DNA of 64,000 nucleotides from Bacteroidota bacterium (GTDB lineage Bacteria > Bacteroidota > Bacteroidia > UKL13-3), in NCBI GenBank assembly GCA_947464275.1, contig CANHVU010000017.1, positions 1 to 64,000 on the forward strand, read 5' to 3'. Shown piece after piece: positions 1 through 64,000 of the stretch. A program made the translations under genes and the position numbers. Every line of letters begins with the position of its first letter. Position 1 is the stretch's first letter. The notes beneath the pieces were generated by a model that searched no databases, was not told where the DNA came from, and saw only the letters and a list, made by a program, of their open reading frames with translations.

Positions 1-2100
1 AGAACAAGTGCTCGATATGATTACATTATAATTGGTGGCAGTATCTAAAATGGTAGTTGCATTAAATCTCAAAGTATCGGTTGTTGCACCAGTAATATTT
101 AAACCATTTACCAAGTTTACATTTCCTCTACGCCATTGGTAAGTCAATCCCGAACCAGTTGCTTTGGTTATAAATCTTGCTGGGCTTCCTAAACAAACTG
201 TTTGGTTACTAGGGTTAGTTGTTATAACAGTATTATTTAAATACAATGAAACATTATTCGAAGTATCTTTAGGTGCACAAACGCCAGTAATGATAACATT
301 GTAATTAGAAGCAGTATCGCTAATTGTAACACCATTAATTTTTAAAGTATCGCTTGTAGCTCCTTGTATATTTCCACCATTAACTAAATTAACCGAACCT
401 TTGCGCCATTGAAAAGTAACTCCAGTTCCAGAAGTAGTTACAGAAAAAATAATATTACTGCCTAAACAAGCGGTTTTATTAATTGGTTCCGTAGTTATAA
501 TTGGTGAATTAATTTTTAAAGAAACACCAATAGTTGTATCGCTTGGGTTTACATTACCTATAATTACAACATTGTAATTTGATGCAGTATCGGCATAAGT
601 AACAGGAAAAATGGTTAAAGTATCGTTTGTTACTCCTGAAATATTAGCGCTATTTACTAGATTTACACTTCCTTTACGCCACTGAAAAGTAAGGTTTGTA
701 CCAGCAGCATTTACTATAAACCTGGCAGTATCGCCTAAACAAACTAATTTAGCAATTGGTGGAGTAATAACAAAGGGAGCATTAGGAGCATTGGCAGTCA
801 TTGCATTTACATTTACAGCTCCAACTGTAGTTAATGCTCTTCCATCTAATAATGAACCAACAGCAAAATTAATGGCTCCATTATTTGCAATGATAGTTCC
901 TCTAAAAATTGAGTAATCATTAACACTTACAGCTCCATTTACTAACCAATATACATTACGCGATTTGGTGCCATTGGTTAAAACCACATTCGAATATGTG
1001 CTTGTAGAAAGGGCTCCAAATATTTTTATGACAAATACGGCATTAGGATTCCCTTCTCCGTTTAGGAATAATGTATCTGTTAGTGCAGTTGCAGCATTTA
1101 ATAAATAGGTATGAGGAGTAAGTACTAAATTTTTACCAAATTGAGCTGGAAAAAGTAATTCTATATCAGCAGGTAAAGCATTTAAATAAGTATATACTGT
1201 GTTTAAATCTGACGAACATTGAATAGTTGAAAGGTCAGGTATTGGATGAATTACACCATTCACAAATAAAGGATTAAAACCAGTTGTTAAACCACTATTG
1301 GTTCCAACATCTCCAGTAATGTGCGTTGCGCCAGTATTGGTTACAGGCCCAATTGAAGAGAATAATGCATAATTTGCAGTTGTTCCTAAGGGAGGTGCTG
1401 ATGGTCCAGTTAAAAATGGACTTCCGCAACCTATAGGAGTAGAGGCCATTACTCCATTAATAGAAATTGCTCCAGCAGTTGTAAAAGCTCTGCCTTCTAA
1501 GGTATCGCCTGCACTCATATTGATGGCAGCATTATTGGTTATAATGGTACCACGCATGGTAACTCCTATTGCCATATTAGTTAATCCTTCTATTTTCCAA
1601 AACACATTACAAGCCAAAGCACCATTAATCAGTTTTACTTTAGCATTTGCAGCAGCTGAAAAAGCTCCTTGAAGTTTAAATATAAAAACTGCATTGGGAT
1701 TTCCCTGTGCATTTAAAGTTAATACATTAGTTAATGTAGATGCACCAGTTACTGAGTAAACACCAGGTAATAAAGTATCTCCACCAAGAGAAGGTGAAGG
1801 AAAAAAAGTGGCTGTGGTTCCTGCCAACTGATTATAGGCTGATAGTACTGCAGTAGAACAAGCAGCTGTAGCCAAATTCTGCGATTGCATAATGCCATTT
1901 ACATTACCAAAGTTAGTACTTGCTCCAACATTAGAACCAACATTTCCGGTTACTTGCGATATGCCGGTATTAGTTATTGCACCTACAGAGGTGAATAATA
2001 CAAAACCAGTAGCAGTGCCCAGAGTTGGAGCTTGTCCATAATTTATTTTGGGTAAAAATAATAGGACAATTGCTATTAAATAGAGTAGTTTATTTTTCAT
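1..2100 (-). CDS. Secreted protein with two ice-binding-like (DUF3494) domains and Ig-like repeats, partial
   Basis: The frame is open from the ATG at 2098-2100 to the window edge: 700 residues with no stop, so the C-terminus lies outside. A signal peptide (MKNKLLYLIAIVLLF..., ending near NYGQ) is followed by two DUF3494 domains, about residues 25-220 and 225-430. Each shows the family marks: a start like APTLGTATGFVLF, then ITNTG...VTGNVG, GNPNAVFIFKL, ACNVFWKIEG, RGTIITNNAAINM and LEGRAFT. After that come Ig-like units of about 85 residues, recognisable by TFQWRKGSVNLVN and DTASNYNV; two are complete and the third is cut by the edge. DUF3494 proteins include ice-binding and ice-adhesion proteins, but many homologues are simply surface adhesins. 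A C-terminal T9SS sorting domain is expected but not visible. Function on ice is inference. Confidence 0.9.
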   Translation of the reverse strand, partial: MKNKLLYLIAIVLLFLPKINYGQAPTLGTATGFVLFTSVGAITNTGISQVTGNVGSNVGASTNFGNVNGIMQSQNLATAACSTAVLSAYNQLAGTTATFFPSPSLGGDTLLPGVYSVTGASTLTNVLTLNAQGNPNAVFIFKLQGAFSAAANAKVKLINGALACNVFWKIEGLTNMAIGVTMRGTIITNNAAINMSAGDTLEGRAFTTAGAISINGVMASTPIGCGSPFLTGPSAPPLGTTANYALFSSIGPVTNTGATHITGDVGTNSGLTTGFNPLFVNGVIHPIPDLSTIQCSSDLNTVYTYLNALPADIELLFPAQFGKNLVLTPHTYLLNAATALTDTLFLNGEGNPNAVFVIKIFGALSTSTYSNVVLTNGTKSRNVYWLVNGAVSVNDYSIFRGTIIANNGAINFAVGSLLDGRALTTVGAVNVNAMTANAPNAPFVITPPIAKLVCLGDTARFIVNAAGTNLTFQWRKGSVNLVNSANISGVTNDTLTIFPVTYADTASNYNVVIIGNVNPSDTTIGVSLKINSPIITTEPINKTACLGSNIIFSVTTSGTGVTFQWRKGSVNLVNGGNIQGATSDTLKINGVTISDTASNYNVIITGVCAPKDTSNNVSLYLNNTVITTNPSNQTVCLGSPARFITKATGSGLTYQWRRGNVNLVNGLNITGATTDTLRFNATTILDTATNYNVIISSTCS

Positions 2101-2116
2101 TATAAAGTTATTATTT

Positions 2117-2132
2117 GTGAAAGAATTTTCAC
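2117..2132. other. Small inverted repeat upstream of the ice-binding-like gene
   Basis: GTGAAA-gaat-TTTCAC is a 6-bp inverted repeat about 17-32 bp upstream of the start codon at 2100, so it would lie in the 5' leader or at the promoter of the ice-binding-like gene. It could be an operator half-site pair or chance in AT-rich DNA. Confidence 0.25.
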
Positions 2133-2269
2133 ATGGTAAAGGTGCTGTAAATACTATACCTTACACTTACATTAATAACTTATACTCTTATATAAATCAC
2201 ATATAATTTTATAGCTTTTTATTGTGGTACAAAATCATTTAAACTTAAATCATACATTGGACAAATAAG

Positions 2270-2440
2270 TAGTGCCTTTAAGGGGATTTTGTAGTTAGTT
2301 TGCAGTTCTTAGTACTAAGTACTTAGTTTTTTCACTCCTTAAGTTTTGATTGTAGTTGAGTTGATAATTTCTATTATCTTAATTAAATAAATCTTAGTTC
2401 AGACAATTTATAAATAAGTATCGCTCCTATGGAGCTTTTT
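2270..2440. repeat. Short GC-rich palindromes and TAG-rich tract
   Basis: This gene-free stretch holds AGTGCCTTTAAGGGGATTTT (2271-2290), a TAG-rich tract (about 2290-2325) and ATCGCTCCTATGGAGCTTTT (2420-2439). The core GCTCC-tat-GGAGC is a 5-bp hairpin. The same pair of motifs recurs in the same order at 15811-15880, so this is a dispersed intergenic repeat family rather than a single-copy operator. Confidence 0.6.
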
Positions 2441-2546
2441 ATTTTGTCTATTTGATGGTAGTTGTGTTAATCGTCTTAATTTATTACAGGTGAGGCCAGG
2501 CTGCAATGGTCGCAAAAGAAGAATCAAATAAATCACAGTTCTGATA

Positions 2547-2731
2547 ATTGCGCGGGAGACTTTGCGCAATCTGCGCTATCTGCGGGAAACATTCGCTTGA
2601 GATTGCTTCTCTACGTTCGCAATGACGTTCCCTAACGTTTAAGTTAAAATCATGTCGATCATTTTTATCAAATAAATCACAGTTCAAATAATGGAGTAAA
2701 AAGTTGCGGTGAGTACACCGACCTTGGACAA
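2547..2731. repeat. Composite intergenic repeat, copy a (without nested palindrome)
   Basis: First of five copies of a composite repeat of roughly 200 bp. Modules in order: GCGGGAGACTTTGCGCAATC; the core GAGATTGCTTCTCTACGTTC followed by GCAATGACGTTCCC; TAAGTTAAAATCATGTCGAT; TCAAATAAATCACAGTTC; and an end module TGCGGTGAGTACACCGACC then TTGGACAAA. The core read on the minus strand gives the peptide RHCERREAIS, a hallmark of a widespread class of bacterial intergenic repeats (known from experience of genomes, not searched here). This copy has no inserted palindrome and serves as the empty-site reference for the others. Confidence 0.8.
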
Positions 2732-2795
2732 AAAACCACGAACTATTTTCAAATGCTTATAATTTACTAAAAATATAAAAATATGGCGAGTGTTG

Positions 2796-2900
2796 GGCAG
2801 ACAATAAAGCGGGCCGTGCTTCTGGACATGTGGGAGGGTAGCTTTTTATTGTCTAGCGTTTTTGCATACTTTTTGGGCAATGCAAAAAGTATGAAGATAA
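2796..2900. repeat. Double stem-loop element
   Basis: Two inverted repeats lie side by side. AGACAATAAAGC (about 2797-2808) pairs with GCTTTTTATTGTCT (about 2841-2855). CATACTTTTT (2868-2877) pairs exactly with AAAAAGTATG (2890-2899). An overlapping 71-codon plus-strand reading frame (2783-2998) runs through this and into repeat copy b; it looks repeat-derived and I do not call it a gene. Probably a remnant of a dispersed structured element. Confidence 0.5.
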
Positions 2901-2903
2901 AAC

Positions 2904-3098
2904 GGGTGCGGAAAACTCTGCGTAATCAGCGAGAAACTTTTGTTCGCTTGAGATTGCTTCTCTACGATCGCAATGACGTTCCCGAACGTTTAAGTTAAAA
3001 TCATGACGATCATTTTAATCAAATAAATCACAGTTCAGACAAAGGGTTAAAAAGGTGCGGTGAGTGCCGATAGCTATCGGCAACCGACCTTGGACAAA
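2904..3098. repeat. Composite intergenic repeat, copy b (with nested palindrome)
   Basis: Second copy, with the same module order as copy a. The end module carries an extra perfect 16-bp palindrome GCCGATAGCTATCGGC at 3066-3081 between TGAGT and AACCGACC, where copy a has only a few bases. Confidence 0.8.
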
Positions 3099-3132
3099 TT
3101 ATCTTAATCAAATAAATTATCGTTCTGATTAT

Positions 3133-3353
3133 TGCGCGGGAAACTCTGCGTAATCTGCGCAGTCAGCGGGAAAAAATCTGTTCGATTGAGATTGCTTCGT
3201 TTCCGATAGCAATCGGAATCGCAATGACGCTATTTTCCGCACATTTAAGTTAGCTTCATGTCGATCATTTTAATCAAAAAAATCATAGTTCAGACAAAGG
3301 GGTTAAAAAGGTGCGGTGAGTGCCGATAGCTATCGGCAACCGACCTTGGACAA
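3133..3353. repeat. Composite intergenic repeat, copy c (two nested palindromes)
   Basis: Third copy. It carries the 16-bp palindrome in the end module (3322-3337) and a second, related near-palindrome TTCCGATAGCAATCGGAA at 3201-3218 inside the core, interrupting GATTGCTTC...CGCAATGACG. Two insertions of the same small element at different sites make this the most informative copy. Confidence 0.8.
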
Positions 3354-3363
3354 ATAAACCAAG

Positions 3364-3505
3364 ATGGGTGCACGAAATTCTGCACAATCTGCGGAAAAAA
3401 ATCAGCTTACTTGAGATTGCTTCTCTACGTTCGCAATGACGTTCCCTAACGTTTAAGTTAAAATCATGTCAATCATCTTAATCAAATAAATCATAGTTCG
3501 GACAA
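3364..3505. repeat. Composite intergenic repeat, copy d (lacks end module)
   Basis: Fourth copy, from TGGGTGCACGAAATTCTGC through GAGATTGCTTCTCTACGTTC to ATCATAGTTCGGACAAT. It stops before the GCGGTGAGT end module, so it is a truncated unit. Confidence 0.75.
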
Positions 3506-3525
3506 TTGCGCACGAAACTATCAAC

Positions 3526-3597
3526 CATCAACTATGGACTATCAACTATGGACTATTAACTAAGAACTATTAACTAAGAACTAAGTACTAAAAACTA
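3526..3597 (-). repeat. TAG-rich short-word tract abutting a stop codon
   Basis: On the minus strand the tract starts with the TAG stop of the response-regulator gene (3595-3597) and continues as TAGTTTTTAGTACTTAGTTC and then imperfect ten-base words of the type TAGTTAATAGTTC and TAGTCCATAGTTGA. Comparable tracts begin at the stop codons of adk (49970) and grpE (63357). Confidence 0.65.
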
Positions 3598-4026
3598 CAT
3601 CCTATCCATATACCACTTCACTTCACTTTCTGTTTTTTGCTGTGCTAGTATTTGATTTATATTTTTTTCTAATCTTAAAAAAGCAGTCTCACTTTTTACA
3701 ACATAATCATAGGCTTTGTGATGCATACAGTTTACTGCCACTTGAATTTTATCTTGACTAGAAAGCATAATCACAGGTAAATTTTTATTGTGCTGTTTAA
3801 TTTTATCGAGTGTCTCTAAACCATTGATAGCGCCTTTTACAATTCCATCTAAATGATAATCAAGTACAATAATATCAGGATCTAAAATCAAAGCTTCAAT
3901 ACAAGCTTCTCCTGTGTTAAAAGTAATTATTTCATAATTATCTTTTTCTAAAAACTCTAACTCTAATGATTTTAAAAAAAGAATATCATCATCTACCAAA
4001 AAAAGCCTTGTTTTAGTGCTGCTCAT
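3595..4026 (-). CDS. Single-domain response regulator
   Basis: A 143-residue CheY-like receiver domain with no output domain. The acidic pocket is D12-D14 (LVDDD), the predicted phosphoacceptor is D56 (IIVLDYHLDG), the conserved Ser/Thr is at S89/S90 (MLSSQ) and the conserved Lys is K111 (YVVKSE). The start codon overlaps the end of the upstream hybrid kinase gene by 14 bases, so the two are almost certainly co-translated and the kinase's Hpt domain is the likely phosphate donor. Without an output domain it may act by protein contact or as a phosphate sink. Its TAG stop is the first triplet of a TAG-rich tract. The receiver fold is certain; the partner is inferred from context. Confidence 0.9.
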   Translation of the reverse strand: MSSTKTRLFLVDDDILFLKSLELEFLEKDNYEIITFNTGEACIEALILDPDIIVLDYHLDGIVKGAINGLETLDKIKQHNKNLPVIMLSSQDKIQVAVNCMHHKAYDYVVKSETAFLRLEKNINQILAQQKTESEVKWYMDRM

Positions 4027-6907
4027 TTATTTCGTGCTTTAAATTAATTAATACTTCTTGCAATTCATGACATGATTGATTGCAAACATTTTCAAGTTGT
4101 ATTACCAACTCATTTATACCTTCCGACTTTTGCTGCGTATCAGCAAATTCTTGAACTTTTTTTGCCATTACTTCAAACTCCGAACTCATACCCATAATTG
4201 AAAATGAAGGAATCATTTTATGTACCGATGATTTTAAAGTTCCCCAATCTTTATTGGCAAAACTAGCTTTCATAGAGGCTATAAGTGGTGGGGTTTGTTC
4301 CAAATAAAGTAATATCATTTCCTTCATCAAAACTGGGTTTGATTTAGTTCTATGTGATAAATAACCTAAATCAATATATTTGATTTCATTTCCTACATCT
4401 AAAATTACCGTTGGATTAATTTTTAAGCTTTGGGTAGTTGGTTTTTTTATTAAGCTGATGATTTTGTTGTATAATATTTTTTCATCAATTGGTTTGGCCA
4501 CATAATCATTCATTCCAACTGCATTGCATTTAGCCAAGTCAACAGTGGTTACATCAGCAGTTAAAGCCATGATAGGAATTTTTAAATTCATCTTTTTTCT
4601 TATATAGTCAGTCGCCTCAAAACCGTTCATTTCAGGCATTTGTAAATCCATTAAAATGATATCATATTCCTTATTTTCTAGTCTTTCAATAGCTAATTTT
4701 CCATTTGCAGCAATATCACATTGAAATCCAAAATCATCTAATAAGGTACGCATCAGTAATTGATTTAAGGCAATATCTTCTACCACCAAAACTTTAATAT
4801 CTTTTACTTCGGTATCTATATCCACTATATCCTGCAACTCATCGGCTTTGGCATTTGTCTTAAAAAAATCAAGTGTAAAACTAAATATGGAGCCTTTATC
4901 AATTTCGCTAGTTAATTCTATTTTACCACCTTGGTTTTCTACCAACTGTTTAACAATTGCCAAACCCAAACCCGTGCCTCCATAAAGCCTCGAAGTGCCG
5001 CTGGTAGCTTGTTGAAAGTTTTCAAATATTTTATCTTTTTTACTATTTATAATACCTATTCCAGTATCGGTTACTGCAAATAAAATGGTTACTTTTTTGT
5101 CGTCTTCTTTTACCATTTTTATGCTTACTTTTATAAAACCTTTATTGGTAAACTTAACGGCATTGCTAACTAAATTTAAAATGATTTGATGCAACCTAAC
5201 CGGATCGCCAACTAATACATCTGGAATATTTTCATCATATTCCTTTATAAGTAATAAATTTTTTTCTTCAATTTTTGATTCAAATAAATGAAGCATGGCC
5301 GAAATAGAAGCTGAAAGTTTAAATGGAGTTTTTTCAAAAATCATTTTTCCTGCATCAACTTTTGCCAAATCTAAAATATCGTTTATTAGCACAATAAGCG
5401 CATCACCACTCATTTTGATGGCAGTTAAATATTCCTTTTGCTTGGCAGTTAAATCTGTTTTTAAAATTACTTTTGTAAATCCAATTATGGCATTCATAGG
5501 AGTCCTTATTTCATGGCTCATATTGCTTAAAAACTGTTGCTTGGCTTTAACAGCATCTTTGGCTATACGTGTTGCCTCTTCAGCCTTGGCCTGTGCTTCT
5601 TCTGCAATTATGGTTGCTAATTCAGCAAAAACTTTGGCTTCAATCAATTCTTTTTCAATTCTTTTTTGAACTGTTACATCTCTAGCAACAACTACTGCGC
5701 CTATTACATTTCCTTTACCATCTTTATACAAAGAACCATTAAATAAAACATCCGTTAGTTTACCATCAATCATCGTTAATGGATAATCGGTAACAAATCC
5801 TTTTATAAAAATTTGTTCATATCCTGCTTTTGCTTTTTCGGGTTCGGTAAAATAACTGAGAAATTCTGTACCAATTAATTGCTCTCTATTTTTATCTAAA
5901 ATTTCTAAAGATGCCTGATTCATATCTGTTATTTTTCCTGTTGGAGATATAGTGAATAAAGGATCTAAACTGGCTTCAATCAAACTCCTTGAATATTCTG
6001 CCAATACTTTTTCTACCGCATGTTTTTCTTTTTCCTTGTTCTGAAATTCAAGTTCTTGGTTTGCAATTTTCAGCTTTTCCTCTGATTCCATACGTTTGGT
6101 AATATCAACTCTTATGGCAACATATTTATATGGATTAACACCTTCATTTAAGAAAGGAACAATGGTTGTATCTACCCAATAAAAGGTTCCATCTTTTGCC
6201 TTATTTTTAATTTCGCCTTTCCATATTTTTCCACTACCAATTGTTGCCCACATGGTTTTAAAAAATTCTTTAGGATGAAATCCAGAGTTTAAAATTCTAT
6301 GGTCTTTGCCTAATAATTCTTCTTCACTATATTTAGATATTTTACAGAAATTTTGATTGGCTTTTTTAATAATTCCCTTTTCATTGGTAATGGCAATAAT
6401 TGTTGAAGCATCTAGTGCATCTTGGTATTCTGAAGTTTTCTTTAAACTTGCTTTTAAACGTATTTCAGATAATAACAATTCGTTATTTGCATTAACTAAT
6501 TCAGCCGCACGATTATCTTTTTCAATATTTTGAAATAGCAATTCATTATTTGCAATAATTAATTCGTCAGCGCGTTTAATTTTTTCTTCATCTTGGAAAG
6601 CCAATTCAATATTGGCTATACCAAGCTCTGCTGCACGTTTTTGTTTTTCTTTATTTTGATAAAGTAATTCCTTGTTAGCAATAATTAAATCAGCTGCACG
6701 TTTAACTTTTTCATCATCTTGAAAAGCCAATTCAATATTGGCAATTCCTAGTTCTGCTACACGTTTTTGTTTTTCATCATTTAATAAAATCAATTCATTA
6801 TTGGCAAAGGATAAAGCCAATAATAAACTTTCGTTTTCAGCTTTTTGCAAAACTAATTCGTTGCGAAGCGCTATGTTTGCCTCTTTATCCGAAGTTATAT
6901 CTTTCAT
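4013..6907 (-). CDS. Hybrid sensor histidine kinase with PAS, receiver and Hpt domains
   Basis: A 964-residue hybrid kinase with no obvious membrane segment. Residues 43-147 are five 21-residue coiled-coil units of the form EKxKRAAELxIANxELxFQ. Two PAS domains follow (about 155-275 and 310-420), then a coiled linker. HisKA has the phosphoacceptor H465 in SNMSHEIRTP. The ATPase domain has N582 (SNAVKF), DTGIG at 614-618 and GGTGLGLA near 643-650. A receiver domain has D754 (ILMDLQMPEMNG) and K805, and a C-terminal Hpt domain has H896 (SSVHKMIPS). All phosphorelay residues are present. It is the third gene of a cupin-AraC-kinase-receiver operon, 23 bp after the AraC gene and overlapping the response regulator. 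The cytoplasmic PAS input suggests an internal or redox/small-molecule cue, but the ligand cannot be read from sequence. Confidence 0.95.
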   Translation of the reverse strand: MKDITSDKEANIALRNELVLQKAENESLLLALSFANNELILLNDEKQKRVAELGIANIELAFQDDEKVKRAADLIIANKELLYQNKEKQKRAAELGIANIELAFQDEEKIKRADELIIANNELLFQNIEKDNRAAELVNANNELLLSEIRLKASLKKTSEYQDALDASTIIAITNEKGIIKKANQNFCKISKYSEEELLGKDHRILNSGFHPKEFFKTMWATIGSGKIWKGEIKNKAKDGTFYWVDTTIVPFLNEGVNPYKYVAIRVDITKRMESEEKLKIANQELEFQNKEKEKHAVEKVLAEYSRSLIEASLDPLFTISPTGKITDMNQASLEILDKNREQLIGTEFLSYFTEPEKAKAGYEQIFIKGFVTDYPLTMIDGKLTDVLFNGSLYKDGKGNVIGAVVVARDVTVQKRIEKELIEAKVFAELATIIAEEAQAKAEEATRIAKDAVKAKQQFLSNMSHEIRTPMNAIIGFTKVILKTDLTAKQKEYLTAIKMSGDALIVLINDILDLAKVDAGKMIFEKTPFKLSASISAMLHLFESKIEEKNLLLIKEYDENIPDVLVGDPVRLHQIILNLVSNAVKFTNKGFIKVSIKMVKEDDKKVTILFAVTDTGIGIINSKKDKIFENFQQATSGTSRLYGGTGLGLAIVKQLVENQGGKIELTSEIDKGSIFSFTLDFFKTNAKADELQDIVDIDTEVKDIKVLVVEDIALNQLLMRTLLDDFGFQCDIAANGKLAIERLENKEYDIILMDLQMPEMNGFEATDYIRKKMNLKIPIMALTADVTTVDLAKCNAVGMNDYVAKPIDEKILYNKIISLIKKPTTQSLKINPTVILDVGNEIKYIDLGYLSHRTKSNPVLMKEMILLYLEQTPPLIASMKASFANKDWGTLKSSVHKMIPSFSIMGMSSEFEVMAKKVQEFADTQQKSEGINELVIQLENVCNQSCHELQEVLINLKHEINEQH

Positions 6908-6930
6908 TGTATATACTTTGATTGAAGTTA

Positions 6931-7497
6931 TTAATTACCAATTTCTTCAATTGGATTGCGCCTTTTATCTTTTAATGCTTTAAAATGTGATGGAGTTAAT
7001 CCAGTAACTTTTTTAAATTGATTAGATAAATGAGCCACACTGCTATAATTAAGTTTATAACTTATTTCTGTTAAATTTAACTCATCATAAAGCATTAATT
7101 CCTTAGCTCTTTCTATTTTATGGATTATGATAAACTGCTGAATGGTTATACCTTTTACTTCTGAAAATACATTGGATAAATAGGTATAATCATGGTTCAA
7201 TTTTTCGCTTATATAATCTGAATAATTGGTTTTAGGCAACTCATCGGAGTAATGAACCATTTCAATTATCACATTTTTGATGCGTTCAATTAAAACAGCT
7301 TTTTTATCGTCCATGAGTTCTAAACCAGATTGCATTAAACCAGCTTTTAACTCTTTTCTCTGCTCAGCATTTAAATTTTCCATAATATCAATTTCACCCA
7401 ATTCTACCACAATAAAATGAAGACCAAGTTTTTTCAACTCCTCTTTAACCATCATTTTACAACGAAGGCTAACCATGTATTTTATATAGAGTTTCAT
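6931..7497 (-). CDS. AraC family transcriptional regulator
   Basis: A 188-residue protein whose C-terminal half is an AraC-type double helix-turn-helix: first helix pair around YLSNVFSEVKGITIQQFI, second around LTEISYKLNYSSVAHLSNQF followed by KKVTGLTPSHFK. The N-terminus (MKLYIKYMVSLRCKMMVKEE) is typical of a Bacteroidota subgroup that lacks the sugar-binding cupin of classical AraC. A separate cupin is encoded immediately upstream (46-bp gap), so the effector domain may be supplied by that neighbour; this is inference. Likely regulates its own operon or stress genes. Confidence 0.9.
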   Translation of the reverse strand: MKLYIKYMVSLRCKMMVKEELKKLGLHFIVVELGEIDIMENLNAEQRKELKAGLMQSGLELMDDKKAVLIERIKNVIIEMVHYSDELPKTNYSDYISEKLNHDYTYLSNVFSEVKGITIQQFIIIHKIERAKELMLYDELNLTEISYKLNYSSVAHLSNQFKKVTGLTPSHFKALKDKRRNPIEEIGN

Positions 7498-7543
7498 TTA
7501 ATTGTTTGTTTATTTATTTATTTGAGTTGTTAAATTAATATAA

Positions 7544-7897
7544 CTAATCCTCGTAGCCACTTTTTATAACTGTCGAAATCATTTTAAACTGCTCATTGGC
7601 GTTAAAATTATGCCTTGCATGTGCTGGTATAATTATGCCTTCACCTAACTTTAGTTTATAAAGTTTTTTATTAATAGTAAGTTCAGCTGTGCCATCAATT
7701 ATTTGTATATAAGTATCAAATGGCGATAACTTTTCGGCTAACTCTTCCCCAGCATCAAATGACGTTACAGTAATATTTCCTGTTGATCTTTTAATAATTG
7801 TTTTTGTAACCACAGCATTGGCCATATATTCAATAATTTCTATAATAATGTGTGCTTTTGCCTTTTCTAATTCAACATTATCGTTTTGCTTTTTCAT
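7544..7897 (-). CDS. Small cupin-domain protein
   Basis: A 117-residue single-domain cupin. The two cupin motifs are visible as FDAGEELAEKLSPFDTYIQI and the region around LKLGEGIIIPAHARHNFNA. The His/Glu metal ligands of motif 1 are largely missing, while H106-like residues of motif 2 (PAHARH) are kept, so it may bind a small molecule without a full metal site. It is the first gene of the cupin-AraC-kinase-receiver operon and may sense for the AraC protein. No enzymatic role can be assigned. Confidence 0.8.
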   Translation of the reverse strand: MKKQNDNVELEKAKAHIIIEIIEYMANAVVTKTIIKRSTGNITVTSFDAGEELAEKLSPFDTYIQIIDGTAELTINKKLYKLKLGEGIIIPAHARHNFNANEQFKMISTVIKSGYED

Positions 7898-7980
7898 AAA
7901 GAGTATTTTTTAAAATTAAGTGATACAGAAAACTGATTTAAACAGTATATGAGGATTAAATAAACAAGATGCTGAAAGCA

Positions 7981-8009
7981 AAATATATTTAGATAGAAAT
8001 ATATTTTAA
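7981..8009. promoter_or_regulatory. Repeated AAATATATTT palindrome upstream of cupin operon
   Basis: Two copies of the perfect 10-bp palindrome AAATATATTT separated by six bases lie about 85-110 bp upstream of the cupin start. Spacing of roughly 1.5 helical turns between centres would suit a pair of regulator sites, but the sequence is pure A/T and may be chance. The rest of the 216-bp gap between 7897 and 8114 shows nothing else. Confidence 0.3.
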
Positions 8010-8113
8010 GTTTCACTTAAAAATGCAATGTAGGTCGTTTTTAGGTGTAAATTATTACATATTTCACATATTTTAAATACTTAAAAAATATTTTTAATAA
8101 TACTGATTATTCT

Positions 8114-9160
8114 TTATTCATTATCTCCAAGTAATAAACCTAAAGGCTTTAGTGATTTAACGTTGTCGAAAATGGTTTTGCAAATTGCTGTCAATGGAAT
8201 GGATAAGAACATTCCTGTAACTCCCCAAATTTCACCACCAATTATTACTACAATTACAGAAATAAGCGCATTTACACTAACTCTTGATGCAACTAATTTA
8301 GGTAGTACTAAGTTATTATCAATAAATTGAATAATTAAATAAGCTATTAATACGTAGAATGTATAGTTAAATGAATCTTTAGTTGCAAGAACAATTGCCA
8401 TTGGTATAGCTGTTGAAACTATGCCTCCAATATAAGGAATCATATTTAACAAAGCTCCAATTATGCCAACTATAATAGCGTATTGAACATCTAAAATTAA
8501 TAATGCTGATATATTGAGAATAGCAATTATTATCGCTTCAAAAATGAGTGCTACCAAATACCGTTGCACAATTAATTTGGTTGAATTTAGTATTTTATTT
8601 ACCTCTGTTTTATTTTCTTTCCCAAATATATTTTTAATAAAGTCAAGCAGTAGTTTTTTGTAGTATAATATCAAAAAAACATAAACAGGAATAAGTAAAA
8701 ATGTAAATAGCACACCCCCAATTGATGAAATAGTAGGACCTATTAGTGATTTGGTGGTAGTAATCAAATCAACTTTACTTTCCTCAATAAAATTATTAAT
8801 AGTATCTGTACTAATGCTAAATCTACTTGAAATACTTAAAACGGATTTATTTAATGTTTGGTAAAATTTATCAATTAGTATTGGTAATGAGTTTACAAAA
8901 GAGCTAAACTGATTAGTAAGTAATAAAATTATAAGTATAAAAATTGCAGTGAAAATTGTTAAAATAATCGAAATTCCTATCACTCGATTTATTCTTATTT
9001 TAGTTAATATATTTACAACAGGGTTTAATAAAATGGCAATTAGTAAGGAGCCTATTAATGGGACTATAATACTTTGACCATAGTAAAGGATTATAGATAA
9101 TGCTATTATTCCTAAGAGTATATATGTGGCCTTGATATAAGAGGGTATTTTCTGTTCCAT
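8114..9160 (-). CDS. AI-2E family (UPF0118) permease
   Basis: A 348-residue polytopic inner-membrane protein of the AI-2E/PerM family, of normal length. It has an N-terminal pair of hydrophobic segments (YILLGIIALSIILYYG; IGSLLIAILLNPVV), a long amphipathic middle region, and the conserved C-terminal block with ALLNMIPYIGGIVSTAIP and VVIIGGEIWGVTGMFLSIP. Members export diverse substrates (autoinducer 2, ions, glycolipid-like molecules), so the substrate here is open. It is the last gene of a three-gene set; the coiled-coil membrane protein upstream ends 3 bp before it. Confidence 0.9.
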   Translation of the reverse strand: MEQKIPSYIKATYILLGIIALSIILYYGQSIIVPLIGSLLIAILLNPVVNILTKIRINRVIGISIILTIFTAIFILIILLLTNQFSSFVNSLPILIDKFYQTLNKSVLSISSRFSISTDTINNFIEESKVDLITTTKSLIGPTISSIGGVLFTFLLIPVYVFLILYYKKLLLDFIKNIFGKENKTEVNKILNSTKLIVQRYLVALIFEAIIIAILNISALLILDVQYAIIVGIIGALLNMIPYIGGIVSTAIPMAIVLATKDSFNYTFYVLIAYLIIQFIDNNLVLPKLVASRVSVNALISVIVVIIGGEIWGVTGMFLSIPLTAICKTIFDNVKSLKPLGLLLGDNE

Positions 9161-9163
9161 TGT

Positions 9164-9607
9164 TTATTTCTGTTTTAAAATGGTTCGATGTTTTTCAGTT
9201 AAATCTGATTTAAGTTGTTTGTTTTCCTTAATCTGTGCATTTAAGTTGAGTTTGAAAAACTGAAATTTTGTAACTGTTTCTAAGTTATAATTGTTAAGCA
9301 GTAATTCTAATTGGTTGTTTTTAAATTCCAAACATTCTATTTGTTTTTCTAACTTTTCTAAAACAATCTTATCCTCCTTTTTAATGATAGATTTTAAGTT
9401 ATTTATCCATATTTTAGTGTTTGAAATATTTTGAAGCATTTTGCTTCTATAAATCTTCCATTCATGAATAGAATCGAAACTTGAACTATTTTTTTGAATG
9501 TTTAATTTATTTTCCTTAGCAACATTCGCAGAATAGATATAGTTGTAAACCCATTTAGTTCCAACTAAAAAGGTAATGATAATAAAAAATAGGAGCTTAG
9601 ATTTCAT
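9164..9607 (-). CDS. Membrane-anchored coiled-coil protein, unknown
   Basis: A 147-residue protein with an N-terminal hydrophobic segment (LLFFIIITFLVGTKWVYNY) and then a Lys/Glu/Asn-rich stretch with heptad character (LEKLEKQIECLEFKNNQLEL). Likely anchored in the inner membrane with a periplasmic coiled coil. Its ATG overlaps the TGA of the small gene 9604-9759 in a TCAT/ATGA arrangement and it ends 3 bp before the AI-2E permease gene, so all three should be co-translated. I recognise no family. Confidence 0.7.
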   Translation of the reverse strand: MKSKLLFFIIITFLVGTKWVYNYIYSANVAKENKLNIQKNSSSFDSIHEWKIYRSKMLQNISNTKIWINNLKSIIKKEDKIVLEKLEKQIECLEFKNNQLELLLNNYNLETVTKFQFFKLNLNAQIKENKQLKSDLTEKHRTILKQK

Positions 9608-9759
9608 GGGTATAAATCAATTAAAATAAGTGTTAATACTATTATAATAACAATACCATGAACGATAAAAATACTATTGCTAATACTACTTACCATTTTA
9701 TGTTTCTTATTAAACATTTTAGTGTATTTTTTCTCCGAATTGTTTTCATTATTTTCCAT
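9604..9759 (-). CDS. 51-residue single-span membrane protein
   Basis: A short frame read directly from the sequence: ATG at 9757-9759, TGA at 9604-9606, 51 residues. A charged N-terminus (MENNENNSEKKYTKMFNKKH) precedes one strong membrane segment (SIFIVHGIVIIIVLTLILI). The stop overlaps the start of the next gene (ATGA), the usual sign of translational coupling, which is the main argument that it is real. It could be a small accessory subunit of the AI-2E permease encoded two genes downstream. Confidence 0.6.
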   Translation of the reverse strand: MENNENNSEKKYTKMFNKKHKMVSSISNSIFIVHGIVIIIVLTLILIDLYP

Positions 9760-9777
9760 GACAAATAACTAATTAAC

Positions 9778-12156
9778 CTAAACTAGTTCTAAGTCTTCCG
9801 ATAATTGAAAAACAGGTTGATTATGTTTTAAATAATTGGGAAAATATTTTTCAATGACCATTCGTGCCATTAAATAACTTACGGTTGATTCAGCACCTTG
9901 GTTTAAGTTAACACTATGCTCCTCCAAACCATCGTAACAGCCACCGGTACAAGGATTATAAACTATTTGATGCAAATGATTTTGACCTAAAAACCAGTTA
10001 AAAGCTATTTCTATTTTGGTTAAATATTCAGTATTTAAAGTATGGTTATAAAAAATTTGCAAAGCAAAAATAGTGTAGGCTATGTCAATAGGTTGTTCCC
10101 CAAAATTTGCAGCTATGCTTCCTTTATGCAACCAAGTTCTATTTGAAATCACTTTAATTCCAGTGCTATTGAAAGTATGGCTCAATAAAAAATCAAATGA
10201 TTGAATAGCCAATTCTTTATAAACAGTATTTTGAGTTACCTCAAAAGCCATGAGCAATGCTTCGGGTAAAATACTATTTCCATAAGTTAAATAACTTTCA
10301 AACCATTGCCATTCATTTGTTGCTTCGTGTTTATACATTTGCACCAATCTATTAGCTAATAATTCCATTATTTTTATATTTCTATAGCTACTTTCTGATT
10401 TATTATAATAGAATAAACCTTTAATAATAAAAGCCATAGAACGTGTAGAATGAACATTTTCGGCTTGTTTAATGGCCGCATTAAACAATAATTTAGCTTC
10501 TTTAATTAATGATAGTGGTAAATTATTTTGAGCTATTAAGTATCCTAAAGCCCATATAGCTCTTCCGTTTGAATCGGCTAAATTGGTTTCAAAATTTTGT
10601 TCAGTAAAGTCTCCTTGAATATCAACATAATTTAAAAAATTACCATCTTTTTGAAAACAATATTTTATAAAATGAAAATAAATCAAAATTTTATCAATAT
10701 CAGTTTCTTCGTTAGTTTGTTCAAAATGCATACAGATGGCTATTAAAGCCCTCGCATTATCATCAATGGTATAACCTGTTTCTAAATCGGGTTCATTAAT
10801 TTTAGCAAATTGAATCATACCAAAATGGGTAGTTAACTTATCAATATGATTTAAATTGATAGCTGGTAAACTGTATTTTAAAGACGAGCTATTTCCAATT
10901 ATTTCATCAAACAAAATAGCATGAGCAATAGCCGAGTTTTCCCAAGCTGAAGAGGCAATACTATGCAATCCGCTCATCTTCATTTCTTCTCTTAGTTGAT
11001 TATTGTTTAACAATAAAATCAATGCTTCACTTAATTGGGTTGAATTTTCAAAATCAATGATAATTCCAGCTTCGTTATTCAATACCTCGCAGGCATGAGG
11101 AATTGGAGTTGAAATAATAGGACAACCACAACTTACTGCGTAAGAAAAAGTACCACTTACTGCTTGATGTCTATCTTTTGAAGTAAATAAATAAACATCT
11201 GTTAATTGTAAATAATCTAATAAAATGGGTAAAGGTAAATACTCATTTATAAATAGTACATGGTTTTGCAATCCTAAGTCAATTACTTTTTGTTCAAGGC
11301 TATTTCTATAAACTTCTCCCTGTTCTTTTTTTACTATTGGATGAGTTTTACCTATTACTAAAAATAATGCATCAGTATTTTCTGCAATGATTTGCGGCAT
11401 TGCATTTAAAGTGGTTTCAATACTTTTACCTTCGCTTAACAAACCAAAAGTTGAAAATACTTTTCGGTTTTGTAAATCGTATTTTTCTTTTAGAAACTGC
11501 TTATCTAAATGCGGCACCAAATGCGTTCCATGAGGAATTACATTTATTTTAAAAGCTGAAATTTGGTATTCGTTTTCTAAAATTTTGGCCGAATGATTAG
11601 TCATTACAATTACCTGATGGCAATGTGTTAAAACTTGTTGTATATAAGTTTTTAAACTTTGGCTTGGCAATGGCAAAACTGTATGAAATGTTATCAATAC
11701 AGGTTTTTTAAGCATGCTTAAAAACGTAACAAAAGTTTGTTGTTGCGCCACAAAAAAACCAAATTCGTGTTCAATCACTACCAATTCAATGGCTGTGTTT
11801 TTATTTATTTTGTTAGCTAATTCTAAATACTCATTGCTATCTGAGGTATTAATAACATAATTTACTTCATGGTTATAACTAAACATTTCGCTAGGTGTTT
11901 CTAAAGCACATACTTTAAGAGAAAATGATTTCTTGAACTTTGAATTGATTGCATTCATCAAATCGTGACTATAAGTTGCTATGCCACATTCTCTTGGTGT
12001 ATACGATGTAATAAACAATACTTCAGGCACTTGTTCTAACAAAACCTTTGCAGAAACTAGCTTTTCCATAAAATGGTTATTATGAAAAAAAGTAAAATTA
12101 GGTTGACTAAATAAAGCTAACCCACTATTTTTATTAAGTAATTGAGGAGTATTCAT
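9778..12156 (-). CDS. Glycosyltransferase (GT4-like) fused to a toroid-type C-terminal domain
   Basis: A 792-residue two-part protein. Residues about 45-415 form a GT-B glycosyltransferase: LFITSYTPRECGIATYSHDL near the start, VFSTFGLLSEGKSIETTLNA as the second Rossmann half, and a donor-binding region with VSCGCPIISTPIPHACEVL. Residues about 430-780 look like an alpha/alpha-barrel: GYTIDDNARALIAICMHFE, ETNLADSNGRAIWALGYLI, INLNQGAESTVSYLMARMV-type motifs. It starts one base after the stop of the GH130 gene, so both act together. In Bacteroidota this pair recurs and is taken to handle mannose-containing glycans; whether the C-terminal half has catalytic activity cannot be judged. No signal peptide, so cytoplasmic. 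Confidence 0.85.
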   Translation of the reverse strand: MNTPQLLNKNSGLALFSQPNFTFFHNNHFMEKLVSAKVLLEQVPEVLFITSYTPRECGIATYSHDLMNAINSKFKKSFSLKVCALETPSEMFSYNHEVNYVINTSDSNEYLELANKINKNTAIELVVIEHEFGFFVAQQQTFVTFLSMLKKPVLITFHTVLPLPSQSLKTYIQQVLTHCHQVIVMTNHSAKILENEYQISAFKINVIPHGTHLVPHLDKQFLKEKYDLQNRKVFSTFGLLSEGKSIETTLNAMPQIIAENTDALFLVIGKTHPIVKKEQGEVYRNSLEQKVIDLGLQNHVLFINEYLPLPILLDYLQLTDVYLFTSKDRHQAVSGTFSYAVSCGCPIISTPIPHACEVLNNEAGIIIDFENSTQLSEALILLLNNNQLREEMKMSGLHSIASSAWENSAIAHAILFDEIIGNSSSLKYSLPAINLNHIDKLTTHFGMIQFAKINEPDLETGYTIDDNARALIAICMHFEQTNEETDIDKILIYFHFIKYCFQKDGNFLNYVDIQGDFTEQNFETNLADSNGRAIWALGYLIAQNNLPLSLIKEAKLLFNAAIKQAENVHSTRSMAFIIKGLFYYNKSESSYRNIKIMELLANRLVQMYKHEATNEWQWFESYLTYGNSILPEALLMAFEVTQNTVYKELAIQSFDFLLSHTFNSTGIKVISNRTWLHKGSIAANFGEQPIDIAYTIFALQIFYNHTLNTEYLTKIEIAFNWFLGQNHLHQIVYNPCTGGCYDGLEEHSVNLNQGAESTVSYLMARMVIEKYFPNYLKHNQPVFQLSEDLELV

Positions 12157-12157
12157 A

Positions 12158-13189
12158 TTAAATTTTGTTGTTTTCTAATTCGGTTAATAATTCTTTTAAA
12201 CTTACCGATGCACAAGCTATTCGGCTATCGGCAGCGCCATAATAAATATAAAGTGTATCATCAAAAAGGGCTGTTCCTGTAGGAAAAACCACATCATTTA
12301 CATCGCCTATTAATTCCCAATCTAACTCGGGCTTAAACAATGCATAAGGTAAGCGTGCTATTTCTTTTTGTGGATTTTCTTTATCTAACAAACATGCACA
12401 AGCATTATAAACATAACCACTTGGTGAATCGTGTACACCATGATAAATGAATAACCAACCTTTATCGGTTTCAATGGGTGGGCATCCACCACCTATATAA
12501 CTTGCTTCGTGTTTGTGTTTTGCTGTAAGTAAAATATTCTCTTCTAAATGCAGTAAATAGTTCTCCCAAAACGCAGGTGTAATTTCTTGTAAACTAACAA
12601 CCGAAGCTATCTGAATATCTGGCCTAATTCTATGAACAAAATAAAACTTACCATTTATTTTACGAGGAAAAAAAATTACATTTTTGTCCCATAATAGCAG
12701 TTTCTTATTGGGGTTGTTTAATATATTATTGTGAACATGAAAACGTTCGTATTTAACATTTAGCGGCCCACTACATTCTGCTAATCTTTTAAACTCATCA
12801 TAACTCAATTGTGGAACTACCACACCATGTCGGTCAAAATGTTTCAAATCCACCGAAGTACTAACAGATCCAACTGCATTTACACCATCGTACGAAGTAA
12901 AACTCAAATAATAAACATCATCTATTTTTACCAAACGAGGATCTTCAATGCCATGTGCTTCATAATCAAATAAAGGAACTAATAAGGGCTCCACATTGCG
13001 ATGGACCAAATTTAAAGGACCTTCAAATTTACAATACCCAATAGTAGAATAATTTCCTTTACGCACTGCACGGTATAACATATGTACGGTATTTCCATCT
13101 TGATAAATTGCAGGATTTAATACAGCTTCATCTTCAAATGGCAATGTTGTTTTAGATAAAACAATTCCCTCTTTTTTTACATTTATCAT
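12158..13189 (-). CDS. GH130 family glycoside phosphorylase or hydrolase
   Basis: A 343-residue five-bladed propeller enzyme of family GH130 (beta-mannoside phosphorylases and related). Visible family marks are VLNPAIYQDGNTVHMLYRA, EAHGIEDPRLVKIDDVYYLS (containing the catalytic-site Asp region), the blade around VIFFPRKINGKFYFVHR, and YIGGGCPPIETDKGWLFIYH. No signal peptide, so it acts in the cytoplasm, probably splitting a manno-oligosaccharide with phosphate or working on a product of the coupled glycosyltransferase. First gene of a two-gene operon; a 61-codon frame upstream on the same strand is not convincing. Phosphorylase versus hydrolase cannot be settled by eye. Confidence 0.9.
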   Translation of the reverse strand: MINVKKEGIVLSKTTLPFEDEAVLNPAIYQDGNTVHMLYRAVRKGNYSTIGYCKFEGPLNLVHRNVEPLLVPLFDYEAHGIEDPRLVKIDDVYYLSFTSYDGVNAVGSVSTSVDLKHFDRHGVVVPQLSYDEFKRLAECSGPLNVKYERFHVHNNILNNPNKKLLLWDKNVIFFPRKINGKFYFVHRIRPDIQIASVVSLQEITPAFWENYLLHLEENILLTAKHKHEASYIGGGCPPIETDKGWLFIYHGVHDSPSGYVYNACACLLDKENPQKEIARLPYALFKPELDWELIGDVNDVVFPTGTALFDDTLYIYYGAADSRIACASVSLKELLTELENNKI

Positions 13190-13342
13190 GAGTTTTTGGT
13201 TTAAAGAAATAATTTATAGAACCTTTTTGGTTAATTTTTAACACTACAAAACTGCATTCATCCAATACATTTTGTTTTATATCAAAATGGATAATTTTTA
13301 TATAAATCACAGTTTTGTAACAATTTAAACTAGCCATAACAC

Positions 13343-13372
13343 AAAAAAAACTGCCTTAAAAAAGGCAGTTTT
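13343..13372 (-). terminator. Rho-independent terminator of the His-rich gene
   Basis: AAAACTGCCTT / AAGGCAGTTTT forms an 11-bp stem with a short loop. Read on the minus strand it is followed by a run of T, about 30 bp after the stop of the 13401-13658 gene. Confidence 0.85.
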
Positions 13373-13400
13373 AATACAAAACTAAAATTGAAATACTAAT

Positions 13401-13658
13401 TTATGCTTGAGTAGCATGTAATCTAGCATCTTCCTTTTGCAAATCTCTTGCTAAAGTATGATGGCCATGAGCAGTAATAGTGCTCACTGCTGCTTTTTCA
13501 TGTTCACCATTTTCATGATGTTTAGCTGCCTCCATATGACTTTTTGAAGCATTGGTTAAATGCTCAGCCACCTTTTTATGACTATCAACTCTTTTTTGAT
13601 TGTCGGCTGCTGTAATTGGTTTTTTCTCTGTTTTAGGAAATGTGGTTGTTGTGCTCAT
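13401..13658 (-). CDS. Small His- and Lys-rich soluble protein, unknown
   Basis: An 85-residue protein with a polar N-terminus (MSTTTTFPKTEKKPITAADN) and a helical body rich in His, Ala, Lys and Glu (HMEAAKHHENGEHEKAA; HGHHTLAR). Nine or more His residues in the second half could bind metal or buffer protons. No signal peptide or membrane segment. It is monocistronic, has its own terminator and is divergent from the large OmpA gene. Similar short proteins are common in Bacteroidota and tend to be stress-induced, but I cannot name a family. Confidence 0.7.
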   Translation of the reverse strand: MSTTTTFPKTEKKPITAADNQKRVDSHKKVAEHLTNASKSHMEAAKHHENGEHEKAAVSTITAHGHHTLARDLQKEDARLHATQA

Positions 13659-13737
13659 CTTATTTATTTATTAATTGTAACAAATTATTACACCAAAAAC
13701 TTGACGGTTTAACCAAAAGAAATAATTACACATTTAC

Positions 13738-13751
13738 TGTAATTAATTACA
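13738..13751. promoter_or_regulatory. Perfect 14-bp palindrome between divergent genes
   Basis: TGTAATTAATTACA is a perfect palindrome in the 217-bp divergent region between the His-rich gene and the OmpA gene. TTACA/TGTAA words recur next to it (CAATTACATATTG), so a symmetrical regulator could control both genes. Composition is AT-only apart from the ends, so chance is possible. Confidence 0.35.
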
Positions 13752-13875
13752 TCAATTACATATTGTTAAACATGTGATAAATACAATATTTACAAGAATA
13801 TATGTAAGTAAAAATGAGTTTAATTAAACCAGTTTTGCCACTTAATATTTACAATTAAAAACACACACAAACACA

Positions 13876-15525
13876 ATGAAACGTTTACTAATTTCAACAA
13901 TGGCCTCACTTTTAATTTTAGGAGCATCGGCCCAAACAGATGAGCGCAAATGGAATATTGGCCTTTTGGCTGGTACTAGCGAATATCAAGGCGATTTAGG
14001 AAATCGATTTTTATATTTTAATAATAAAACCATCGATAATATTGATAAAACATATACCGTAGGCTTAAGTTTAACACGTTACTTAAACTCAACTTTCGAC
14101 TTTGGAGCAATGGGAACTTATGGTTCTTGGGGCTATTACGAACCTGGACAATCAGGTTTTAGAGCTGATTTACTTCAGTTGAATGGTCACATAAAGTTTA
14201 AGTTTAATAATGGTTATATCATTGAAGAAAATAGTTTGTTTCAACCATACTTATTTGGTGGGGTAGGGGTAAATCGTTATCAAGGTACAACCACTATTGA
14301 AGGCCAAGATGTTACTGCCATTATGGGTGGTGGATTTAACTTTAGACTAAGTGGAGTAATTGGAATCAACTACCAAGCTACGTATGGTTATTTATTAACC
14401 AGCGATTTAAGAGATTTACAACCAGCCAAAAACATGAATGATGCTTTTTTAATGCATACCATTGGTTTAAACTTTAATTTAGGTTCGGCTTACGATAATG
14501 ATGGTGATGGTGTTCACGATAAAAAAGATAAGTGTCCAAACACGCCTTCAAATGTAAAAGTTGAAAGAACAGGTTGTCCAGTTGATAGCGATAAAGATGG
14601 TATAGCAGATTATTTAGACGCTTGCCCAAGTGAATCAGGAACAGCTAATGGCTGCCCCGATAACGACAAAGATGGCGTGGCTAATAAAGATGACCAATGT
14701 CCAGAAACAGCAGGTTTAATGACTTTAAATGGTTGTCCTGATACAGATGGTGATGGCATTATTGATAGCAAAGACAATTGTCCTAATGTAAAAGGTAGTT
14801 TAGCATTAGCTGGTTGCCCTGATAGAGACAATGATGGTGTAGCTGATGAAATTGATGCATGCCCTGATGTATATGGATTAGCCAGTTTTAAAGGTTGTCC
14901 TGATACAGATAATGATGGAATTGAAAACAGCAAAGACCAATGCCCTGATTTAAAAGGAACTATTGCTACTAATGGTTGCCCTGATACTGATAATGATGGT
15001 GTGCATGATGGAATAGACAAATGCCCACGTATAGCAGGAAGTGCAAACCACAGCGGTTGCCCCGATTCAGATAATGATGGTGTATATGACGATATGGATA
15101 GATGTATAACTATACCCGGAACAAGTGCTAACCAAGGTTGCCCTGAAGTAAAAAAAGAAGTAAAACAATTATTCGAAAAAGCATTACAAGGCATTCAGTT
15201 TGAAACAGGAAAAGCAGTTATCAAATCAAGCTCAAATGCTATTTTAAATTCGATAGTAAAAGTAATGAAACAAAACCCTAGTTATAAATTATTAATTGGT
15301 GGCCATACCGATAATGTAGGCGATGATGAAATGAACATGACCCTTTCGCAAGATAGAGCCACAGCAGTTTCAAATTACTTAATTAGCAATGGCGTTGATC
15401 CATTAAGAGTAACAGCTAAAGGATATGGTGAATCTACTCCAGTTGATGTAAACACATCGGTAAAAGGTAGAACAAGAAACCGTAGAGTAGAATTTAAAGT
15501 AGAGTTTTTAGAAGTAGTAAAATAA
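13876..15525 (+). CDS. OmpA family outer-membrane protein with thrombospondin type 3 repeats
   Basis: A 549-residue protein. A signal peptide (MKRLLISTMASLLILGASAQ) is followed by an eight-strand-like beta-barrel region (about 25-205). Residues about 205-420 hold some seven calcium-binding thrombospondin type 3 repeats (DNDGDGVHDKKDKCP, DTDGDGIIDSKDNCP and variants, each ending in GCP). A C-terminal OmpA peptidoglycan-binding domain (about 430-545) contains LLIGGHTDNVGDD and RTRNRRVEFKVEF, with the diaminopimelate-contacting Asp and Arg in place. It should tether outer membrane to cell wall with a calcium-stiffened linker. Monocistronic; the downstream region is filled with repeats, the first of which carries a terminator-like hairpin. 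Confidence 0.95.
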   Translation: MKRLLISTMASLLILGASAQTDERKWNIGLLAGTSEYQGDLGNRFLYFNNKTIDNIDKTYTVGLSLTRYLNSTFDFGAMGTYGSWGYYEPGQSGFRADLLQLNGHIKFKFNNGYIIEENSLFQPYLFGGVGVNRYQGTTTIEGQDVTAIMGGGFNFRLSGVIGINYQATYGYLLTSDLRDLQPAKNMNDAFLMHTIGLNFNLGSAYDNDGDGVHDKKDKCPNTPSNVKVERTGCPVDSDKDGIADYLDACPSESGTANGCPDNDKDGVANKDDQCPETAGLMTLNGCPDTDGDGIIDSKDNCPNVKGSLALAGCPDRDNDGVADEIDACPDVYGLASFKGCPDTDNDGIENSKDQCPDLKGTIATNGCPDTDNDGVHDGIDKCPRIAGSANHSGCPDSDNDGVYDDMDRCITIPGTSANQGCPEVKKEVKQLFEKALQGIQFETGKAVIKSSSNAILNSIVKVMKQNPSYKLLIGGHTDNVGDDEMNMTLSQDRATAVSNYLISNGVDPLRVTAKGYGESTPVDVNTSVKGRTRNRRVEFKVEFLEVVK

Positions 15526-15548
15526 ATTCCGAATAACGATTATAATCC

Positions 15549-15646
15549 GCACTCGCTAGCATCTTGCTAGTGAGCTTATGAAACAGCCTCTGGCTGTATT
15601 AGTAAACCAAAACCGCTTTAGCCAAAACCTAAAGCGGTTTTTTTTA
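15549..15646. repeat. Three-hairpin repeat, unit 1
   Basis: The unit has three successive inverted repeats: CTCGCTAGCA-tct-TGCTAGTGAG, then CAGCCtctGGCTG, then AACCGCTTTA...TAAAGCGGTT followed by eight T. The last hairpin has the form of a rho-independent terminator and could end transcription of the upstream OmpA gene 24 bp away. Four further copies or parts lie at 15720, 18367, 18484 and 18596. Confidence 0.85.
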
Positions 15647-15719
15647 GGTAATAACTTGTTTGGTTAAAGTATAATTATAGAAAAATAAGGAGCGTGGTTG
15701 ATGGTTTGGAAATTCCTTA

Positions 15720-15769
15720 GCACTCGCTAGCATCTTGCTAGTGAGTGTTTCAATAAGGCCTCCGGTTTT
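15720..15769. repeat. Three-hairpin repeat, partial unit 2
   Basis: Contains the first hairpin (CACTCGCTAGCATCTTGCTA) and a decayed second one (AAGGCCTCCGG), but no third, terminator-like hairpin. Confidence 0.7.
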
Positions 15770-15810
15770 TCGCCCATATGGTTTTTAGCAAAGCATCACC
15801 AACAAGAAAA

Positions 15811-15880
15811 AGTATCGCCCCTAAGGGGATTTGGTATGTGGGGTGCAAGTTTTATTGCCATAATATCGCTCCTATGGAGC
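15811..15880. repeat. Paired short palindromes
   Basis: AGTATCGCCCCTAAGGGGAT (15811-15830) and ATATCGCTCCTATGGAGCTT (15863-15882) are two variants of one small hairpin, in the same order as at 2271-2440. Nothing coding overlaps. Confidence 0.6.
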
Positions 15881-15950
15881 TTTGCATTATCTAGTTCTTA
15901 GTTCAAAGTATTTGGTTTTTAGTTAATCAAAAAAAATCATAGTTCAGACA

Positions 15951-16159
15951 ATGAGCGGGAAATTCAGCGTAATCTGCTTCCGATACATCGGAATGCGGGA
16001 AACATTGGTTTGGGATTGCTTCTCTACGTTCGCAATGACATTCCCTAACTTTTAAGCTAAAATCATATCAATCAACTTAATCAAACAAATCAAAGTTCAG
16101 ACAAAGGGTTAAAAAGGTGCGGTAAGTGCCGATAGCTATCGGCAACCGACCTTGGACAA
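15951..16159. repeat. Composite intergenic repeat, copy e (two nested palindromes)
   Basis: A fifth copy of the repeat at 2547-3505, about 12.5 kb away in the same orientation. It has the perfect palindrome GCCGATAGCTATCGGC in the end module (16128-16143) and a near-palindrome TTCCGATACATCGGAA at 15978-15993 in the first module, where copies a-d have none. It ends about 120 bp upstream of the BON gene. Confidence 0.8.
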
Positions 16160-16277
16160 ACATGTTCAACATTTGATTGATGTAATTTTTTTAAAGTATT
16201 GTGTAAGTTTAAAATTACCCAAACCATGCAAATTTGAACTGTGGTAGCAATGCTGTTATCATATAAAAAAATTCAAA

Positions 16278-16946
16278 ATGAAAAATAATCAAGAATTACA
16301 ATCGGATGTTCAGAACGCCATTAAATGGGAACCGTTATTGAATGCAGCAGAAATTGGAGTTACAGCTAAAGACGGTGTTGTTTCTTTGACAGGTGTGGTA
16401 GACAGCTATGCTAAAAAAATGGAAGCAGAAAATGCAGCCAAAAAAGTTATCGGGGTGAAAGCCTTGGTTGAAAAAATTGAAGTGAAATTTCCAAACACAT
16501 GGTCAAAAACTAACGCAGAAATTGCAAACGAAGTTTTGACTGGTTTGAAAAACGATTGGTCAGTTCCAAACGACAGGGTTACTGTAAAAGTGGAAGACGG
16601 CTGGGTTACTTTGGAAGGTGAACTACCTTGGAACTATCAAAAAGAAGCTGCAAAAAGTGCAGTAAATTACTTGATGGGTGTAAAAGGTGTTACCAATAAT
16701 ATCAAAATAAAATCGGAAAGTCATGATGCCATTGAAAAGAAAGATGTTGAAGAAGCAATTGGGAGAAGCTGGTCAGTTGATGATAGCGATATTAACGTAT
16801 CAGTATCTGGAACAACAGTTACTTTAACAGGAACAGTGGACTCTTGGTATCAAAAAGAAGAAGCTGGTCGTATTGCTTGGAAAACTTCAGGCATTTGGCA
16901 TGTGAAAAATGAATTGGCAGTTGATTATGAATACGCTTTTAGTTAA
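16278..16946 (+). CDS. Protein with three BON domains
   Basis: A 222-residue protein made almost entirely of three BON (phospholipid-binding/OsmY-type) domains, about residues 3-68, 78-145 and 150-218. Each has the pattern of a helix, then DGVVSLTGVVDS or DGWVTLEGELPW or TTVTLTGTVDSW, then a second helix ending in a GV/GI turn. There is no signal peptide, unlike E. coli OsmY, so it may be cytoplasmic. Leucine is written mostly as TTG whereas the neighbouring core genes favour TTA, a hint of separate origin. First gene of the stress block, with its own terminator. BON proteins are linked to osmotic and envelope stress. Confidence 0.9.
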   Translation: MKNNQELQSDVQNAIKWEPLLNAAEIGVTAKDGVVSLTGVVDSYAKKMEAENAAKKVIGVKALVEKIEVKFPNTWSKTNAEIANEVLTGLKNDWSVPNDRVTVKVEDGWVTLEGELPWNYQKEAAKSAVNYLMGVKGVTNNIKIKSESHDAIEKKDVEEAIGRSWSVDDSDINVSVSGTTVTLTGTVDSWYQKEEAGRIAWKTSGIWHVKNELAVDYEYAFS

Positions 16947-16958
16947 TAAAAAAATCCT

Positions 16959-16992
16959 AAACGGTGGGGATAATATCCCCACCGTTTTTTTT
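16959..16992 (+). terminator. Terminator after the BON gene
   Basis: AAACGGTGGGGA-taata-TCCCCACCGTTT is a 12-bp perfect stem followed by a run of T, 12 bp after the BON stop codon. It separates the BON gene from the OsmC-Dps genes, which therefore probably have their own promoter in the 45 bp before 17038 or rely on read-through. Confidence 0.9.
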
Positions 16993-17037
16993 TGCAAAAT
17001 ATTTTATAAGAACTATTCTTAAATAAAAATTATTAGA

Positions 17038-17475
17038 ATGAACGACACACATTTTTACGAAGTAAATCTTACTTGGAATACAGCAACACAGGGAACATTG
17101 AGTTCACCAGTAATTGCAAGTAAAATTGAAGTGGTAACACCAGCTGAATTCCCAAAAGGTATCAAAGAGAAATGGACACCAGAACATTTATTTGTTGCCG
17201 CGGTTAACTCTTGTTTGATGTCCACCTTTTTGTTGGTTGCAGATAATTCAAAGTTTCAATTCATCAGTTTTGAGAGCAACGCAGTTGGAAAAATAGAGAA
17301 GGTAGATGGAAAGTTTGCTGTAACGGAAATTGTTTTAAAACCTACTCTAATTATTCCCTCAACTCAAAACGAAACCAAAGCAAAACGTGTACTTGAAATG
17401 AGTGAAAAGGCTTGTGCTATTGCAAACTCAATAAAAACAAAAATCACTTTAGAACCAATTATTACAATTAAATAA
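17038..17475 (+). CDS. OsmC/Ohr family peroxidase-like protein
   Basis: A 145-residue OsmC-fold protein. The two redox cysteines of the family are C59 (FVAAVNSCLMSTF) and C126 (MSEKACAIANSI), and the conserved Glu (E49, WTPEHLFVA) is present. These proteins reduce organic hydroperoxides using dihydrolipoyl or other thiol partners; lpdA is present elsewhere in the window at 41017. First gene of a probable OsmC / Lys-rich / Dps / SHOCT operon (gaps of 7, -4 and 4 bp). Family assignment is firm; whether it is OsmC or Ohr type is not resolved. Confidence 0.9.
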   Translation: MNDTHFYEVNLTWNTATQGTLSSPVIASKIEVVTPAEFPKGIKEKWTPEHLFVAAVNSCLMSTFLLVADNSKFQFISFESNAVGKIEKVDGKFAVTEIVLKPTLIIPSTQNETKAKRVLEMSEKACAIANSIKTKITLEPIITIK

Positions 17476-17482
17476 AGAAATC

Positions 17483-17668
17483 ATGGTAAAGAAAGAAATA
17501 AAACCACTAAAAGAAAAACTTTTGGAGGCAGTAAACAAAGTTCTGAAAGACAACAAATCTGACCTTACAAACAAAATTGAAAAGATTGTAAAAAAGTCAA
17601 TCAAGCGAATTGTGAAAAGGTCGGACAAACAAATAAAAAAAACACTTAAACAAAAAATAAAATCATGA
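17483..17668 (+). CDS. Small Lys-rich basic protein
   Basis: A 61-residue, strongly basic protein (about one third Lys/Arg), beginning MVKKEIKPLKEKLLEAVNKV and ending KQIKKTLKQKIKS. It lies 7 bp after the OsmC gene, and its TGA overlaps the ATG of the Dps gene (ATGA), so translation is coupled. High positive charge suggests nucleic-acid or polyanion binding, perhaps helping Dps to coat DNA; this is inference from composition and position only. Confidence 0.6.
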   Translation: MVKKEIKPLKEKLLEAVNKVLKDNKSDLTNKIEKIVKKSIKRIVKRSDKQIKKTLKQKIKS

Positions 17669-18141
17669 AAACAGAAATAGGAATAACCGAAGCTAATCGT
17701 CAGGCAGTTGCTACTGAGTTAGCAAAAATATTAGCAGACGAAACAGTACTTTATATCAAAACGAAAAATGCTCATTGGAATATTGAAGGAGCAGATTTTT
17801 ATGATAAACATAAGTTTTTTGAAACTCAATTTGGGCAAATTGATGAACTGATAGACAGCGTTGCAGAACGCATTCGCTCCATCGGGCATTATGCACCAGC
17901 TACATTAAAGTCATACCTAAATTTAACTCATTTAACAGAGCAAGCAAGTGAGAAAAACGATAGTCAAGGATTTATCAAAGAGCTTTTGGAAGACCACGAA
18001 AGCATCATTATGGTTTTACGTGAACACATCAAATCGTTCACAAATGATTTTCACGATTTAGGCACAAGCGATTTTATAACTGGGCTTATGGAAACTCACG
18101 AAAAAATGGCTTGGTTCTTACGTTCACATTTAAAAAATTAA
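17665..18141 (+). CDS. dps: Dps family ferritin-like DNA-protection protein
   Basis: A 158-residue Dps protein of normal length. The ferroxidase residues are visible: H37 (TKNAHWNIEG), H49, and D64 with E68 (IDELIDSVAERI). Dps forms a dodecamer that oxidises Fe(II) with hydrogen peroxide, stores iron and protects DNA. The start overlaps the stop of the Lys-rich gene. It sits with OsmC and SHOCT genes in a compact stress operon. Confidence 0.93.
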   Translation: MKTEIGITEANRQAVATELAKILADETVLYIKTKNAHWNIEGADFYDKHKFFETQFGQIDELIDSVAERIRSIGHYAPATLKSYLNLTHLTEQASEKNDSQGFIKELLEDHESIIMVLREHIKSFTNDFHDLGTSDFITGLMETHEKMAWFLRSHLKN

Positions 18142-18145
18142 AATT

Positions 18146-18358
18146 ATGTATTACAATAATTATCATTTTGTGGGGATGCACCTAGTATGGTGGTTCATTT
18201 GGGGCATTTTCCTGTTTTGGATTTTCGCAACTCCTTACGATATTCCGGGACAACGAAGAAAGAAAGATACACCACTTGACATTCTAAAAAAACGTTTTGC
18301 TTCAGGGCAAATCAACAATGAAGAATATCAAGAAAAGAAAAAAATTCTTGAAGGATAA
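18146..18358 (+). CDS. Small membrane protein with C-terminal SHOCT domain
   Basis: A 70-residue protein: one membrane span (HLVWWFIWGIFLFWIFATP) followed by a SHOCT motif (DILKKRFASGQINNEEYQEK). SHOCT is a short oligomerisation helix found at the ends of many membrane proteins. It starts 4 bp after the Dps gene and ends the stress operon. Role unknown; it may anchor or oligomerise a partner at the membrane. Confidence 0.85.
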   Translation: MYYNNYHFVGMHLVWWFIWGIFLFWIFATPYDIPGQRRKKDTPLDILKKRFASGQINNEEYQEKKKILEG

Positions 18359-18366
18359 GTTATTCA

Positions 18367-18464
18367 GCACTCGCTAGCATCTTGCTAGTGAGTTTATAAA
18401 ACAGCCTCTGGCAGTATTATTAAACCAAAACTGCTTTAGCCAAAACCTAAAGCGTTTTTTTTAT
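18367..18464. repeat. Three-hairpin repeat, unit 3
   Basis: Starts 9 bp after the SHOCT stop. All three inverted repeats are present, with small mismatches in the second (CAGCCTCTGGCAG) and third (CTGCTTTAGCC...TAAAGCG then eight T). Likely serves as the terminator of the stress operon. Confidence 0.85.
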
Positions 18465-18483
18465 TTAAAAATAACTGGTTTCC

Positions 18484-18577
18484 TCACTCGCTAGCATCTT
18501 GCTAGTGAGTTTATAAAATAGCCTCCGGCTGTATTAAACCTAACCGCTTTAGCCAAAAACTAAAGCGGTTTTTTTAG
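18484..18577. repeat. Three-hairpin repeat, unit 4
   Basis: Complete unit in tandem with units 3 and 5 (period about 112-118 bp). The third hairpin is AACCGCTTTAGCC / CTAAAGCGGTT plus seven T. Confidence 0.85.
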
Positions 18578-18595
18578 TAAAGATAATTTGTTTCC

Positions 18596-18692
18596 GCACT
18601 CGCTAGCATCTTGCTAGTGAGCTTATGAAACAGCCTCCGGCTGTAATAGTAAACCCAATCCGCTTTAGCCAAAAACTAAAGCGGTTTTTTCA
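18596..18692. repeat. Three-hairpin repeat, unit 5
   Basis: Complete unit. The sequence downstream of it (AGGTAAAAATAACTTGTTTG and on to about 18765) matches the flank of unit 1 (about 15645-15707), so the duplicated segment is longer than the three hairpins. Confidence 0.85.
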
Positions 18693-18814
18693 GGTAAAAA
18701 TAACTTGTTTGGTTAGCGCATAAAAGAGTAATGATAGAAAAATTAGGAGCCCTTTTGATGGTTTTTAGTGTAAAAAATTATATTCGTAAAAATATAAAAT
18801 GAGATAGCAGTTTA

Positions 18815-18890
18815 ATAAAGCCAACTTTAATAAGTAGGCTTTGTTTAGTTTTGTTACACATATAAACAAGTTAGCGGTAATTTTACAACA
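18815..18890 (+). repeat. Cassette spacer A
   Basis: About 75 bp sharing high identity with 19283-19356: AAAGCCAACnnTAATAAGTA, then GGCTTTGTTTAGTTTTGTTA, then AGCGGTAATTTTA. AAAGCC/GGCTTT forms a small stem. No gene ends into this copy, so the cassette upstream of it seems to have been lost. Confidence 0.65.
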
Positions 18891-18900
18891 AATCGACAAA

Positions 18901-19305
18901 ATGATGAACCCAATTCAAGCATACTTTAAATCTGATACATTACCAAGATGGTTTAAATTTTTAAATCTTTCTATTTTACTGCCTATTTTATTATGGCCGT
19001 TAATTTTTTTTACAACTATTTTTTTCTTTGACAATCCGTCTAACCTTATCATGACATTTATACTATTTATAATAGTCAACGCATATCCACTTTATTTAAT
19101 TATTCTTGTTCTAATAAATGCTAAACTTTACACATGGAATAAATTGTTAGGACTTATTCTTCCATTTGTAATTATTGTTTCATTAGGATTTGGAACTGTA
19201 TATGTTTGCTACAATATGATTAAGAATAGAGCAAAAGCAGAACAAGTAGAATTAGAACGAGTAAATCGAGGTGATTTGGGACATAAAGCCAACACTAATA
19301 AGTAG
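18901..19305 (+). CDS. Small polytopic membrane protein, unknown (cassette gene 1)
   Basis: I place the start at the ATG at 18901 (134 residues), because the upstream extension is repeat sequence. Three or more hydrophobic segments are visible: LSILLPILLWPLIFFTTIFF, LIMTFILFIIVNAYPLYLII and ILPFVIIVSLGFGTVYVC. A charged tail follows. The last residues (KANTNK) and the stop codon are encoded by spacer B itself, so the tail was probably acquired when the gene joined the array. No family recognised. First of four orphan plus-strand genes. Confidence 0.65.
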   Translation: MMNPIQAYFKSDTLPRWFKFLNLSILLPILLWPLIFFTTIFFFDNPSNLIMTFILFIIVNAYPLYLIILVLINAKLYTWNKLLGLILPFVIIVSLGFGTVYVCYNMIKNRAKAEQVELERVNRGDLGHKANTNK

Positions 19306-19356
19306 GCTTTGTTTAGTTTTGTTAAACACACAAAACGTAAGCGGTCATTTTAAAAC
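19283..19356 (+). repeat. Cassette spacer B
   Basis: Near-copy of spacer A. It contains the stop codon of gene 1 (19303-19305) and ends about 10 bp before gene 2. Two inverted repeats are visible: AAAGCC/GGCTTT and GTTTTGT/ACAAAAC. Confidence 0.65.
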
Positions 19357-19366
19357 ACGATATCGA

Positions 19367-19861
19367 ATGAAAATTAAACTGACAATAATATTTCTGACAG
19401 TTATACAACTTAATAGTTATTCGCAAGACACTTTTACTTCCAGAAAAGGCTCTAAATTTTTTCCGGGACATCTTGACGTTGTGATTACGGTGGATAATAA
19501 AAACGTGAGATACGAACTATTTAATCATTGGTATTCGTTGTCTTATGCAGAACTGAGACAGATAACAATTCCTATAGACAGCCTTAATGAATTTAACCAA
19601 AAGAACGACAGCATAAAAATCGATCTTCATAAAGGAAAAGTAAAACTTACAGACAAAAAATATAGACTTTCAAGAAAAATAAAGCATAGAAATTTGTGTG
19701 CTTCAGCATCTACAATGAGAAAAATTTCATTTGCCTATAGACTTTCAAGCAAACAAAAGGACATTAGACATTTTGAACTATACAACCGTGAAGACTTGAA
19801 ATTAGATGAAGAAAAATTTAAGAAAAAAGTAATCGAAAAATTAAAAGAAAAGACAAAATAA
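19367..19861 (+). CDS. Exported protein, unknown (cassette gene 2)
   Basis: The ATG at 19367 gives 164 residues with a clear signal peptide (MKIKLTIIFLTVIQLNSYSQ). The mature part is basic and mixed alpha/beta, with no motif that I recognise. The upstream in-frame extension is spacer sequence and is rejected as coding. The stop at 19859 leads directly into spacer C. Likely periplasmic or secreted; function unknown. Confidence 0.65.
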   Translation: MKIKLTIIFLTVIQLNSYSQDTFTSRKGSKFFPGHLDVVITVDNKNVRYELFNHWYSLSYAELRQITIPIDSLNEFNQKNDSIKIDLHKGKVKLTDKKYRLSRKIKHRNLCASASTMRKISFAYRLSSKQKDIRHFELYNREDLKLDEEKFKKKVIEKLKEKTK

Positions 19862-20019
19862 CGAACCGCTATCACGGGTTTGGCAAAAGTGGTACTTTAG
19901 TATTAGGCTGAACATTTGTACTTTCTTTTAGCTTTTGTATTAAATTTGAACTTTATTACTTCTAAACCTCACCTTCGCCAAACCAAAAAAATTTAGCACC
20001 AACCTTAAAACGAGCGATA
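19862..20019 (+). repeat. Cassette spacer C with extended imperfect inverted repeat
   Basis: GGGTTTGGCAAAAGTGG (from about 19876) is complementary, with a few mismatches, to the right end CTCACCTTCGCCAAACC (to about 19984), giving an imperfect palindrome of roughly 110 bp with a large loop. The word CTTCGCCAAACC recurs as CTTCGCCAAGCC in spacer D. In size and form this resembles a long attC-like recombination site; the resemblance is by eye only. Confidence 0.55.
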
Positions 20020-20520
20020 ATGAAATTGTTACCAAAGCAAATATGGAAAGAAGAGTTTACTTACTATTCTGACAAATCGGTTGAAGGACTAAAAACAGAC
20101 ATTCAACAACTTTTTGACAAAACAAATGGATGGAACTTTTCAGTTAACTTAACAGGAGAGTTTACTTCTGAATTTGAGTTTAAGATGACACCAAAGTGGC
20201 AATTTGCTATTATTAAAAGCTTTGAACGTGAGGTATCATACTTGAACGGACAAATACATTCGGACGAATTAAAAAGAACACTAGTGACTTTTACAGTTAG
20301 ACCAAATTCAATTTTATTGATTTTCTTTTTCTTATTTCCAATGTTTGGAATTTTTGAGCTGACTACTGAAAATATTAAGGTTGACATAGAAGATTCAAAA
20401 ATTGTAGGATTGGTTTTTATATTTATAGTGCCTGCATTAATGCTTGTATTTGGACACTTTGCTAAACAAGGAATAAAGAATCGTTTTATACAAACTTTTG
20501 ATTTAAAACCAATTGAATGA
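20020..20520 (+). CDS. Membrane protein, unknown (cassette gene 3)
   Basis: 166 residues. The N-terminal 90 residues are soluble (KEEFTYYSDKSVEGLKTDIQ...), then come two membrane segments (SILLIFFFLFPMFGIFEL and IVGLVFIFIVPALMLVFGHF) and a short charged tail. No signal peptide. No family recognised. Confidence 0.65.
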   Translation: MKLLPKQIWKEEFTYYSDKSVEGLKTDIQQLFDKTNGWNFSVNLTGEFTSEFEFKMTPKWQFAIIKSFEREVSYLNGQIHSDELKRTLVTFTVRPNSILLIFFFLFPMFGIFELTTENIKVDIEDSKIVGLVFIFIVPALMLVFGHFAKQGIKNRFIQTFDLKPIE

Positions 20521-20708
20521 CAAAGACAATGAAATTCAAAAAGCTAGCATAAAAGGCACATTTGCAATAGAATAGGTTTCTTTCTCCGCAAACGGTTTAG
20601 TGGTTAAAGAAAGTGCAGTGCTCCACATCAACATTTGTGGTGAAAATCGCCAACTTCGCCAAGCCTGAAACCGTTATAAACCAACAATCAGACACGACAT
20701 ATTTTAAA
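20521..20708 (+). repeat. Cassette spacer D
   Basis: 188 bp between genes 3 and 4. AACGGTTT (about 20592) and AAACCGTT (about 20669) form the outer arms of an inverted repeat with the shared word CTTCGCCAAGCC on the right arm. The left part (TTTGCAATAGAATAGGTTTC, TCTCCGCAAAC) resembles the region after gene 4. Confidence 0.5.
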
Positions 20709-21092
20709 ATGGACGAAAGGACAAAAGATATAAAAAAACGCTTCAGCGACTCCTGTACTGAGACTGAAAAATTTTATGACGACCTTATCGCCAATTACAC
20801 TGGATTTGAACGCCTAAAACCTATCAGACAATTCATCGAGACGTTAAAACAAAATGGTGAGGACAAATTTTTTCGACTCGGAACCTCAGTTCACATATTA
20901 CTTATTTCACGATCTGTTAACCATGGACTTCGTTTAGACCAAAAATATATAAAAATTGATGCTTTCGACTCTAAATTTGAAGTAATGCTCCGCGATGGTG
21001 ACAAGGTTTATAGGCAATATATGGTTGACAGCTTAGATGACTTAAGAATAACAAAACTTATACGGACACTTAAAGACACGCTAATTGACTAA
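20709..21092 (+). CDS. Soluble protein, unknown (cassette gene 4)
   Basis: The ATG at 20709 gives 127 residues; the longer frame from 20613 is spacer sequence. The protein is charged with no signal or membrane segment. A C-terminal block (LLISRSVNHGLRLDQKYIKI ... RDGDKVYRQYMVDSLDDLRI) has the look of a conserved small family that I have seen as hypothetical proteins in Bacteroidota, without a function. Last gene of the cassette-like series. Confidence 0.65.
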   Translation: MDERTKDIKKRFSDSCTETEKFYDDLIANYTGFERLKPIRQFIETLKQNGEDKFFRLGTSVHILLISRSVNHGLRLDQKYIKIDAFDSKFEVMLRDGDKVYRQYMVDSLDDLRITKLIRTLKDTLID

Positions 21093-21452
21093 GAGAGAAG
21101 CATAAGTCGGCTAATAGCAAATTTACAAATAGTAAGTTCTATGCTCCGCAGATACATCACAAACAATTTATTGACACTTTCTATAATTATCTCTAGAGCT
21201 AACCACTTATAGAAAATATTGCAAACACTTCCAATATTAGATACTTCCCCCAATAAGTAAAATATATAAGAATTATAAATTATTATATAAGTTTCATGCT
21301 ACCAATTTTGAGCATTTTTGCATGAAACAAAACAAAAAAATTGAAAGGAAGCCATGATTGTAATTTCAGGCATTTATTGATTATGGGTTTATTTTACAGC
21401 ATTTTTTTCCATTTCAACCATTATACATTTACAAAAGCATGTATATTGAATT
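21093..21452. other. Gene-free stretch after cassette gene 4
   Basis: The first part (GCTAATAGCAAATTTACAAA ... CTATGCTCCGCAGATACATC) resembles the left part of spacer D and looks like one more cassette end. The rest holds a 9-bp inverted repeat GTTTCATGC / GCATGAAAC (21291-21299 and 21320-21328) and the presumed promoter region of the polyketide operon. I see no gene. Confidence 0.5.
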
Positions 21453-21479
21453 ATGATAGAAGTGGTTAAGTTTGTACTC

Positions 21480-22370
21480 ATGAAATCCAAAATAAAAAAA
21501 ACGGTAGTTAAAAACACTGTTCAATTACTTCGTATTCCATTTTCATTGTTGTTGATGCCTTTATTTATTCTTGCACTTAGTCAGAATGCAATAAATGGAT
21601 ATACAGCCATGGTTAGTTTTATCATTATTCATTTGTTAGTTTATCCTGCTAGCAATGGTTATAACAGTTATATAGACAAAGACGAAAGCAGTATTGGAGG
21701 AATTGAAAAACCTCCAATGCCAACTATTCATTTGTTTTATGTTACCATAGTTTTAGATTTTTTAGCCATTATTTTAGCATTTTTATTAGTAAATATACTT
21801 TTTTCATTATGCATCCTTATTTATATTTTGGCTTCGAGGGCTTATAGTTCCAAACAAATTCGTTTAAAAAAATATCCAATCATTGGATTTTTAATCGTAG
21901 TTATTTTTCAAGGTGGATTTACTTATATGATGAGTGTAATAGGTATAACAAATGAATCGTTTGCTTTTTCAAGTGCTAATATTTTATTGGTGTTTGCATG
22001 TAGTTTTCAAATTGCAGGTGCTTATCCATTAACACAAATTTATCAGCATGAGGCCGATTTAGCAGATGGTGTAAAAACCTTAAGTTATCAATTAGGATAT
22101 AAAGGCACTTTTATTTTTACTGCTGTAATGTTTGGTATATGTAATGTGTTTTATTATTTGTATTTTGAACAAATTGGAAAGTCAAATAATTTTTATTTGA
22201 TACAACTTTTTTTTATTCCAATTGTTGTTTACTTCGTATGGTGGTTTTTTAAAACCATCAATAACGAAAAAGAAGCTAATTTTAAAAATACCATGCGAAT
22301 GAATTTAATAGCCGCTATTTGCATGAATACTTGTTTTATTATTTTATACTTAACCAACCGTTTATTTTGA
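21480..22370 (+). CDS. UbiA family prenyltransferase
   Basis: From the ATG at 21480 the protein has 296 residues (an in-frame ATG at 21453 would add nine). It has eight or nine membrane spans. The first Asp-rich prenyl-diphosphate motif is seen as YNSYIDKDES (N-x3-D-x-D-like) and the second region as YQHEADLADGVKTLSYQLG. UbiA enzymes attach or reduce isoprenoid chains on aromatic acceptors in the inner membrane. It is the first of four overlapping genes with a type III polyketide synthase, methyltransferase and flavoprotein, so the acceptor is probably the aromatic made by the synthase. Confidence 0.85.
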   Translation: MKSKIKKTVVKNTVQLLRIPFSLLLMPLFILALSQNAINGYTAMVSFIIIHLLVYPASNGYNSYIDKDESSIGGIEKPPMPTIHLFYVTIVLDFLAIILAFLLVNILFSLCILIYILASRAYSSKQIRLKKYPIIGFLIVVIFQGGFTYMMSVIGITNESFAFSSANILLVFACSFQIAGAYPLTQIYQHEADLADGVKTLSYQLGYKGTFIFTAVMFGICNVFYYLYFEQIGKSNNFYLIQLFFIPIVVYFVWWFFKTINNEKEANFKNTMRMNLIAAICMNTCFIILYLTNRLF

Positions 22371-23455
22371 GTTACCTATCAGCAATTGAAACAGCAGTTC
22401 CCCAATACCGATATCATCAAAATGATTTGGCTGAATTTTTCCAAAATACGGCAGAGGATATTTCCATAAAACGTAAAATGAAAATGGTGGCCCATAAATC
22501 AGGCATTCAAACACGTTATTCCGTGTTAGCTGATTTTGGCAATTTGCCTGATGCCTTTACTTTTTTTGAAAAAAATTGGGATTTATCTCCATCTGTTTCA
22601 TTAACCAAACGAATGGAAATTTATAAAATAAATGCTTTGCAACTCTCTATTGCGGCCATTCAAAAGATTGCAAACTTTGAATCCATTAAAAGTTCCATTA
22701 CCCATATTATAACGGTGACATGTACAGGACTTTTTGCTCCCGGTTTGGATATAGAGTTAATCCAAGCACTGAATTTAAATCCGAAAACCCAACGAAGTAG
22801 TATTAATTTTATGGGTTGCAATGCAGCAATTATTGCCTTGAACCAAGCCAATTCTATTTGCAATAGCCAACCCAATGCAAAAGTATTAATAGTTTGTACA
22901 GAGTTGTGTACCATTCATATTCAAAACAGTTTTACCGATGATTATTTGCTTTCTAACTCCTTGTTTAGTGATGGAAGTGCAGCAGCAATTGTGAGTTCAA
23001 AACCTCAAAATTTGCCTGAATATCCCGACTTGGCCATTACTTCATTTGATTCCTTAATTATTCATGAAGGCCAAAATGATATGGCTTGGCAACTTTCTGA
23101 ATATGGTTTTTTGATGAGTTTATCGGCTTATATTTCTAATTTAATCAATGGAAATATTTCAAAAATGTTGAGTGATTTAAACATTCAAAAAGAAAGTATA
23201 AACTTTTGGGCCATACACCCTGGAGGTAAAAAAATTCTGGATGATTTTGCAAAGGTGTTTGATTTTAAAAACAATGAATTGGTATCGGCTTATCATGTTT
23301 TAAAGAATTATGGAAATATGTCTTCACCAACCATATTGTTTGTATTGAAAGAATTGATAGAGAATAATGAAAAGAAGAAAAGTGGAGATACTATATTCAC
23401 TGCAGCTTTTGGACCAGGTTTAACCATTGAAACCATGCAATTGGCTTATGTTTAA
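22367..23455 (+). CDS. Type III polyketide synthase
   Basis: A chalcone/stilbene synthase-like protein. I take the TTG at 22367, which overlaps the TGA of the UbiA gene (TTGA) and gives 362 residues starting fMSYLSAIETAVPQY, typical of the family; the longer frame is out-of-frame coding of UbiA. The Cys-His-Asn catalytic triad is C119 (TVTCTGLFAPG), H284 (WAIHPGGKK) and N317 (NYGNMSSPT). Such enzymes condense an acyl-CoA starter with malonyl-CoA units to pyrones, resorcinols or resorcylic acids. With its neighbours it resembles the srsABC arrangement for alkylresorcinol ethers and quinones. Confidence 0.92.
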   Translation: MSYLSAIETAVPQYRYHQNDLAEFFQNTAEDISIKRKMKMVAHKSGIQTRYSVLADFGNLPDAFTFFEKNWDLSPSVSLTKRMEIYKINALQLSIAAIQKIANFESIKSSITHIITVTCTGLFAPGLDIELIQALNLNPKTQRSSINFMGCNAAIIALNQANSICNSQPNAKVLIVCTELCTIHIQNSFTDDYLLSNSLFSDGSAAAIVSSKPQNLPEYPDLAITSFDSLIIHEGQNDMAWQLSEYGFLMSLSAYISNLINGNISKMLSDLNIQKESINFWAIHPGGKKILDDFAKVFDFKNNELVSAYHVLKNYGNMSSPTILFVLKELIENNEKKKSGDTIFTAAFGPGLTIETMQLAYV

Positions 23456-24134
23456 AAATAGAAGTGAGCAAAAAGAATTATTAGATGCGGAGGTTATTCC
23501 TGATGCTGATTTGTTCCAGAATTTAAGGGAATTGCATGTCATTAATTCATTATTAGGTGGATATCAAATTTCACTAAATGCGCTTAAAAAAATTGATTTA
23601 AAAAACCAAACTTATACCCTAGTTGATATAGGAAGTGGGGGAGGAGATACTCTGAAAACTATCTTTAAATGGGCTCAAAAAAACAAAACCGATTTGAAGT
23701 TATTTGGCATTGATTTAAAAAGTACTTGCGTAAATTATGCTAATCTAAATGAACCTAATCCATCACTGAGTTTTATTTGTGATGATTATAGAAATATTCA
23801 TTTGCATGTGAATGAAGTATCTATTATTCATGGCAGTTTATTTTGCCATCATCTTACATCTTCTCAAATCATTGAATTGATTCAATTTGCTATAAAACAT
23901 AAAGCCATTCTAATCATAAACGATTTAGAAAGAAATAGATTAGCCTATTATGCTATTAAATACCTTACAAAGGTTTTTTCAAAATCTTATTTAGTAAAAA
24001 ATGATGCACCCTTATCTGTTTTGCGTGGCTTCAAAAAAACGGAATGGATTGAAATGATTCAGCAAGCAGGTGCAAAAAATTATTCAGTAAAAAACAAATG
24101 GGCATTTAGACACGAAGTAATTGTTTATGAATAA
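23448..24134 (+). CDS. SAM-dependent methyltransferase of the polyketide operon
   Basis: The ATG at 23448 overlaps the end of the synthase gene and gives 228 residues. The SAM-binding motif I is VDIGSGGGDTLKTIF, followed by an acidic strand-end LFGIDLK and a motif resembling FICDDYRNIH. No signal peptide. In comparable type III PKS operons the methyltransferase O-methylates the resorcinol or hydroquinone ring; that role is inferred here. It overlaps the downstream flavoprotein gene by 8 bp. Confidence 0.85.
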   Translation: MFKNRSEQKELLDAEVIPDADLFQNLRELHVINSLLGGYQISLNALKKIDLKNQTYTLVDIGSGGGDTLKTIFKWAQKNKTDLKLFGIDLKSTCVNYANLNEPNPSLSFICDDYRNIHLHVNEVSIIHGSLFCHHLTSSQIIELIQFAIKHKAILIINDLERNRLAYYAIKYLTKVFSKSYLVKNDAPLSVLRGFKKTEWIEMIQQAGAKNYSVKNKWAFRHEVIVYE

Positions 24135-25251
24135 TCAATCCTCTAAATATGATTGTGCCATTATTGGTGGTGGTTTGGCTGGACTAACCTTATCCATTCA
24201 ATTAGCGCAAAATGGTCATCAAGTTATATTATTTGAAAAAAATAAATATCCATTCCATAAAGTTTGTGGTGAGTATATTTCATTAGAAAGTTGGGATTTT
24301 TTAAACAGTTTAGGATTGCCAATGGCAGATTTATCCTTGCCAATTATTAATACCATTCATGTTTCTGCACTAAACGGGTTTATCATTCAATCTCCTTTAG
24401 ACTTAGGAGGATTTGGCATTAGCCGATTTTCTTTGGATGATTTATTGTTCAAAAAAGCGAAAGAATTAGGTGTTACAGTTTTAGATAATACCAAGGTTTT
24501 GGATGTTAAACAACATGGTGAATTATATGAGGTTTATACAAATTCAGATAGTTACCAATCAAAATTAGTTTGTGGTAGTTTTGGAAAAATTAACCCACCA
24601 TTTATAGCACAACAAAAGGTAACTGAAAAAGGTAAATACATTGGTGTGAAATACCATATCAAAACTGATTTACCTGCTCATATTATTGAATTGCATAATT
24701 TTAAAGATGGTTATTGTGGCATCTCAAAAGTTGATAATGATACTTATTGCTTATGTTATTTAACTACTTCTAAAAATTTACGATTGCATCAAAATGACAT
24801 CAAACGTATGGAAGAAAATATTTTATATGAAAATCCATATTTAAAAAAGTACTTTACTGAATCAACCTTTTTATATGAAAAACCATTAGTCATCAGTCAA
24901 ATAAGTTTTGAAAAAAAGCATACTTACCAACATGGAATAATTATGCTAGGAGACTCCGCTGGAGCCATTGCACCATTGTGTGGAAACGGCATGAGCATTG
25001 CCATGCGTTCCTCTAAAATATTGGCAAAACATATTGATTTGTTTTTAAAAAATAATATTTCGAAGACAGTATTAATCCAGAATTATACCAATGAATGGAA
25101 CCAAAATTTTTCTTCTAGAATTAAAATTGCCTATTACTTGCAACACTTATTTGGGAAAAAAACCACCACTTATTGGAGTTTAAAATTATTAAAACACTCT
25201 CCTAAAATATTCAAGCAAATTATTTCCTTAACTCATGGTCAAAAATTTTAA
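24127..25251 (+). CDS. FAD-dependent oxidoreductase, geranylgeranyl-reductase-like
   Basis: From the ATG at 24127, 374 residues. The dinucleotide-binding motif is CAIIGGGLAGLTLSIQLAQN, followed by VILFEKNKYPFHKVCGEYIS, whose CGE resembles the geranylgeranyl reductase group, and the second FAD motif MLGDSAGAIAPLCGNGMSIA. Related enzymes either hydroxylate aromatic rings or reduce isoprenoid double bonds. Here either ring oxidation to a quinone or saturation of a UbiA-attached chain would fit. Last gene of the operon. Confidence 0.87.
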   Translation: MNNQSSKYDCAIIGGGLAGLTLSIQLAQNGHQVILFEKNKYPFHKVCGEYISLESWDFLNSLGLPMADLSLPIINTIHVSALNGFIIQSPLDLGGFGISRFSLDDLLFKKAKELGVTVLDNTKVLDVKQHGELYEVYTNSDSYQSKLVCGSFGKINPPFIAQQKVTEKGKYIGVKYHIKTDLPAHIIELHNFKDGYCGISKVDNDTYCLCYLTTSKNLRLHQNDIKRMEENILYENPYLKKYFTESTFLYEKPLVISQISFEKKHTYQHGIIMLGDSAGAIAPLCGNGMSIAMRSSKILAKHIDLFLKNNISKTVLIQNYTNEWNQNFSSRIKIAYYLQHLFGKKTTTYWSLKLLKHSPKIFKQIISLTHGQKF

Positions 25252-25320
25252 TAATGAGGCAGTATAAGAAATAAAAATTTATAACTAGGATGGTGTAAAC
25301 AAGAGTTAGAAATTCTTTGC

Positions 25321-27051
25321 CTAGCTTACATTTTGTTGAGGGTTTTCAATATTGTTTTTTAATTTGTTTGGCTTAATAATAATAAAACCAACAAACAACA
25401 TGAAATAGGGCGAGACATAATAGGATGAATTTCCAAACATAGAAGATATCATGTAAGAAATACAAACAAACATGGTAATGTATTCAATATCATTCCAGTT
25501 TTTATAGTTTTTTAAATTCCTTATCAGAACAATACTAATGGCTATTATATAAAGCAGCATACCCGGTATTCCGGTAGTGGCTGATAATTGTAAAATCAAA
25601 TTATGGGTTCTTCCCTCACTTATTCCAAACTGTCCGTAAAACTCGTTATGTAAGCTTTCTAATCCAAAACCAAAAATTGGTTTTTGTTTAATCAGTTCTA
25701 TAGCTGCAAACCAAATTTGCATTCTACCAGCACCAGTATTCCAAATTCCTTCATACTTAGCTTTTGTTAATTTTAAAGCAGTTGAATCATTATTATTTGA
25801 AATAATTACTGGAGGATTATTAACATTTTTGGTATTGGTGGATGTGATGTAGTTTTTTACTTTTATTAAGTCATTATAAGTTGTTTTAAAATTATATTCT
25901 AAATACATTTTTCCATCTGCATTTCTAATAAGTACTGAAAGTAAAATAAAGCTGATAAATACAATTGTTAATGGAAGTATATTTTTTTTGATGATGAATG
26001 CATGTAAAAGCATAAAAATAATAGAAAAAGCCACTCCTAAGTAGGCACCAAACGTATCGCTTTTAATAAGAATGGAGGCAAGGATTAAATAACAAAAATA
26101 ATAGAGATATTTTTTCCATAATTCTTTTTTAGCTACCATTAATCCAACAGATGAAACAACCACAATTGAAAGTAAATAACAATAATGATTTACATTTCTA
26201 AATAAAGCTTTGTTAAAAAACAAGTAATAACTAGCATTGGTTTTGCTATTTATCCATTGAAAAAATGAATCAAAACCAAAAGTCAATTCACTTCTTTTAT
26301 TGATGAGAAAACTGAAAGCAGTTAATAGGGTAACGCAAATGGTTAATGAAGATATTAAATTTAACCTCTTTTTATCTGAATCATTACCAATGCCAAGTAA
26401 AATGCCTGTTATTAATATAACACCATACATTAAAAACGCCCAATAGCCATCTTTTAAACTATAACTACCATTAAATGCTTTCTTTATAATGGTTGAGTTA
26501 ATACAACCAATAAAAGTCCAACACATGAAGCATACCAACAAAATAATTGGAATATAATTCCTTAACTCTTTTTTTATGTTATTAGCATTTAATAAACGCA
26601 GTTTGAATCGGAAACATATATTAATAATAGAAAATGTAAGAGTTGTAATAAACATAGTAACAAAAACAGGAACCGTTACTCTGCTATTACTTCCGTATGA
26701 GGTATCGTTAAAAGTGTCAATTACACTAATTAGTTTTATGATTCCTAAAAGTGCAAAAACAGTAAAAATGCAAACAGTTATTATTTTATACCTAACTTGA
26801 GTAAATAGATTATTGAATAATTTTTTTGTATCAATAGCTAAATATACTAATATTACTAATAGAGTAGCGGCTGCTAAGAGGTAATTATAGTTTTGGATGT
26901 ATGCAGTAACAATGGTGTAATTATTATTGCTAATCTGTGTTTCATTCGAAAAAAAACCAAGAAAAAGGCATACCAAAGTTTCTATTGTTAATGCAAACAA
27001 TAACCAATAAAAAAAAGTATTCTTATATTTTAAATTTATAGAGTCCATCAA
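25321..27051 (-). CDS. O-antigen ligase / polymerase family membrane protein
   Basis: A 576-residue protein with about twelve membrane segments and the Wzy_C / RfaL-type periplasmic loop: GAGRMQIWFAAIELIKQKPI, then FGFGLESLHNEFYGQFGISE and GRTHNLILQLSATTGIPG, with the conserved Arg and His. It joins or polymerises glycans on a lipid carrier at the periplasmic face. No other O-antigen genes are adjacent; it stands alone, convergent with the polyketide operon, so the glycan acceptor is unknown. Confidence 0.85.
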   Translation of the reverse strand: MMDSINLKYKNTFFYWLLFALTIETLVCLFLGFFSNETQISNNNYTIVTAYIQNYNYLLAAATLLVILVYLAIDTKKLFNNLFTQVRYKIITVCIFTVFALLGIIKLISVIDTFNDTSYGSNSRVTVPVFVTMFITTLTFSIINICFRFKLRLLNANNIKKELRNYIPIILLVCFMCWTFIGCINSTIIKKAFNGSYSLKDGYWAFLMYGVILITGILLGIGNDSDKKRLNLISSLTICVTLLTAFSFLINKRSELTFGFDSFFQWINSKTNASYYLFFNKALFRNVNHYCYLLSIVVVSSVGLMVAKKELWKKYLYYFCYLILASILIKSDTFGAYLGVAFSIIFMLLHAFIIKKNILPLTIVFISFILLSVLIRNADGKMYLEYNFKTTYNDLIKVKNYITSTNTKNVNNPPVIISNNNDSTALKLTKAKYEGIWNTGAGRMQIWFAAIELIKQKPIFGFGLESLHNEFYGQFGISEGRTHNLILQLSATTGIPGMLLYIIAISIVLIRNLKNYKNWNDIEYITMFVCISYMISSMFGNSSYYVSPYFMLFVGFIIIKPNKLKNNIENPQQNVS

Positions 27052-27176
27052 TCCAATATTTCAACAAAGTTGGAATTAATTGTAAGTGTAATAAGTTTTC
27101 TGTAGGCCTTTAAAACTTAGAGAAATCTAAAGTTTATTCGAGTGACTAAAGTTTATTGAATAATTGAAAAAAGGTT

Positions 27177-27212
27177 ATAAAAAAACCTCGTAAATTTTTA
27201 CGAGGTTTTTTT
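27177..27212 (-). terminator. Terminator of the peptide transporter gene
   Basis: AAAAACCTCGTAAA / TTTACGAGGTTTTT is a 14-bp perfect stem with a two-base loop, flanked by A and T runs on both sides. It lies about 10 bp after the transporter stop on the minus strand. Confidence 0.9.
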
Positions 27213-27220
27213 ATGGATGA

Positions 27221-29110
27221 TTATTGCACCCCGTGCATCATTTTCAATAAGCGTTTGCTTAAGAAGAATAAAATAACTGAAGAAGCTCCTGCCATGAATA
27301 CAAACACCATGAAGAAATCGAATAAGTTATTAATTGAAATTCCAACAAATGAAGGTTTTTCAGGTTTTAAATTCCAAACTTGAACTTTGGTAGTTTTAAC
27401 AGGCACTTTATCAACTACTTTTTCAGTAATTTCATGGGTAATCAATTTGCTACCGTCATCAAATAAAACAGCCCTATCAAAATTACCATTAGCCATTTTG
27501 ATTAGTTTTAAATGGAAATTACTAATTTCAGCAGTAGCAGCAGCACTATCTATTGCAACGATGCTATCCATTTTATTATCAGTTGATTTTATAGTTTTTA
27601 AAGTAACCAAAGGTAAAGCAGTATTTGCTTTTGGATCAGCGCTCCAAACCGTAGTATCAATCATATAAGCCGAAAGCTTTTCAATTTGTGCCATTTCGGT
27701 TTCATTACTAATTGATTTTTCAATTTTTACTTCTTCAGGGTACAATGAACTTAAAGTTCCAGCAAATTTATTAGCTGAGGCAGTAGATAAAAACCAAACA
27801 CCCATCAATAATGATGCTAAGCGCGCAGGCGATAATTTATTTACCATTGATAAACCAATTGGTGATAAACAAAGTTCACCAAACGTATGAATGGTATATA
27901 AACTTACTAACCAACCCATTGAAACTTTAGTACTAGGGTCAATACCTTTTACACCAAAAGCAATTACTAAATAGCCAATAGCTAATAAAAATAAACCTAA
28001 AGCTTGTTTAAAAGGAGATGCAGGTTCTAAATTACGTTTGCCTAATCCACCCCAAATCCAAACAAAAATTGGAGCAAAAATTACAATAGCAACTGCGTTG
28101 ATACTTTGGAAATAAGATGCTGGAACAATGCTTCCAAATAGATTACGATCAGTTTGTTCTTCGGCAAAATAAGTTAATGAAGCACCAGCTTGTTCAAATG
28201 CTGCCCAAAAGAAAATTACGAAGAATGCAGCAATATAAATTACCCAAATTTTATCTTTTTCTTGTTTGGTTAAACTATCGTCAGCTATAATAAATCCAGG
28301 AGCAACAATGGTTAAATCAAAAATAAATGTTCCAATTAAATCAAGTTCTAATACCTTGAAAAATAAAACAAATAACGCTACAAAAGCACCTCCCCAAATA
28401 TATAACTGCTTGGGGTTAAAAGGTTTTTTCTCTGCATTGGTATCTGTTACATTTCTGCTTACGTTTGGTTTATCGCCAATTTGAACACCTTCTGGAGTAA
28501 CAATGTATTTGTTTTTTAACATTACAAATAAAATTACACTTACAATCATACCAACACAAGCAGCTAAAAAGCCCCATTTAAAGTCAGCAGGATTACCAGT
28601 ATCGCCCAAAAAGCCGCATAATAAAGGAGCAATAAAAGCACCTAAATTAATTCCCATGTAAAAAATAGTAAATGCTGAATCAACTCTTTTATCACCTTCA
28701 GGGTATAATTGACCAACCATGGTTGAAATATTGGGTTTGAAAAAACCATTACCAAATATTAGGAAACCAAGACCTACAAACATTACCATTGGTGCGAATT
28801 CTTGTTGGTAAAAACTTCCTGCTATGAACATAAAAAACTGTCCAATAGCCATTAAAATACCACCAATAATAATTGATTTTCTGTTACCCCAGTATCTATC
28901 GGCCATATAGCCTCCTAATAAAGGTGTTAAATACACTAAACCGGTATAACTACCATAAATTTGTGAACCTAATGATTTGTCGAACAATAATGCTTTAGCC
29001 ATAAAGAGCACAAAAATTGCTCTCATGCCATAGTAGCTAAAACGCTCCCACATTTCGGTAACAAAGAGGACGTATAAACCTTTTGGATGTCCTGTAGATG
29101 AATTACTCAT
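27221..29110 (-). CDS. Proton-dependent oligopeptide transporter (POT/PTR family)
   Basis: A 629-residue member of the POT family of di/tripeptide symporters. The proton-coupling ExxER motif is E19-x-x-E22-R23 (TEMWERFSYYGMR), and the family signatures FFKPNISTMVGQLY and FTIFYMGINLGAFIAP are present. It is about 130 residues longer than the usual 480-500 because of a hydrophilic insertion at about 458-592 between the last two membrane blocks; such insertions occur in Bacteroidota members. Divergent from the DUF4197 gene; its own terminator follows. Confidence 0.93.
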   Translation of the reverse strand: MSNSSTGHPKGLYVLFVTEMWERFSYYGMRAIFVLFMAKALLFDKSLGSQIYGSYTGLVYLTPLLGGYMADRYWGNRKSIIIGGILMAIGQFFMFIAGSFYQQEFAPMVMFVGLGFLIFGNGFFKPNISTMVGQLYPEGDKRVDSAFTIFYMGINLGAFIAPLLCGFLGDTGNPADFKWGFLAACVGMIVSVILFVMLKNKYIVTPEGVQIGDKPNVSRNVTDTNAEKKPFNPKQLYIWGGAFVALFVLFFKVLELDLIGTFIFDLTIVAPGFIIADDSLTKQEKDKIWVIYIAAFFVIFFWAAFEQAGASLTYFAEEQTDRNLFGSIVPASYFQSINAVAIVIFAPIFVWIWGGLGKRNLEPASPFKQALGLFLLAIGYLVIAFGVKGIDPSTKVSMGWLVSLYTIHTFGELCLSPIGLSMVNKLSPARLASLLMGVWFLSTASANKFAGTLSSLYPEEVKIEKSISNETEMAQIEKLSAYMIDTTVWSADPKANTALPLVTLKTIKSTDNKMDSIVAIDSAAATAEISNFHLKLIKMANGNFDRAVLFDDGSKLITHEITEKVVDKVPVKTTKVQVWNLKPEKPSFVGISINNLFDFFMVFVFMAGASSVILFFLSKRLLKMMHGVQ

Positions 29111-29209
29111 AATTTATTTTAATGTTTAAGTTTTTTTGTAGTGTGCAATATATAAATGATGTGTTTAATTCCAATTATTTGTAAAAATAAAATGCTAAAA
29201 TTGCAGCCT

Positions 29210-29971
29210 ATGAAGAAATTAATTATATATATAACTACCTTTTTAGCTATTGGTAGTATGTCATCGTGCGATGTTTTAAATGAATTAGCAAAACAGCCAG
29301 GAATTGGTAATGTAGGGAATATCAAAATTCCGTTGACTAACGAAGAGGTAATTAAAGGTTTAAAAAATGCTTTAAATGTTGGTATTGATAGCTCTGTGTT
29401 TTCGTTAAGTAGGGTAAATGGATACTTAGGAAACGAATTAATAAAACTAGCATTACCGCCCGAAGCGCAACCAATTGTTACTAATTTAGCTAAAATACCT
29501 GGTGGTCAAAAATTATTAAACGATGCCATTGTAGCCATTAATAAAGCTGCCGAAGATGCAGCTCCACAAGCTAAAACCATATTTGTAAATGCCATTACCA
29601 ATATGAGCATTCAGGATGGGTTTAATATTTTAAAAGGAAATCAAAATGCAGCTACTGTATTCTTAAAGAATAATACCTACCAACAACTTACAGATGCCTT
29701 TGCTCCCAAAATAAGAACATCATTAAGTAAACCATTGGTACTTGGTTACTCGGCTGAAGCAGCCTATAAGAATTTAATTGATGGTTATAACTTAGCTTCG
29801 GTAAATGGCATGTTGTTTCCTCAAGTTAAACAAAATTCATTAGCCACTTACACTACTCAAAAAGCACTTGATGGTTTGTTTATTAAATTGGAACAACAAG
29901 AAAAATTAATTCGTCAAGATCCGATGCACCAAGTTACCGATATTTTAAAAAGAGTTTTTGGGGGTAAATAA
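29210..29971 (+). CDS. DUF4197 family lipoprotein
   Basis: From the ATG at 29210, 253 residues. The signal is MKKLIIYITTFLAIGSMSSC with a lipobox-like SMSSC, so probably a lipoprotein anchored at C20. The rest matches DUF4197: LTNEEVIKGLKNALNVGIDS, PQAKTIFVNAITNMSIQDGF, ILKGNQNAATVFLKNNTYQQ. Function of the family is unknown. The upstream sequence TAAAATTGCAGCCT directly before the ATG resembles a Bacteroidota -7 element, so the transcript may have almost no leader. It ends one base before the convergent gene 29972-31096. Confidence 0.88.
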   Translation: MKKLIIYITTFLAIGSMSSCDVLNELAKQPGIGNVGNIKIPLTNEEVIKGLKNALNVGIDSSVFSLSRVNGYLGNELIKLALPPEAQPIVTNLAKIPGGQKLLNDAIVAINKAAEDAAPQAKTIFVNAITNMSIQDGFNILKGNQNAATVFLKNNTYQQLTDAFAPKIRTSLSKPLVLGYSAEAAYKNLIDGYNLASVNGMLFPQVKQNSLATYTTQKALDGLFIKLEQQEKLIRQDPMHQVTDILKRVFGGK

Positions 29972-31096
29972 TTACCTCCAACTTACTTCCTTCATACCTT
30001 GTGGTGTGTATTTTAATATATGCAAAAACGAGTTTTGAATACCAGGTAATTCTGTTTTTTCTTTTAGTAAATATTTGTTAGCTAATAAATCAAAAGGTTT
30101 TAGCTCATTTAATTTATTAAAAGTTCCCTTTGTTTGTATATAACTACTTACCGTCATAATAAATTGATCATAACCAACAAAAGCATATTCGTTAGGTTCT
30201 GTTTCGTTATAATCTCGGTAAGTAGTAATAAATTTTTTTGTTAAACTATCATTATAGTTTATGTAAAAAGGGGTAATGATATGTAGGTTTGTTGCTTCCC
30301 AATCCTCTAAATTTAAATCTTTAAAATCAATTATTTTTCTTAACCCAAAAGTTGTTTCCTTAAAATTATTATTAGTATCGGCTATGGTTTTTAAAATAGA
30401 ATTTACTTGCGATTCATCATCACAAGCTAGAAAAACATAATTATTTTTGATATGATCAAATTGAAGTAACACATCATTTGGTTTGGTAATATCGGCTTGT
30501 TTTAAATTTAAATCCATTTCTGGTTTAACTATTTGCTTTAAATAGTTTGATAGCATTCTGTCTGATGCATCCTTTCCGTATACTACAATTAAATTACCAG
30601 TTGCATCTATTTTGTTTAAATAATTAACCAAATACTCAGCATAATAATTCAAGTCAGGATAGGCTGAAATAGATTTTGCATCATTTATTTTTGTTTTTGT
30701 AAATGTAAATAGGGGAGAAAGGTGATATGCGTTTTTTTTGTTTTTGTAGTTTTGCATCATAATTTGACCTTCTTTTATTACTGGTCCAATTATTAAATCA
30801 GCATTTAATACCGCATCATTTTGTAATATTTTTTTAAATTTTACAGTATCTCTTTCGGTATCAAAAACAGTAATTTCTATATTATTTCCTGCATTTTTTA
30901 AACTATCGGCAGCTATCAATAATCCTTGGTAATATTCGCGGCATGCATTTCCCAAATCTGCATTTTTGTGATTAGCATTTTGATTGATATTTTTAGCACA
31001 AAAGGGCATTAGCAAAGCAATTTTTATCGGATCTTTGCTTTGAGCTATTAATTTTGTTGATACACAAAATAATATTATAAAAACGATTTTGTTCAT
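29972..31096 (-). CDS. Periplasmic type 1 binding-fold protein
   Basis: Taking the ATG at 31096 (374 residues) leaves a clean signal peptide MNKIVFIILFCVSTKLIAQS. The mature protein has the type 1 periplasmic-binding (branched-chain amino acid receptor-like) fold: KIALLMPFCAKN, YYQGLLIAADSLKNAGNNIE, VLNADLIIGPVIKEGQ, and a C-terminal FVGYDQFIMTVSSY. In Bacteroidota similar proteins often follow LysM domains; none is seen here. No transporter genes adjoin, so it may act in envelope sensing rather than uptake. Confidence 0.75.
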   Translation of the reverse strand: MNKIVFIILFCVSTKLIAQSKDPIKIALLMPFCAKNINQNANHKNADLGNACREYYQGLLIAADSLKNAGNNIEITVFDTERDTVKFKKILQNDAVLNADLIIGPVIKEGQIMMQNYKNKKNAYHLSPLFTFTKTKINDAKSISAYPDLNYYAEYLVNYLNKIDATGNLIVVYGKDASDRMLSNYLKQIVKPEMDLNLKQADITKPNDVLLQFDHIKNNYVFLACDDESQVNSILKTIADTNNNFKETTFGLRKIIDFKDLNLEDWEATNLHIITPFYINYNDSLTKKFITTYRDYNETEPNEYAFVGYDQFIMTVSSYIQTKGTFNKLNELKPFDLLANKYLLKEKTELPGIQNSFLHILKYTPQGMKEVSWR

Positions 31097-31162
31097 TGAA
31101 TGCAAATTAAACAAAAATCAACTAGAAAGTGTCTTTGTTGAATTTAAAAAATAACAAAAGCA

Positions 31163-31753
31163 CTATTCTTCTGATCTCATGTAATTGGGGAAAATCATGG
31201 TGTAGCCAATTAATATGATACCTGTAGAAACACTAATTAAGGTGGTAAACAAAAAGCATATGCCATTACCTGTTTCTTTTAAATCAGCTATTTCAATATA
31301 AAATACAGAGGAAACAAAAGTTAAAAGCAAAAGAATTATACTCCACGGTTTAAATTTATTGATATATTCCATTAAAAAATCTATTGCAAAATATAAGATT
31401 ATAAAGGCAAAAATAATTAATAAAAACATGGCAAAAATAACCGTTTGGTCATTGCTTAATTGGTTGCTTAAAAACAGGGCATTAACATTTAAGTCGTAAT
31501 AATGTTCAATAGTTGGTCTATCTATTTCATTATCTATTATTACTTTAGATCCACGTGCAATAATTGCTCTTTCTTCAGTAAGTAGAGAAAAAAGTTTCGA
31601 AAATTCTTGTATAAAAAGAGTAGTAAATTTAATAAGCTTATTGAATGCCATTAATAAGCCAAGCATTAGAGAAGCAACAGCTAAATCTTTAAAAAAAGAT
31701 TTAGCTGTTACCTTGTCTTTATAAGTTGTACTTTGATTGTTAGAATCGTTCAT
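31163..31753 (-). CDS. Four-span membrane protein, tandem paralogue 1
   Basis: 196 residues with an N-terminal hydrophobic segment (LAVASLMLGLLMAFNKLIKF), a polar region of about 50 residues, and three more spans including ILYFAIDFLMEYINKFKPWS and VFYIEIADLKETGNGICFLF. It is about 60% identical by eye to the next gene (over 75% in the C-terminal 75 residues), 96 bp apart on the same strand. No family recognised. The conserved block IADLKETGNGICF is the most likely functional site. Confidence 0.75.
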   Translation of the reverse strand: MNDSNNQSTTYKDKVTAKSFFKDLAVASLMLGLLMAFNKLIKFTTLFIQEFSKLFSLLTEERAIIARGSKVIIDNEIDRPTIEHYYDLNVNALFLSNQLSNDQTVIFAMFLLIIFAFIILYFAIDFLMEYINKFKPWSIILLLLTFVSSVFYIEIADLKETGNGICFLFTTLISVSTGIILIGYTMIFPNYMRSEE

Positions 31754-31849
31754 TTTGGAGCAGTAAAACTATTTAAAAATTTATTAAAAACAAAAGATTA
31801 ATAAAATTTTCCAAATGACTTTTCTTTTTATGATATTCTTTAAGTTTTA

Positions 31850-32440
31850 TTAGTCTTCTACCTGCCTATAATTAGGAAAAATTAGTGTATAACCAATAAG
31901 AATTAATCCACTAACAATACTAATCATTGTTGTAAACATAAAACAAATACCATTTCCAGTTTCTTTCAAGTCAGTTATTTCGAGGTAAAACACACTTGAA
32001 ATAAAGGTAATAAGTAATAAAACAATACTCCAAGGTTTAAACTTATTGGTGTATTCTATCAAAAAATCAATAGCAAAATACAATGCAATAAATATTAAAA
32101 GGGCAATAAAAATAATCACCAAAAACAAAAACTGATTATTTTGAATTTGATCACTTAAACTTTCTGCAGTATTGCTTAATTCAAAATTACTTTCCCATTT
32201 TTTTCCGTTGACTGTATTTACGATATAACGAGATGTTCTGTCTATTGTTTCTTTTTCATTAGAAAACTGTTCTCTGATAGCGTTAAATTCCTGAATAAAA
32301 AGAACTATAAATTTTACCAATTTGGTAAAAGCCATTAACAAACCTAACAGAATGGTTGCAACTAATAAATCTATAAATACTGACCTAACTCTATTTTCGT
32401 TTAATTTAACTGGAAAAACTATTTTTTTATCACTTAACAT
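31850..32440 (-). CDS. Four-span membrane protein, tandem paralogue 2
   Basis: 196 residues, exactly the same length as its neighbour and aligned without apparent large gaps. The polar loop between the first and second span (NAIREQFSNEKETIDRTSRY) is the most divergent part. A recent tandem duplication is likely. Confidence 0.75.
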   Translation of the reverse strand: MLSDKKIVFPVKLNENRVRSVFIDLLVATILLGLLMAFTKLVKFIVLFIQEFNAIREQFSNEKETIDRTSRYIVNTVNGKKWESNFELSNTAESLSDQIQNNQFLFLVIIFIALLIFIALYFAIDFLIEYTNKFKPWSIVLLLITFISSVFYLEITDLKETGNGICFMFTTMISIVSGLILIGYTLIFPNYRQVED

Positions 32441-32550
32441 TATAACAGTAGTTGAAATACAATTTCTAAAAAAATTGAATCATTTTTTGTAAATATTTGT
32501 ATTTTTTGACTTATAATATTGTTCGCCAGAAAAATTCTTTCAAATATTCG

Positions 32551-32772
32551 TTAAATGCTTTTTTTCTGCTTGCTAACTACTTTCGTTAAACCGTATGCTG
32601 CTCCGGCTGCAGCTAGCCATAAAATATTATTATCAACAGGAACATCTTGTGGTTTATCACCAAAAAAATCCTCATCTGAACCTGTAGAACCTGGTTGTGC
32701 ATTTAAATTTAAAGATAAAGAAATTGTAAATGCAATTAATAAAGCGCTTAATAGTATATTTTTATTTTTCAT
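32551..32772 (-). CDS. Small exported protein with PID-CTERM-like tail
   Basis: 73 residues. A signal peptide (NILLSALLIAFTISLSLNLN, cleavage near NAQP) is followed by an acidic linker (GSTGSDEDFFGDKPQDVPVD) and a short hydrophobic segment with a basic end (NNILWLAAAGAAYGLTKVVS, KQKK). The order Pro-x-Asp, span, basic tail is that of the PID-CTERM sorting signal of Bacteroidota; here the motif reads PVD. Probably held in a membrane; function unknown. Confidence 0.75.
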   Translation of the reverse strand: MKNKNILLSALLIAFTISLSLNLNAQPGSTGSDEDFFGDKPQDVPVDNNILWLAAAGAAYGLTKVVSKQKKSI

Positions 32773-32795
32773 ATTTTTATTTTGTTTTTTTAGAT

Positions 32796-32828
32796 AGGCT
32801 GTAACAGTAAATGTTACAGCCTTTTTTG
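32796..32828. terminator. Stem-loop between T9SS cargo gene and PID-CTERM gene
   Basis: AGGCTGTAACA-gtaaa-TGTTACAGCCT is an 11-bp perfect stem. The T run is on the plus-strand side, whereas the flanking genes are on the minus strand, so it may act as an intercistronic stabiliser or weak terminator rather than a classical one. Confidence 0.6.
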
Positions 32829-32833
32829 TTTAA

Positions 32834-35800
32834 TTATTTAATAAATTTGATACTTTTATTGATTCCAGATTGATTACTTACTTTGATTATATAAACACCA
32901 TTATCCAAATGTTCAATATTTACTTGGTTAATATTATTTGTTAATTTCCCTTTAAATATCTCAGCCCCTGCAGTGTTATATATTACAAATGTATAATTTT
33001 TCTGTTCAGAATTACTAATATTTATGTTTAAAATATCATTAACAGGATTAGGATAAGTGTTTATTGAAACTTCATTAGATAAATTTTCATAAGTAGAAGT
33101 AGGATACTCAGTAAATGATATTTCAAAACGTCCATCTTTGTTAGTATTTTTATCACCGGTAACATCAAAAGAATAAGTTTCTTTAGCTTTTAAATCTGTT
33201 TTCGTATTCAAGTAATTATCTTTTAATGTAATGTAAGGAGTTGATGCGAATGAATTAATTCCAGAAAAATCAAGTTTGTAATTACCTGTTTCGTTTACCA
33301 TAGCACTTAATTTTACAACTGAATTTTTTAAATTGTTAGGGTTTAAATAATTTATTGCAACATTTTGGCTATCGCCAAAATAACTGTATACGTTGATAGT
33401 TGGATTCATTAATTTTCTTACATCATCCGTTTCGCTAAATTCATTTTGCTTTCCATCATAAAAACGAATAACTGTTTCATCATAATTATCAATATTTTTT
33501 ATTAATTTTATTCTCAACATATTTTCAGTCTCAGTTTTAAATAAATCAGCACCTGCATTTCCAGATTTTACACTTTCTGTACATGATAAAATAGGAGACG
33601 CTCCTGTGGTTCTAACAAAAAATCCTTGACCTGATGATATGTATCTTGTAACACCATTTGTACTCGTTGTTCCATCAAAACTTCCATAACTGTTCGATGT
33701 AGGATTGTAAATATAAATACTACCTGAAACATTTGTTTTAGTCCATCCGGTTGTTGCGTTCCAATCTATTGATGATGGATATGGGTTTCCAACTAAATTC
33801 CAACCATTATCAGTACCCGCTCCATTATAGGTTGTTGGTAAGGTAGTTGAACCTTGATTTATAGTACCCACAGATGTAATGGTAACTTCAGATTGTGTTG
33901 CAATTGAGTTATCAAGCACACCTGCTTGGCTTCTATCACCTCTAATAAATGTTCTGTAGCCTTTTCCTAAAGTTATTGAATTACTACTATTTGTTAGCGC
34001 TACCCATCTTGAATTTAAACTACCAGAATTTAAGTTTTCTGTATAACCATACATAGAAGGTGAGCCAGATAAAGTCCAATCTAATCCATTTGATTTGATA
34101 TTGTTGGTACCAACTTGTGTAAATTCGGTGCTAGCTCCTCCACCAGTAATAAATATTTCATTTCTCCAATCTTCTACTGTGGTAGACACAGGTGAAGATA
34201 AAAATTTATATTTTTTAGTAGCTGATGCAGGAATATATCTTTCAACGTTTACATTGGTAGCATTAGCTAATGTACCTGATATTTGACCAATTGCGCCTGT
34301 ACCTGTTGCATCCGATTTTACAGTTACTAATTTACCCCCAAAATCTGCTGTTCCTGCAATGGTTAATGTTCTGGTCGGATTAATTGTTAATGTACCAGTA
34401 CCTGACAAAGTTAAGCTAGTTCCATTATAGATGGTATGATTTGTATTTAAAACCAAATTACCACTTGAAACAGTAATATTGCTATATCCGTTTGGAACAC
34501 CTGCAGACCAATTTGCTGCATTATTCCATAAATTATCACTTGTACCTAACCAATTATTTGTTCCCATTTGGGTAACGGTTAATCCTAAACTTAAATCATC
34601 AATTCGCCATACTATAGCAGTATTACCAGTTCCAGAATAGCCATAAATTCTAAATGTTATTGCCGCTGATCCTAAAGACGAAGTTGAAGTTACTGTTGGA
34701 TTATATAATGCCCATGTTGAATTAGTTGTCAGTGTTCCGGTAGCTACATTTGTTGAATAGCCATCTGCACTACTTCTTACAGCAAAGTTAGTTGGGCCTG
34801 TTCCTGTACAACGTGACCCAAAACTAATACTTGAAAGTGTTACATAATAACCTGAAGTAGGGGTTAAGGTAAATTCAAAATATGTTGATGTTGATGTGTT
34901 CAAAGCTCCAGAAACTGCTGCTGCTCCTGCATTATTAGTACCCGATGCACCAGTATAACCGCTTGAAGGGGTACCACTTGATATCATTGTTACGGTTCCA
35001 CCATTATTGGCAGATGACAAATTAGAAATTGTTAAATTAGCAGGTGTTCCACTTGTAACAGCTGCTGTACCTGCTGTAAATGCAAATAATGCTGGTGCAG
35101 CCGCGGTAATGTTTCCAGTTAATCCTGTTGGTTGTGTTAAAGTGTAATTTCCTGCATCTGCACCTGCTAATGTAGAGGTAGAAGTTACTGAAATTCCATT
35201 TGCTTGTGCTGAACTAGCAAATACACCTGTTCCTACTAAAGTAACAACATCAGGTGAAATAATACCAGATAATGTTCCGGTAATGGTAGCAGCAGTAGTT
35301 CCATCAAAGGCCTTTGAAGTTACAGCAGGACTAGTTATGGTAAGGGCTATTGCATTTATATCACCTGTAATATTAGGTTGTGTCAGAGTATAATTTCCTG
35401 CATCTGCTCCTGTTAATAAAATGGTTACAGCTTTTGATGTTCCCACGTTTTTATCAATAAACGTTCCCGTTGTAGCATTAACTGTTTCTGAGCCAATTAT
35501 ACCACTTAATGTTCCGCCAGTTATTACAGCAGTTGTTAATCTATCATAATTTTTTGAAGTAACCGTTGCACCTGTAATTGTTAAGTTAATTGCGGCTATG
35601 TTTGCAGTTAATGTTGGTTGTGTTACTGTATAATTTGAACTAGGTGCTGCGAAAGGAACACTTTGGTTAATAGTAATTCCTGTTCCAATATTTTTTGATG
35701 CAAATGAATAGGTAGGAGTTGTTGCTACTGAAAAAGTCTCACCATTTTGTAATCCTGTAAAACTAGCTGTACCAGTAACTGAAGCAGAAGTTCCACCATC

Positions 35801-37384
35801 ATAGTTTTTATTATCTCCAGTTAATCCACTTATGGTTAAAGTGGCTGTACTTACAGTACTTGTTGCAGTTGCAATGGTAGCTGATGGACTAACTCCAGCA
35901 CTCGATAATACAATATCTCCATTATAACTTGCACCAACAATTGTAGTGGCTGCTAATCGCACATATATTGTGGTAGAATTTACTATTCCCCCAGTTTGGG
36001 TTAATGTTTGAGTAGAAGCAAAACCAGTAGTATTGCTTGTTTTTGAAATTTCATAACCAGCTGGAGGTGTTATTAAGATATCATCAGATAAAGTTGCTCC
36101 TGAAACTGTAAAGCTTGTTGTGCTACTTGGTGTACCATAAGTAGTACTTAATGCACTCAATGAACCAGATGCAGAAATAGTAGGAGATGTTGGAGCTACC
36201 GGTGTTGCTGTTGTTGTTGCTGAAGCAGTTCCATCTCCTGCAATGTTTACTGCAAGTATTTTTACATCGTATGAAGTTCCATTGGTTAAACCAGTAATTA
36301 ATATTGGACTGGTAGTTTGTGAAGGTGAACATGGGGTAAATGATGAACCTCCATTTGTTGAATATTTATAATTTGTAATGGTTGATCCACCATTACTTCC
36401 GGCAGTAAATGCTACTGATAACTGAGTGTTTCCAGGAGTAATTGAATTAATAGTTGGAGCCGCTGGGTTGGTATATGGTGTTGCAGCAGTAGAAGATGTA
36501 GCAGTTCCAGAACCTACACTATTTACCGCTCTTATTTGTACATTGTAACTTGTACCATTGGTTAAACCTGTAATTACTATTGGACTAGTAGTTTGTGCAG
36601 GTGAACAAGCAGTAAATGATGAACCACCGTTAGTTGAATATTCATAGTTGGTAATAGCAGCACCACCATTTGAACCTGCAGTAAATGCCACAGATAATTG
36701 TTGATTTCCTGAAGTTATAGTTCCCATCGTTGGGGCTAGAGGTGCGGTTGTAGCAGAAGTTGCTGTTACACTTACAGTTGAACCATTTACTACTCTTACA
36801 GTTGTTCCAGCTGCACCAGTTCCGGCAGGGATTAAATAAATTACTATTGAAGTTCCTGCAGCTACCGTAATCGTGCTACCAGCGGTAAAAGTATTTGTGG
36901 TAGTTGAAGTTTGAGCTGCAGTTCCTAAGGTCGTTAATGTACCTCCATTATTGGAGTACTGAACAGTAAAATTACAACTTCCAGAACTAACAGCAGTTGA
37001 CCATACTATACTATTTAGAGTAAAATTATGAGTTGCAGCAGCAGTAATTGTAAATGTATAAAATTTATTCGCTGAAAAACTTGCTGCAGCATTTGCAGTA
37101 TTGAATCCGCTCCCACTTAAAGCAGTTGAAGCGGTACCACATGTAACACCACTGCCTCTTGACCAGTTTGAAAATGTTACACCTGTTGGAGGTGTAGTAT
37201 ATGTTGCTGTTGGTGTAGCAGGACAAGTAACAGTTGCACCCCCTCCAATTGTTACAGTAGTCTGCCCCTTCACTCCGTTCACGCCAAGAATCATAACCAA
37301 AGCCAAAAGGCTTAATGATTTAAAAATGTTGTTCTTGCTTTTCGTTCGAAGCAAGTTTTTTGTTTGTAAAATAAAATTTATCAT
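32834..37384 (-). CDS. Large T9SS-secreted protein with Fn3 and YDG-type repeats
   Basis: From the ATG at 37384, 1516 residues with a signal peptide (SLSLLALVMILGVNGVKGQ). Two fibronectin type 3 domains (about 215-395; NGGAAITNYEYSTNGGSSF) are followed by MBG/YDG-type repeats (DNKNYDGGTSASVTG; TSKNYDRLTTAVITGG; TSKAFDGTTAATITG). A middle beta-rich region with a single-stranded-helix look follows, and a C-terminal type A T9SS sorting domain (INTYPNPVNDILNINISNSE ... IKFIK). It should cross the outer membrane by the type IX system and stay on the surface or be released. No catalytic domain is seen; adhesion is the likely role. Very Thr/Ser/Gly-rich. Confidence 0.9.
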   Translation of the reverse strand: MINFILQTKNLLRTKSKNNIFKSLSLLALVMILGVNGVKGQTTVTIGGGATVTCPATPTATYTTPPTGVTFSNWSRGSGVTCGTASTALSGSGFNTANAAASFSANKFYTFTITAAATHNFTLNSIVWSTAVSSGSCNFTVQYSNNGGTLTTLGTAAQTSTTTNTFTAGSTITVAAGTSIVIYLIPAGTGAAGTTVRVVNGSTVSVTATSATTAPLAPTMGTITSGNQQLSVAFTAGSNGGAAITNYEYSTNGGSSFTACSPAQTTSPIVITGLTNGTSYNVQIRAVNSVGSGTATSSTAATPYTNPAAPTINSITPGNTQLSVAFTAGSNGGSTITNYKYSTNGGSSFTPCSPSQTTSPILITGLTNGTSYDVKILAVNIAGDGTASATTTATPVAPTSPTISASGSLSALSTTYGTPSSTTSFTVSGATLSDDILITPPAGYEISKTSNTTGFASTQTLTQTGGIVNSTTIYVRLAATTIVGASYNGDIVLSSAGVSPSATIATATSTVSTATLTISGLTGDNKNYDGGTSASVTGTASFTGLQNGETFSVATTPTYSFASKNIGTGITINQSVPFAAPSSNYTVTQPTLTANIAAINLTITGATVTSKNYDRLTTAVITGGTLSGIIGSETVNATTGTFIDKNVGTSKAVTILLTGADAGNYTLTQPNITGDINAIALTITSPAVTSKAFDGTTAATITGTLSGIISPDVVTLVGTGVFASSAQANGISVTSTSTLAGADAGNYTLTQPTGLTGNITAAAPALFAFTAGTAAVTSGTPANLTISNLSSANNGGTVTMISSGTPSSGYTGASGTNNAGAAAVSGALNTSTSTYFEFTLTPTSGYYVTLSSISFGSRCTGTGPTNFAVRSSADGYSTNVATGTLTTNSTWALYNPTVTSTSSLGSAAITFRIYGYSGTGNTAIVWRIDDLSLGLTVTQMGTNNWLGTSDNLWNNAANWSAGVPNGYSNITVSSGNLVLNTNHTIYNGTSLTLSGTGTLTINPTRTLTIAGTADFGGKLVTVKSDATGTGAIGQISGTLANATNVNVERYIPASATKKYKFLSSPVSTTVEDWRNEIFITGGGASTEFTQVGTNNIKSNGLDWTLSGSPSMYGYTENLNSGSLNSRWVALTNSSNSITLGKGYRTFIRGDRSQAGVLDNSIATQSEVTITSVGTINQGSTTLPTTYNGAGTDNGWNLVGNPYPSSIDWNATTGWTKTNVSGSIYIYNPTSNSYGSFDGTTSTNGVTRYISSGQGFFVRTTGASPILSCTESVKSGNAGADLFKTETENMLRIKLIKNIDNYDETVIRFYDGKQNEFSETDDVRKLMNPTINVYSYFGDSQNVAINYLNPNNLKNSVVKLSAMVNETGNYKLDFSGINSFASTPYITLKDNYLNTKTDLKAKETYSFDVTGDKNTNKDGRFEISFTEYPTSTYENLSNEVSINTYPNPVNDILNINISNSEQKNYTFVIYNTAGAEIFKGKLTNNINQVNIEHLDNGVYIIKVSNQSGINKSIKFIK

Positions 37385-37487
37385 TTCAGTTTGTAGTATA
37401 TTTTTTACATTGCAAAGGAAGCATATCAAGATTTAAATAACGTTAACTAATAGTTAATTATACAAATTTTGTATTAAGTTATAACAC

Positions 37488-37526
37488 AAAAAAAAGGTCA
37501 AAGTTTTTAAACTTTGACCTTTTTTT
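37488..37526 (-). terminator. Terminator of typA
   Basis: AAAGGTCAAAGTTT / AAACTTTGACCTTT is a 14-bp stem, flanked by A and T runs so it can work in both directions. It lies about 20 bp after the typA stop on the minus strand. Confidence 0.9.
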
Positions 37527-37543
37527 ACTTTTTTATAAAAAAT

Positions 37544-39355
37544 TTATTGCATTCCAGTTGATTGTTTGAAACGTTTTCTATCCAATTCATTCAAATGAAT
37601 TTTACGTAAACGTAAAGATTTAGGAGTAATTTCTACATACTCATCACCTTGTATATATTCCATACATTCTTCTAACGAGAAGTTGATTTTTGGAGCAATT
37701 CTAGTTTTATCATCGCTACCAGATGCACGCATATTGGTTAATTTTTTCTCTTTAGTAATATTTACTACTAAATCGTCATGACGGTTATTTTCGCCAATAA
37801 TTTGACCCATATAAATTTCATCACCAGCTTCAACAAAGAAATCACCTCTATCTTGTAATTTATCAATTGAATAAGCAATGGCAGTTCCTTGTTCACCGCT
37901 AATCATTACACCTGCCAAACGCGAAGGAATAGGACCTTTCCAAGGCTCAAAAGCTTTGAAACGATGAGCCATAATAGCCTCACCAGCAGTAGCTGTTAAT
38001 ACATTATTACGCAAACCAATAATACCACGTGATGGAATTTCGAATTCTAAATGCGTTAAATCGCCTTTAGGTTCCATAATTATCATATCACCTTTACGTT
38101 GGCTTACTAATTCAATTACTTTTCCTGATACTTCTAATGGAACATCAACAGTTAAAATCTCCATTGGTTCACATTTAACACCATCAATTTCTTTTACAAT
38201 TACTTGTGGTTGACCTACTTGTAATTCGTAACCTTCGCGTCTCATGGTTTCAATTAAAACCGATAAGTGAAGAATACCTCTACCAAAAACTAAATATGAA
38301 TCAGCTTGGTTAGTTTCTTCTACTCTTAAAGCTAAGTTTTTCTCTAATTCGCGGAACAAACGGTCACGTAAATGGCGAGAAGTAACAAATTTACCTTCTT
38401 TACCAAAGAACGGTGAGTTATTGATACAGAACAACATGTTCATTGTAGGCTCGTCAATATTAATTGGAGTTAAGCCTTCAGGATTTTCAAAATCAGCAAC
38501 AGTATCACCAATTTCAAAACCTTCAATACCCATAATTGCACAAATATCGCCAGCACCAACTTCCTCTACTTTCATTTTACCTAAACCTTCAAAAACGTAA
38601 AGTTCTTTTACTCTCGATTTTTGAATGCTGCCATCGCGTTTTACTAAACTAATAGGTTGGTTAACTTTAACACTTCCGCGTAAAATACGTCCAATAGCAA
38701 TCCTTCCAGTAAATGAAGAATAATCTAATGAAGTAATTTGCATTTGTAAAGTTCCTTCTTCTACATGAGGCTCAGGAATTTCTGAAATAATATCATCTAA
38801 TAACGAAGTGAAATCTTCGGTAGGATTTTTCCAATCTCTACCCATCCAACCTTGTTTTGAACTTCCGTAAATGGTATGGAAATCTAATTGTTCTTCGTTA
38901 GCTTCTAAGTTAAAGAATAAATCAAAAACTGCATCATGAATTTCATCTGGACGGCAGTTTGGTTTATCTACTTTATTAATAACTACAATAGGTTTTTTAC
39001 CTAAAGCTAAAGCTTTTTGTAACACAAAACGAGTTTGAGGCATTGGACCTTCAAACGCATCTACTAATAATAATACACCATCGGCCATGTTTAATACACG
39101 CTCTACCTCGCCACCAAAATCCGCGTGACCAGGAGTATCAATAATATTAATTTTGTAACCTTTGTACTGTACTGAAATGTTTTTTGCTAAAATGGTAATA
39201 CCACGTTCGCGCTCTAAATCGTTATTATCTAGTATTAATTCGCCTTTTTCTTGGTTTTCGCGGAAAAGTTGAGTTTGGTGTAAAATTTTATCAACCAATG
39301 TAGTTTTCCCGTGATCTACGTGGGCAATAATAGCTATGTTTCTGATTTTTTGCAT
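37544..39355 (-). CDS. typA: Ribosome-associated GTPase TypA/BipA
   Basis: 603 residues, full length for TypA/BipA. G1 is AHVDHGKTTLVDKIL, the switch and G2 region RERGITILAKNISVQYKGYK, G3 DTPGHADFGGEV and G4 NKVDKPNCRP. Elongation-factor-like domains II, III and V and the C-terminal TypA domain (NFSLEECMEYIQGDEYVEIT) follow. It binds the ribosome and helps 50S assembly and growth under stress or cold. Single gene with its own terminator. Confidence 0.97.
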   Translation of the reverse strand: MQKIRNIAIIAHVDHGKTTLVDKILHQTQLFRENQEKGELILDNNDLERERGITILAKNISVQYKGYKINIIDTPGHADFGGEVERVLNMADGVLLLVDAFEGPMPQTRFVLQKALALGKKPIVVINKVDKPNCRPDEIHDAVFDLFFNLEANEEQLDFHTIYGSSKQGWMGRDWKNPTEDFTSLLDDIISEIPEPHVEEGTLQMQITSLDYSSFTGRIAIGRILRGSVKVNQPISLVKRDGSIQKSRVKELYVFEGLGKMKVEEVGAGDICAIMGIEGFEIGDTVADFENPEGLTPINIDEPTMNMLFCINNSPFFGKEGKFVTSRHLRDRLFRELEKNLALRVEETNQADSYLVFGRGILHLSVLIETMRREGYELQVGQPQVIVKEIDGVKCEPMEILTVDVPLEVSGKVIELVSQRKGDMIIMEPKGDLTHLEFEIPSRGIIGLRNNVLTATAGEAIMAHRFKAFEPWKGPIPSRLAGVMISGEQGTAIAYSIDKLQDRGDFFVEAGDEIYMGQIIGENNRHDDLVVNITKEKKLTNMRASGSDDKTRIAPKINFSLEECMEYIQGDEYVEITPKSLRLRKIHLNELDRKRFKQSTGMQ

Positions 39356-39581
39356 TATGTCTTGTTTTAAAAGGGTGCAAAAGTAGGCATTTTAAGTCAA
39401 TAACAAAATGTTTAATTATATTAATTGAGTATTTAACAATTATATATTACAAAGTCAATTACATAAAACCTTTATTTTACCCAATAAAATTATTTTTTTA
39501 TTTTAAATAGTTTGTATTTAAATCATACAATTTAGGTTTGATTAGCCTTTAATTTCGCGGCTCAAACAATATTTTTAATCA

Positions 39582-40853
39582 ATGCAACAATATGTGAGTG
39601 CCGAAGAGGCCGTTTCAATAATAAAGTCGGGTAGTAGGGTTTTTTTGCACGGAAGTGCAGCAACACCCATATTTTTGATAAACAAATTATTAGAAAGATA
39701 TGAGGAGCTACGTAAAGTTGAATTAGTTAGTATTACATCGTTTGGCGATATTGATTTTGGTAATCCTAAATACAAAGATAGTTTTTATATTAATTCACTT
39801 TTTGTTTCGGCCAATACACGTTCTGCAGTAAATAGTGCTCAAGGTGATTATGTGCCAATTTTTTTGAGTGAAATTCCTCGTTTGTTTTATGAAAATTATT
39901 TGCCTTTAGATGTGGCTATTGTGCAAGTTTCTCCTCCTGATGCCAGTGGATTTTGTTCATTAGGCACTTCGGTAGATATAGCCAAAGCAGCTACAGATAC
40001 GGCTAAAATAATAATTGCTCAGGTTAATCCTAACATGCCAAGGGTGCATGGAAATGGATTTATACATGTAAGTAAAATTGATAAAATGGTTTGGCACGAT
40101 GAGCCACTACCAGAGGTTGATTACAGTAAAGATGTAACACCTGCTACTGAACAAATTGGAAAAAATGTGGCCGCTTTGGTTGAAGATGGTGCTACTTTGC
40201 AATTAGGAATTGGCGCTATTCCTGATTTGGTGTTGCGCAATTTAACCAATCATAAAAACTTAGGAATTCATACCGAAATGTTTTCGGATGGTGTTTTACC
40301 TTTGATTGAAAGTGGCGTAATCAATAATAGTATGAAAAATATAAAACGAGGTAGAATCGTAACATCGTTTATGGCAGGCACTAAAAAATTGTATCAATTT
40401 GTAAATGATAATCCTCTGGTAAATGGTTTAAATATCGATTATGTGAACGATACAGATATTATCAGAAAAAATGATAATGCTACTTGTATCAACAGCGCTA
40501 TTGAAATTGATATCACCGGGCAAGTTTGTGCTGATTCAATTGGAACATATCAATATTCAGGCATAGGCGGGCAGATGGATTTTATAAGAGGTGCTTCGCT
40601 TTCAAAAGGAGGAAAGCCAATTATTGCATTGACTTCTATCACCTCAAAAGGAATTTCACGCATAGTACCTACTTTAAAAAATGGGGCAGGAGTAGTTACT
40701 ACTCGCGGGCATTTACATTGGGTAGTAACGGAGTTTGGTGCAGTTAATTTATTTGGAAAAAACTTAGAGCAACGCGCTTTTGAATTAATAAAATTAGCTC
40801 ATCCTATGCATAAAGAGGATTTGGAACGTGCATATTATGAACGCTTTAAATAA
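39582..40853 (+). CDS. Acetyl-CoA hydrolase/transferase family protein
   Basis: 423 residues, family I CoA-transferase of the 4-hydroxybutyrate/acetate type. Visible marks are GSRVFLHGSAATPIFL, VSPPDASGFCSLGTSVD, the probable catalytic Glu E232 in GIHTEMFSDGVLPL, and SGIGGQMDFIRGASLSKGGK. It exchanges CoA between acetyl-CoA and another acid. Divergent from typA across 226 bp; TAATTTCG at 39550-39557 is close to the Bacteroidota -7 consensus TAnnTTTG, but a well-placed -33 TTTG is not obvious. Confidence 0.92.
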   Translation: MQQYVSAEEAVSIIKSGSRVFLHGSAATPIFLINKLLERYEELRKVELVSITSFGDIDFGNPKYKDSFYINSLFVSANTRSAVNSAQGDYVPIFLSEIPRLFYENYLPLDVAIVQVSPPDASGFCSLGTSVDIAKAATDTAKIIIAQVNPNMPRVHGNGFIHVSKIDKMVWHDEPLPEVDYSKDVTPATEQIGKNVAALVEDGATLQLGIGAIPDLVLRNLTNHKNLGIHTEMFSDGVLPLIESGVINNSMKNIKRGRIVTSFMAGTKKLYQFVNDNPLVNGLNIDYVNDTDIIRKNDNATCINSAIEIDITGQVCADSIGTYQYSGIGGQMDFIRGASLSKGGKPIIALTSITSKGISRIVPTLKNGAGVVTTRGHLHWVVTEFGAVNLFGKNLEQRAFELIKLAHPMHKEDLERAYYERFK

Positions 40854-41016
40854 CCCACTTTTATTTGAATATACTTGGTAATTACCAGTAAATTCAACTT
40901 TTGTTTAAAATTAAACCAATAAAATTTAAATAGTTAAGTGGTAAATATTATTGCATTCTGTATTTTACAAATAATGCTTTAATTTGCGCCAAATAACCAA
41001 AACATAAATACAAATA

Positions 41017-42405
41017 ATGAATTACGATTTAGTAGTAATAGGTAGCGGCCCAGGTGGCTATGTAGCTGCCATTAGAGCAAGTCAGTTAGGTATGAAAACT
41101 GCCATTATTGAAAAATCAGAAATGGGTGGCGTTTGTTTAAACTGGGGTTGTATTCCAACCAAAGCTTTATTAAAATCAGCTCAGGTTTTTGAATATATTA
41201 AACATGCTGCCGATTATGGTATAAATGTGCAAGGTGCAGAACACGATTTTACTGCGGTAGTAAAACGTAGCCGTGGAGTTGCCGATAACATGAGCAAGGG
41301 TATAGCTTTCTTAATGAAAAAAAATAAGATTGACGTAATTGCTGGTTTTGGAAAATTATTAGCTCCAGGCAAAGTAGAAGTTACCGAAGCTGCTGGTACT
41401 AAAAAAACAGTTGAAGCAAAACATATTATTTTAGCTACAGGTGCCCGCAGTCGCGAGTTGCCAAATATAAAAATCGATAATAAGAAAGTACTAGGTTATC
41501 GCGATGCAATGGTTTTACCAACTCAACCTAAAAGCATGATTGTAATGGGTAGTGGTGCTATTGGCTGTGAGTTTGCTTATTTTTATAACAGCATGGGAAC
41601 TAAAGTTACCATTGTTGAATTTATGCCAAATATTCTTCCTGTGGAAGATGAAGATTCGAGCAAGGAAGTAACCAAAGCATTTAAAAAATCGGGTATCGAT
41701 ATTTTAACCAATGCTTCGGTAGAAAGCGTTGATACTACTGGTGCTGGCTGCAAAGTAAAAATAAAAACTGCTGAAGGTGTTAAAGAAATGGAAGCCGATG
41801 TGGTATTATCAGCAGTGGGTATTCAAACCAATTTAGAAAATTTAGGCTTAGAAACTTTAGGTGTTAAAACCGATAAAGGAAAAGTATTGGTTGATGATTT
41901 TTACCAAACCAATGTAAAAGGTGTTTATGCCATTGGAGATATTGTTAAAGGTCAAGCATTGGCTCACGTAGCAAGTGCTGAAGGTATTATTTGTGTAGAG
42001 AAAATTGCAGGTCATCATCCTGAACCTTTAAATTACAATAATATCCCTGGTTGTACTTATAGCTCTCCAGAAGTGGCATCGGTTGGTTATACCGAAAAAG
42101 CTGCTAAAGAAGCTGGTTACGAAATTAAAGTAGGTAAGTTTCCTTTTAGTGCAAGTGGCAAAGCAAGTGCTGGTGGCGTAAAAGAAGGTTTTGTAAAAGT
42201 AATTTTTGATGCAAAATACGGGGAGTTTTTAGGAGCACACATGGTTGGCGCTAATGTTACTGAAATGATTGCAGAAGTAGTGGTAGCACGTAAGTTAGAA
42301 ACTACTGGAATGGAAATTATTAAATCTGTTCATCCTCATCCTACAATGAGCGAGGCAATAATGGAAGCTACTGCCCAAGCTTATGGCGAGTGTATTCATT
42401 TATAA
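41017..42405 (+). CDS. lpdA: Dihydrolipoyl dehydrogenase
   Basis: 462 residues, full length. FAD motif VVIGSGPGGYVAAIRASQLG, the redox disulfide in GGVCLNWGCIPTKALL, NAD motif MGSGAIGCEFAYFYNSMG, and the dimer-domain catalytic His-Glu in HPHPTMSEAIMEA. It reoxidises the lipoyl groups of 2-oxoacid dehydrogenase complexes or the glycine cleavage system. The other complex subunits are not nearby, as is common for a shared E3. TTAATTTGCGCC at 40979 may be part of its promoter. A terminator follows. Confidence 0.96.
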   Translation: MNYDLVVIGSGPGGYVAAIRASQLGMKTAIIEKSEMGGVCLNWGCIPTKALLKSAQVFEYIKHAADYGINVQGAEHDFTAVVKRSRGVADNMSKGIAFLMKKNKIDVIAGFGKLLAPGKVEVTEAAGTKKTVEAKHIILATGARSRELPNIKIDNKKVLGYRDAMVLPTQPKSMIVMGSGAIGCEFAYFYNSMGTKVTIVEFMPNILPVEDEDSSKEVTKAFKKSGIDILTNASVESVDTTGAGCKVKIKTAEGVKEMEADVVLSAVGIQTNLENLGLETLGVKTDKGKVLVDDFYQTNVKGVYAIGDIVKGQALAHVASAEGIICVEKIAGHHPEPLNYNNIPGCTYSSPEVASVGYTEKAAKEAGYEIKVGKFPFSASGKASAGGVKEGFVKVIFDAKYGEFLGAHMVGANVTEMIAEVVVARKLETTGMEIIKSVHPHPTMSEAIMEATAQAYGECIHL

Positions 42406-42457
42406 TAAGTGCGGAATTCGAATTGTAGAATGCGAAATTCTAAATAAATAAAAATCA

Positions 42458-42491
42458 AATCCCAATTGAGTAATCAGTTGGGATTTTTTTT
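42458..42491 (+). terminator. Terminator of lpdA
   Basis: AATCCCAATTGA-gtaa-TCAGTTGGGATT is a 12-bp stem with one T-G pair, followed by a run of T, 53 bp after the lpdA stop. Confidence 0.9.
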
Positions 42492-42560
42492 GGATTATTA
42501 TTTCAAAATGAAAGATTATCAATAAAATTATTATAATCGTGTATTAATAGCAGCGTACAT

Positions 42561-43697
42561 TTGGGAACCATTACCATTTTTATCATCATTTTTTTGTGGG
42601 CATATATCCGCTATTTTTATTTGGCAAAGCCCGATGCTATGGATGATAATTACGATGCAACTGATTCCAATTTTAATTCATTTAACCAATTTTACGAAAA
42701 CCAATTTCCTTATTTCCAAAAATTAGATGCAGTTGGAAAAGTAAAATTTGTAGAACGCAGTATTGAACTAAGCCGCAGTATTGAAATTCAAACTCGTGAA
42801 GAACTAGAATACACCCAAGAAATGGATATTTTTATAAGTGGCTGTTTAGCTCAGCTTACTTATGGGTTTAAAAATCCACATATAGAAATGTTAAAAGGTG
42901 TGGTGGTTTATCCTGACGTATTTTATAGTAGGTTAATTGAAAATTGGGTTAAAGGCTTGGCAATGGGTAATGGTGTAGTTTTTATAAGCTGGCCCCATTT
43001 TGTGGAAGGTTACGAAGATAGCAGAGATACTTACAATTTAGGATTACACGAGTTTGCACACATGTTGCGAATGCAAACTTTTTCTGATGGTAATTTAGAT
43101 GCCAAGTTTAGTAACTATTTTGATGAATACAACGAAATAGCCATGATGTCGTTTATCAATCATAGAAATGGTTCTGATAATTTCTTTCGGTCTTACGGTT
43201 CAACTAATGAAGCGGAATTTTTTTCGGTTTGTATTGAAAACTTTTTTGAAATACCTGATTTATTTGAGGCTGAATTACCTACTCTGTATTATCATTTGTG
43301 CTATTTGTTAAATCAAAATCCGTTAAATGTAAACGAAAATTATTCGTTTAACAGAGAAGATATACATAATGCCAACAAAGAAGTTAAAACTCTCATTCCA
43401 GAATTTGAACATATATTTAGTAATCAAGAAAAATTGTTTTGGGACTTTGGAACTGTGATAATCAACTTTATTTTTTTTGCTGGAGTTTTAATAGCGTTTA
43501 GTCTAAAACAATATATTTTTTTGATTGATATATTAGGAATACTCATTGTTATAGCTGCTATTTTATTAGCAGTTAGGTATTGGTATTACAATAATTTAGA
43601 ATGTATAACTAATACCAATTACCTATCTCATTTTTTTAAACGAGTGTTGCCTTTGTTAGGTATTTTAAATTGTGTTTTAAACATAATTTTGGCTTAA
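42561..43697 (+). CDS. MtfA-like zinc peptidase (M90) with membrane spans
   Basis: 378 residues from a TTG start at 42561, chosen because it keeps the N-terminal hydrophobic segment (ITIFIIIFLWAYIRYFYLA); the first in-frame ATG is at Met27. The zinc motif is HEFAH in LGLHEFAHMLRMQ, with the downstream Glu in GSTNEAEFFSVC, as in the glucose-regulated MtfA/M90 family. Two further membrane spans lie at about 300-350, beyond the usual 260-residue family length. It convergently abuts the next gene with one base between the stops. Confidence 0.85.
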   Translation: MGTITIFIIIFLWAYIRYFYLAKPDAMDDNYDATDSNFNSFNQFYENQFPYFQKLDAVGKVKFVERSIELSRSIEIQTREELEYTQEMDIFISGCLAQLTYGFKNPHIEMLKGVVVYPDVFYSRLIENWVKGLAMGNGVVFISWPHFVEGYEDSRDTYNLGLHEFAHMLRMQTFSDGNLDAKFSNYFDEYNEIAMMSFINHRNGSDNFFRSYGSTNEAEFFSVCIENFFEIPDLFEAELPTLYYHLCYLLNQNPLNVNENYSFNREDIHNANKEVKTLIPEFEHIFSNQEKLFWDFGTVIINFIFFAGVLIAFSLKQYIFLIDILGILIVIAAILLAVRYWYYNNLECITNTNYLSHFFKRVLPLLGILNCVLNIILA

Positions 43698-43698
43698 A

Positions 43699-44469
43699 TT
43701 ATTCACGTTTAAAGTTTTCGGGCCGTAACCAATATTTATGGTAAAAAACTTTTTCTTTTATATTAAATATTAAAAACTTGTCGTATTCATCTTGTTTGGT
43801 GCCTCCAAAACCATTAAAAATTTTATGGTTTAAACTGCTTAAAGGTATAAATTCAGAAATTAAAGTATCCATTCTATCGTTTCTGTTCAATAACCAAATT
43901 TTTACCAAAGGATCGCTATTGGTAAATAGCATGTTAAACGTTTTTTGATTTCCAGCTATTTTAGTAAAACGCCAATAATATCGTGGACATTCATTGAGAA
44001 CTTCTATTTTTAACAACTTAAAGTTTTTAAGTGGATTTACAATAGTGATTTTATTGGTTTGTTTGCCTCCGTATGTATTAGGAACTTTAAAATCGAGGTT
44101 TAATTTAATGCAACGAGTTAGTTTTATCTCAAAAAAAGGTTGTTGATTTCTGTAAATCAACTTAAACTTTATTGCATTTGAGCGAGCCCAGTTAGTACCT
44201 TGCCTTTCCCACATCGATAATAACTTGGGGTCAATGCATTTATCTTTTATTGGAATATAAACAGTTACGGTATCATCAAACTTACAGTTGGTACTATTGT
44301 TTCCAATCGAAATCATACCACCAGTTATGAGTTGTCCTTCATCATCGGTATTGGTGCTCATGTTTTGAGCTACCATTTGTTCTGTTGTAATGGTTTCGGT
44401 AAATTGAATTTTGGAACCCATTTTTCTGAGGTTACATTTTTTTAGTTTAAACAGTGTTCCATTTTCCAT
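43699..44469 (-). pseudogene. C-terminal part of a frameshifted OmpA-family protein
   Basis: The 256-residue frame from the ATG at 44469 lacks a signal peptide. It stays open upstream to a TAG just beyond a run of nine A, with no start codon, and overlaps the end of the OmpA-domain gene 44516-44923. If the A run had eight bases, the OmpA frame would read LEKKETKLIIKDTCLDGDTI and continue into this frame, giving one protein of about 405 residues. The C-terminal part has conserved-looking Cys residues (KDKCIDP, KLTRCIKL, VLNECPRYYW). OmpA proteins with such a Cys-bearing tail occur in Bacteroidota as far as I recall. It may be a sequencing slip, a real mutation, or slippage-regulated expression. 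Confidence 0.6.
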
Positions 44470-44515
44470 TGCTAAAATGGTATCGCCATCTAGGCAAGTA
44501 TCTTTTATTATTAAT

Positions 44516-44923
44516 TTAGTTTCTTTTTTTTTCTAACCAAACAATAATATCTACGCGCCTATTTTTACTTTTTATTTGCTCAGATGTTGAATCTTTTACA
44601 GCTAAATTTTCGCCATAATTGTTTTCAAAAATTAAGGTATTGGCTATTCCTAAATTAACTAATTCTGCCTTTACACTATTGGTTCTTTTGGTAGAGAGTG
44701 AAATGTTGTAAATACTATCAGCATCAGTATCGGTATAACCTTTTATTGTAATTCTTTTAATAGAAAAATCTTTAATTGAGTCGTATAAAACACATAATTT
44801 TTGTTGATGTTCGGTTGTTATTTCAAACTTATCAGAGGCATAGTACAATTGTGCTTTTTGAGTTTTCTGAGCCATTGCGGCACCATAACTCCATAATAAA
44901 ATGAGGATTAGTTTTGTTTTCAT
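44516..44923 (-). CDS. OmpA-domain protein, N-terminal part of a probable frameshifted gene
   Basis: 135 residues: signal peptide MKTKLILILLWSYGAAMAQK, then an OmpA-like peptidoglycan-binding domain with ITIKGYTDTDADSIYNISLS, ERTNS-like helix and QIKSKNRRVDIIVWLEKKRN. The frame ends just after a run of nine A (44524-44532 on the plus strand). The domain alone is complete, so the product could still bind cell wall, but the downstream frame suggests a longer original protein. Confidence 0.8.
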   Translation of the reverse strand: MKTKLILILLWSYGAAMAQKTQKAQLYYASDKFEITTEHQQKLCVLYDSIKDFSIKRITIKGYTDTDADSIYNISLSTKRTNSVKAELVNLGIANTLIFENNYGENLAVKDSTSEQIKSKNRRVDIIVWLEKKRN

Positions 44924-45029
44924 AAGGTAAGTACTATTAAAAATGAGAACTATATTTTTAACGAATAAATTTTAAATTTAGTTATTAGCGGTCCATAATA
45001 TTTTATTACTATTGAAAAAAAATTTAACA

Positions 45030-45773
45030 ATGATATTAGGAATAATACCCGCAAGATATGACAGTTCACGTTTTCCAGGAAAACCATTAATTGATATTCA
45101 AGGTAAAACCATGATTCAGAGAGTTTACGAACAAGCCAGTAAGGCTAAATCGTTGACTCATGTAATAGTGGCAACCGATGATGAACGCATTTATAACCAT
45201 GTAGAAAGTTTTGGAGGCAAAGCTGTTTATACAAAAAAGGATCATCCTAGTGGAACTGATAGAAGTTTTGAAGCCTTAAAAAATGCTGGTTTTGATGCAC
45301 AATATGTAATCAATATTCAGGGCGATGAACCTTTTATTGACCCTAGCCAAATAGAATTATTAGCTGCTCTTTGTGATGGAAAAACCGAATTGGCTACTTT
45401 AATGATAAAGGTAGACAACCACGAAGTTCTATTTGATATGGGCGAAGTAAAAATTACTTTAAATACGCAAAACGAAGCATTGTATTTTAGCAGAATGGTA
45501 ATTCCTTATATTAAAGGTGTACCTCAATCTGAATGGCATTTGCACCACCATTATTATCGCCATGTGGGCATGTATGCTTACCGAAACGATATTTTAGAAG
45601 CAGTATGTAAATTAGAACCTTCTAGTTTAGAAAAAGCCGAATCGTTAGAACAATTGCGTTGGTTAGAAAATGGTTTTAAAATAAAATGTGCCATTACCGA
45701 GCACGATAGCCACTGCATAGACACCCCAGAAGATGTAGAAAAAGTAATGCGATTAATGGGCAATAAGCAATAG
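45030..45773 (+). CDS. kdsB: 3-deoxy-manno-octulosonate cytidylyltransferase
   Basis: From the ATG at 45030, 247 residues, the usual length. The nucleotide-binding start is IIPARYDSSRFPGKPL, followed by VIVATDDERIYNHV, YVINIQGDEPFIDPSQI and a C-terminal HCIDTPEDVEKV. It activates Kdo with CTP to CMP-Kdo for lipopolysaccharide inner-core synthesis in the cytoplasm. The in-frame TTG at 45012 would add six residues and is less likely. Confidence 0.96.
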   Translation: MILGIIPARYDSSRFPGKPLIDIQGKTMIQRVYEQASKAKSLTHVIVATDDERIYNHVESFGGKAVYTKKDHPSGTDRSFEALKNAGFDAQYVINIQGDEPFIDPSQIELLAALCDGKTELATLMIKVDNHEVLFDMGEVKITLNTQNEALYFSRMVIPYIKGVPQSEWHLHHHYYRHVGMYAYRNDILEAVCKLEPSSLEKAESLEQLRWLENGFKIKCAITEHDSHCIDTPEDVEKVMRLMGNKQ

Positions 45774-45810
45774 ACAAATAAGCAAAGTGCAATTAGCAAT
45801 TCGTGGGTGC

Positions 45811-45865
45811 AAATTCCCCCTTGTGGGTTGGCTTAGCGATGGAGAAGGGGGTTAGGGGGATGTTT
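45811..45865. repeat. C/G-rich inverted repeat
   Basis: AAATTCCCCCTTGTGGGTTG ... GGAGAAGGGGGTTAGGGGGA: CCCCCTT pairs with AAGGGGG across about 25 bases. This looks like another dispersed intergenic palindrome, and could also act as a terminator for kdsB, 38 bp upstream, though the T run is weak. Confidence 0.5.
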
Positions 45866-45949
45866 GTTAATAAATGCAGTTTTGAAAAATTTATTTGCTT
45901 ATTGTAGAAATTTGATAAACCAAACCGTTTTAGCCGAAAATGAAACATA

Positions 45950-46123
45950 ATGAATGAGAATATTATAAATGGAATAATATTAATTGTTTTTGGGTGTTTA
46001 GTTTTGTTTAAAGCAATAAAATATCCCGCTAGTGGAACTGCAATGAATATGAATCGAAAAGAATATATGGTTGCAATAGCCTCTATTACTTATGGTATTA
46101 TTTGTCTTTTTAATCTATGGTAA
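45950..46123 (+). CDS. 57-residue two-span membrane protein
   Basis: Frame read directly: ATG at 45950, TAA at 46121-46123. Two hydrophobic segments (IINGIILIVFGCLVLFKAI and YMVAIASITYGIICLFNLW) are joined by a polar loop (KYPASGTAMNMNRKE). The regular hairpin topology argues for a real gene; there is no homologue that I recognise. It is flanked by decayed pieces that resemble the three-hairpin repeat (about 45916-45941 and 46150-46187). Confidence 0.5.
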   Translation: MNENIINGIILIVFGCLVLFKAIKYPASGTAMNMNRKEYMVAIASITYGIICLFNLW

Positions 46124-46214
46124 TTTAGCAAAAGGTAAACCATCATCCTCGCCAATCAGTCTGTAAAACAACCTCCGATAATAAAACAAAATAAGTCAAA
46201 ACTAAACTTAACCC

Positions 46215-46643
46215 TTACTTCTTCCCTTTTACCACGCTAATTTCTTTATTAAAAATAGCGGTTTCGTAATCAACCAATAATAGGTTTAATGGGTAATAAT
46301 CGTACAGCAGCACTATGGTGTGTGTTACTCCTTTTTCGGTATATTTATCAATGGCGGCTATGGTATAAGCCCTGCCTCCCATGGAGCAAGGAAGGCGTTT
46401 TCCATCTAAACTTTTGGTATCGAAAAATGCTTTACTCAATCCTTGCCCGGTAAGCGAATCCACATTGGTTTTATCGTACATATCTGTACGGCTATAAACT
46501 TCTATACCAATAAACTCGGGTTTATTGCCTTGGCAAGCATTTACAAATAATTTATTACCAACTTTTAAAGGAATGTTTTTTTGCTTTTGCGCCATGCTTG
46601 CTGCAGGTATCAATAAGCATAAAATAAAATAAATAAATTTCAT
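46215..46643 (-). CDS. Small exported protein, unknown
   Basis: 142 residues with a signal peptide (MKFIYFILCLLIPAASMAQK). The mature part is beta-rich with two Cys (VNACQGN and LPCSMGG) that could form a disulfide. It follows the Nramp-UspA gene by 4 bp on the same strand, so is co-transcribed with it. A role in metal handling is possible only by association. Confidence 0.7.
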   Translation of the reverse strand: MKFIYFILCLLIPAASMAQKQKNIPLKVGNKLFVNACQGNKPEFIGIEVYSRTDMYDKTNVDSLTGQGLSKAFFDTKSLDGKRLPCSMGGRAYTIAAIDKYTEKGVTHTIVLLYDYYPLNLLLVDYETAIFNKEISVVKGKK

Positions 46644-46647
46644 ACAA

Positions 46648-48528
46648 TTAAGCTTTAACTACTAAAACAGGAATTTTTACTAAATGCCTAACAGCATCAA
46701 CAGTTGAGCCAAAAACCAAATCGCTTAAGCCTGCATGGCCATGAGCTCCCATTACCAATACATCTATTTGATTATCAGTTGTGATTTTTGAAATTTCATT
46801 GGCTCTATTTCCATATCCCAGTTCTATTTTTGTTTTAAAACCAAGTTTTTGTAAATCGTTGCTATACGATTGTAAGTTTTGCAAATCGGTTTGTGTTTCT
46901 AAATCGTGCGCATCTTTACCCAATCGTTTGGCTATAGCCGATTCCACAATATGAATCAACAAGTAATCAATGTCTTTTCCGCCTAATGTTAGCGCGTGTT
47001 GTATGGTGGCTTCATCGTGTTTACTAAAATCAACTGTTATGGCAATGCGTTTGTATTCTGCAAATTCTATTTGACTAATTTGCAATGCATTTCCATGTGG
47101 TACAATTTGTTTTTGCTTGCTGTATTTAATAAACAATGGATTAAAAGTAATGTAAATAAGCAGTACCAAAGCAAACACACACACCAATTCAATGATAATT
47201 TTTACCATAAAATATTCGGAACCAATTAATCCAAACATTTTATTTAATTCCTCAATAACCAATTTTATATTTAAGCCAACAATTAAAATGGCACAGGCCC
47301 AAGCCAATATTTTAACCCAATTTTTGATGGCAAAATCGCCCATAAGCTGCTTGTTGCTGGTAAAGTGAATTAATGGAATTACTGCAAAACCAAGCTGTAA
47401 GCTTAATATTACCTGACTTAAAACTAATAAATCCCCTAGTTTTTCGTTTCCAAAAAACAAAATGGTAATTACTGCTGGCACTATGGCTATTAACCTTGTT
47501 ACTATGCGCCTAACTAATGGACTAATACGCAAGTTTAAATAACCTTCCATAATAATTTGTCCGGCTAAAGTACCTGTAATGGTGGAGCTTTGTCCTGCAC
47601 AAATTAAAGCTATAGCAAATAGGGAAGGAGCCAAGCTGCCAAATAAGTTTTGGAGTAATAAATGGGCATCTTGAATGCTCGAAACATGGTTAAATCCAGC
47701 TTTGTAAAAGGCTGTAGCGGCTAAAATTAAAATGGCTGCGTTTACAAAAAATGCCATATTTAAAGCCACAAACGAATCAATAAAATTGTATTTCAATGCA
47801 CTCAAAATGCCTTCGTGGTTTTTTTCAATTTTACGCGATTGTACCAAAGCTGAATGCAAATACAAATTATGCGGCATTACTGTTGCGCCAATAATGCCAA
47901 TAGCAATATAAAGTGCATTGCCACTTAAACCCGAAGGTATAAACCCATGGCTTACTTCCATTAAATCGGGTTTTACTATAATTAGCTGTGCAATGAACGA
48001 AATACCAATAATACTAACCAACGAAAGGATAAACATTTCGAGTTTGCGCACACCTTTATTGATTAATAAAAGCAATAAAAACGAATCTAAAACAGTTATG
48101 ATTACCCCATAAATTAAAGGTAAACCAAAAAGTAAATTTAAACCAATGGCCATACCAATAATTTCAGCTAAATCGCAGGCGGCAATGGCTATTTCAGCAA
48201 AAATATATAACGAAACATTGGCCCATTGTGGGTATTGTTGTCGGCTGGCTTGTGCCAAATCCCAACCTTTTACTATTCCTAATCTAGCTGCTAAAGTTTG
48301 GAGCAATAGGGCCATTAAATTACTCATTAACAGCACCCAAACCAGTTTGTAACCAAAGGCACTTCCACCGGCTATGTCGGTAGCCCAATTGCCAGGGTCC
48401 ATATACCCAACGCTTACTAAATAGGCTGGACCAATAAAAGCCAATAAAGTGCGCCACCAATTATTTTTAACTGGAATATTTACACTTTCGTGTATTTCAC
48501 TTAATGATTTATCAGAATGATTTTTCAT
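46648..48528 (-). CDS. mntH: Nramp divalent-metal transporter with C-terminal UspA domain
   Basis: 626 residues. The Nramp part (about 1-435) has the metal-binding DPGN motif (YMDPGNWATDIAGG), the second half-site IGATVMPHNLYLHSALVQ, and CAGQSSTITGTLAGQIIMEG. A universal stress protein domain (about 485-626) follows, with KRIAITVDFSKHDEAT and the nucleotide-binding-type end VLVMGAHGHAGLSDLVFGST. It imports Mn2+ or Fe2+ with protons; the UspA domain probably regulates activity by binding nucleotide. Nramp-UspA fusions are known in Bacteroidota. Confidence 0.93.
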   Translation of the reverse strand: MKNHSDKSLSEIHESVNIPVKNNWWRTLLAFIGPAYLVSVGYMDPGNWATDIAGGSAFGYKLVWVLLMSNLMALLLQTLAARLGIVKGWDLAQASRQQYPQWANVSLYIFAEIAIAACDLAEIIGMAIGLNLLFGLPLIYGVIITVLDSFLLLLLINKGVRKLEMFILSLVSIIGISFIAQLIIVKPDLMEVSHGFIPSGLSGNALYIAIGIIGATVMPHNLYLHSALVQSRKIEKNHEGILSALKYNFIDSFVALNMAFFVNAAILILAATAFYKAGFNHVSSIQDAHLLLQNLFGSLAPSLFAIALICAGQSSTITGTLAGQIIMEGYLNLRISPLVRRIVTRLIAIVPAVITILFFGNEKLGDLLVLSQVILSLQLGFAVIPLIHFTSNKQLMGDFAIKNWVKILAWACAILIVGLNIKLVIEELNKMFGLIGSEYFMVKIIIELVCVFALVLLIYITFNPLFIKYSKQKQIVPHGNALQISQIEFAEYKRIAITVDFSKHDEATIQHALTLGGKDIDYLLIHIVESAIAKRLGKDAHDLETQTDLQNLQSYSNDLQKLGFKTKIELGYGNRANEISKITTDNQIDVLVMGAHGHAGLSDLVFGSTVDAVRHLVKIPVLVVKA

Positions 48529-48631
48529 AAATTTTAGCTTTGCAAAAATAAAAAGTTAGACGGCTCTAACAAATTTTATTTTCTTAATTAATTTATAAAA
48601 CTATTTTTGGTGCCTGATAGTTTATTAAATT

Positions 48632-48793
48632 ATGATACAAAAATTTTTAAGTTATATAACATTTTGGAAAAAAGATGAAGCTGCTAAGAGTGCTAACTTT
48701 AATTTAAAGGTAATGCATGGCATTAATAAGATATCTATTTTTATGTTTTTAATGGCAGTAATCTTTTTGGTAATTAGGTATTTGGTTGCCTAA
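48632..48793 (+). CDS. Small DUF6728-like membrane protein
   Basis: 53 residues read directly: ATG at 48632, TAA at 48791-48793. MIQKFLSYITFWKKDEAAKS, then NFNLKVMHGINKISIFMFLM and a short span. The pattern of aromatic/basic start, KKD, NFNL-x-x-MH-x-INKIS-I-x-MF matches what I remember of the DUF6728 family, small Bacteroidota membrane proteins of unknown role. A bidirectional terminator follows 9 bp later, supporting the gene. Confidence 0.7.
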   Translation: MIQKFLSYITFWKKDEAAKSANFNLKVMHGINKISIFMFLMAVIFLVIRYLVA

Positions 48794-48802
48794 TTTTAAA
48801 AT

Positions 48803-48837
48803 AAAAAAGCCATTCAAAATTTTGAATGGCTTTTTTA
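48803..48837. terminator. Bidirectional terminator
   Basis: AAAAAAGCCATTCAAAA / TTTGAATGGCTTTTTT forms a stem of about 16 bp with A and T runs on both sides. It serves both the small plus-strand gene and obg on the minus strand, whose stop lies at 48838. Confidence 0.92.
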
Positions 48838-49827
48838 TTAGTTTATCATTTCCCACAACTTATCTTTTAGTTCATTAATATTTTTATTACTAGCCGAACT
48901 AATAAAAATGTTTGGAATACCTCGTGGTAAAGCCTTTTTGATTGCTTTTAAAGTTTCTTCATCCACCAAATCACATTTGGTTATGGCAAGCAATCTTTTT
49001 TTATCGCCAAGCTCTTTGTTATATTGCTTCAGCTCATTTAATAATATTTTATATTCACCTTTTATATCTTCGCTGGTAGCAGGTACCATAAAAAGTAAAG
49101 TTGCATTTCGTTCTATATGGCGTAAAAAACGCGTTCCTAAACCTTTGCCTTCGTGAGCACCCTCAATAATTCCTGGAATATCGGCTACCACAAAACTTTT
49201 ATAATCGTGGTATTTTACAATTCCTAAATTAGGAACCAAAGTAGTAAAAGGATAATCGGCTATTTCGGGCTTTGCTGCAGTAATTACTGACAGTAAGGTT
49301 GATTTTCCTGCATTTGGAAATCCAACTAAACCTATATCGGCCAAAACTTTAAGTTCTAAAACTTTCCATTCTTCGCGGCCATCTTCACCTGGTTGGGCAT
49401 AACGCGGATTTTGGTTTACAGAGTTTTTAAAATGATGATTACCTAAACCACCTCTTCCGCCTTTAAGTATAATATACTCCTGACCATTTTCTGTAATTTC
49501 GGCTAAAACCTCATTTGTTTCTGCATCTTTAGCTACAGTTCCTAGAGGCACATCAATAAAAATATCTTCTCCATTTGCACCACTACGCAAAGCTGCATCT
49601 CCATTTCCTCCTGGTTCTGCAATTACATGTTTACGGTATTTTAAATGCAATAATGTCCAAGCATTATTACTTCCGCGAAGTATGATATGTCCACCTCTGC
49701 CACCATCACCACCATCTGGGCCACCTTTAGCAGTATGTTTATCGCGCATAAAATGCATTGCACCCTTTCCCCCCTTGCCACTTCGGCAACATATTTTAAC
49801 GTAATCTACAAAGTTTGACTCTGACAT
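48838..49827 (-). CDS. obgE: Obg/CgtA family GTPase
   Basis: 329 residues. The Gly-rich Obg fold is at 1-160 ([37 protein letters not shown]), then the G domain with G1 [21 protein letters not shown]2 [14 protein letters not shown]3 [17 protein letters not shown] and G4 TKCDLVD. There is no C-terminal OCT domain, normal for this phylum. It acts in 50S maturation and stress signalling. Confidence 0.96.
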
Positions 49828-49859
49828 TTATTTTATTTATTGATTTTTGAATTTGGTGA

Positions 49860-49972
49860 TTTTTAGATTGCTAGATTTCTAAATTGCTAAATTGTTGTAT
49901 TGTTAAATTGCTGCGAATTTCTAACAATTGATAACTAAGTACTAAGTACTGAAAACTAAGAACTAAAAACTA
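49860..49972 (-). repeat. Short-word tract abutting the adk stop codon
   Basis: On the minus strand it starts with the TAG stop of adk and runs TAGCAATT- and TAGTT-type words: TAGTTTTTAGTTCTTAGTTT, then CAGTACTTAGTACTTAGTTA, then AATTTAGCAATTTAGAAAT. Same architecture as 3526-3597. Confidence 0.6.
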
Positions 49973-50545
49973 AATAGCTTGTTCAATTTCGTTGCAAAGC
50001 AATGCAAAAATTCCCTCAATTTCGCCAATGCCATTGATACCTTTATACTTATTTTGTGCAGCATAAAAATCTTTAACAGGCATGGTCTTATTATTGTACT
50101 CGTTTATTCTGTTTTGAATAATTTCTGGATTTTGATCATCGGCACGGCCACTATCTTTTCCTCTAATTAATAAACGTTTCTTTAGTTCTTCTTCTTCCAC
50201 TTCTAAAGCTAACATAGAAGTAATTGCAGTATTTTTTGATGCTAATAATGAATCTAAAGCAGCAGCTTGCGCTTGAGTTCTTGGAAAACCATCAAAAATA
50301 AAACCTTTAGCATTTGGCGCTTTATCTAACTCGGCTGCCAACATGTTAATGGTAACTTCATCAGGAACTAAGTTTCCTCCATCCATATAGGTTTTGGCTA
50401 ATTTACCTAATTCAGTTTCTCCTTTGATATTTGCTCTGAAAATATCCCCAGTTGATAAATGAACTAAGTTGTATTTAGCTATTAATTTTTCTGATTGAGT
50501 TCCTTTGCCAGCACCTGGAGGGCCAAATAGTACAATATTTAACAT
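49970..50545 (-). CDS. adk: Adenylate kinase
   Basis: From the ATG at 50545, 191 residues (the longer frame adds 37 implausible residues). P-loop FGPPGAGKGTQSEKLI, AMP-binding STGDIFRANI and FIFDGFPRTQAQA, and a short LID (RGKDSGRADDQNPEIIQNRI), as in the short adenylate kinases of Bacteroidota. It interconverts AMP, ADP and ATP. Divergent from tsaE. Confidence 0.95.
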   Translation of the reverse strand: MLNIVLFGPPGAGKGTQSEKLIAKYNLVHLSTGDIFRANIKGETELGKLAKTYMDGGNLVPDEVTINMLAAELDKAPNAKGFIFDGFPRTQAQAAALDSLLASKNTAITSMLALEVEEEELKKRLLIRGKDSGRADDQNPEIIQNRINEYNNKTMPVKDFYAAQNKYKGINGIGEIEGIFALLCNEIEQAI

Positions 50546-50632
50546 ATAGATTTTTAAATTATTATGTGCGAATTTCAATAAAAGTAAGCAATGATACCAA
50601 TAATATTTATTTTTGATGATAAAAATTTCTAA

Positions 50633-51049
50633 ATGAGTATACTTAATAATTACCAATTAACCGATTTACCAATGATCTCGAATTATATTATTGACAAGGG
50701 TTTGGATTATAAAATATGGATTTTTGATGGAGAAATGGGAGCGGGTAAAACAACTTTAATAAAATCAATCTGCAAAAATTTAGGTGTGATTGATGAAGTA
50801 AGTAGTCCAACTTTTTCGATTGTAAATGAATATAAAACGGTGGATGGTAAAACTGTTTATCATTTCGATTTTTATAGGATAAAATCAATTGAAGAAGTTT
50901 ACGATATGGGTGTTGAAGATTATTTTAACAGTGGTAATATTTGTTTAATTGAATGGCCTGAAAAAATCAAAGAAATTTTGGAGAATGAAATTGCGTTACA
51001 AATTTTTATCAATCTAAAAAATAGTCAGCGCTTTATTGAAATAAATTGA
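50633..51049 (+). CDS. tsaE: tRNA threonylcarbamoyladenosine biosynthesis ATPase TsaE
   Basis: 138 residues. Walker A GEMGAGKTTLIKSICKNLG, then VSSPTFSIVNEYKT, VYHFDFYRIKSIEEVYDMG and LIEWPEKI, all typical of TsaE. It drives the t6A37 modification complex with TsaB and TsaD. Convergent with the phosphatase gene (8-bp gap). Confidence 0.95.
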   Translation: MSILNNYQLTDLPMISNYIIDKGLDYKIWIFDGEMGAGKTTLIKSICKNLGVIDEVSSPTFSIVNEYKTVDGKTVYHFDFYRIKSIEEVYDMGVEDYFNSGNICLIEWPEKIKEILENEIALQIFINLKNSQRFIEIN

Positions 51050-51057
51050 TAAAAATA

Positions 51058-51546
51058 TTATGGTTTATGGCTTAATTCTAATTTACTTTCTTCTATTTTA
51101 AATAATTTCCAAGTATCTAACGGAATTTGAAATACTGCAAATGAGCCTGGTTTAAATTCTTGTATTTTAAAATCACTCATTATTGCGGCCATAGCGCCAA
51201 TAGTAGGGTTGTGGCCAACTAGCAATACCGTATTGGCATCCAAATCACTTAAGTTTCTAATTACATGAATGTAAGCATTGGTTTCTGCTTCATATAATTC
51301 GTCTACAAAAACTATTTCTTTTTTATCAATATCGAAGTTCTCTGCTACTATTTTCGCAGTTTTTGCGGTTCGTTTTGATGAACTGGTTACGATTAAATCA
51401 ATTTTATGTAAATGCGTATTTAAAACTTTAGCAGCAGAATTTGCATCGATTTTTCCTTTGTCAGCAAGTTTTCGATTAAAGTCAGAAGTTTCAAAGTTGC
51501 CTTGTTCTGCTTTTGCATGACGCATTAAAATTAATCTTTTCATCAA
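51058..51546 (-). CDS. SixA-type histidine phosphatase
   Basis: 162 residues of the histidine phosphatase superfamily. The catalytic RHG-type motif reads LILMRHAKAEQG and the second His is in LLVGHNPTIGAM. Size and the RHA variant fit SixA, which dephosphorylates phospho-His domains such as Hpt; a hybrid kinase with Hpt is present at 4013, but a link is speculative. The start may be the second Met (51543). Confidence 0.88.
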   Translation of the reverse strand: MMKRLILMRHAKAEQGNFETSDFNRKLADKGKIDANSAAKVLNTHLHKIDLIVTSSSKRTAKTAKIVAENFDIDKKEIVFVDELYEAETNAYIHVIRNLSDLDANTVLLVGHNPTIGAMAAIMSDFKIQEFKPGSFAVFQIPLDTWKLFKIEESKLELSHKP

Positions 51547-51550
51547 TTAT

Positions 51551-52066
51551 CTATTTACCCTCAAGACTGGTTTCATTTTTATTATCAATACTTCTTTCTC
51601 TTTTCAATTTTCTAATTTTCCTTTTTGCTCTCTTTGCTCTACTTTCAGTAATTTTATCTTCACTGTTTTTCAAACCTTTGACAATTAGCATGAACCAACC
51701 TGATATGAAAAGAACTCCTCCAATAGGAGTTAATGCACCAAGCCATTCAAAATCATCTCCCCCCCAAATGGTTCTTGTAGCAAGCAGATAAAGGCTTCCC
51801 GTAAAAAACAACATTCCACCAAAAAACAAGAAAATGGATAAATCTAAAATACCTTGATTAAATTTTCTACTATTCAAAGAAACAATAATTATAGCTAATG
51901 CATGATAAAATAAGTATTTTGTACCAGTATCAAATATACCTAAATCGTTGTCATTGAGTAAGTCTTTTAAAAAATGACTAGCAAAGGCTCCAAGTAAAAC
52001 GCAAAATGCTGCAATAGCAAAACCTGTTTTAATGTAAATGTTGTTGTTCTTATCCATATTGACCAT
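51551..52066 (-). CDS. DUF423 family membrane protein
   Basis: 171 residues (or 168 from the Met at 52057). Four membrane spans in the DUF423 pattern: FAIAAFCVLLGAFASHFLKD, GTKYLFYHALAIIIVSL, FFGGMLFFTGSLYLLA, LGALTPIGGVLFISGWFMLI. A basic tail (AKRAKRKIRKLKRERS) is longer than usual. Function unknown. It ends 5 bp before the phosphatase gene. Confidence 0.9.
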   Translation of the reverse strand: MVNMDKNNNIYIKTGFAIAAFCVLLGAFASHFLKDLLNDNDLGIFDTGTKYLFYHALAIIIVSLNSRKFNQGILDLSIFLFFGGMLFFTGSLYLLATRTIWGGDDFEWLGALTPIGGVLFISGWFMLIVKGLKNSEDKITESRAKRAKRKIRKLKRERSIDNKNETSLEGK

Positions 52067-52141
52067 TTTATGTTTTTATTGTGAACAAATAACATAATTA
52101 ATAACTTAAATACCAATTATTTTTGAACGATTTAATTTTTT

Positions 52142-54859
52142 ATGAATAGAAATTTTGTAACAGGTGTTGTAATTACTTCGGTATTAATAGTAATTTTTTT
52201 GTTTGTATTTTACTTTTCAAAGATTAATACCAAGTCAATTCATGCCATAAATGTGTTGCCTCAAAATACAATCTTGGCATTAGAGGTTAATAATTTTAGT
52301 TTACAATACAAATTATTGAACAACCAATTGTTTTGGCAGCAACTTACCAATAATAAGGTTTTAGGTGAAGCCAATAATTCTATTAGGTATTTAGATAGTA
52401 TTTTAAGTTTTGAAGAAAATTTTAACGACTGGAAGAGCAATGAAAATATAACTATCTCCTTTCATGGCTACGCCAATAAATCAATTGATGCTTTGGTGTT
52501 ATTTGAAACCAAAAAGAAGTTCGAAATGTCGGATATTACTAATTGGATATTTCAGAATAATAAAAATAGATTAACCATAAGTAAAAGAAAGTTTTTTGGA
52601 AATGTAATCTATGATTTTTTTGATTTTAAAACGCAAAAAAAATTTAGTTTAGCTTTTAAGAATAAAATTTTAGCAATTTCTGAAAATGGTCAATTGATTG
52701 AAGAAACATTGATTAATATCGATAACAAGAAAGCATATGAAACTTCTAAACTTGACAAGTTGAGTTTTGTGAAAAGTTTAGGAAACTATAATTTATATAT
52801 TAACCACAAAAATATTCCTACTTTCTTAAACGCATTCGTTGATATCTCTAAATTAGGTGTAGTTTCTAATTTCCCCAATTTTGCCACTTGGAGTGCCTTT
52901 GGCGTTAATGTTTCAAATAGCAGTATTTCGCTTAAAGGTGTTACTATAACAGATGAGGTAACTTTTCAATATTACGATTGCTTTAATAATATGCAGGCTC
53001 AGGAGTTTAATTTTAAAAAATTGTTGCCAAGCAATACAAGTTATTTTTTAGGAGTTAATTTTAGTAATGAAAATTTATTTACTCAAAATTTAAAAGAATA
53101 TTATACAGTTAATAAAATAAATACTAAAAACATAACACGGGATAGTATCAATATTATAAAGCAAAATTATAATCTATATAATCAATTAATTGACAATTTG
53201 GGTAATGAAGTTTTGCAAGTAAACTTAAGTAATGTGCAGTTTAGTTTTGATAGTTGTGAGGTGCTTGCTGTTAAATTAAAAAATAAGGAAAAGCTATCCA
53301 ATCAACTAAAAGAAATTGCAATAAATGATTCTCTTAATGCTGATACTATCATTAGTAAAGTACCCAATCTATTCAAAATAAATTTACTTAATTACTTTGA
53401 TTATACATGGGGCGATATTTTTTTAAATAAGCAAGCCAATTATGCCTTGGTTTATGGAGAGTACGTCTTGTTTGCTAATAATGCGTTGGTTTTAAGTAGT
53501 TTTTATAATAGTCAGTTAAAAGGCAATTTATTAGCCAAGGATGCCAATTATTTAGCGCATCAATCAGAACTTAGCATTAACTCCAATATTGAATTTTTTA
53601 TAAACAATAATTTGCTTGTTCCTCAAATGGAGTCAATTGTTAATTCAGAATTGGTAGATGATTACAAATCAAATATGGGTTATTTTAAAAAGACAAGATT
53701 TGTAAGTTATCAAATGAATGCCACTAATGATAAAAACTATTTAACCAATGTGCAAATAGATTTTAATACAAGCTCAAACAGCAAAACTGAATTACTTTGG
53801 GAGTTAGCAATTGATACAAATTTGGCAATTAAACCGCAAATTGTATTTAATTCAAGTACTAACCAAAATTGTATTTTTATTCAAGATTTAAGAAATCAAG
53901 CTTATTTAATCAATAATGAAAGTAAGGTGCTATTTAAGGTACCAATTTCAGGGAAAATAGTGGGGAATGTTAATCAAGTAGATGCTTTTAATAATGGAAA
54001 TACGCAGTATTTGTTTAATACCAATAGTCAAATATACCTTATTGATGAAACAGGTAAAAACGTTCAAGGATATCCTATTTGGATACCAACAGGAACCAAT
54101 TATCCAATTCAAGTGAGTGATTATTTAAATGATAAGTCGTATCAAATTTTTGCTGTTGGCAGGTATTATAAAATTTGGTGTTACAATATTCAAGGTAGAT
54201 TACAAAGTGGCTGGAATCCAAAGAATAGTTATCCTAATCCAATTCAAAATATTAAATCATTTAAATTTAGTAATGAGTTAATCAGTTATGTTATTAATGA
54301 AAAAGGCAAACTCAATTTTTATCAATTTAATGGTAAGCCCTATTCATATTTTGGTTTAGATAGTAATACTATTTATAAATACATGAACCATCAAGTAATA
54401 GATTCTGGGTTTATTAAGTTTTATTATATCGATTCTACCAATAATTTTAAGGTAAAAGAATACCATACTAATGGGTCTAAAAAGGATATCATACTAACAA
54501 ATATTAATTTTATTCCCACTGATAATTTTGACTTAAATAATAACTTTTATTTTTATGAAAACAGGAATTTTAAAGTTAATTTATTTAATAGTTTAGGTAA
54601 TAGAGTTTATACTAAAAATCTTTCTGATTCTTCTAGTCCTCAGCTTGAATTAATTTATAAAAATGGGGCTGTGCATGTATGTTACTTGGATAGTTTAAAA
54701 GGTAAAGTTCATTTAGAAAAATTAAATAATTCCTTGCTAGAAAACTTCCCTGTTAATGCCAATTATTTCTTCACTTTTGGTCATTTAAATAACGATGAGA
54801 ATTATTTTTTAATCACATCCGATTTTGATAATAAACTATTTGTATACCAAGTAAAATAG
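52142..54859 (+). CDS. Large membrane-anchored extracytoplasmic protein, unknown
   Basis: 905 residues. One N-terminal membrane segment (VVITSVLIVIFLFVFYFSKI), then a large extracytoplasmic region. The first 550 residues resemble a DUF3352-like fold by pattern (LPQNTILALEVNNFSLQYKL; TNVQIDFNTS); the last 330 have repeated beta-sheet blades (QAYLINNESKVLFKVPISGK; QIYLIDETGKNVQGYPI; KIWCYNIQGRLQSGW), suggesting a beta-propeller. Very Asn-rich. It is 2 bp from the flippase-like gene 54862 and probably works with it. Confidence 0.65.
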   Translation: MNRNFVTGVVITSVLIVIFLFVFYFSKINTKSIHAINVLPQNTILALEVNNFSLQYKLLNNQLFWQQLTNNKVLGEANNSIRYLDSILSFEENFNDWKSNENITISFHGYANKSIDALVLFETKKKFEMSDITNWIFQNNKNRLTISKRKFFGNVIYDFFDFKTQKKFSLAFKNKILAISENGQLIEETLINIDNKKAYETSKLDKLSFVKSLGNYNLYINHKNIPTFLNAFVDISKLGVVSNFPNFATWSAFGVNVSNSSISLKGVTITDEVTFQYYDCFNNMQAQEFNFKKLLPSNTSYFLGVNFSNENLFTQNLKEYYTVNKINTKNITRDSINIIKQNYNLYNQLIDNLGNEVLQVNLSNVQFSFDSCEVLAVKLKNKEKLSNQLKEIAINDSLNADTIISKVPNLFKINLLNYFDYTWGDIFLNKQANYALVYGEYVLFANNALVLSSFYNSQLKGNLLAKDANYLAHQSELSINSNIEFFINNNLLVPQMESIVNSELVDDYKSNMGYFKKTRFVSYQMNATNDKNYLTNVQIDFNTSSNSKTELLWELAIDTNLAIKPQIVFNSSTNQNCIFIQDLRNQAYLINNESKVLFKVPISGKIVGNVNQVDAFNNGNTQYLFNTNSQIYLIDETGKNVQGYPIWIPTGTNYPIQVSDYLNDKSYQIFAVGRYYKIWCYNIQGRLQSGWNPKNSYPNPIQNIKSFKFSNELISYVINEKGKLNFYQFNGKPYSYFGLDSNTIYKYMNHQVIDSGFIKFYYIDSTNNFKVKEYHTNGSKKDIILTNINFIPTDNFDLNNNFYFYENRNFKVNLFNSLGNRVYTKNLSDSSSPQLELIYKNGAVHVCYLDSLKGKVHLEKLNNSLLENFPVNANYFFTFGHLNNDENYFLITSDFDNKLFVYQVK

Positions 54860-54861
54860 CC

Positions 54862-55833
54862 ATGTTTAAATCAAAGATATTTGTTGGTTTTCAATATTTA
54901 ATATTTATTGTTATTAGTGCAGTTTTACTAAAACTTAGCTTTAATAAAATAGATGTAAATTCCTTTTATAATACCCTTATAGTTGGTAATTATTGGGTAG
55001 CTTTATGGGTTTTTATAATTTCTATTTTGGCATATGTTTCAAGAATTTATAGGTGGAATATTATTTTAAAAAAGGTAAATGCCAATATTGGTTTTATGAA
55101 TAATTTTTCGGCAATTGCAATAGGTTATTTGGTTAGCTACATATTTCCTCGTGGGGGAGAAGTAGTTAAATGTATGTTATTAAAAAAGACAGATAATTTA
55201 TCAATAAGTCAAAGTGTTTCAAGTACATTTTTTGAGAGAATAGTTGATTTATTATGTTTGGTAATTTTATTGGTTTTTGTTTTTGGGGCTGAGTTTATAA
55301 CCAATAATTATTTAATTACTAATTTGGTAAATCCAAATCAGTTCATTAAAAATTATCGCATTTGGGCAGTTATTGCTGTTGGTATAATATTAGCAATTAT
55401 TGGATTTGTTATTTATAATAAATTTAAAACAAAAGATACTTGGCTAGTAGGTTTTATTAATAATTTAAAAGAGATGTTATCGCTTTTAGTTAATATAAGA
55501 TTTTCGTTACATACTATCTTTATTTGGTTAAGCTATTACCTCATGACTTATTTGTGGTTTTTTGTTTTTGAATCTACTTCAAATCTTTCTCTATTTCAGG
55601 CATTTCAAATTATGATGATTGGTACAGTTGCTCGTTCTCTTCCATTACCTGGTGGTGCAATTGGTGCTTATCATTTAGCAATAGTATTTGGATTAACAGC
55701 TATGGGTATAGATAAAGAATTGGCACTTGGCATGTCGTTTATCATTCATGGTTTTCAAACTATATTTACTGTTTTTGCAGGGTTTGTTGGTATAGTATGG
55801 TTGTTTATCAATAAAACCTATCGCATAAGGTAA
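54862..55833 (+). CDS. Lysylphosphatidylglycerol synthase TM / UPF0104 family protein
   Basis: 323 residues with about eight spans. Family marks include SRIYRWNIILKKVNANIGFM, GYLVSYIFPRGGEVVKCMLL, SSTFFERIVDLLCLVILL and LPLPGGAIGAYHLAIVFGL. There is no aminoacyl-transfer domain, so it is a flippase- or AglD-like membrane protein that may handle a lipid-linked substrate. Co-transcribed with the 905-residue protein; its last 16 bp overlap the convergent porU2-like gene. Confidence 0.88.
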   Translation: MFKSKIFVGFQYLIFIVISAVLLKLSFNKIDVNSFYNTLIVGNYWVALWVFIISILAYVSRIYRWNIILKKVNANIGFMNNFSAIAIGYLVSYIFPRGGEVVKCMLLKKTDNLSISQSVSSTFFERIVDLLCLVILLVFVFGAEFITNNYLITNLVNPNQFIKNYRIWAVIAVGIILAIIGFVIYNKFKTKDTWLVGFINNLKEMLSLLVNIRFSLHTIFIWLSYYLMTYLWFFVFESTSNLSLFQAFQIMMIGTVARSLPLPGGAIGAYHLAIVFGLTAMGIDKELALGMSFIIHGFQTIFTVFAGFVGIVWLFINKTYRIR

Positions 55834-58800
55834 ATTTTTCCAACTCCTTGCGTAAAGTATTTATCATTATTAATTATTTTATAGTTTTCTATATTTTTTT
55901 GATTTATTCTGGTAAATACTTGGTATAAATAAACACCATTTGCAAGTCTATCTCCATACATATCATTTCCATCCCAAGCATATTCGCTAATATTATTACC
56001 AAACTTAATATTACCAAATTCCTGTTTGTTTATTTCCTTAACTACTTTACCTGAAATGGTAGAAATTCTAATCAACAAATCATCTGGTAATACGCTACCA
56101 GTTAAAGTAAAAATGAATCTTACATTGGTGGTAGCAGGATTAGGATAAGGTAAAAAATTACTGATACTTGATTTATTGATTATTTCAAATGAAACTTCAA
56201 AATCATTATTTCCAGATGGGTTTCCAACTGCATCCATGCTTTGTATTCTTAGTGAATACTCGCCATCAGTAAGATTTTTAGGTCGGTATAATATTGTTGA
56301 TTTATTGCTATTGTTACTAGCAGGTATGAATTCAATTTCAGGGCTATTTAAGTTTATACGTTCAAAATCAATACTATTTGGTTTTCTGAGTAGCACATTG
56401 AATAAGGCAGTATCTTTTTGGAAAATGTATTTGTTGTTATCAGTTGAGGTAATATTAATAATTGGGGTAGCTGATACAATTTCACCATTCATAATTTTCG
56501 ACCCATCAAATGTTACTTCCAAGTATGGATTACTTTTGTCGTTTTTAACATCAAAATTGGTTGTAAAAAAGTTGTTTGCAAAAGTTAATTCATTGGTTTT
56601 TCTATTATTATTCAATGAAAACTGAACAGTGTTGTTTTTTTGTAATCCTAACGTTGCAAGTTTTGTTTTTACAATTGTAAAACTGTTGTTATTAATAGTG
56701 TCTAAGGTTATATTTTTTTCATATTTAACCGCCCTCAATTCATTAACAATTTTTATATTCAAGTTAGTAGGTTCGTAATTTGTGTTACCTATATTTTCAA
56801 CCCCCATTTCTAATTGTAACGAATCACCTTCTTCAATAGGATTATTTTTTAAGCTAAATGCAATATTTGGGGCAAGTTTGGCCTCTGCAATTGGAGAAGC
56901 TAATAATTGCCAATAACCAAATTGTTGAGGAGTTCTTTTGGCACTATCCTCCATATTTAACTTAATTCTCAAAAACGGAATTTTTTTAGCATCTATTGCA
57001 CTAATATCAAAATTTGTAGCGGTGATATTTTTGAATAGGAGTGTATCCATTCCATTAACATTTACTCCAAGTAAATCAATATTTAATTTGCTATTAGTTG
57101 AATTGTCACTTTCTATAAAATTAAAGTTGAGTTTATTCCAACTGCTAACAGGACCAAATGGAATTGACACAATACTTCCTGTATGCCACTTGGTAACAAG
57201 GCCTTTCTTTATTACTAATATTTTAGAGTCTTGTGGTTGATTGGTGGCGGGTGGTAATCCTACTAAACCCATATTAACTAAAGCTCCTAGCGAATCATTA
57301 TTTACTGTATCTTCCACAGCGTAGCCAGGTTCAGCATCTTTTTTACTAATAATTGCCCAAGCAGTATTGTTACTTTTGATTTGAGGTATTTTAACTGCAC
57401 CAAGTTTTTTTAAGCTATTTAGTGTGGCTTGGTCCCAATTATTAATATCACTGTTGTATCTCGAAAAAATAGCTACGTAATATCCAGAAGGAATACTGTC
57501 AATAAATCGTTTAAATTCACTTCTTCCTGATAAAGTTTCTGTTCCAAACGGATAATATCTTCTACTTCTATTTTCTTTATTATCTTGAATAAATTGGCAG
57601 TTAAACGGATAGTTAGGAATCTCATAAGGAATATCAACCTGTGATGGTTCAAATACCAATGCTACCACTGTATTTCCTGGGCAAGTACCTACACCTTGAT
57701 TTAACTGATACGGAATAATTACTCCCATATTTCTATGGTCAAATCTTTTGTTTTGAATTCCAATAACTAATTCACTATTTACAAATGAAATTTGTTTGGC
57801 AATTGAATCTACTAATACTTTATCCATTGCAATTGTATTGCTGTATTGTTCAAAAGTACTTTGCATAAATCCATAACTTCCATTGAATATTTTTGTAAAA
57901 GATGCATTGTTCCAAATACCACCTTGCGTTTCGGGTACATTTATTTTTACCCTCCAGTAATATACAGTGGTATCTAAACTACTTAATTTAATTTTCCATT
58001 TTACTAAATCATTAGCTTTTATAATACCTGATGTTTGATAAAACGGTGAATTTGTATTGAATAAATGCGAATTGTCTATTTCAAAAATATACTCTTTATT
58101 TTCTGTCCGTAAATCGTTGTTTTGTGCTACAAGCTCAACACTGTCGCTGTTGACTATTGAAAAATTTGTAGGGTAAATAGTATTAATGCCACTACCAGGA
58201 ATAAACTTTGTTACGGTAGTTTCATTATTGGTTTCATTAATTTCATTTTTTAAGTTTAGATAATCTATGGTTATTTTAAATGTATTATCACCAATCATTG
58301 ATTTTCCTTTTCCAGGTAATTTAACCGAAAAGGTATCTTTATATAAGGGTGTTATAAGTAAAATACTATCATACCTATATGTTAAATTATTGGTGGAAGT
58401 AGTGTGTTCAATTAATACAAATACGGTATCATTATTTGCTTTACCTAAATTTTTTACAATACCGTTAATTTCAAATGAATCAACTAAAGCAGTTATGTTT
58501 TTTTCCGACAAAAAAACATCAGTATTTTTTATTTCATAATCTGGAAGCAAGGGACTTCCAATTCTTAATGCAGGATCTCCTTGAAATAATATTTGATTAC
58601 CATGTGAAACCTCGTATAGCCCTCCTGAAACAGTAGTTTCGGCTAATGTTTGTTGAATAATTTTGCCAATACTATTTCCATAATAATCCTTACTAAAATT
58701 TTTATAAAAAGTATTCATCTGTATAAAAAGTTGATTGCTTAAAGTTAGGTTAGAGTGTGCTAGCCAACCTATTGCTCCTTTATTGGGTGCTACTATAAAA

Positions 58801-60854
58801 TCTTTTCCATAAATATTTCCACTTCCTTGTGGGTCAGCATCATTTGCATTTCCTATATTACAACCATTAAAATAAAAGAAAGTATACTTATTGGTGTTTT
58901 GCATATCGCTTATCCTACCAAAATCAACATCCAATACAGATAAAGAACCATGTCCTAAAAAAGTCATCATACTTTTTCCACTGTTTAATTCTTTTATCAA
59001 TATTGGCTTAAAATCGGTTTGGACCGTGCCACTTGTGTTTTTATTGAATGAAGTTACATTAGCACCATAATATAAGTTACTGATAAGCGATTTGTTGTAA
59101 TTGGCTTGGTTTGTATAATCTAATTGTTCGCTTCCACTTCCTCCCGAAACATGCAATACTTGTTTTCTCCAATCAATATCAAAAATGGTATCTTTTTCAT
59201 AATTAATAAGTTTGTTCAAGTAATTAAATGCTTCTTCATTATTGGCTGCAGGAATTCTTCCTGTGGCTAAAGCAGGTGCATAAGGCATACTTTGATTTAA
59301 ACCAATACTAAACATATGGTCGCTCGATGGTTCACCTATGGCAGGAACTAAATTATTATTATAAGCATCCTGAAAACCATTTCTTATTAAATTATTTTGA
59401 TAACCTCGTCCCAATAAAAGTAGGTAACTTGGTTTAATGGTTTGGTTTTTATATAAGTATTTTAATAAATGTGATACTGCTAATGGGTGTTCGTATCCAT
59501 AATAAAATTGGTTATACAAATCATTGCTATAAACTAAAGATGTATTAAATTTTTGTGCACGATAATTTTTATAAGCAATAGCAGCTGTTTCTATTTTTTT
59601 ATTCGAAATAATTAAATATTCAGTGTTTAAATTGGGTTGAATATAATTCATGTTTACTAATTCAAGTGAATTAATGGACCTAATATCTGATTCATCAAAA
59701 ATATAGAAAAGCTGTTCGTTATTAAAGTTAGGAGTTAATGTATTTAAAGTATTTCCTGAAAGATTGCAGTTAGAAATAATGTTATTTTTTAAATCTAAAA
59801 GAACAGGTTTTGATTTGCTGTAATTACTAATTTGAAAATATATTCTTGTAGCGTTTAGTAACGTTTTGTGTTTAAAAAGTAAATCTTTATAGTTTTGAAA
59901 ATCAAATAGACAGGAATACTTCAATTTGATTAACGAAATTGAGTTGTAGTCACTACTTAAATTCAGGTCTGGAATATTTTCAAATTTAATATAGGTTGTA
60001 TTACCTATTAATGAATTTGATAGAACATTGTAATAATTGGTTTCGGTATAACCTGTGTATGTGGTATCCTTAAGCGTTGTGTAATTTGTATTGTCATTGC
60101 TAATACCAAACTTTAAATGATGGTTTATTTTATTCGATTTATCATCACTTACACCAAAAACTTTTGTTTCTAAAATTGCTTCCGGTCCTCCAGCAAATAG
60201 GTGAGGGGTGTTGAGTGAATATATTTTATTTTCACCTAAACCAAATCTTACATCAACCCAACTTTCTCCGGATGTATATTCCGAAAAATAGTAAAAATCA
60301 CCTGGTCCTACTAATTCCGATTTTCCTCTATAATACTCTTCTAATGGTGCTTCTATTATTTCATTTATAAAGTAGTTTTCAGGAGTATAGGCATTGTAAT
60401 TTGTTTCATTAAACTTTGTAAATCGTTTTCCTAAAGTAGCGCTATTATTGGGTAATATGGTAAGAAAATAAACTGAAGTATCGCTAAACAAACTATTGTA
60501 TTGATGTGGCTGATCGTAGGCGTTTTTATATAGTTCAGTATCTAAAGTTCCATCATTTTTAGTACCATAAAAAATTAGGTAATCATCTGAGTTAAAAGTG
60601 GCATCCGATTCTCCATAAATGTAACAAGCTTGTTCTTCGCCATTTTTAAATATTTGAAATCTATTTGGATTTAAGCCAACAAGGTTAACACCAAGTTGAG
60701 CCAAAGTATTCGAATCTATTTTATAAACTCCTTGTTCTACAATTTTTATTTTGTAATAGGGTTGATTGGTTTTAATCCATTCGTTACCTATAACTTGGGC
60801 AAATCCATTTAGTTTTAAAAATAAAATTGTTACGATTATTAGTAGTTTTTTCAT
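55818..60854 (-). CDS. porU2: C25 gingipain-like peptidase, PorU2-type T9SS sortase
   Basis: 1678 residues. A signal peptide (LLIIVTILFLKLNGFAQ) is followed by an N-terminal domain resembling PorU (YYKIKIVEQGVYKIDSNTLA). The C25 cysteine peptidase domain (about 410-775) has the catalytic His near 636 (MTFLGHGSLS) and Cys near 665 (FFYFNGCNIGN). Long Ig/CARDB-like repeats follow and a C-terminal FlgD-like/T9SS end (NFLPYPNPATTNVRFIF ... YAWDGNDMYGDRLANGVYLY). PorU removes C-terminal sorting domains and attaches cargo to the cell surface; PorU2 is a longer relative in Bacteroidota, which I judge by length and architecture. It could process the cargo protein at 32834. Confidence 0.85.
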   Translation of the reverse strand: MKKLLIIVTILFLKLNGFAQVIGNEWIKTNQPYYKIKIVEQGVYKIDSNTLAQLGVNLVGLNPNRFQIFKNGEEQACYIYGESDATFNSDDYLIFYGTKNDGTLDTELYKNAYDQPHQYNSLFSDTSVYFLTILPNNSATLGKRFTKFNETNYNAYTPENYFINEIIEAPLEEYYRGKSELVGPGDFYYFSEYTSGESWVDVRFGLGENKIYSLNTPHLFAGGPEAILETKVFGVSDDKSNKINHHLKFGISNDNTNYTTLKDTTYTGYTETNYYNVLSNSLIGNTTYIKFENIPDLNLSSDYNSISLIKLKYSCLFDFQNYKDLLFKHKTLLNATRIYFQISNYSKSKPVLLDLKNNIISNCNLSGNTLNTLTPNFNNEQLFYIFDESDIRSINSLELVNMNYIQPNLNTEYLIISNKKIETAAIAYKNYRAQKFNTSLVYSNDLYNQFYYGYEHPLAVSHLLKYLYKNQTIKPSYLLLLGRGYQNNLIRNGFQDAYNNNLVPAIGEPSSDHMFSIGLNQSMPYAPALATGRIPAANNEEAFNYLNKLINYEKDTIFDIDWRKQVLHVSGGSGSEQLDYTNQANYNKSLISNLYYGANVTSFNKNTSGTVQTDFKPILIKELNSGKSMMTFLGHGSLSVLDVDFGRISDMQNTNKYTFFYFNGCNIGNANDADPQGSGNIYGKDFIVAPNKGAIGWLAHSNLTLSNQLFIQMNTFYKNFSKDYYGNSIGKIIQQTLAETTVSGGLYEVSHGNQILFQGDPALRIGSPLLPDYEIKNTDVFLSEKNITALVDSFEINGIVKNLGKANNDTVFVLIEHTTSTNNLTYRYDSILLITPLYKDTFSVKLPGKGKSMIGDNTFKITIDYLNLKNEINETNNETTVTKFIPGSGINTIYPTNFSIVNSDSVELVAQNNDLRTENKEYIFEIDNSHLFNTNSPFYQTSGIIKANDLVKWKIKLSSLDTTVYYWRVKINVPETQGGIWNNASFTKIFNGSYGFMQSTFEQYSNTIAMDKVLVDSIAKQISFVNSELVIGIQNKRFDHRNMGVIIPYQLNQGVGTCPGNTVVALVFEPSQVDIPYEIPNYPFNCQFIQDNKENRSRRYYPFGTETLSGRSEFKRFIDSIPSGYYVAIFSRYNSDINNWDQATLNSLKKLGAVKIPQIKSNNTAWAIISKKDAEPGYAVEDTVNNDSLGALVNMGLVGLPPATNQPQDSKILVIKKGLVTKWHTGSIVSIPFGPVSSWNKLNFNFIESDNSTNSKLNIDLLGVNVNGMDTLLFKNITATNFDISAIDAKKIPFLRIKLNMEDSAKRTPQQFGYWQLLASPIAEAKLAPNIAFSLKNNPIEEGDSLQLEMGVENIGNTNYEPTNLNIKIVNELRAVKYEKNITLDTINNNSFTIVKTKLATLGLQKNNTVQFSLNNNRKTNELTFANNFFTTNFDVKNDKSNPYLEVTFDGSKIMNGEIVSATPIINITSTDNNKYIFQKDTALFNVLLRKPNSIDFERINLNSPEIEFIPASNNSNKSTILYRPKNLTDGEYSLRIQSMDAVGNPSGNNDFEVSFEIINKSSISNFLPYPNPATTNVRFIFTLTGSVLPDDLLIRISTISGKVVKEINKQEFGNIKFGNNISEYAWDGNDMYGDRLANGVYLYQVFTRINQKNIENYKIINNDKYFTQGVGKIYLMR

Positions 60855-60966
60855 TCAAATTATAAATCAAACAAATATAACAGCTAAGGGTATAAAAAAA
60901 GTATTTGTTTGGTATTTTTTACAATTTGTTAAATTGCTAGCTATATTCGGGTAAATATCTAACATT

Positions 60967-61953
60967 TTGAGTTTAAAAGTAAAATACATTTCCTATGGAA
61001 AATATGAAACAGGCGGGTACAAGCACGAGCTGTTTTTTGCTCATCAACTCACTCAGTTTTTAACAACTGAAAATGAAAAATATGAATTAATTATTGAGCG
61101 TCCCAATAGATTTTTTGAAAATCCAATTGCTTACCTAAAGCTATTTTTATTAGGCTTAAAAGCTAATGAAAATTACAATATTGTAGTAGCAAGAGTGGCT
61201 GTATTTTCTGTGCTTCGCAATTTATTTACTAATAATAAAGTTTATATTGTATTACATAATTTTGATGAGCATGATGGTAAATCTATTTGGCTAAAATGGT
61301 ATTATAGTTTGCTGTTTTTTTTACTTAAAAATCTATCCATTAAAAATGTTTCCATAGTTACAGTGGCGGCTTTTTGGGTAAATTATTTTAAAAATAAAAT
61401 CAATAACAATATTCCTGTTCATTTATTTCCTAATTTTTTTGATAATACCTTTTACGAAAAAACCAGAGTTTCGACTTTATTGTCTAAAGAAAAAAGTAGT
61501 AAGCAAATCCACTTAGGGCAATGGAGTTTTAAAAACCATCCTGACGTATTTGAAGTGGCCAAACAACTTACCGCAAAAGGATATTATTGTTATTTTAGTA
61601 CCAATTTTAAAGATTTTGCAAAAAAAACCAACGATTACGAAGTAATTTATTTTGAGCATTTTGAAGATTATTTATCTCAAATGGCTATTAGTGAATTTAC
61701 TTTGGCTTTAACTGCCATAAACGAGGGTTGGAACCGTGTAGCTCATGAAAGTATTTTGGTTGGAACACCTGTTATAGCTTATGCCAAAGCAGGTTTATTA
61801 GATTTGGTAAACGAAAGCAAAAGTTATGCTGCCAAAAATATAACCGATATAATACAAGCCATTGAAAATAAAAATGTGCAAGTAAACCCAAGTTTACTTG
61901 CACATTATGATATAAAAAATGCGGCCAATTATTTGAAGAATATTCAGATTTAA
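60967..61953 (+). CDS. Glycosyltransferase (GT-B type)
   Basis: 328 residues from a TTG start at 60967 (fMSLKVKYISYGKYETGGYK); no in-frame ATG lies near the start. It has the GT-B layout: YISYGKYETGGYKHELFFAH at the start and the donor-side motif NEGWNRVAHESILVGTPVIA near the end, a version of the E-x7-E signature. No signal peptide, so peripheral or cytoplasmic. A perfect 15-bp inverted repeat lies inside its 3' end (61873-61906). Divergent from porU2. Substrate unknown; likely cell-surface glycan. Confidence 0.85.
   Translation: MSLKVKYISYGKYETGGYKHELFFAHQLTQFLTTENEKYELIIERPNRFFENPIAYLKLFLLGLKANENYNIVVARVAVFSVLRNLFTNNKVYIVLHNFDEHDGKSIWLKWYYSLLFFLLKNLSIKNVSIVTVAAFWVNYFKNKINNNIPVHLFPNFFDNTFYEKTRVSTLLSKEKSSKQIHLGQWSFKNHPDVFEVAKQLTAKGYYCYFSTNFKDFAKKTNDYEVIYFEHFEDYLSQMAISEFTLALTAINEGWNRVAHESILVGTPVIAYAKAGLLDLVNESKSYAAKNITDIIQAIENKNVQVNPSLLAHYDIKNAANYLKNIQI
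61873..61906. repeat. Perfect 15-bp inverted repeat inside the glycosyltransferase gene
   Basis: AATGTGCAAGTAAAC-ccaa-GTTTACTTGCACATT: two perfect 15-base arms around a 4-base loop, within codons for NVQVNPSLLAHY, about 47 bp before the stop. In RNA this would be a very stable hairpin. No T run follows, so it is not a standard terminator. Confidence 0.9.
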
Positions 61954-62062
61954 CGAATTGTAAAATCTATGAATCTATCTTGTTTTTAGTGTTTGTTGGG
62001 TACACCAATCATGTACAGAACAACCCAATCTGTGTTTTCTGTGAAATCTATGGCTCTATTAT

Positions 62063-63193
62063 TTAGTTAAAAAACTCTCGCATTCTATCAAAAAAACCTT
62101 TGTCACTGGCATTTGGTTTTGGTCTAAAGTTTTCTGAATCACGTAATTTTTCTAACATTTCACGCTCTTCATTATTTAGTTTTTGTGGTGTCCAAACATT
62201 TACGTGAATCAATTGATCGCCTTTAAAGTTGGTATTTAACTCAGGTAAACCTTTACCGCGTAAACGTAAAATTTTTCCAGCCTGTGTGCCAGCATCAATT
62301 TTTAGTTTTACTTTTCCATCTACAGTTGGTACCTCCACCTGCATTCCTAAAGCTACATCAGCAAAATTAATGTACAAATCATATACTATATTATTGCCAT
62401 CGCGTTTTAAAATTGCATCTTCGGCTTCTTCAATTAAAATAATCAAATCTCCAGCAGGGCCACCCATTGGGCCAGCATTACCTTTGCCACTCATGCTTAG
62501 TTGCATGCCATTGGCTACACCAGCTGGAATATTTACCGATACTACTTCTTCTTTATTTACCAAACCATCGGCATTAGAACCAGCAGGGCGTTTACCCATA
62601 ATTCGTCCTGTTCCGTGGCAGGTAGGGCAGGCACTTGTTGTTGCCATTTGTCCTAAAAAGGTATTGGTAACTCTACGCACTTGACCCGAACCTTTACAAG
62701 TTCCACAAGTTTCAAAACTCAAACCTTCAGCCATTACCAAACGACCAAATTTTAGTTTCTTTTCTACTCCAGTAGCTATTTCTTGTAAAGTTAATTTTAC
62801 TTTTAAGCGAATATTACTTCCTCTAACTCCGCGTTGACCGCCACGGCTTCTTCCTCCGCCACCACCAAAAAACGATTCAAATGGGCTTCCATCATTTCCA
62901 AACACATCGCCAAATTGGCTAAATATGTCATCCATGTTCATGCCGCCTCCACCATAGCCGCCTTGGCTTCCGGTGCCAGCATGTCCATATTGGTCGTAGC
63001 GGGCTTTTTTATTGCCATCGCTCAATATTTCATATGCTTCTGCTGCTTCTTTAAATTTTTCTTCAGCTTTGGCATCACCTGGGTTTTTATCAGGGTGGAA
63101 TTTAATTGCCATTTGTCGGTAAGCCTTTTTAATATCGGCCTCCGATGCGCCTTTGCTTAGTCCTAGTACTTCGTAATAATCTCTTTTTGCCAT
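62063..63193 (-). CDS. dnaJ: DnaJ co-chaperone with a reduced zinc domain
   Basis: 376 residues. J domain with HPD at 33-35 (MAIKFHPDKNPGD), a Gly/Phe linker (about 75-120), and the two C-terminal substrate-binding domains. The cysteine-rich domain normally has four CxxCxGxG motifs; here only the inner pair is present (C163/C166 in CGTCKGSG and C189/C192 in CPTCHGTG). Motif 1 reads KFGRLVMAEG and motif 4 GKRPAGSNADG, so zinc centre I is lost and centre II kept. Centre II is the one needed for DnaK-dependent folding. It works with GrpE (next upstream) and DnaK. Confidence 0.95.
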   Translation of the reverse strand: MAKRDYYEVLGLSKGASEADIKKAYRQMAIKFHPDKNPGDAKAEEKFKEAAEAYEILSDGNKKARYDQYGHAGTGSQGGYGGGGMNMDDIFSQFGDVFGNDGSPFESFFGGGGGRSRGGQRGVRGSNIRLKVKLTLQEIATGVEKKLKFGRLVMAEGLSFETCGTCKGSGQVRRVTNTFLGQMATTSACPTCHGTGRIMGKRPAGSNADGLVNKEEVVSVNIPAGVANGMQLSMSGKGNAGPMGGPAGDLIILIEEAEDAILKRDGNNIVYDLYINFADVALGMQVEVPTVDGKVKLKIDAGTQAGKILRLRGKGLPELNTNFKGDQLIHVNVWTPQKLNNEEREMLEKLRDSENFRPKPNASDKGFFDRMREFFN

Positions 63194-63289
63194 GTAAATT
63201 TCTTTTCAATTATAAGATTACAAGATTGAAATATTTAAAAATTACAAAATTTTGTAAGTTTTAAATTTATCTTTTAATAATCTGTTTTT

Positions 63290-63359
63290 TAACTCGTCAA
63301 TATGCTAACCCTTCAACTCGTCAACCCTTCAACTCGCTAACCAATCAACCCTTCAACTA
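63290..63359 (-). repeat. Short-word tract abutting the grpE stop codon
   Basis: On the minus strand it begins at the TAG stop of grpE and continues as TAGTTGAAGGGTTGATTGGT, then TAGCGAGTTGAAGGGTTGAC and GAGTTGAAGGGTTAGC. The repeated word is GAGTTGAAGGGTT. It lies in the 163-bp gap between grpE and dnaJ. Confidence 0.65.
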
Positions 63360-63929
63360 CTCGCCCACAACCACTTTTGCAAAACGAATCACTCTTTCAT
63401 TTAACAAATAACCTTTTTCTACCGTATCAATTACTTTACCTTTCATATCTTCTGAAGGTGCAGGAATATTGGTAATGGCTTCATGAAACTCGCTATCAAA
63501 TGGTTTGTTAGTGCTTTCCATTTCCTTTAAACCTTTATTGGTTAAAATGGTTTTTAATTTATGGCTTACCAATTCTACACCTTCTTTAACTGCGCTCACT
63601 TCGGTAGCTTTTTCCATGGCTTTTGAGGCACGTTCAAAATCATCTAAAACAGGAATTAACGACACCAAAACTTCTTTATTGGCAGTCATCATCAATTCCA
63701 TTCTTTCTTTAGCCGTTCTGCGTTTGTAGTTTTCAAAATCGCTGTATAAGCGTAAATATTTATCTTTTGCCTCGGCTAATTCTTGCTCAATAGTTATTAC
63801 TGGTTCTTCTGCCTTTTGTTCTTCATTAGTGACAGTGTTGTCAGTTTGCTCACTCTCATTAACCGGATTCTCGGCAGTATTTTCTGTGGTTGAATCGTTT
63901 GTTAACTCTTTCTCTTGCTCGTTATTCAT
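63357..63929 (-). CDS. grpE: Nucleotide exchange factor GrpE
   Basis: 190 residues. An acidic, low-complexity N-terminus (EKELTNDSTTENTAENPVNE) and coiled coil (EQELAEAKDKYLRLYSDFEN, YKRR) are followed by the beta domain ending GYLLNERVIRFAKVVVGE. It exchanges nucleotide on DnaK. Upstream of dnaJ on the same strand. The remaining 71 bp to the right edge show only its presumed leader. Confidence 0.95.
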   Translation of the reverse strand: MNNEQEKELTNDSTTENTAENPVNESEQTDNTVTNEEQKAEEPVITIEQELAEAKDKYLRLYSDFENYKRRTAKERMELMMTANKEVLVSLIPVLDDFERASKAMEKATEVSAVKEGVELVSHKLKTILTNKGLKEMESTNKPFDSEFHEAITNIPAPSEDMKGKVIDTVEKGYLLNERVIRFAKVVVGE

Positions 63930-64000
63930 GGTAATTAGTTATTTAGTGCTAAAATTATTTTATTTTTTATACCCTACCTTATCAAAAGTATTGCCACTGG

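Follow-up and report, generated by a model that had tools for sequence, protein, structure and literature searches.

The window, that is, the whole 64,000-nucleotide stretch of Bacteroidota DNA analysed here, contains a compact operon of four overlapping genes encoding, in this order, a UbiA-superfamily protein, a type III polyketide synthase (PKS), a methyltransferase and a flavoprotein. The four-gene set is widespread in the Bacteroidota, where it occurs in several families. We propose that the product of the four enzymes is probably a small meroterpenoid, in the form of a prenylated phenolic lipid associated with the membrane. An earlier note on this DNA had expected a product of this kind, and it remains the best reading.

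Organisation of the operon

The ORF list and the sequence agree that all four reading frames are open on the forward strand (Table 1). Successive genes overlap by 4, 8 and 8 bp. The first overlap reads TTGA, in which the TTG start codon of the PKS gene (22367–22369) is interlocked with the TGA stop codon of the UbiA gene (22368–22370), and the other two span positions 23448–23455 and 24127–24134. The operon is real, and the gene order, the overlaps and the TTG start within the UbiA stop codon reported in the earlier note are all borne out by the reading frames. An alternative UbiA start exists at ATG 21453, but the family alignment favours 21480. No regulator gene adjoins the operon in the ORF list of the window, and the four genes include no enzymes for the supply of starter units or isoprenoids. 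Because the G+C content of the operon (30.2%) is close to that of its flanks (33.2 and 30.6%), composition is uninformative concerning horizontal transfer.

Table 1. Features of the operon, with positions in the window
Feature	Position	Strand	Basis
Upstream intergenic stretch, which must hold the promoter	21093..21479	.	ORF list and sequence
Putative UbiA-superfamily membrane prenyltransferase, 296 aa	21480..22370	+	PF01040, 72 bits; family motifs
Type III polyketide synthase, 362 aa, TTG start over the UbiA stop	22367..23455	+	PF00195/PF02797; Cys-His-Asn triad
Class I SAM-dependent methyltransferase, 228 aa	23448..24134	+	Weak Methyltransf_25; NF004851/PRK06202 under cut-off
FAD-dependent oxidoreductase, group A flavoprotein fold, 374 aa	24127..25251	+	GG-red-SF under cut-off; fold neighbours

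Polyketide synthase and tailoring enzymes

The PKS matched Chal_sti_synt_N (PF00195, 102 bits) and Chal_sti_synt_C (PF02797, 84 bits), both with a cut-off of 27, and its catalytic triad Cys151-His284-Asn317 was kept in 118 of 118 homologues. The closest solved structures are Steely1, PKS18 and the type III PKSs of M. marinum and Ectocarpus. In the pocket, W241 and M250 align in our comparison with G256 and F265 of CHS. The best NCBIfam match is DpgA, far under its cut-off, and the near structural match 4b0n is a brown-algal PKS that we take to be a phloroglucinol synthase. Together with the resemblance of the UbiA and flavoprotein families to chlorophyll/tocopherol-type enzymes, this would suit a PKS that uses only malonyl-CoA to form a small aromatic such as phloroglucinol or dihydroxyphenylacetate. 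Addition of a long polyprenyl chain by UbiA would then yield a redox lipid of the quinone kind, comparable to ubiquinone or tocopherol. We consider this unlikely in view of the phylogeny, in which the PKS falls in a group (98/98*) with PKS18, the M. marinum and Ectocarpus PKSs and PKS-methyltransferase-FAD trios, 4b0n being an imperfect lipid reference. The earlier note had raised the possibility that the synthase groups with non-lipid enzymes; DpgA, PhlD and THN-synthase-like enzymes fall outside this group, and by its sequence the PKS is placed with the fatty-acyl type III PKSs.

The methyltransferase scored 25 bits against Methyltransf_25, just below the cut-off of 27, and 121 bits against NF004851/PRK06202 (cut-off 243). 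It gave no match to ICMT (PF04140) and is a class I Rossmann enzyme instead; a separate pair of PKS and ICMT does exist in the Bacteroidota. The srsABC genes of Streptomyces griseus, to which the earlier note had likened the operon, share the logic of PKS, methyltransferase and flavoprotein, but they come without a UbiA gene, and the SrsB methyltransferase is of the ICMT type. Membership of the srsABC type was rejected on the class of the methyltransferase, and the comparison had overlooked agqABCD as a precedent.

The flavoprotein has the geranylgeranyl reductase superfamily (GG-red-SF, TIGR02032) as its best NCBIfam match, at 89.6 bits against a cut-off of 158.8. It could accordingly be imagined as a genuine geranylgeranyl reductase, acting to saturate the chain that UbiA has added and yielding a dihydro- or perhydro-prenyl lipid, and the product of the Actinoplanes agq genes is indeed described as bearing a dihydrogeranyl group. 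This role, which had been suggested before, now appears decidedly improbable. The motif of the geranylgeranyl reductase family is YxWxFP, whereas the flavoprotein has a conserved GYCGIS in its place, of which Gly195, Tyr196 and Gly198 are present in all 97 of the 97 homologues, and its score lies far under the family cut-off. The nearest folds to its predicted structure (pLDDT 88.9) are the halogenases Bmp2, FasV and PltA, followed by monooxygenases and a geranylgeranyl reductase, and halogenases and monooxygenases outrank the reductases in sequence as well as in fold. Moreover, the same flavoprotein family (38–43% identity) adjoins PKSs in genomes without the operon-type UbiA. Since the methyltransferase family also accompanies such PKSs, neither family is specific to a prenylated product. 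Membership of the flavin-dependent halogenases was likewise rejected, as GYCGIS stands at the aligned place of WxWxIP and the likeness is in fold only. Overall, the flavoprotein has the look of a monooxygenase or a halogenase.

The UbiA protein and its association with the synthase

The UbiA protein of the window, a polytopic membrane protein, scored 72 bits against PF01040 (cut-off 34.2) and is the fourth of its kind in the genome. The others, all encoded elsewhere, are MenA and CyoE, both over their model cut-offs, and a GGGP-geranylgeranyltransferase-like protein under its cut-off. A housekeeping role was therefore rejected; this objection to a UbiA dedicated to the operon was tested and not upheld. 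Identity with EboC / Ubi-297 was rejected, as the protein has no NF035940 match and the surrounding ORFs include no ebo-like neighbours. The classic Asp-rich motifs N-D-xx-D-xxx-D and D-xxx-D were not found. Their places are taken by N62-S63-x-x-D66-x-D68 and T-Q-x-Y-Q189-H190-x-x-D193 (N-S-xx-D-x-D and Q-H-xx-D), in which Ser and Gln replace two Asp of the metal-binding motifs and nearly every position is invariant in 91 homologues. Asn62, D66, D68, R128, K130 and D193 vary little or not at all; Asp68 is invariant and His190 near-invariant. These features suggest that the protein belongs to a distinct subfamily of the UbiA superfamily as a putative prenyltransferase, and the metal site of the family is unusual. 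With its motifs altered in this way, the protein may not follow the usual prenyl-diphosphate chemistry.

The four genes were consecutive in 64 of the 80 loci found via the flavoprotein, and a spacing of at most 20 bp, or overlap, is the rule across relatives, which argues that the arrangement is not due to chance. Among 64 genomes of the same family, the co-occurrence counts for UbiA and PKS were 31/0/1/32 (Fisher p 3.6e-17, uncorrected for relatedness). All 26 genomes bearing the operon-type UbiA in a sample of 392 also had the PKS (E<1e-70) and the flavoprotein (E<1e-80), and where the flavoprotein stands apart, the PKS was present elsewhere in 11 of 12 genomes. Conserved adjacency and co-occurrence bear out the reading of these genes as a single pathway unit of four. 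No relative was found on viral contigs, and a plasmid search with UbiA gave no match.

In nine Dyadobacter genomes, UbiA and PKS are encoded as one protein of ~652 aa. This fusion has one origin in the tree (95*), and both of its domains were modelled with a mean pLDDT of 94, the UbiA domain being all-helical in the predicted structure. Among the cultured strains with the fused gene are D. crusticola DSM 16708 and D. psychrophilus DSM 22270. Our literature search, which had partial coverage, found no report of a UbiA-PKS pair or fusion in the Bacteroidota and no product assigned to the pathway. It is very improbable that the UbiA homologue is a mere membrane dock for the PKS, with an unprenylated methylated alkylquinone as in the srs, hid and Myxococcus pathways as the product: altered Asp motifs, the fusion, and trios without adjacent UbiA in Deinococcus, Psychrobacter and Roseomonas would fit docking, but the (near-)invariant D66, D68, D193, Asn62, R128 and K130 are what one would expect of a catalyst and unneeded by a pure dock.

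In the host and its sister genome G036, the UbiA-PKS pair is absent from the site used by other members of the genus, where the gap in the host measures 319 bp as against 2272 and 2239 bp, and the compact operon sits away from that site. From this we conclude that a compact version of foreign origin probably took the place of the pathway.

Proposed pathway and relation to known systems

For the prenylated phenolic lipid, the PKS would condense an acyl starter, probably a fatty acyl-CoA, with malonyl-CoA to a resorcinol- or phloroglucinol-type aromatic. UbiA, beside the PKS or, in Dyadobacter, fused to it, would move an isoprenoid from its diphosphate onto the aromatic in the membrane. The methyltransferase may methylate the ring or a hydroxyl, and the flavoprotein may oxidise the ring by hydroxylation to a hydroquinone or quinone. 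We infer all of these reactions, and with them the starter unit, isoprenoid length, C- or O-prenylation and the order of steps, from what was observed: the gene set, its co-occurrence, the fusion, the replacement as a unit, and the triad and phylogenetic place of the PKS. In the plant pathways to cannabinoids and hop acids, a polyketide aromatic from a type III PKS is likewise prenylated by a membrane UbiA enzyme; these work similarly but have an unrelated gene cluster, and we claim no shared membership.

The closest precedent appears to be agqABCD of Actinoplanes missouriensis, rather than srsABC. According to published accounts, these genes provide for methylation and hydroxylation steps besides a type III PKS and a membrane UbiA-like prenyltransferase (Awakawa 2011, via PMC10896814, PMC4044012, PMC3569393, PMC7692728), and form O-dihydrogeranylated alkyl-methoxyhydroquinones, i.e. 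a prenylated, methylated and hydroxylated alkylresorcinol derivative (PMC10896814, PMC4044012, PMC3569393). The window operon would have the same four functions if its flavoprotein is the hydroxylase. Actinoplanes belongs to a different phylum, and the likeness is one of described gene functions. The motif of the Bacteroidota UbiA family, the UbiA-PKS overlap and the fusion were not found in the agq accounts cited here. The hidABC genes for cyanobacterial hierridins and a Planctomycetota operon, for which an alkylresorcinol product is described (PMC10896814), also unite a methyltransferase, an FAD oxidoreductase and a type III PKS, but have the PKS last and no UbiA. Trios on plasmids of Deinococcus radiodurans, Roseomonas and Psychrobacter have a homologous PKS (34–40% identity) and methyltransferase (27–30%) but no adjacent UbiA, and the D. 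radiodurans flavoprotein shares 37% identity with the other (c16, PHBH-like) type and only 20% with that of the window.

The kind of pathway proposed here is already known from one actinomycete; the Bacteroidota family has an atypical UbiA metal site. More tentatively, and with low confidence, UbiA and PKS might together make up a single prenyl-polyketide synthase, channelled and anchored in the membrane (one polypeptide in Dyadobacter), whose rebuilt metal site serves a changed acceptor or donor, giving a lipid class undescribed in the Bacteroidota. If so, the channelled enzyme could, for instance, prenylate the nascent polyketide or an oxygen. With the fusion, which occurs in cultured, named Dyadobacter strains, nature would offer a case of covalent linkage between a polyketide synthase and a membrane prenyltransferase.

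Gene layout and distribution in Bacteroidota

The four open reading frames (ORFs) proposed in the earlier note, with their order and overlaps, were confirmed by our ORF reading of the window; successive frames overlap by 4, 8 and 8 bp. On the minus strand, between about 31100 and 40000, the window also holds two neighbouring 196-aa ORFs of one family, likely a tandem duplication.

Coordinates of the operon genes in the window and of the corresponding site elsewhere in the host genome
Feature	Position	Strand	Basis and remarks
UbiA	21480-22370 (alternative start 21453)	+	ORF reading
Type III PKS	22367-23455	+	TTG start within TTGA
Methyltransferase	23448-24134	+	ORF reading; Pfam match weak, 25 of 27 bits
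Flavoprotein	24127-25251	+	ORF reading; score below geranylgeranyl-reductase family cut-off
Site without UbiA-PKS, between response regulator and esterase-like gene	host L235:8519-8838 (G000:C44)		Synteny

With the flavoprotein as query, 80 loci were retrieved from the named genome collection, from taxa including Dyadobacter, Ferruginibacter, Sediminibacterium, Terrimonas and Saprospiraceae. By our own count of these flavoprotein-seeded loci, the UbiA, PKS, methyltransferase and flavoprotein genes are consecutive in 64 of the 80, nine gene fusions included. Spacings of ≤20 bp or overlaps were found in 77/80 same-strand UbiA-PKS pairs, 84/91 PKS-methyltransferase pairs and 83/91 methyltransferase-flavoprotein pairs, overlap lengths being approximate since start codons were called mechanically. 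Gene order has changed, or UbiA lies on the opposite strand, in some families. At four loci (L038, L043, L044, L062) the operon is lengthened by an SDR and a flavin reductase, and a divergent response regulator and TPR histidine kinase lie upstream; a photolyase-related (DPRP) gene is also present in three of them.

Nine Dyadobacter genomes (loci L146, L148, L152, L153, L156, L159, L164, L165, L175) encode UbiA (residues 6-290) and the type III PKS (292-652) in a single ORF of about 652 aa, and both domains were well modelled in the predicted structure (mean pLDDT 94.2, pTM 0.73). The fused sequences form one clade (group value 95), whose sister in the tree is D. koreensis (L151), with separate UbiA and PKS. 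Known from genomes alone, the fusions are ordinary open frames in their assemblies, several from type or named isolates. Carotenoid-type genes, identified by reading sequences rather than by family search, neighbour the Dyadobacter cluster.

Predicted functions of the encoded enzymes

All functional steps of the operon enzymes are predictions. The operon UbiA is the fourth in the host genome; CyoE and MenA, which score above their curated cut-offs, are encoded elsewhere, and another contig carries a GGGP-geranylgeranyltransferase-like protein. Alignment with 4OD4 and the paralogues showed the usual UbiA metal ligands altered to N-S-xx-D-x-D and Q-H-xx-D, of which only some changes are unusual because 4OD4 also has Asn at the first position. 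S63, D66, D68, Q189 and D193 are present in all 91 family members.

The PKS catalytic triad is invariant among homologues. The best solved relatives in the profile search were Steely1, PKS18, Mycobacterium marinum PKS and Ectocarpus PKS, ahead of plant enzymes, and the fold search concurred for the latter three. In a 46-row tree, the window PKS fell within a group (98/98) with these three and the PKSs of PKS-methyltransferase-FAD trios. Outside this group lay plant 2-pyrone synthase, DpgA, PhlD and a THN-like enzyme, several of them on long branches. This placement favours, without proving, an acyl starter.

The domain search gave no ICMT match for the operon methyltransferase. A separate PKS-ICMT pair exists in Bacteroidota; at five loci in other Bacteroidota (L058, L060, L133, L134, L137), a divergent type III PKS adjoins an ICMT-family methyltransferase, resembling Bacillus or srs-type pairs.

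The flavoprotein lacks both YxWxFP, the geranylgeranyl-reductase motif, and WxWxIP, the flavin-halogenase motif, and has a conserved GYCGIS there instead. Its nearest folds are halogenases and monooxygenases, with geranylgeranyl reductase lower. A family member occurs in an FAD-methyltransferase-PKS cluster without operon-type UbiA (L136), so the flavoprotein would more likely act on the polyketide ring. At L136, dehydratase-like, KAS-like, ACP-like and PPTase-like genes follow, which marks the locus as a type III PKS cluster with its own acyl-carrier genes; a Novosphingobium plasmid (L252) carries a similar ACP-KAS-PKS-FAD set. The SDR and flavin reductase of some loci are compatible with a reduced-flavin partner for the flavoprotein. 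On a Hymenobacter plasmid (L240), a 41% identical flavoprotein that is not near any PKS adjoins an isonitrile synthase and a TauD dioxygenase.

Planctomycetota and hierridin operons have counterparts of the three non-UbiA genes, and there too the oxidoreductase role is unsettled. As far as described in papers citing the agq work on Actinoplanes missouriensis, AgqA forms alkylresorcinols, which are then prenylated, by a UbiA-kind membrane O-prenyltransferase, and hydroxylated, giving 6-alkyl-4-O-dihydrogeranyl-2-methoxyhydroquinones (PMC10896814, PMC3569393, PMC4044012). Judged by these described steps, the operon would work like agq.

Co-occurrence and probable replacement in the host

The host's family was represented by 64 genomes, of which 31 had both PKS (E<1e-60) and UbiA (E<1e-55), one had UbiA alone and 32 had neither (Fisher value 3.6e-17, shared ancestry ignored). 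PKS and flavoprotein agreed in 61 of the 64, two of the three exceptions being genomes 65-70% complete. Across 392 phylum genomes, the PKS clade (E≤1e-49) occurred in about 110 by our own count and operon-type UbiA in 26, all 26 also having PKS and flavoprotein; the dependence thus runs one way, the other genes being present wherever UbiA is but not the reverse. Where the flavoprotein, with or without the methyltransferase, lies apart from PKS, 11 of 12 genomes have PKS elsewhere. One locus (L245, G009:C30) retains UbiA next to the response regulator, with PKS and flavoprotein not found in that genome; it may be a decaying remnant.

In most same-genus genomes, UbiA-PKS adjoins a response-regulator gene and the flavoprotein lies elsewhere. 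The host retains the response regulator (95% identical) and the next gene (91%) side by side but has no UbiA-PKS pair between them. The gap is 319 bp versus 2272 or 2239 bp, and the initial 102 bp of the host's gap still match at 91%. The sister genome (G036, L243) has a similarly short gap. The window UbiA and PKS are only 42-47% identical to the congeners' version, and in the tree the operon falls with sequences from Saprospiraceae, Sediminibacterium and Dyadobacter. The simplest reading of synteny and tree is that a compact operon gained by horizontal transfer would have taken the place of the host's pathway.
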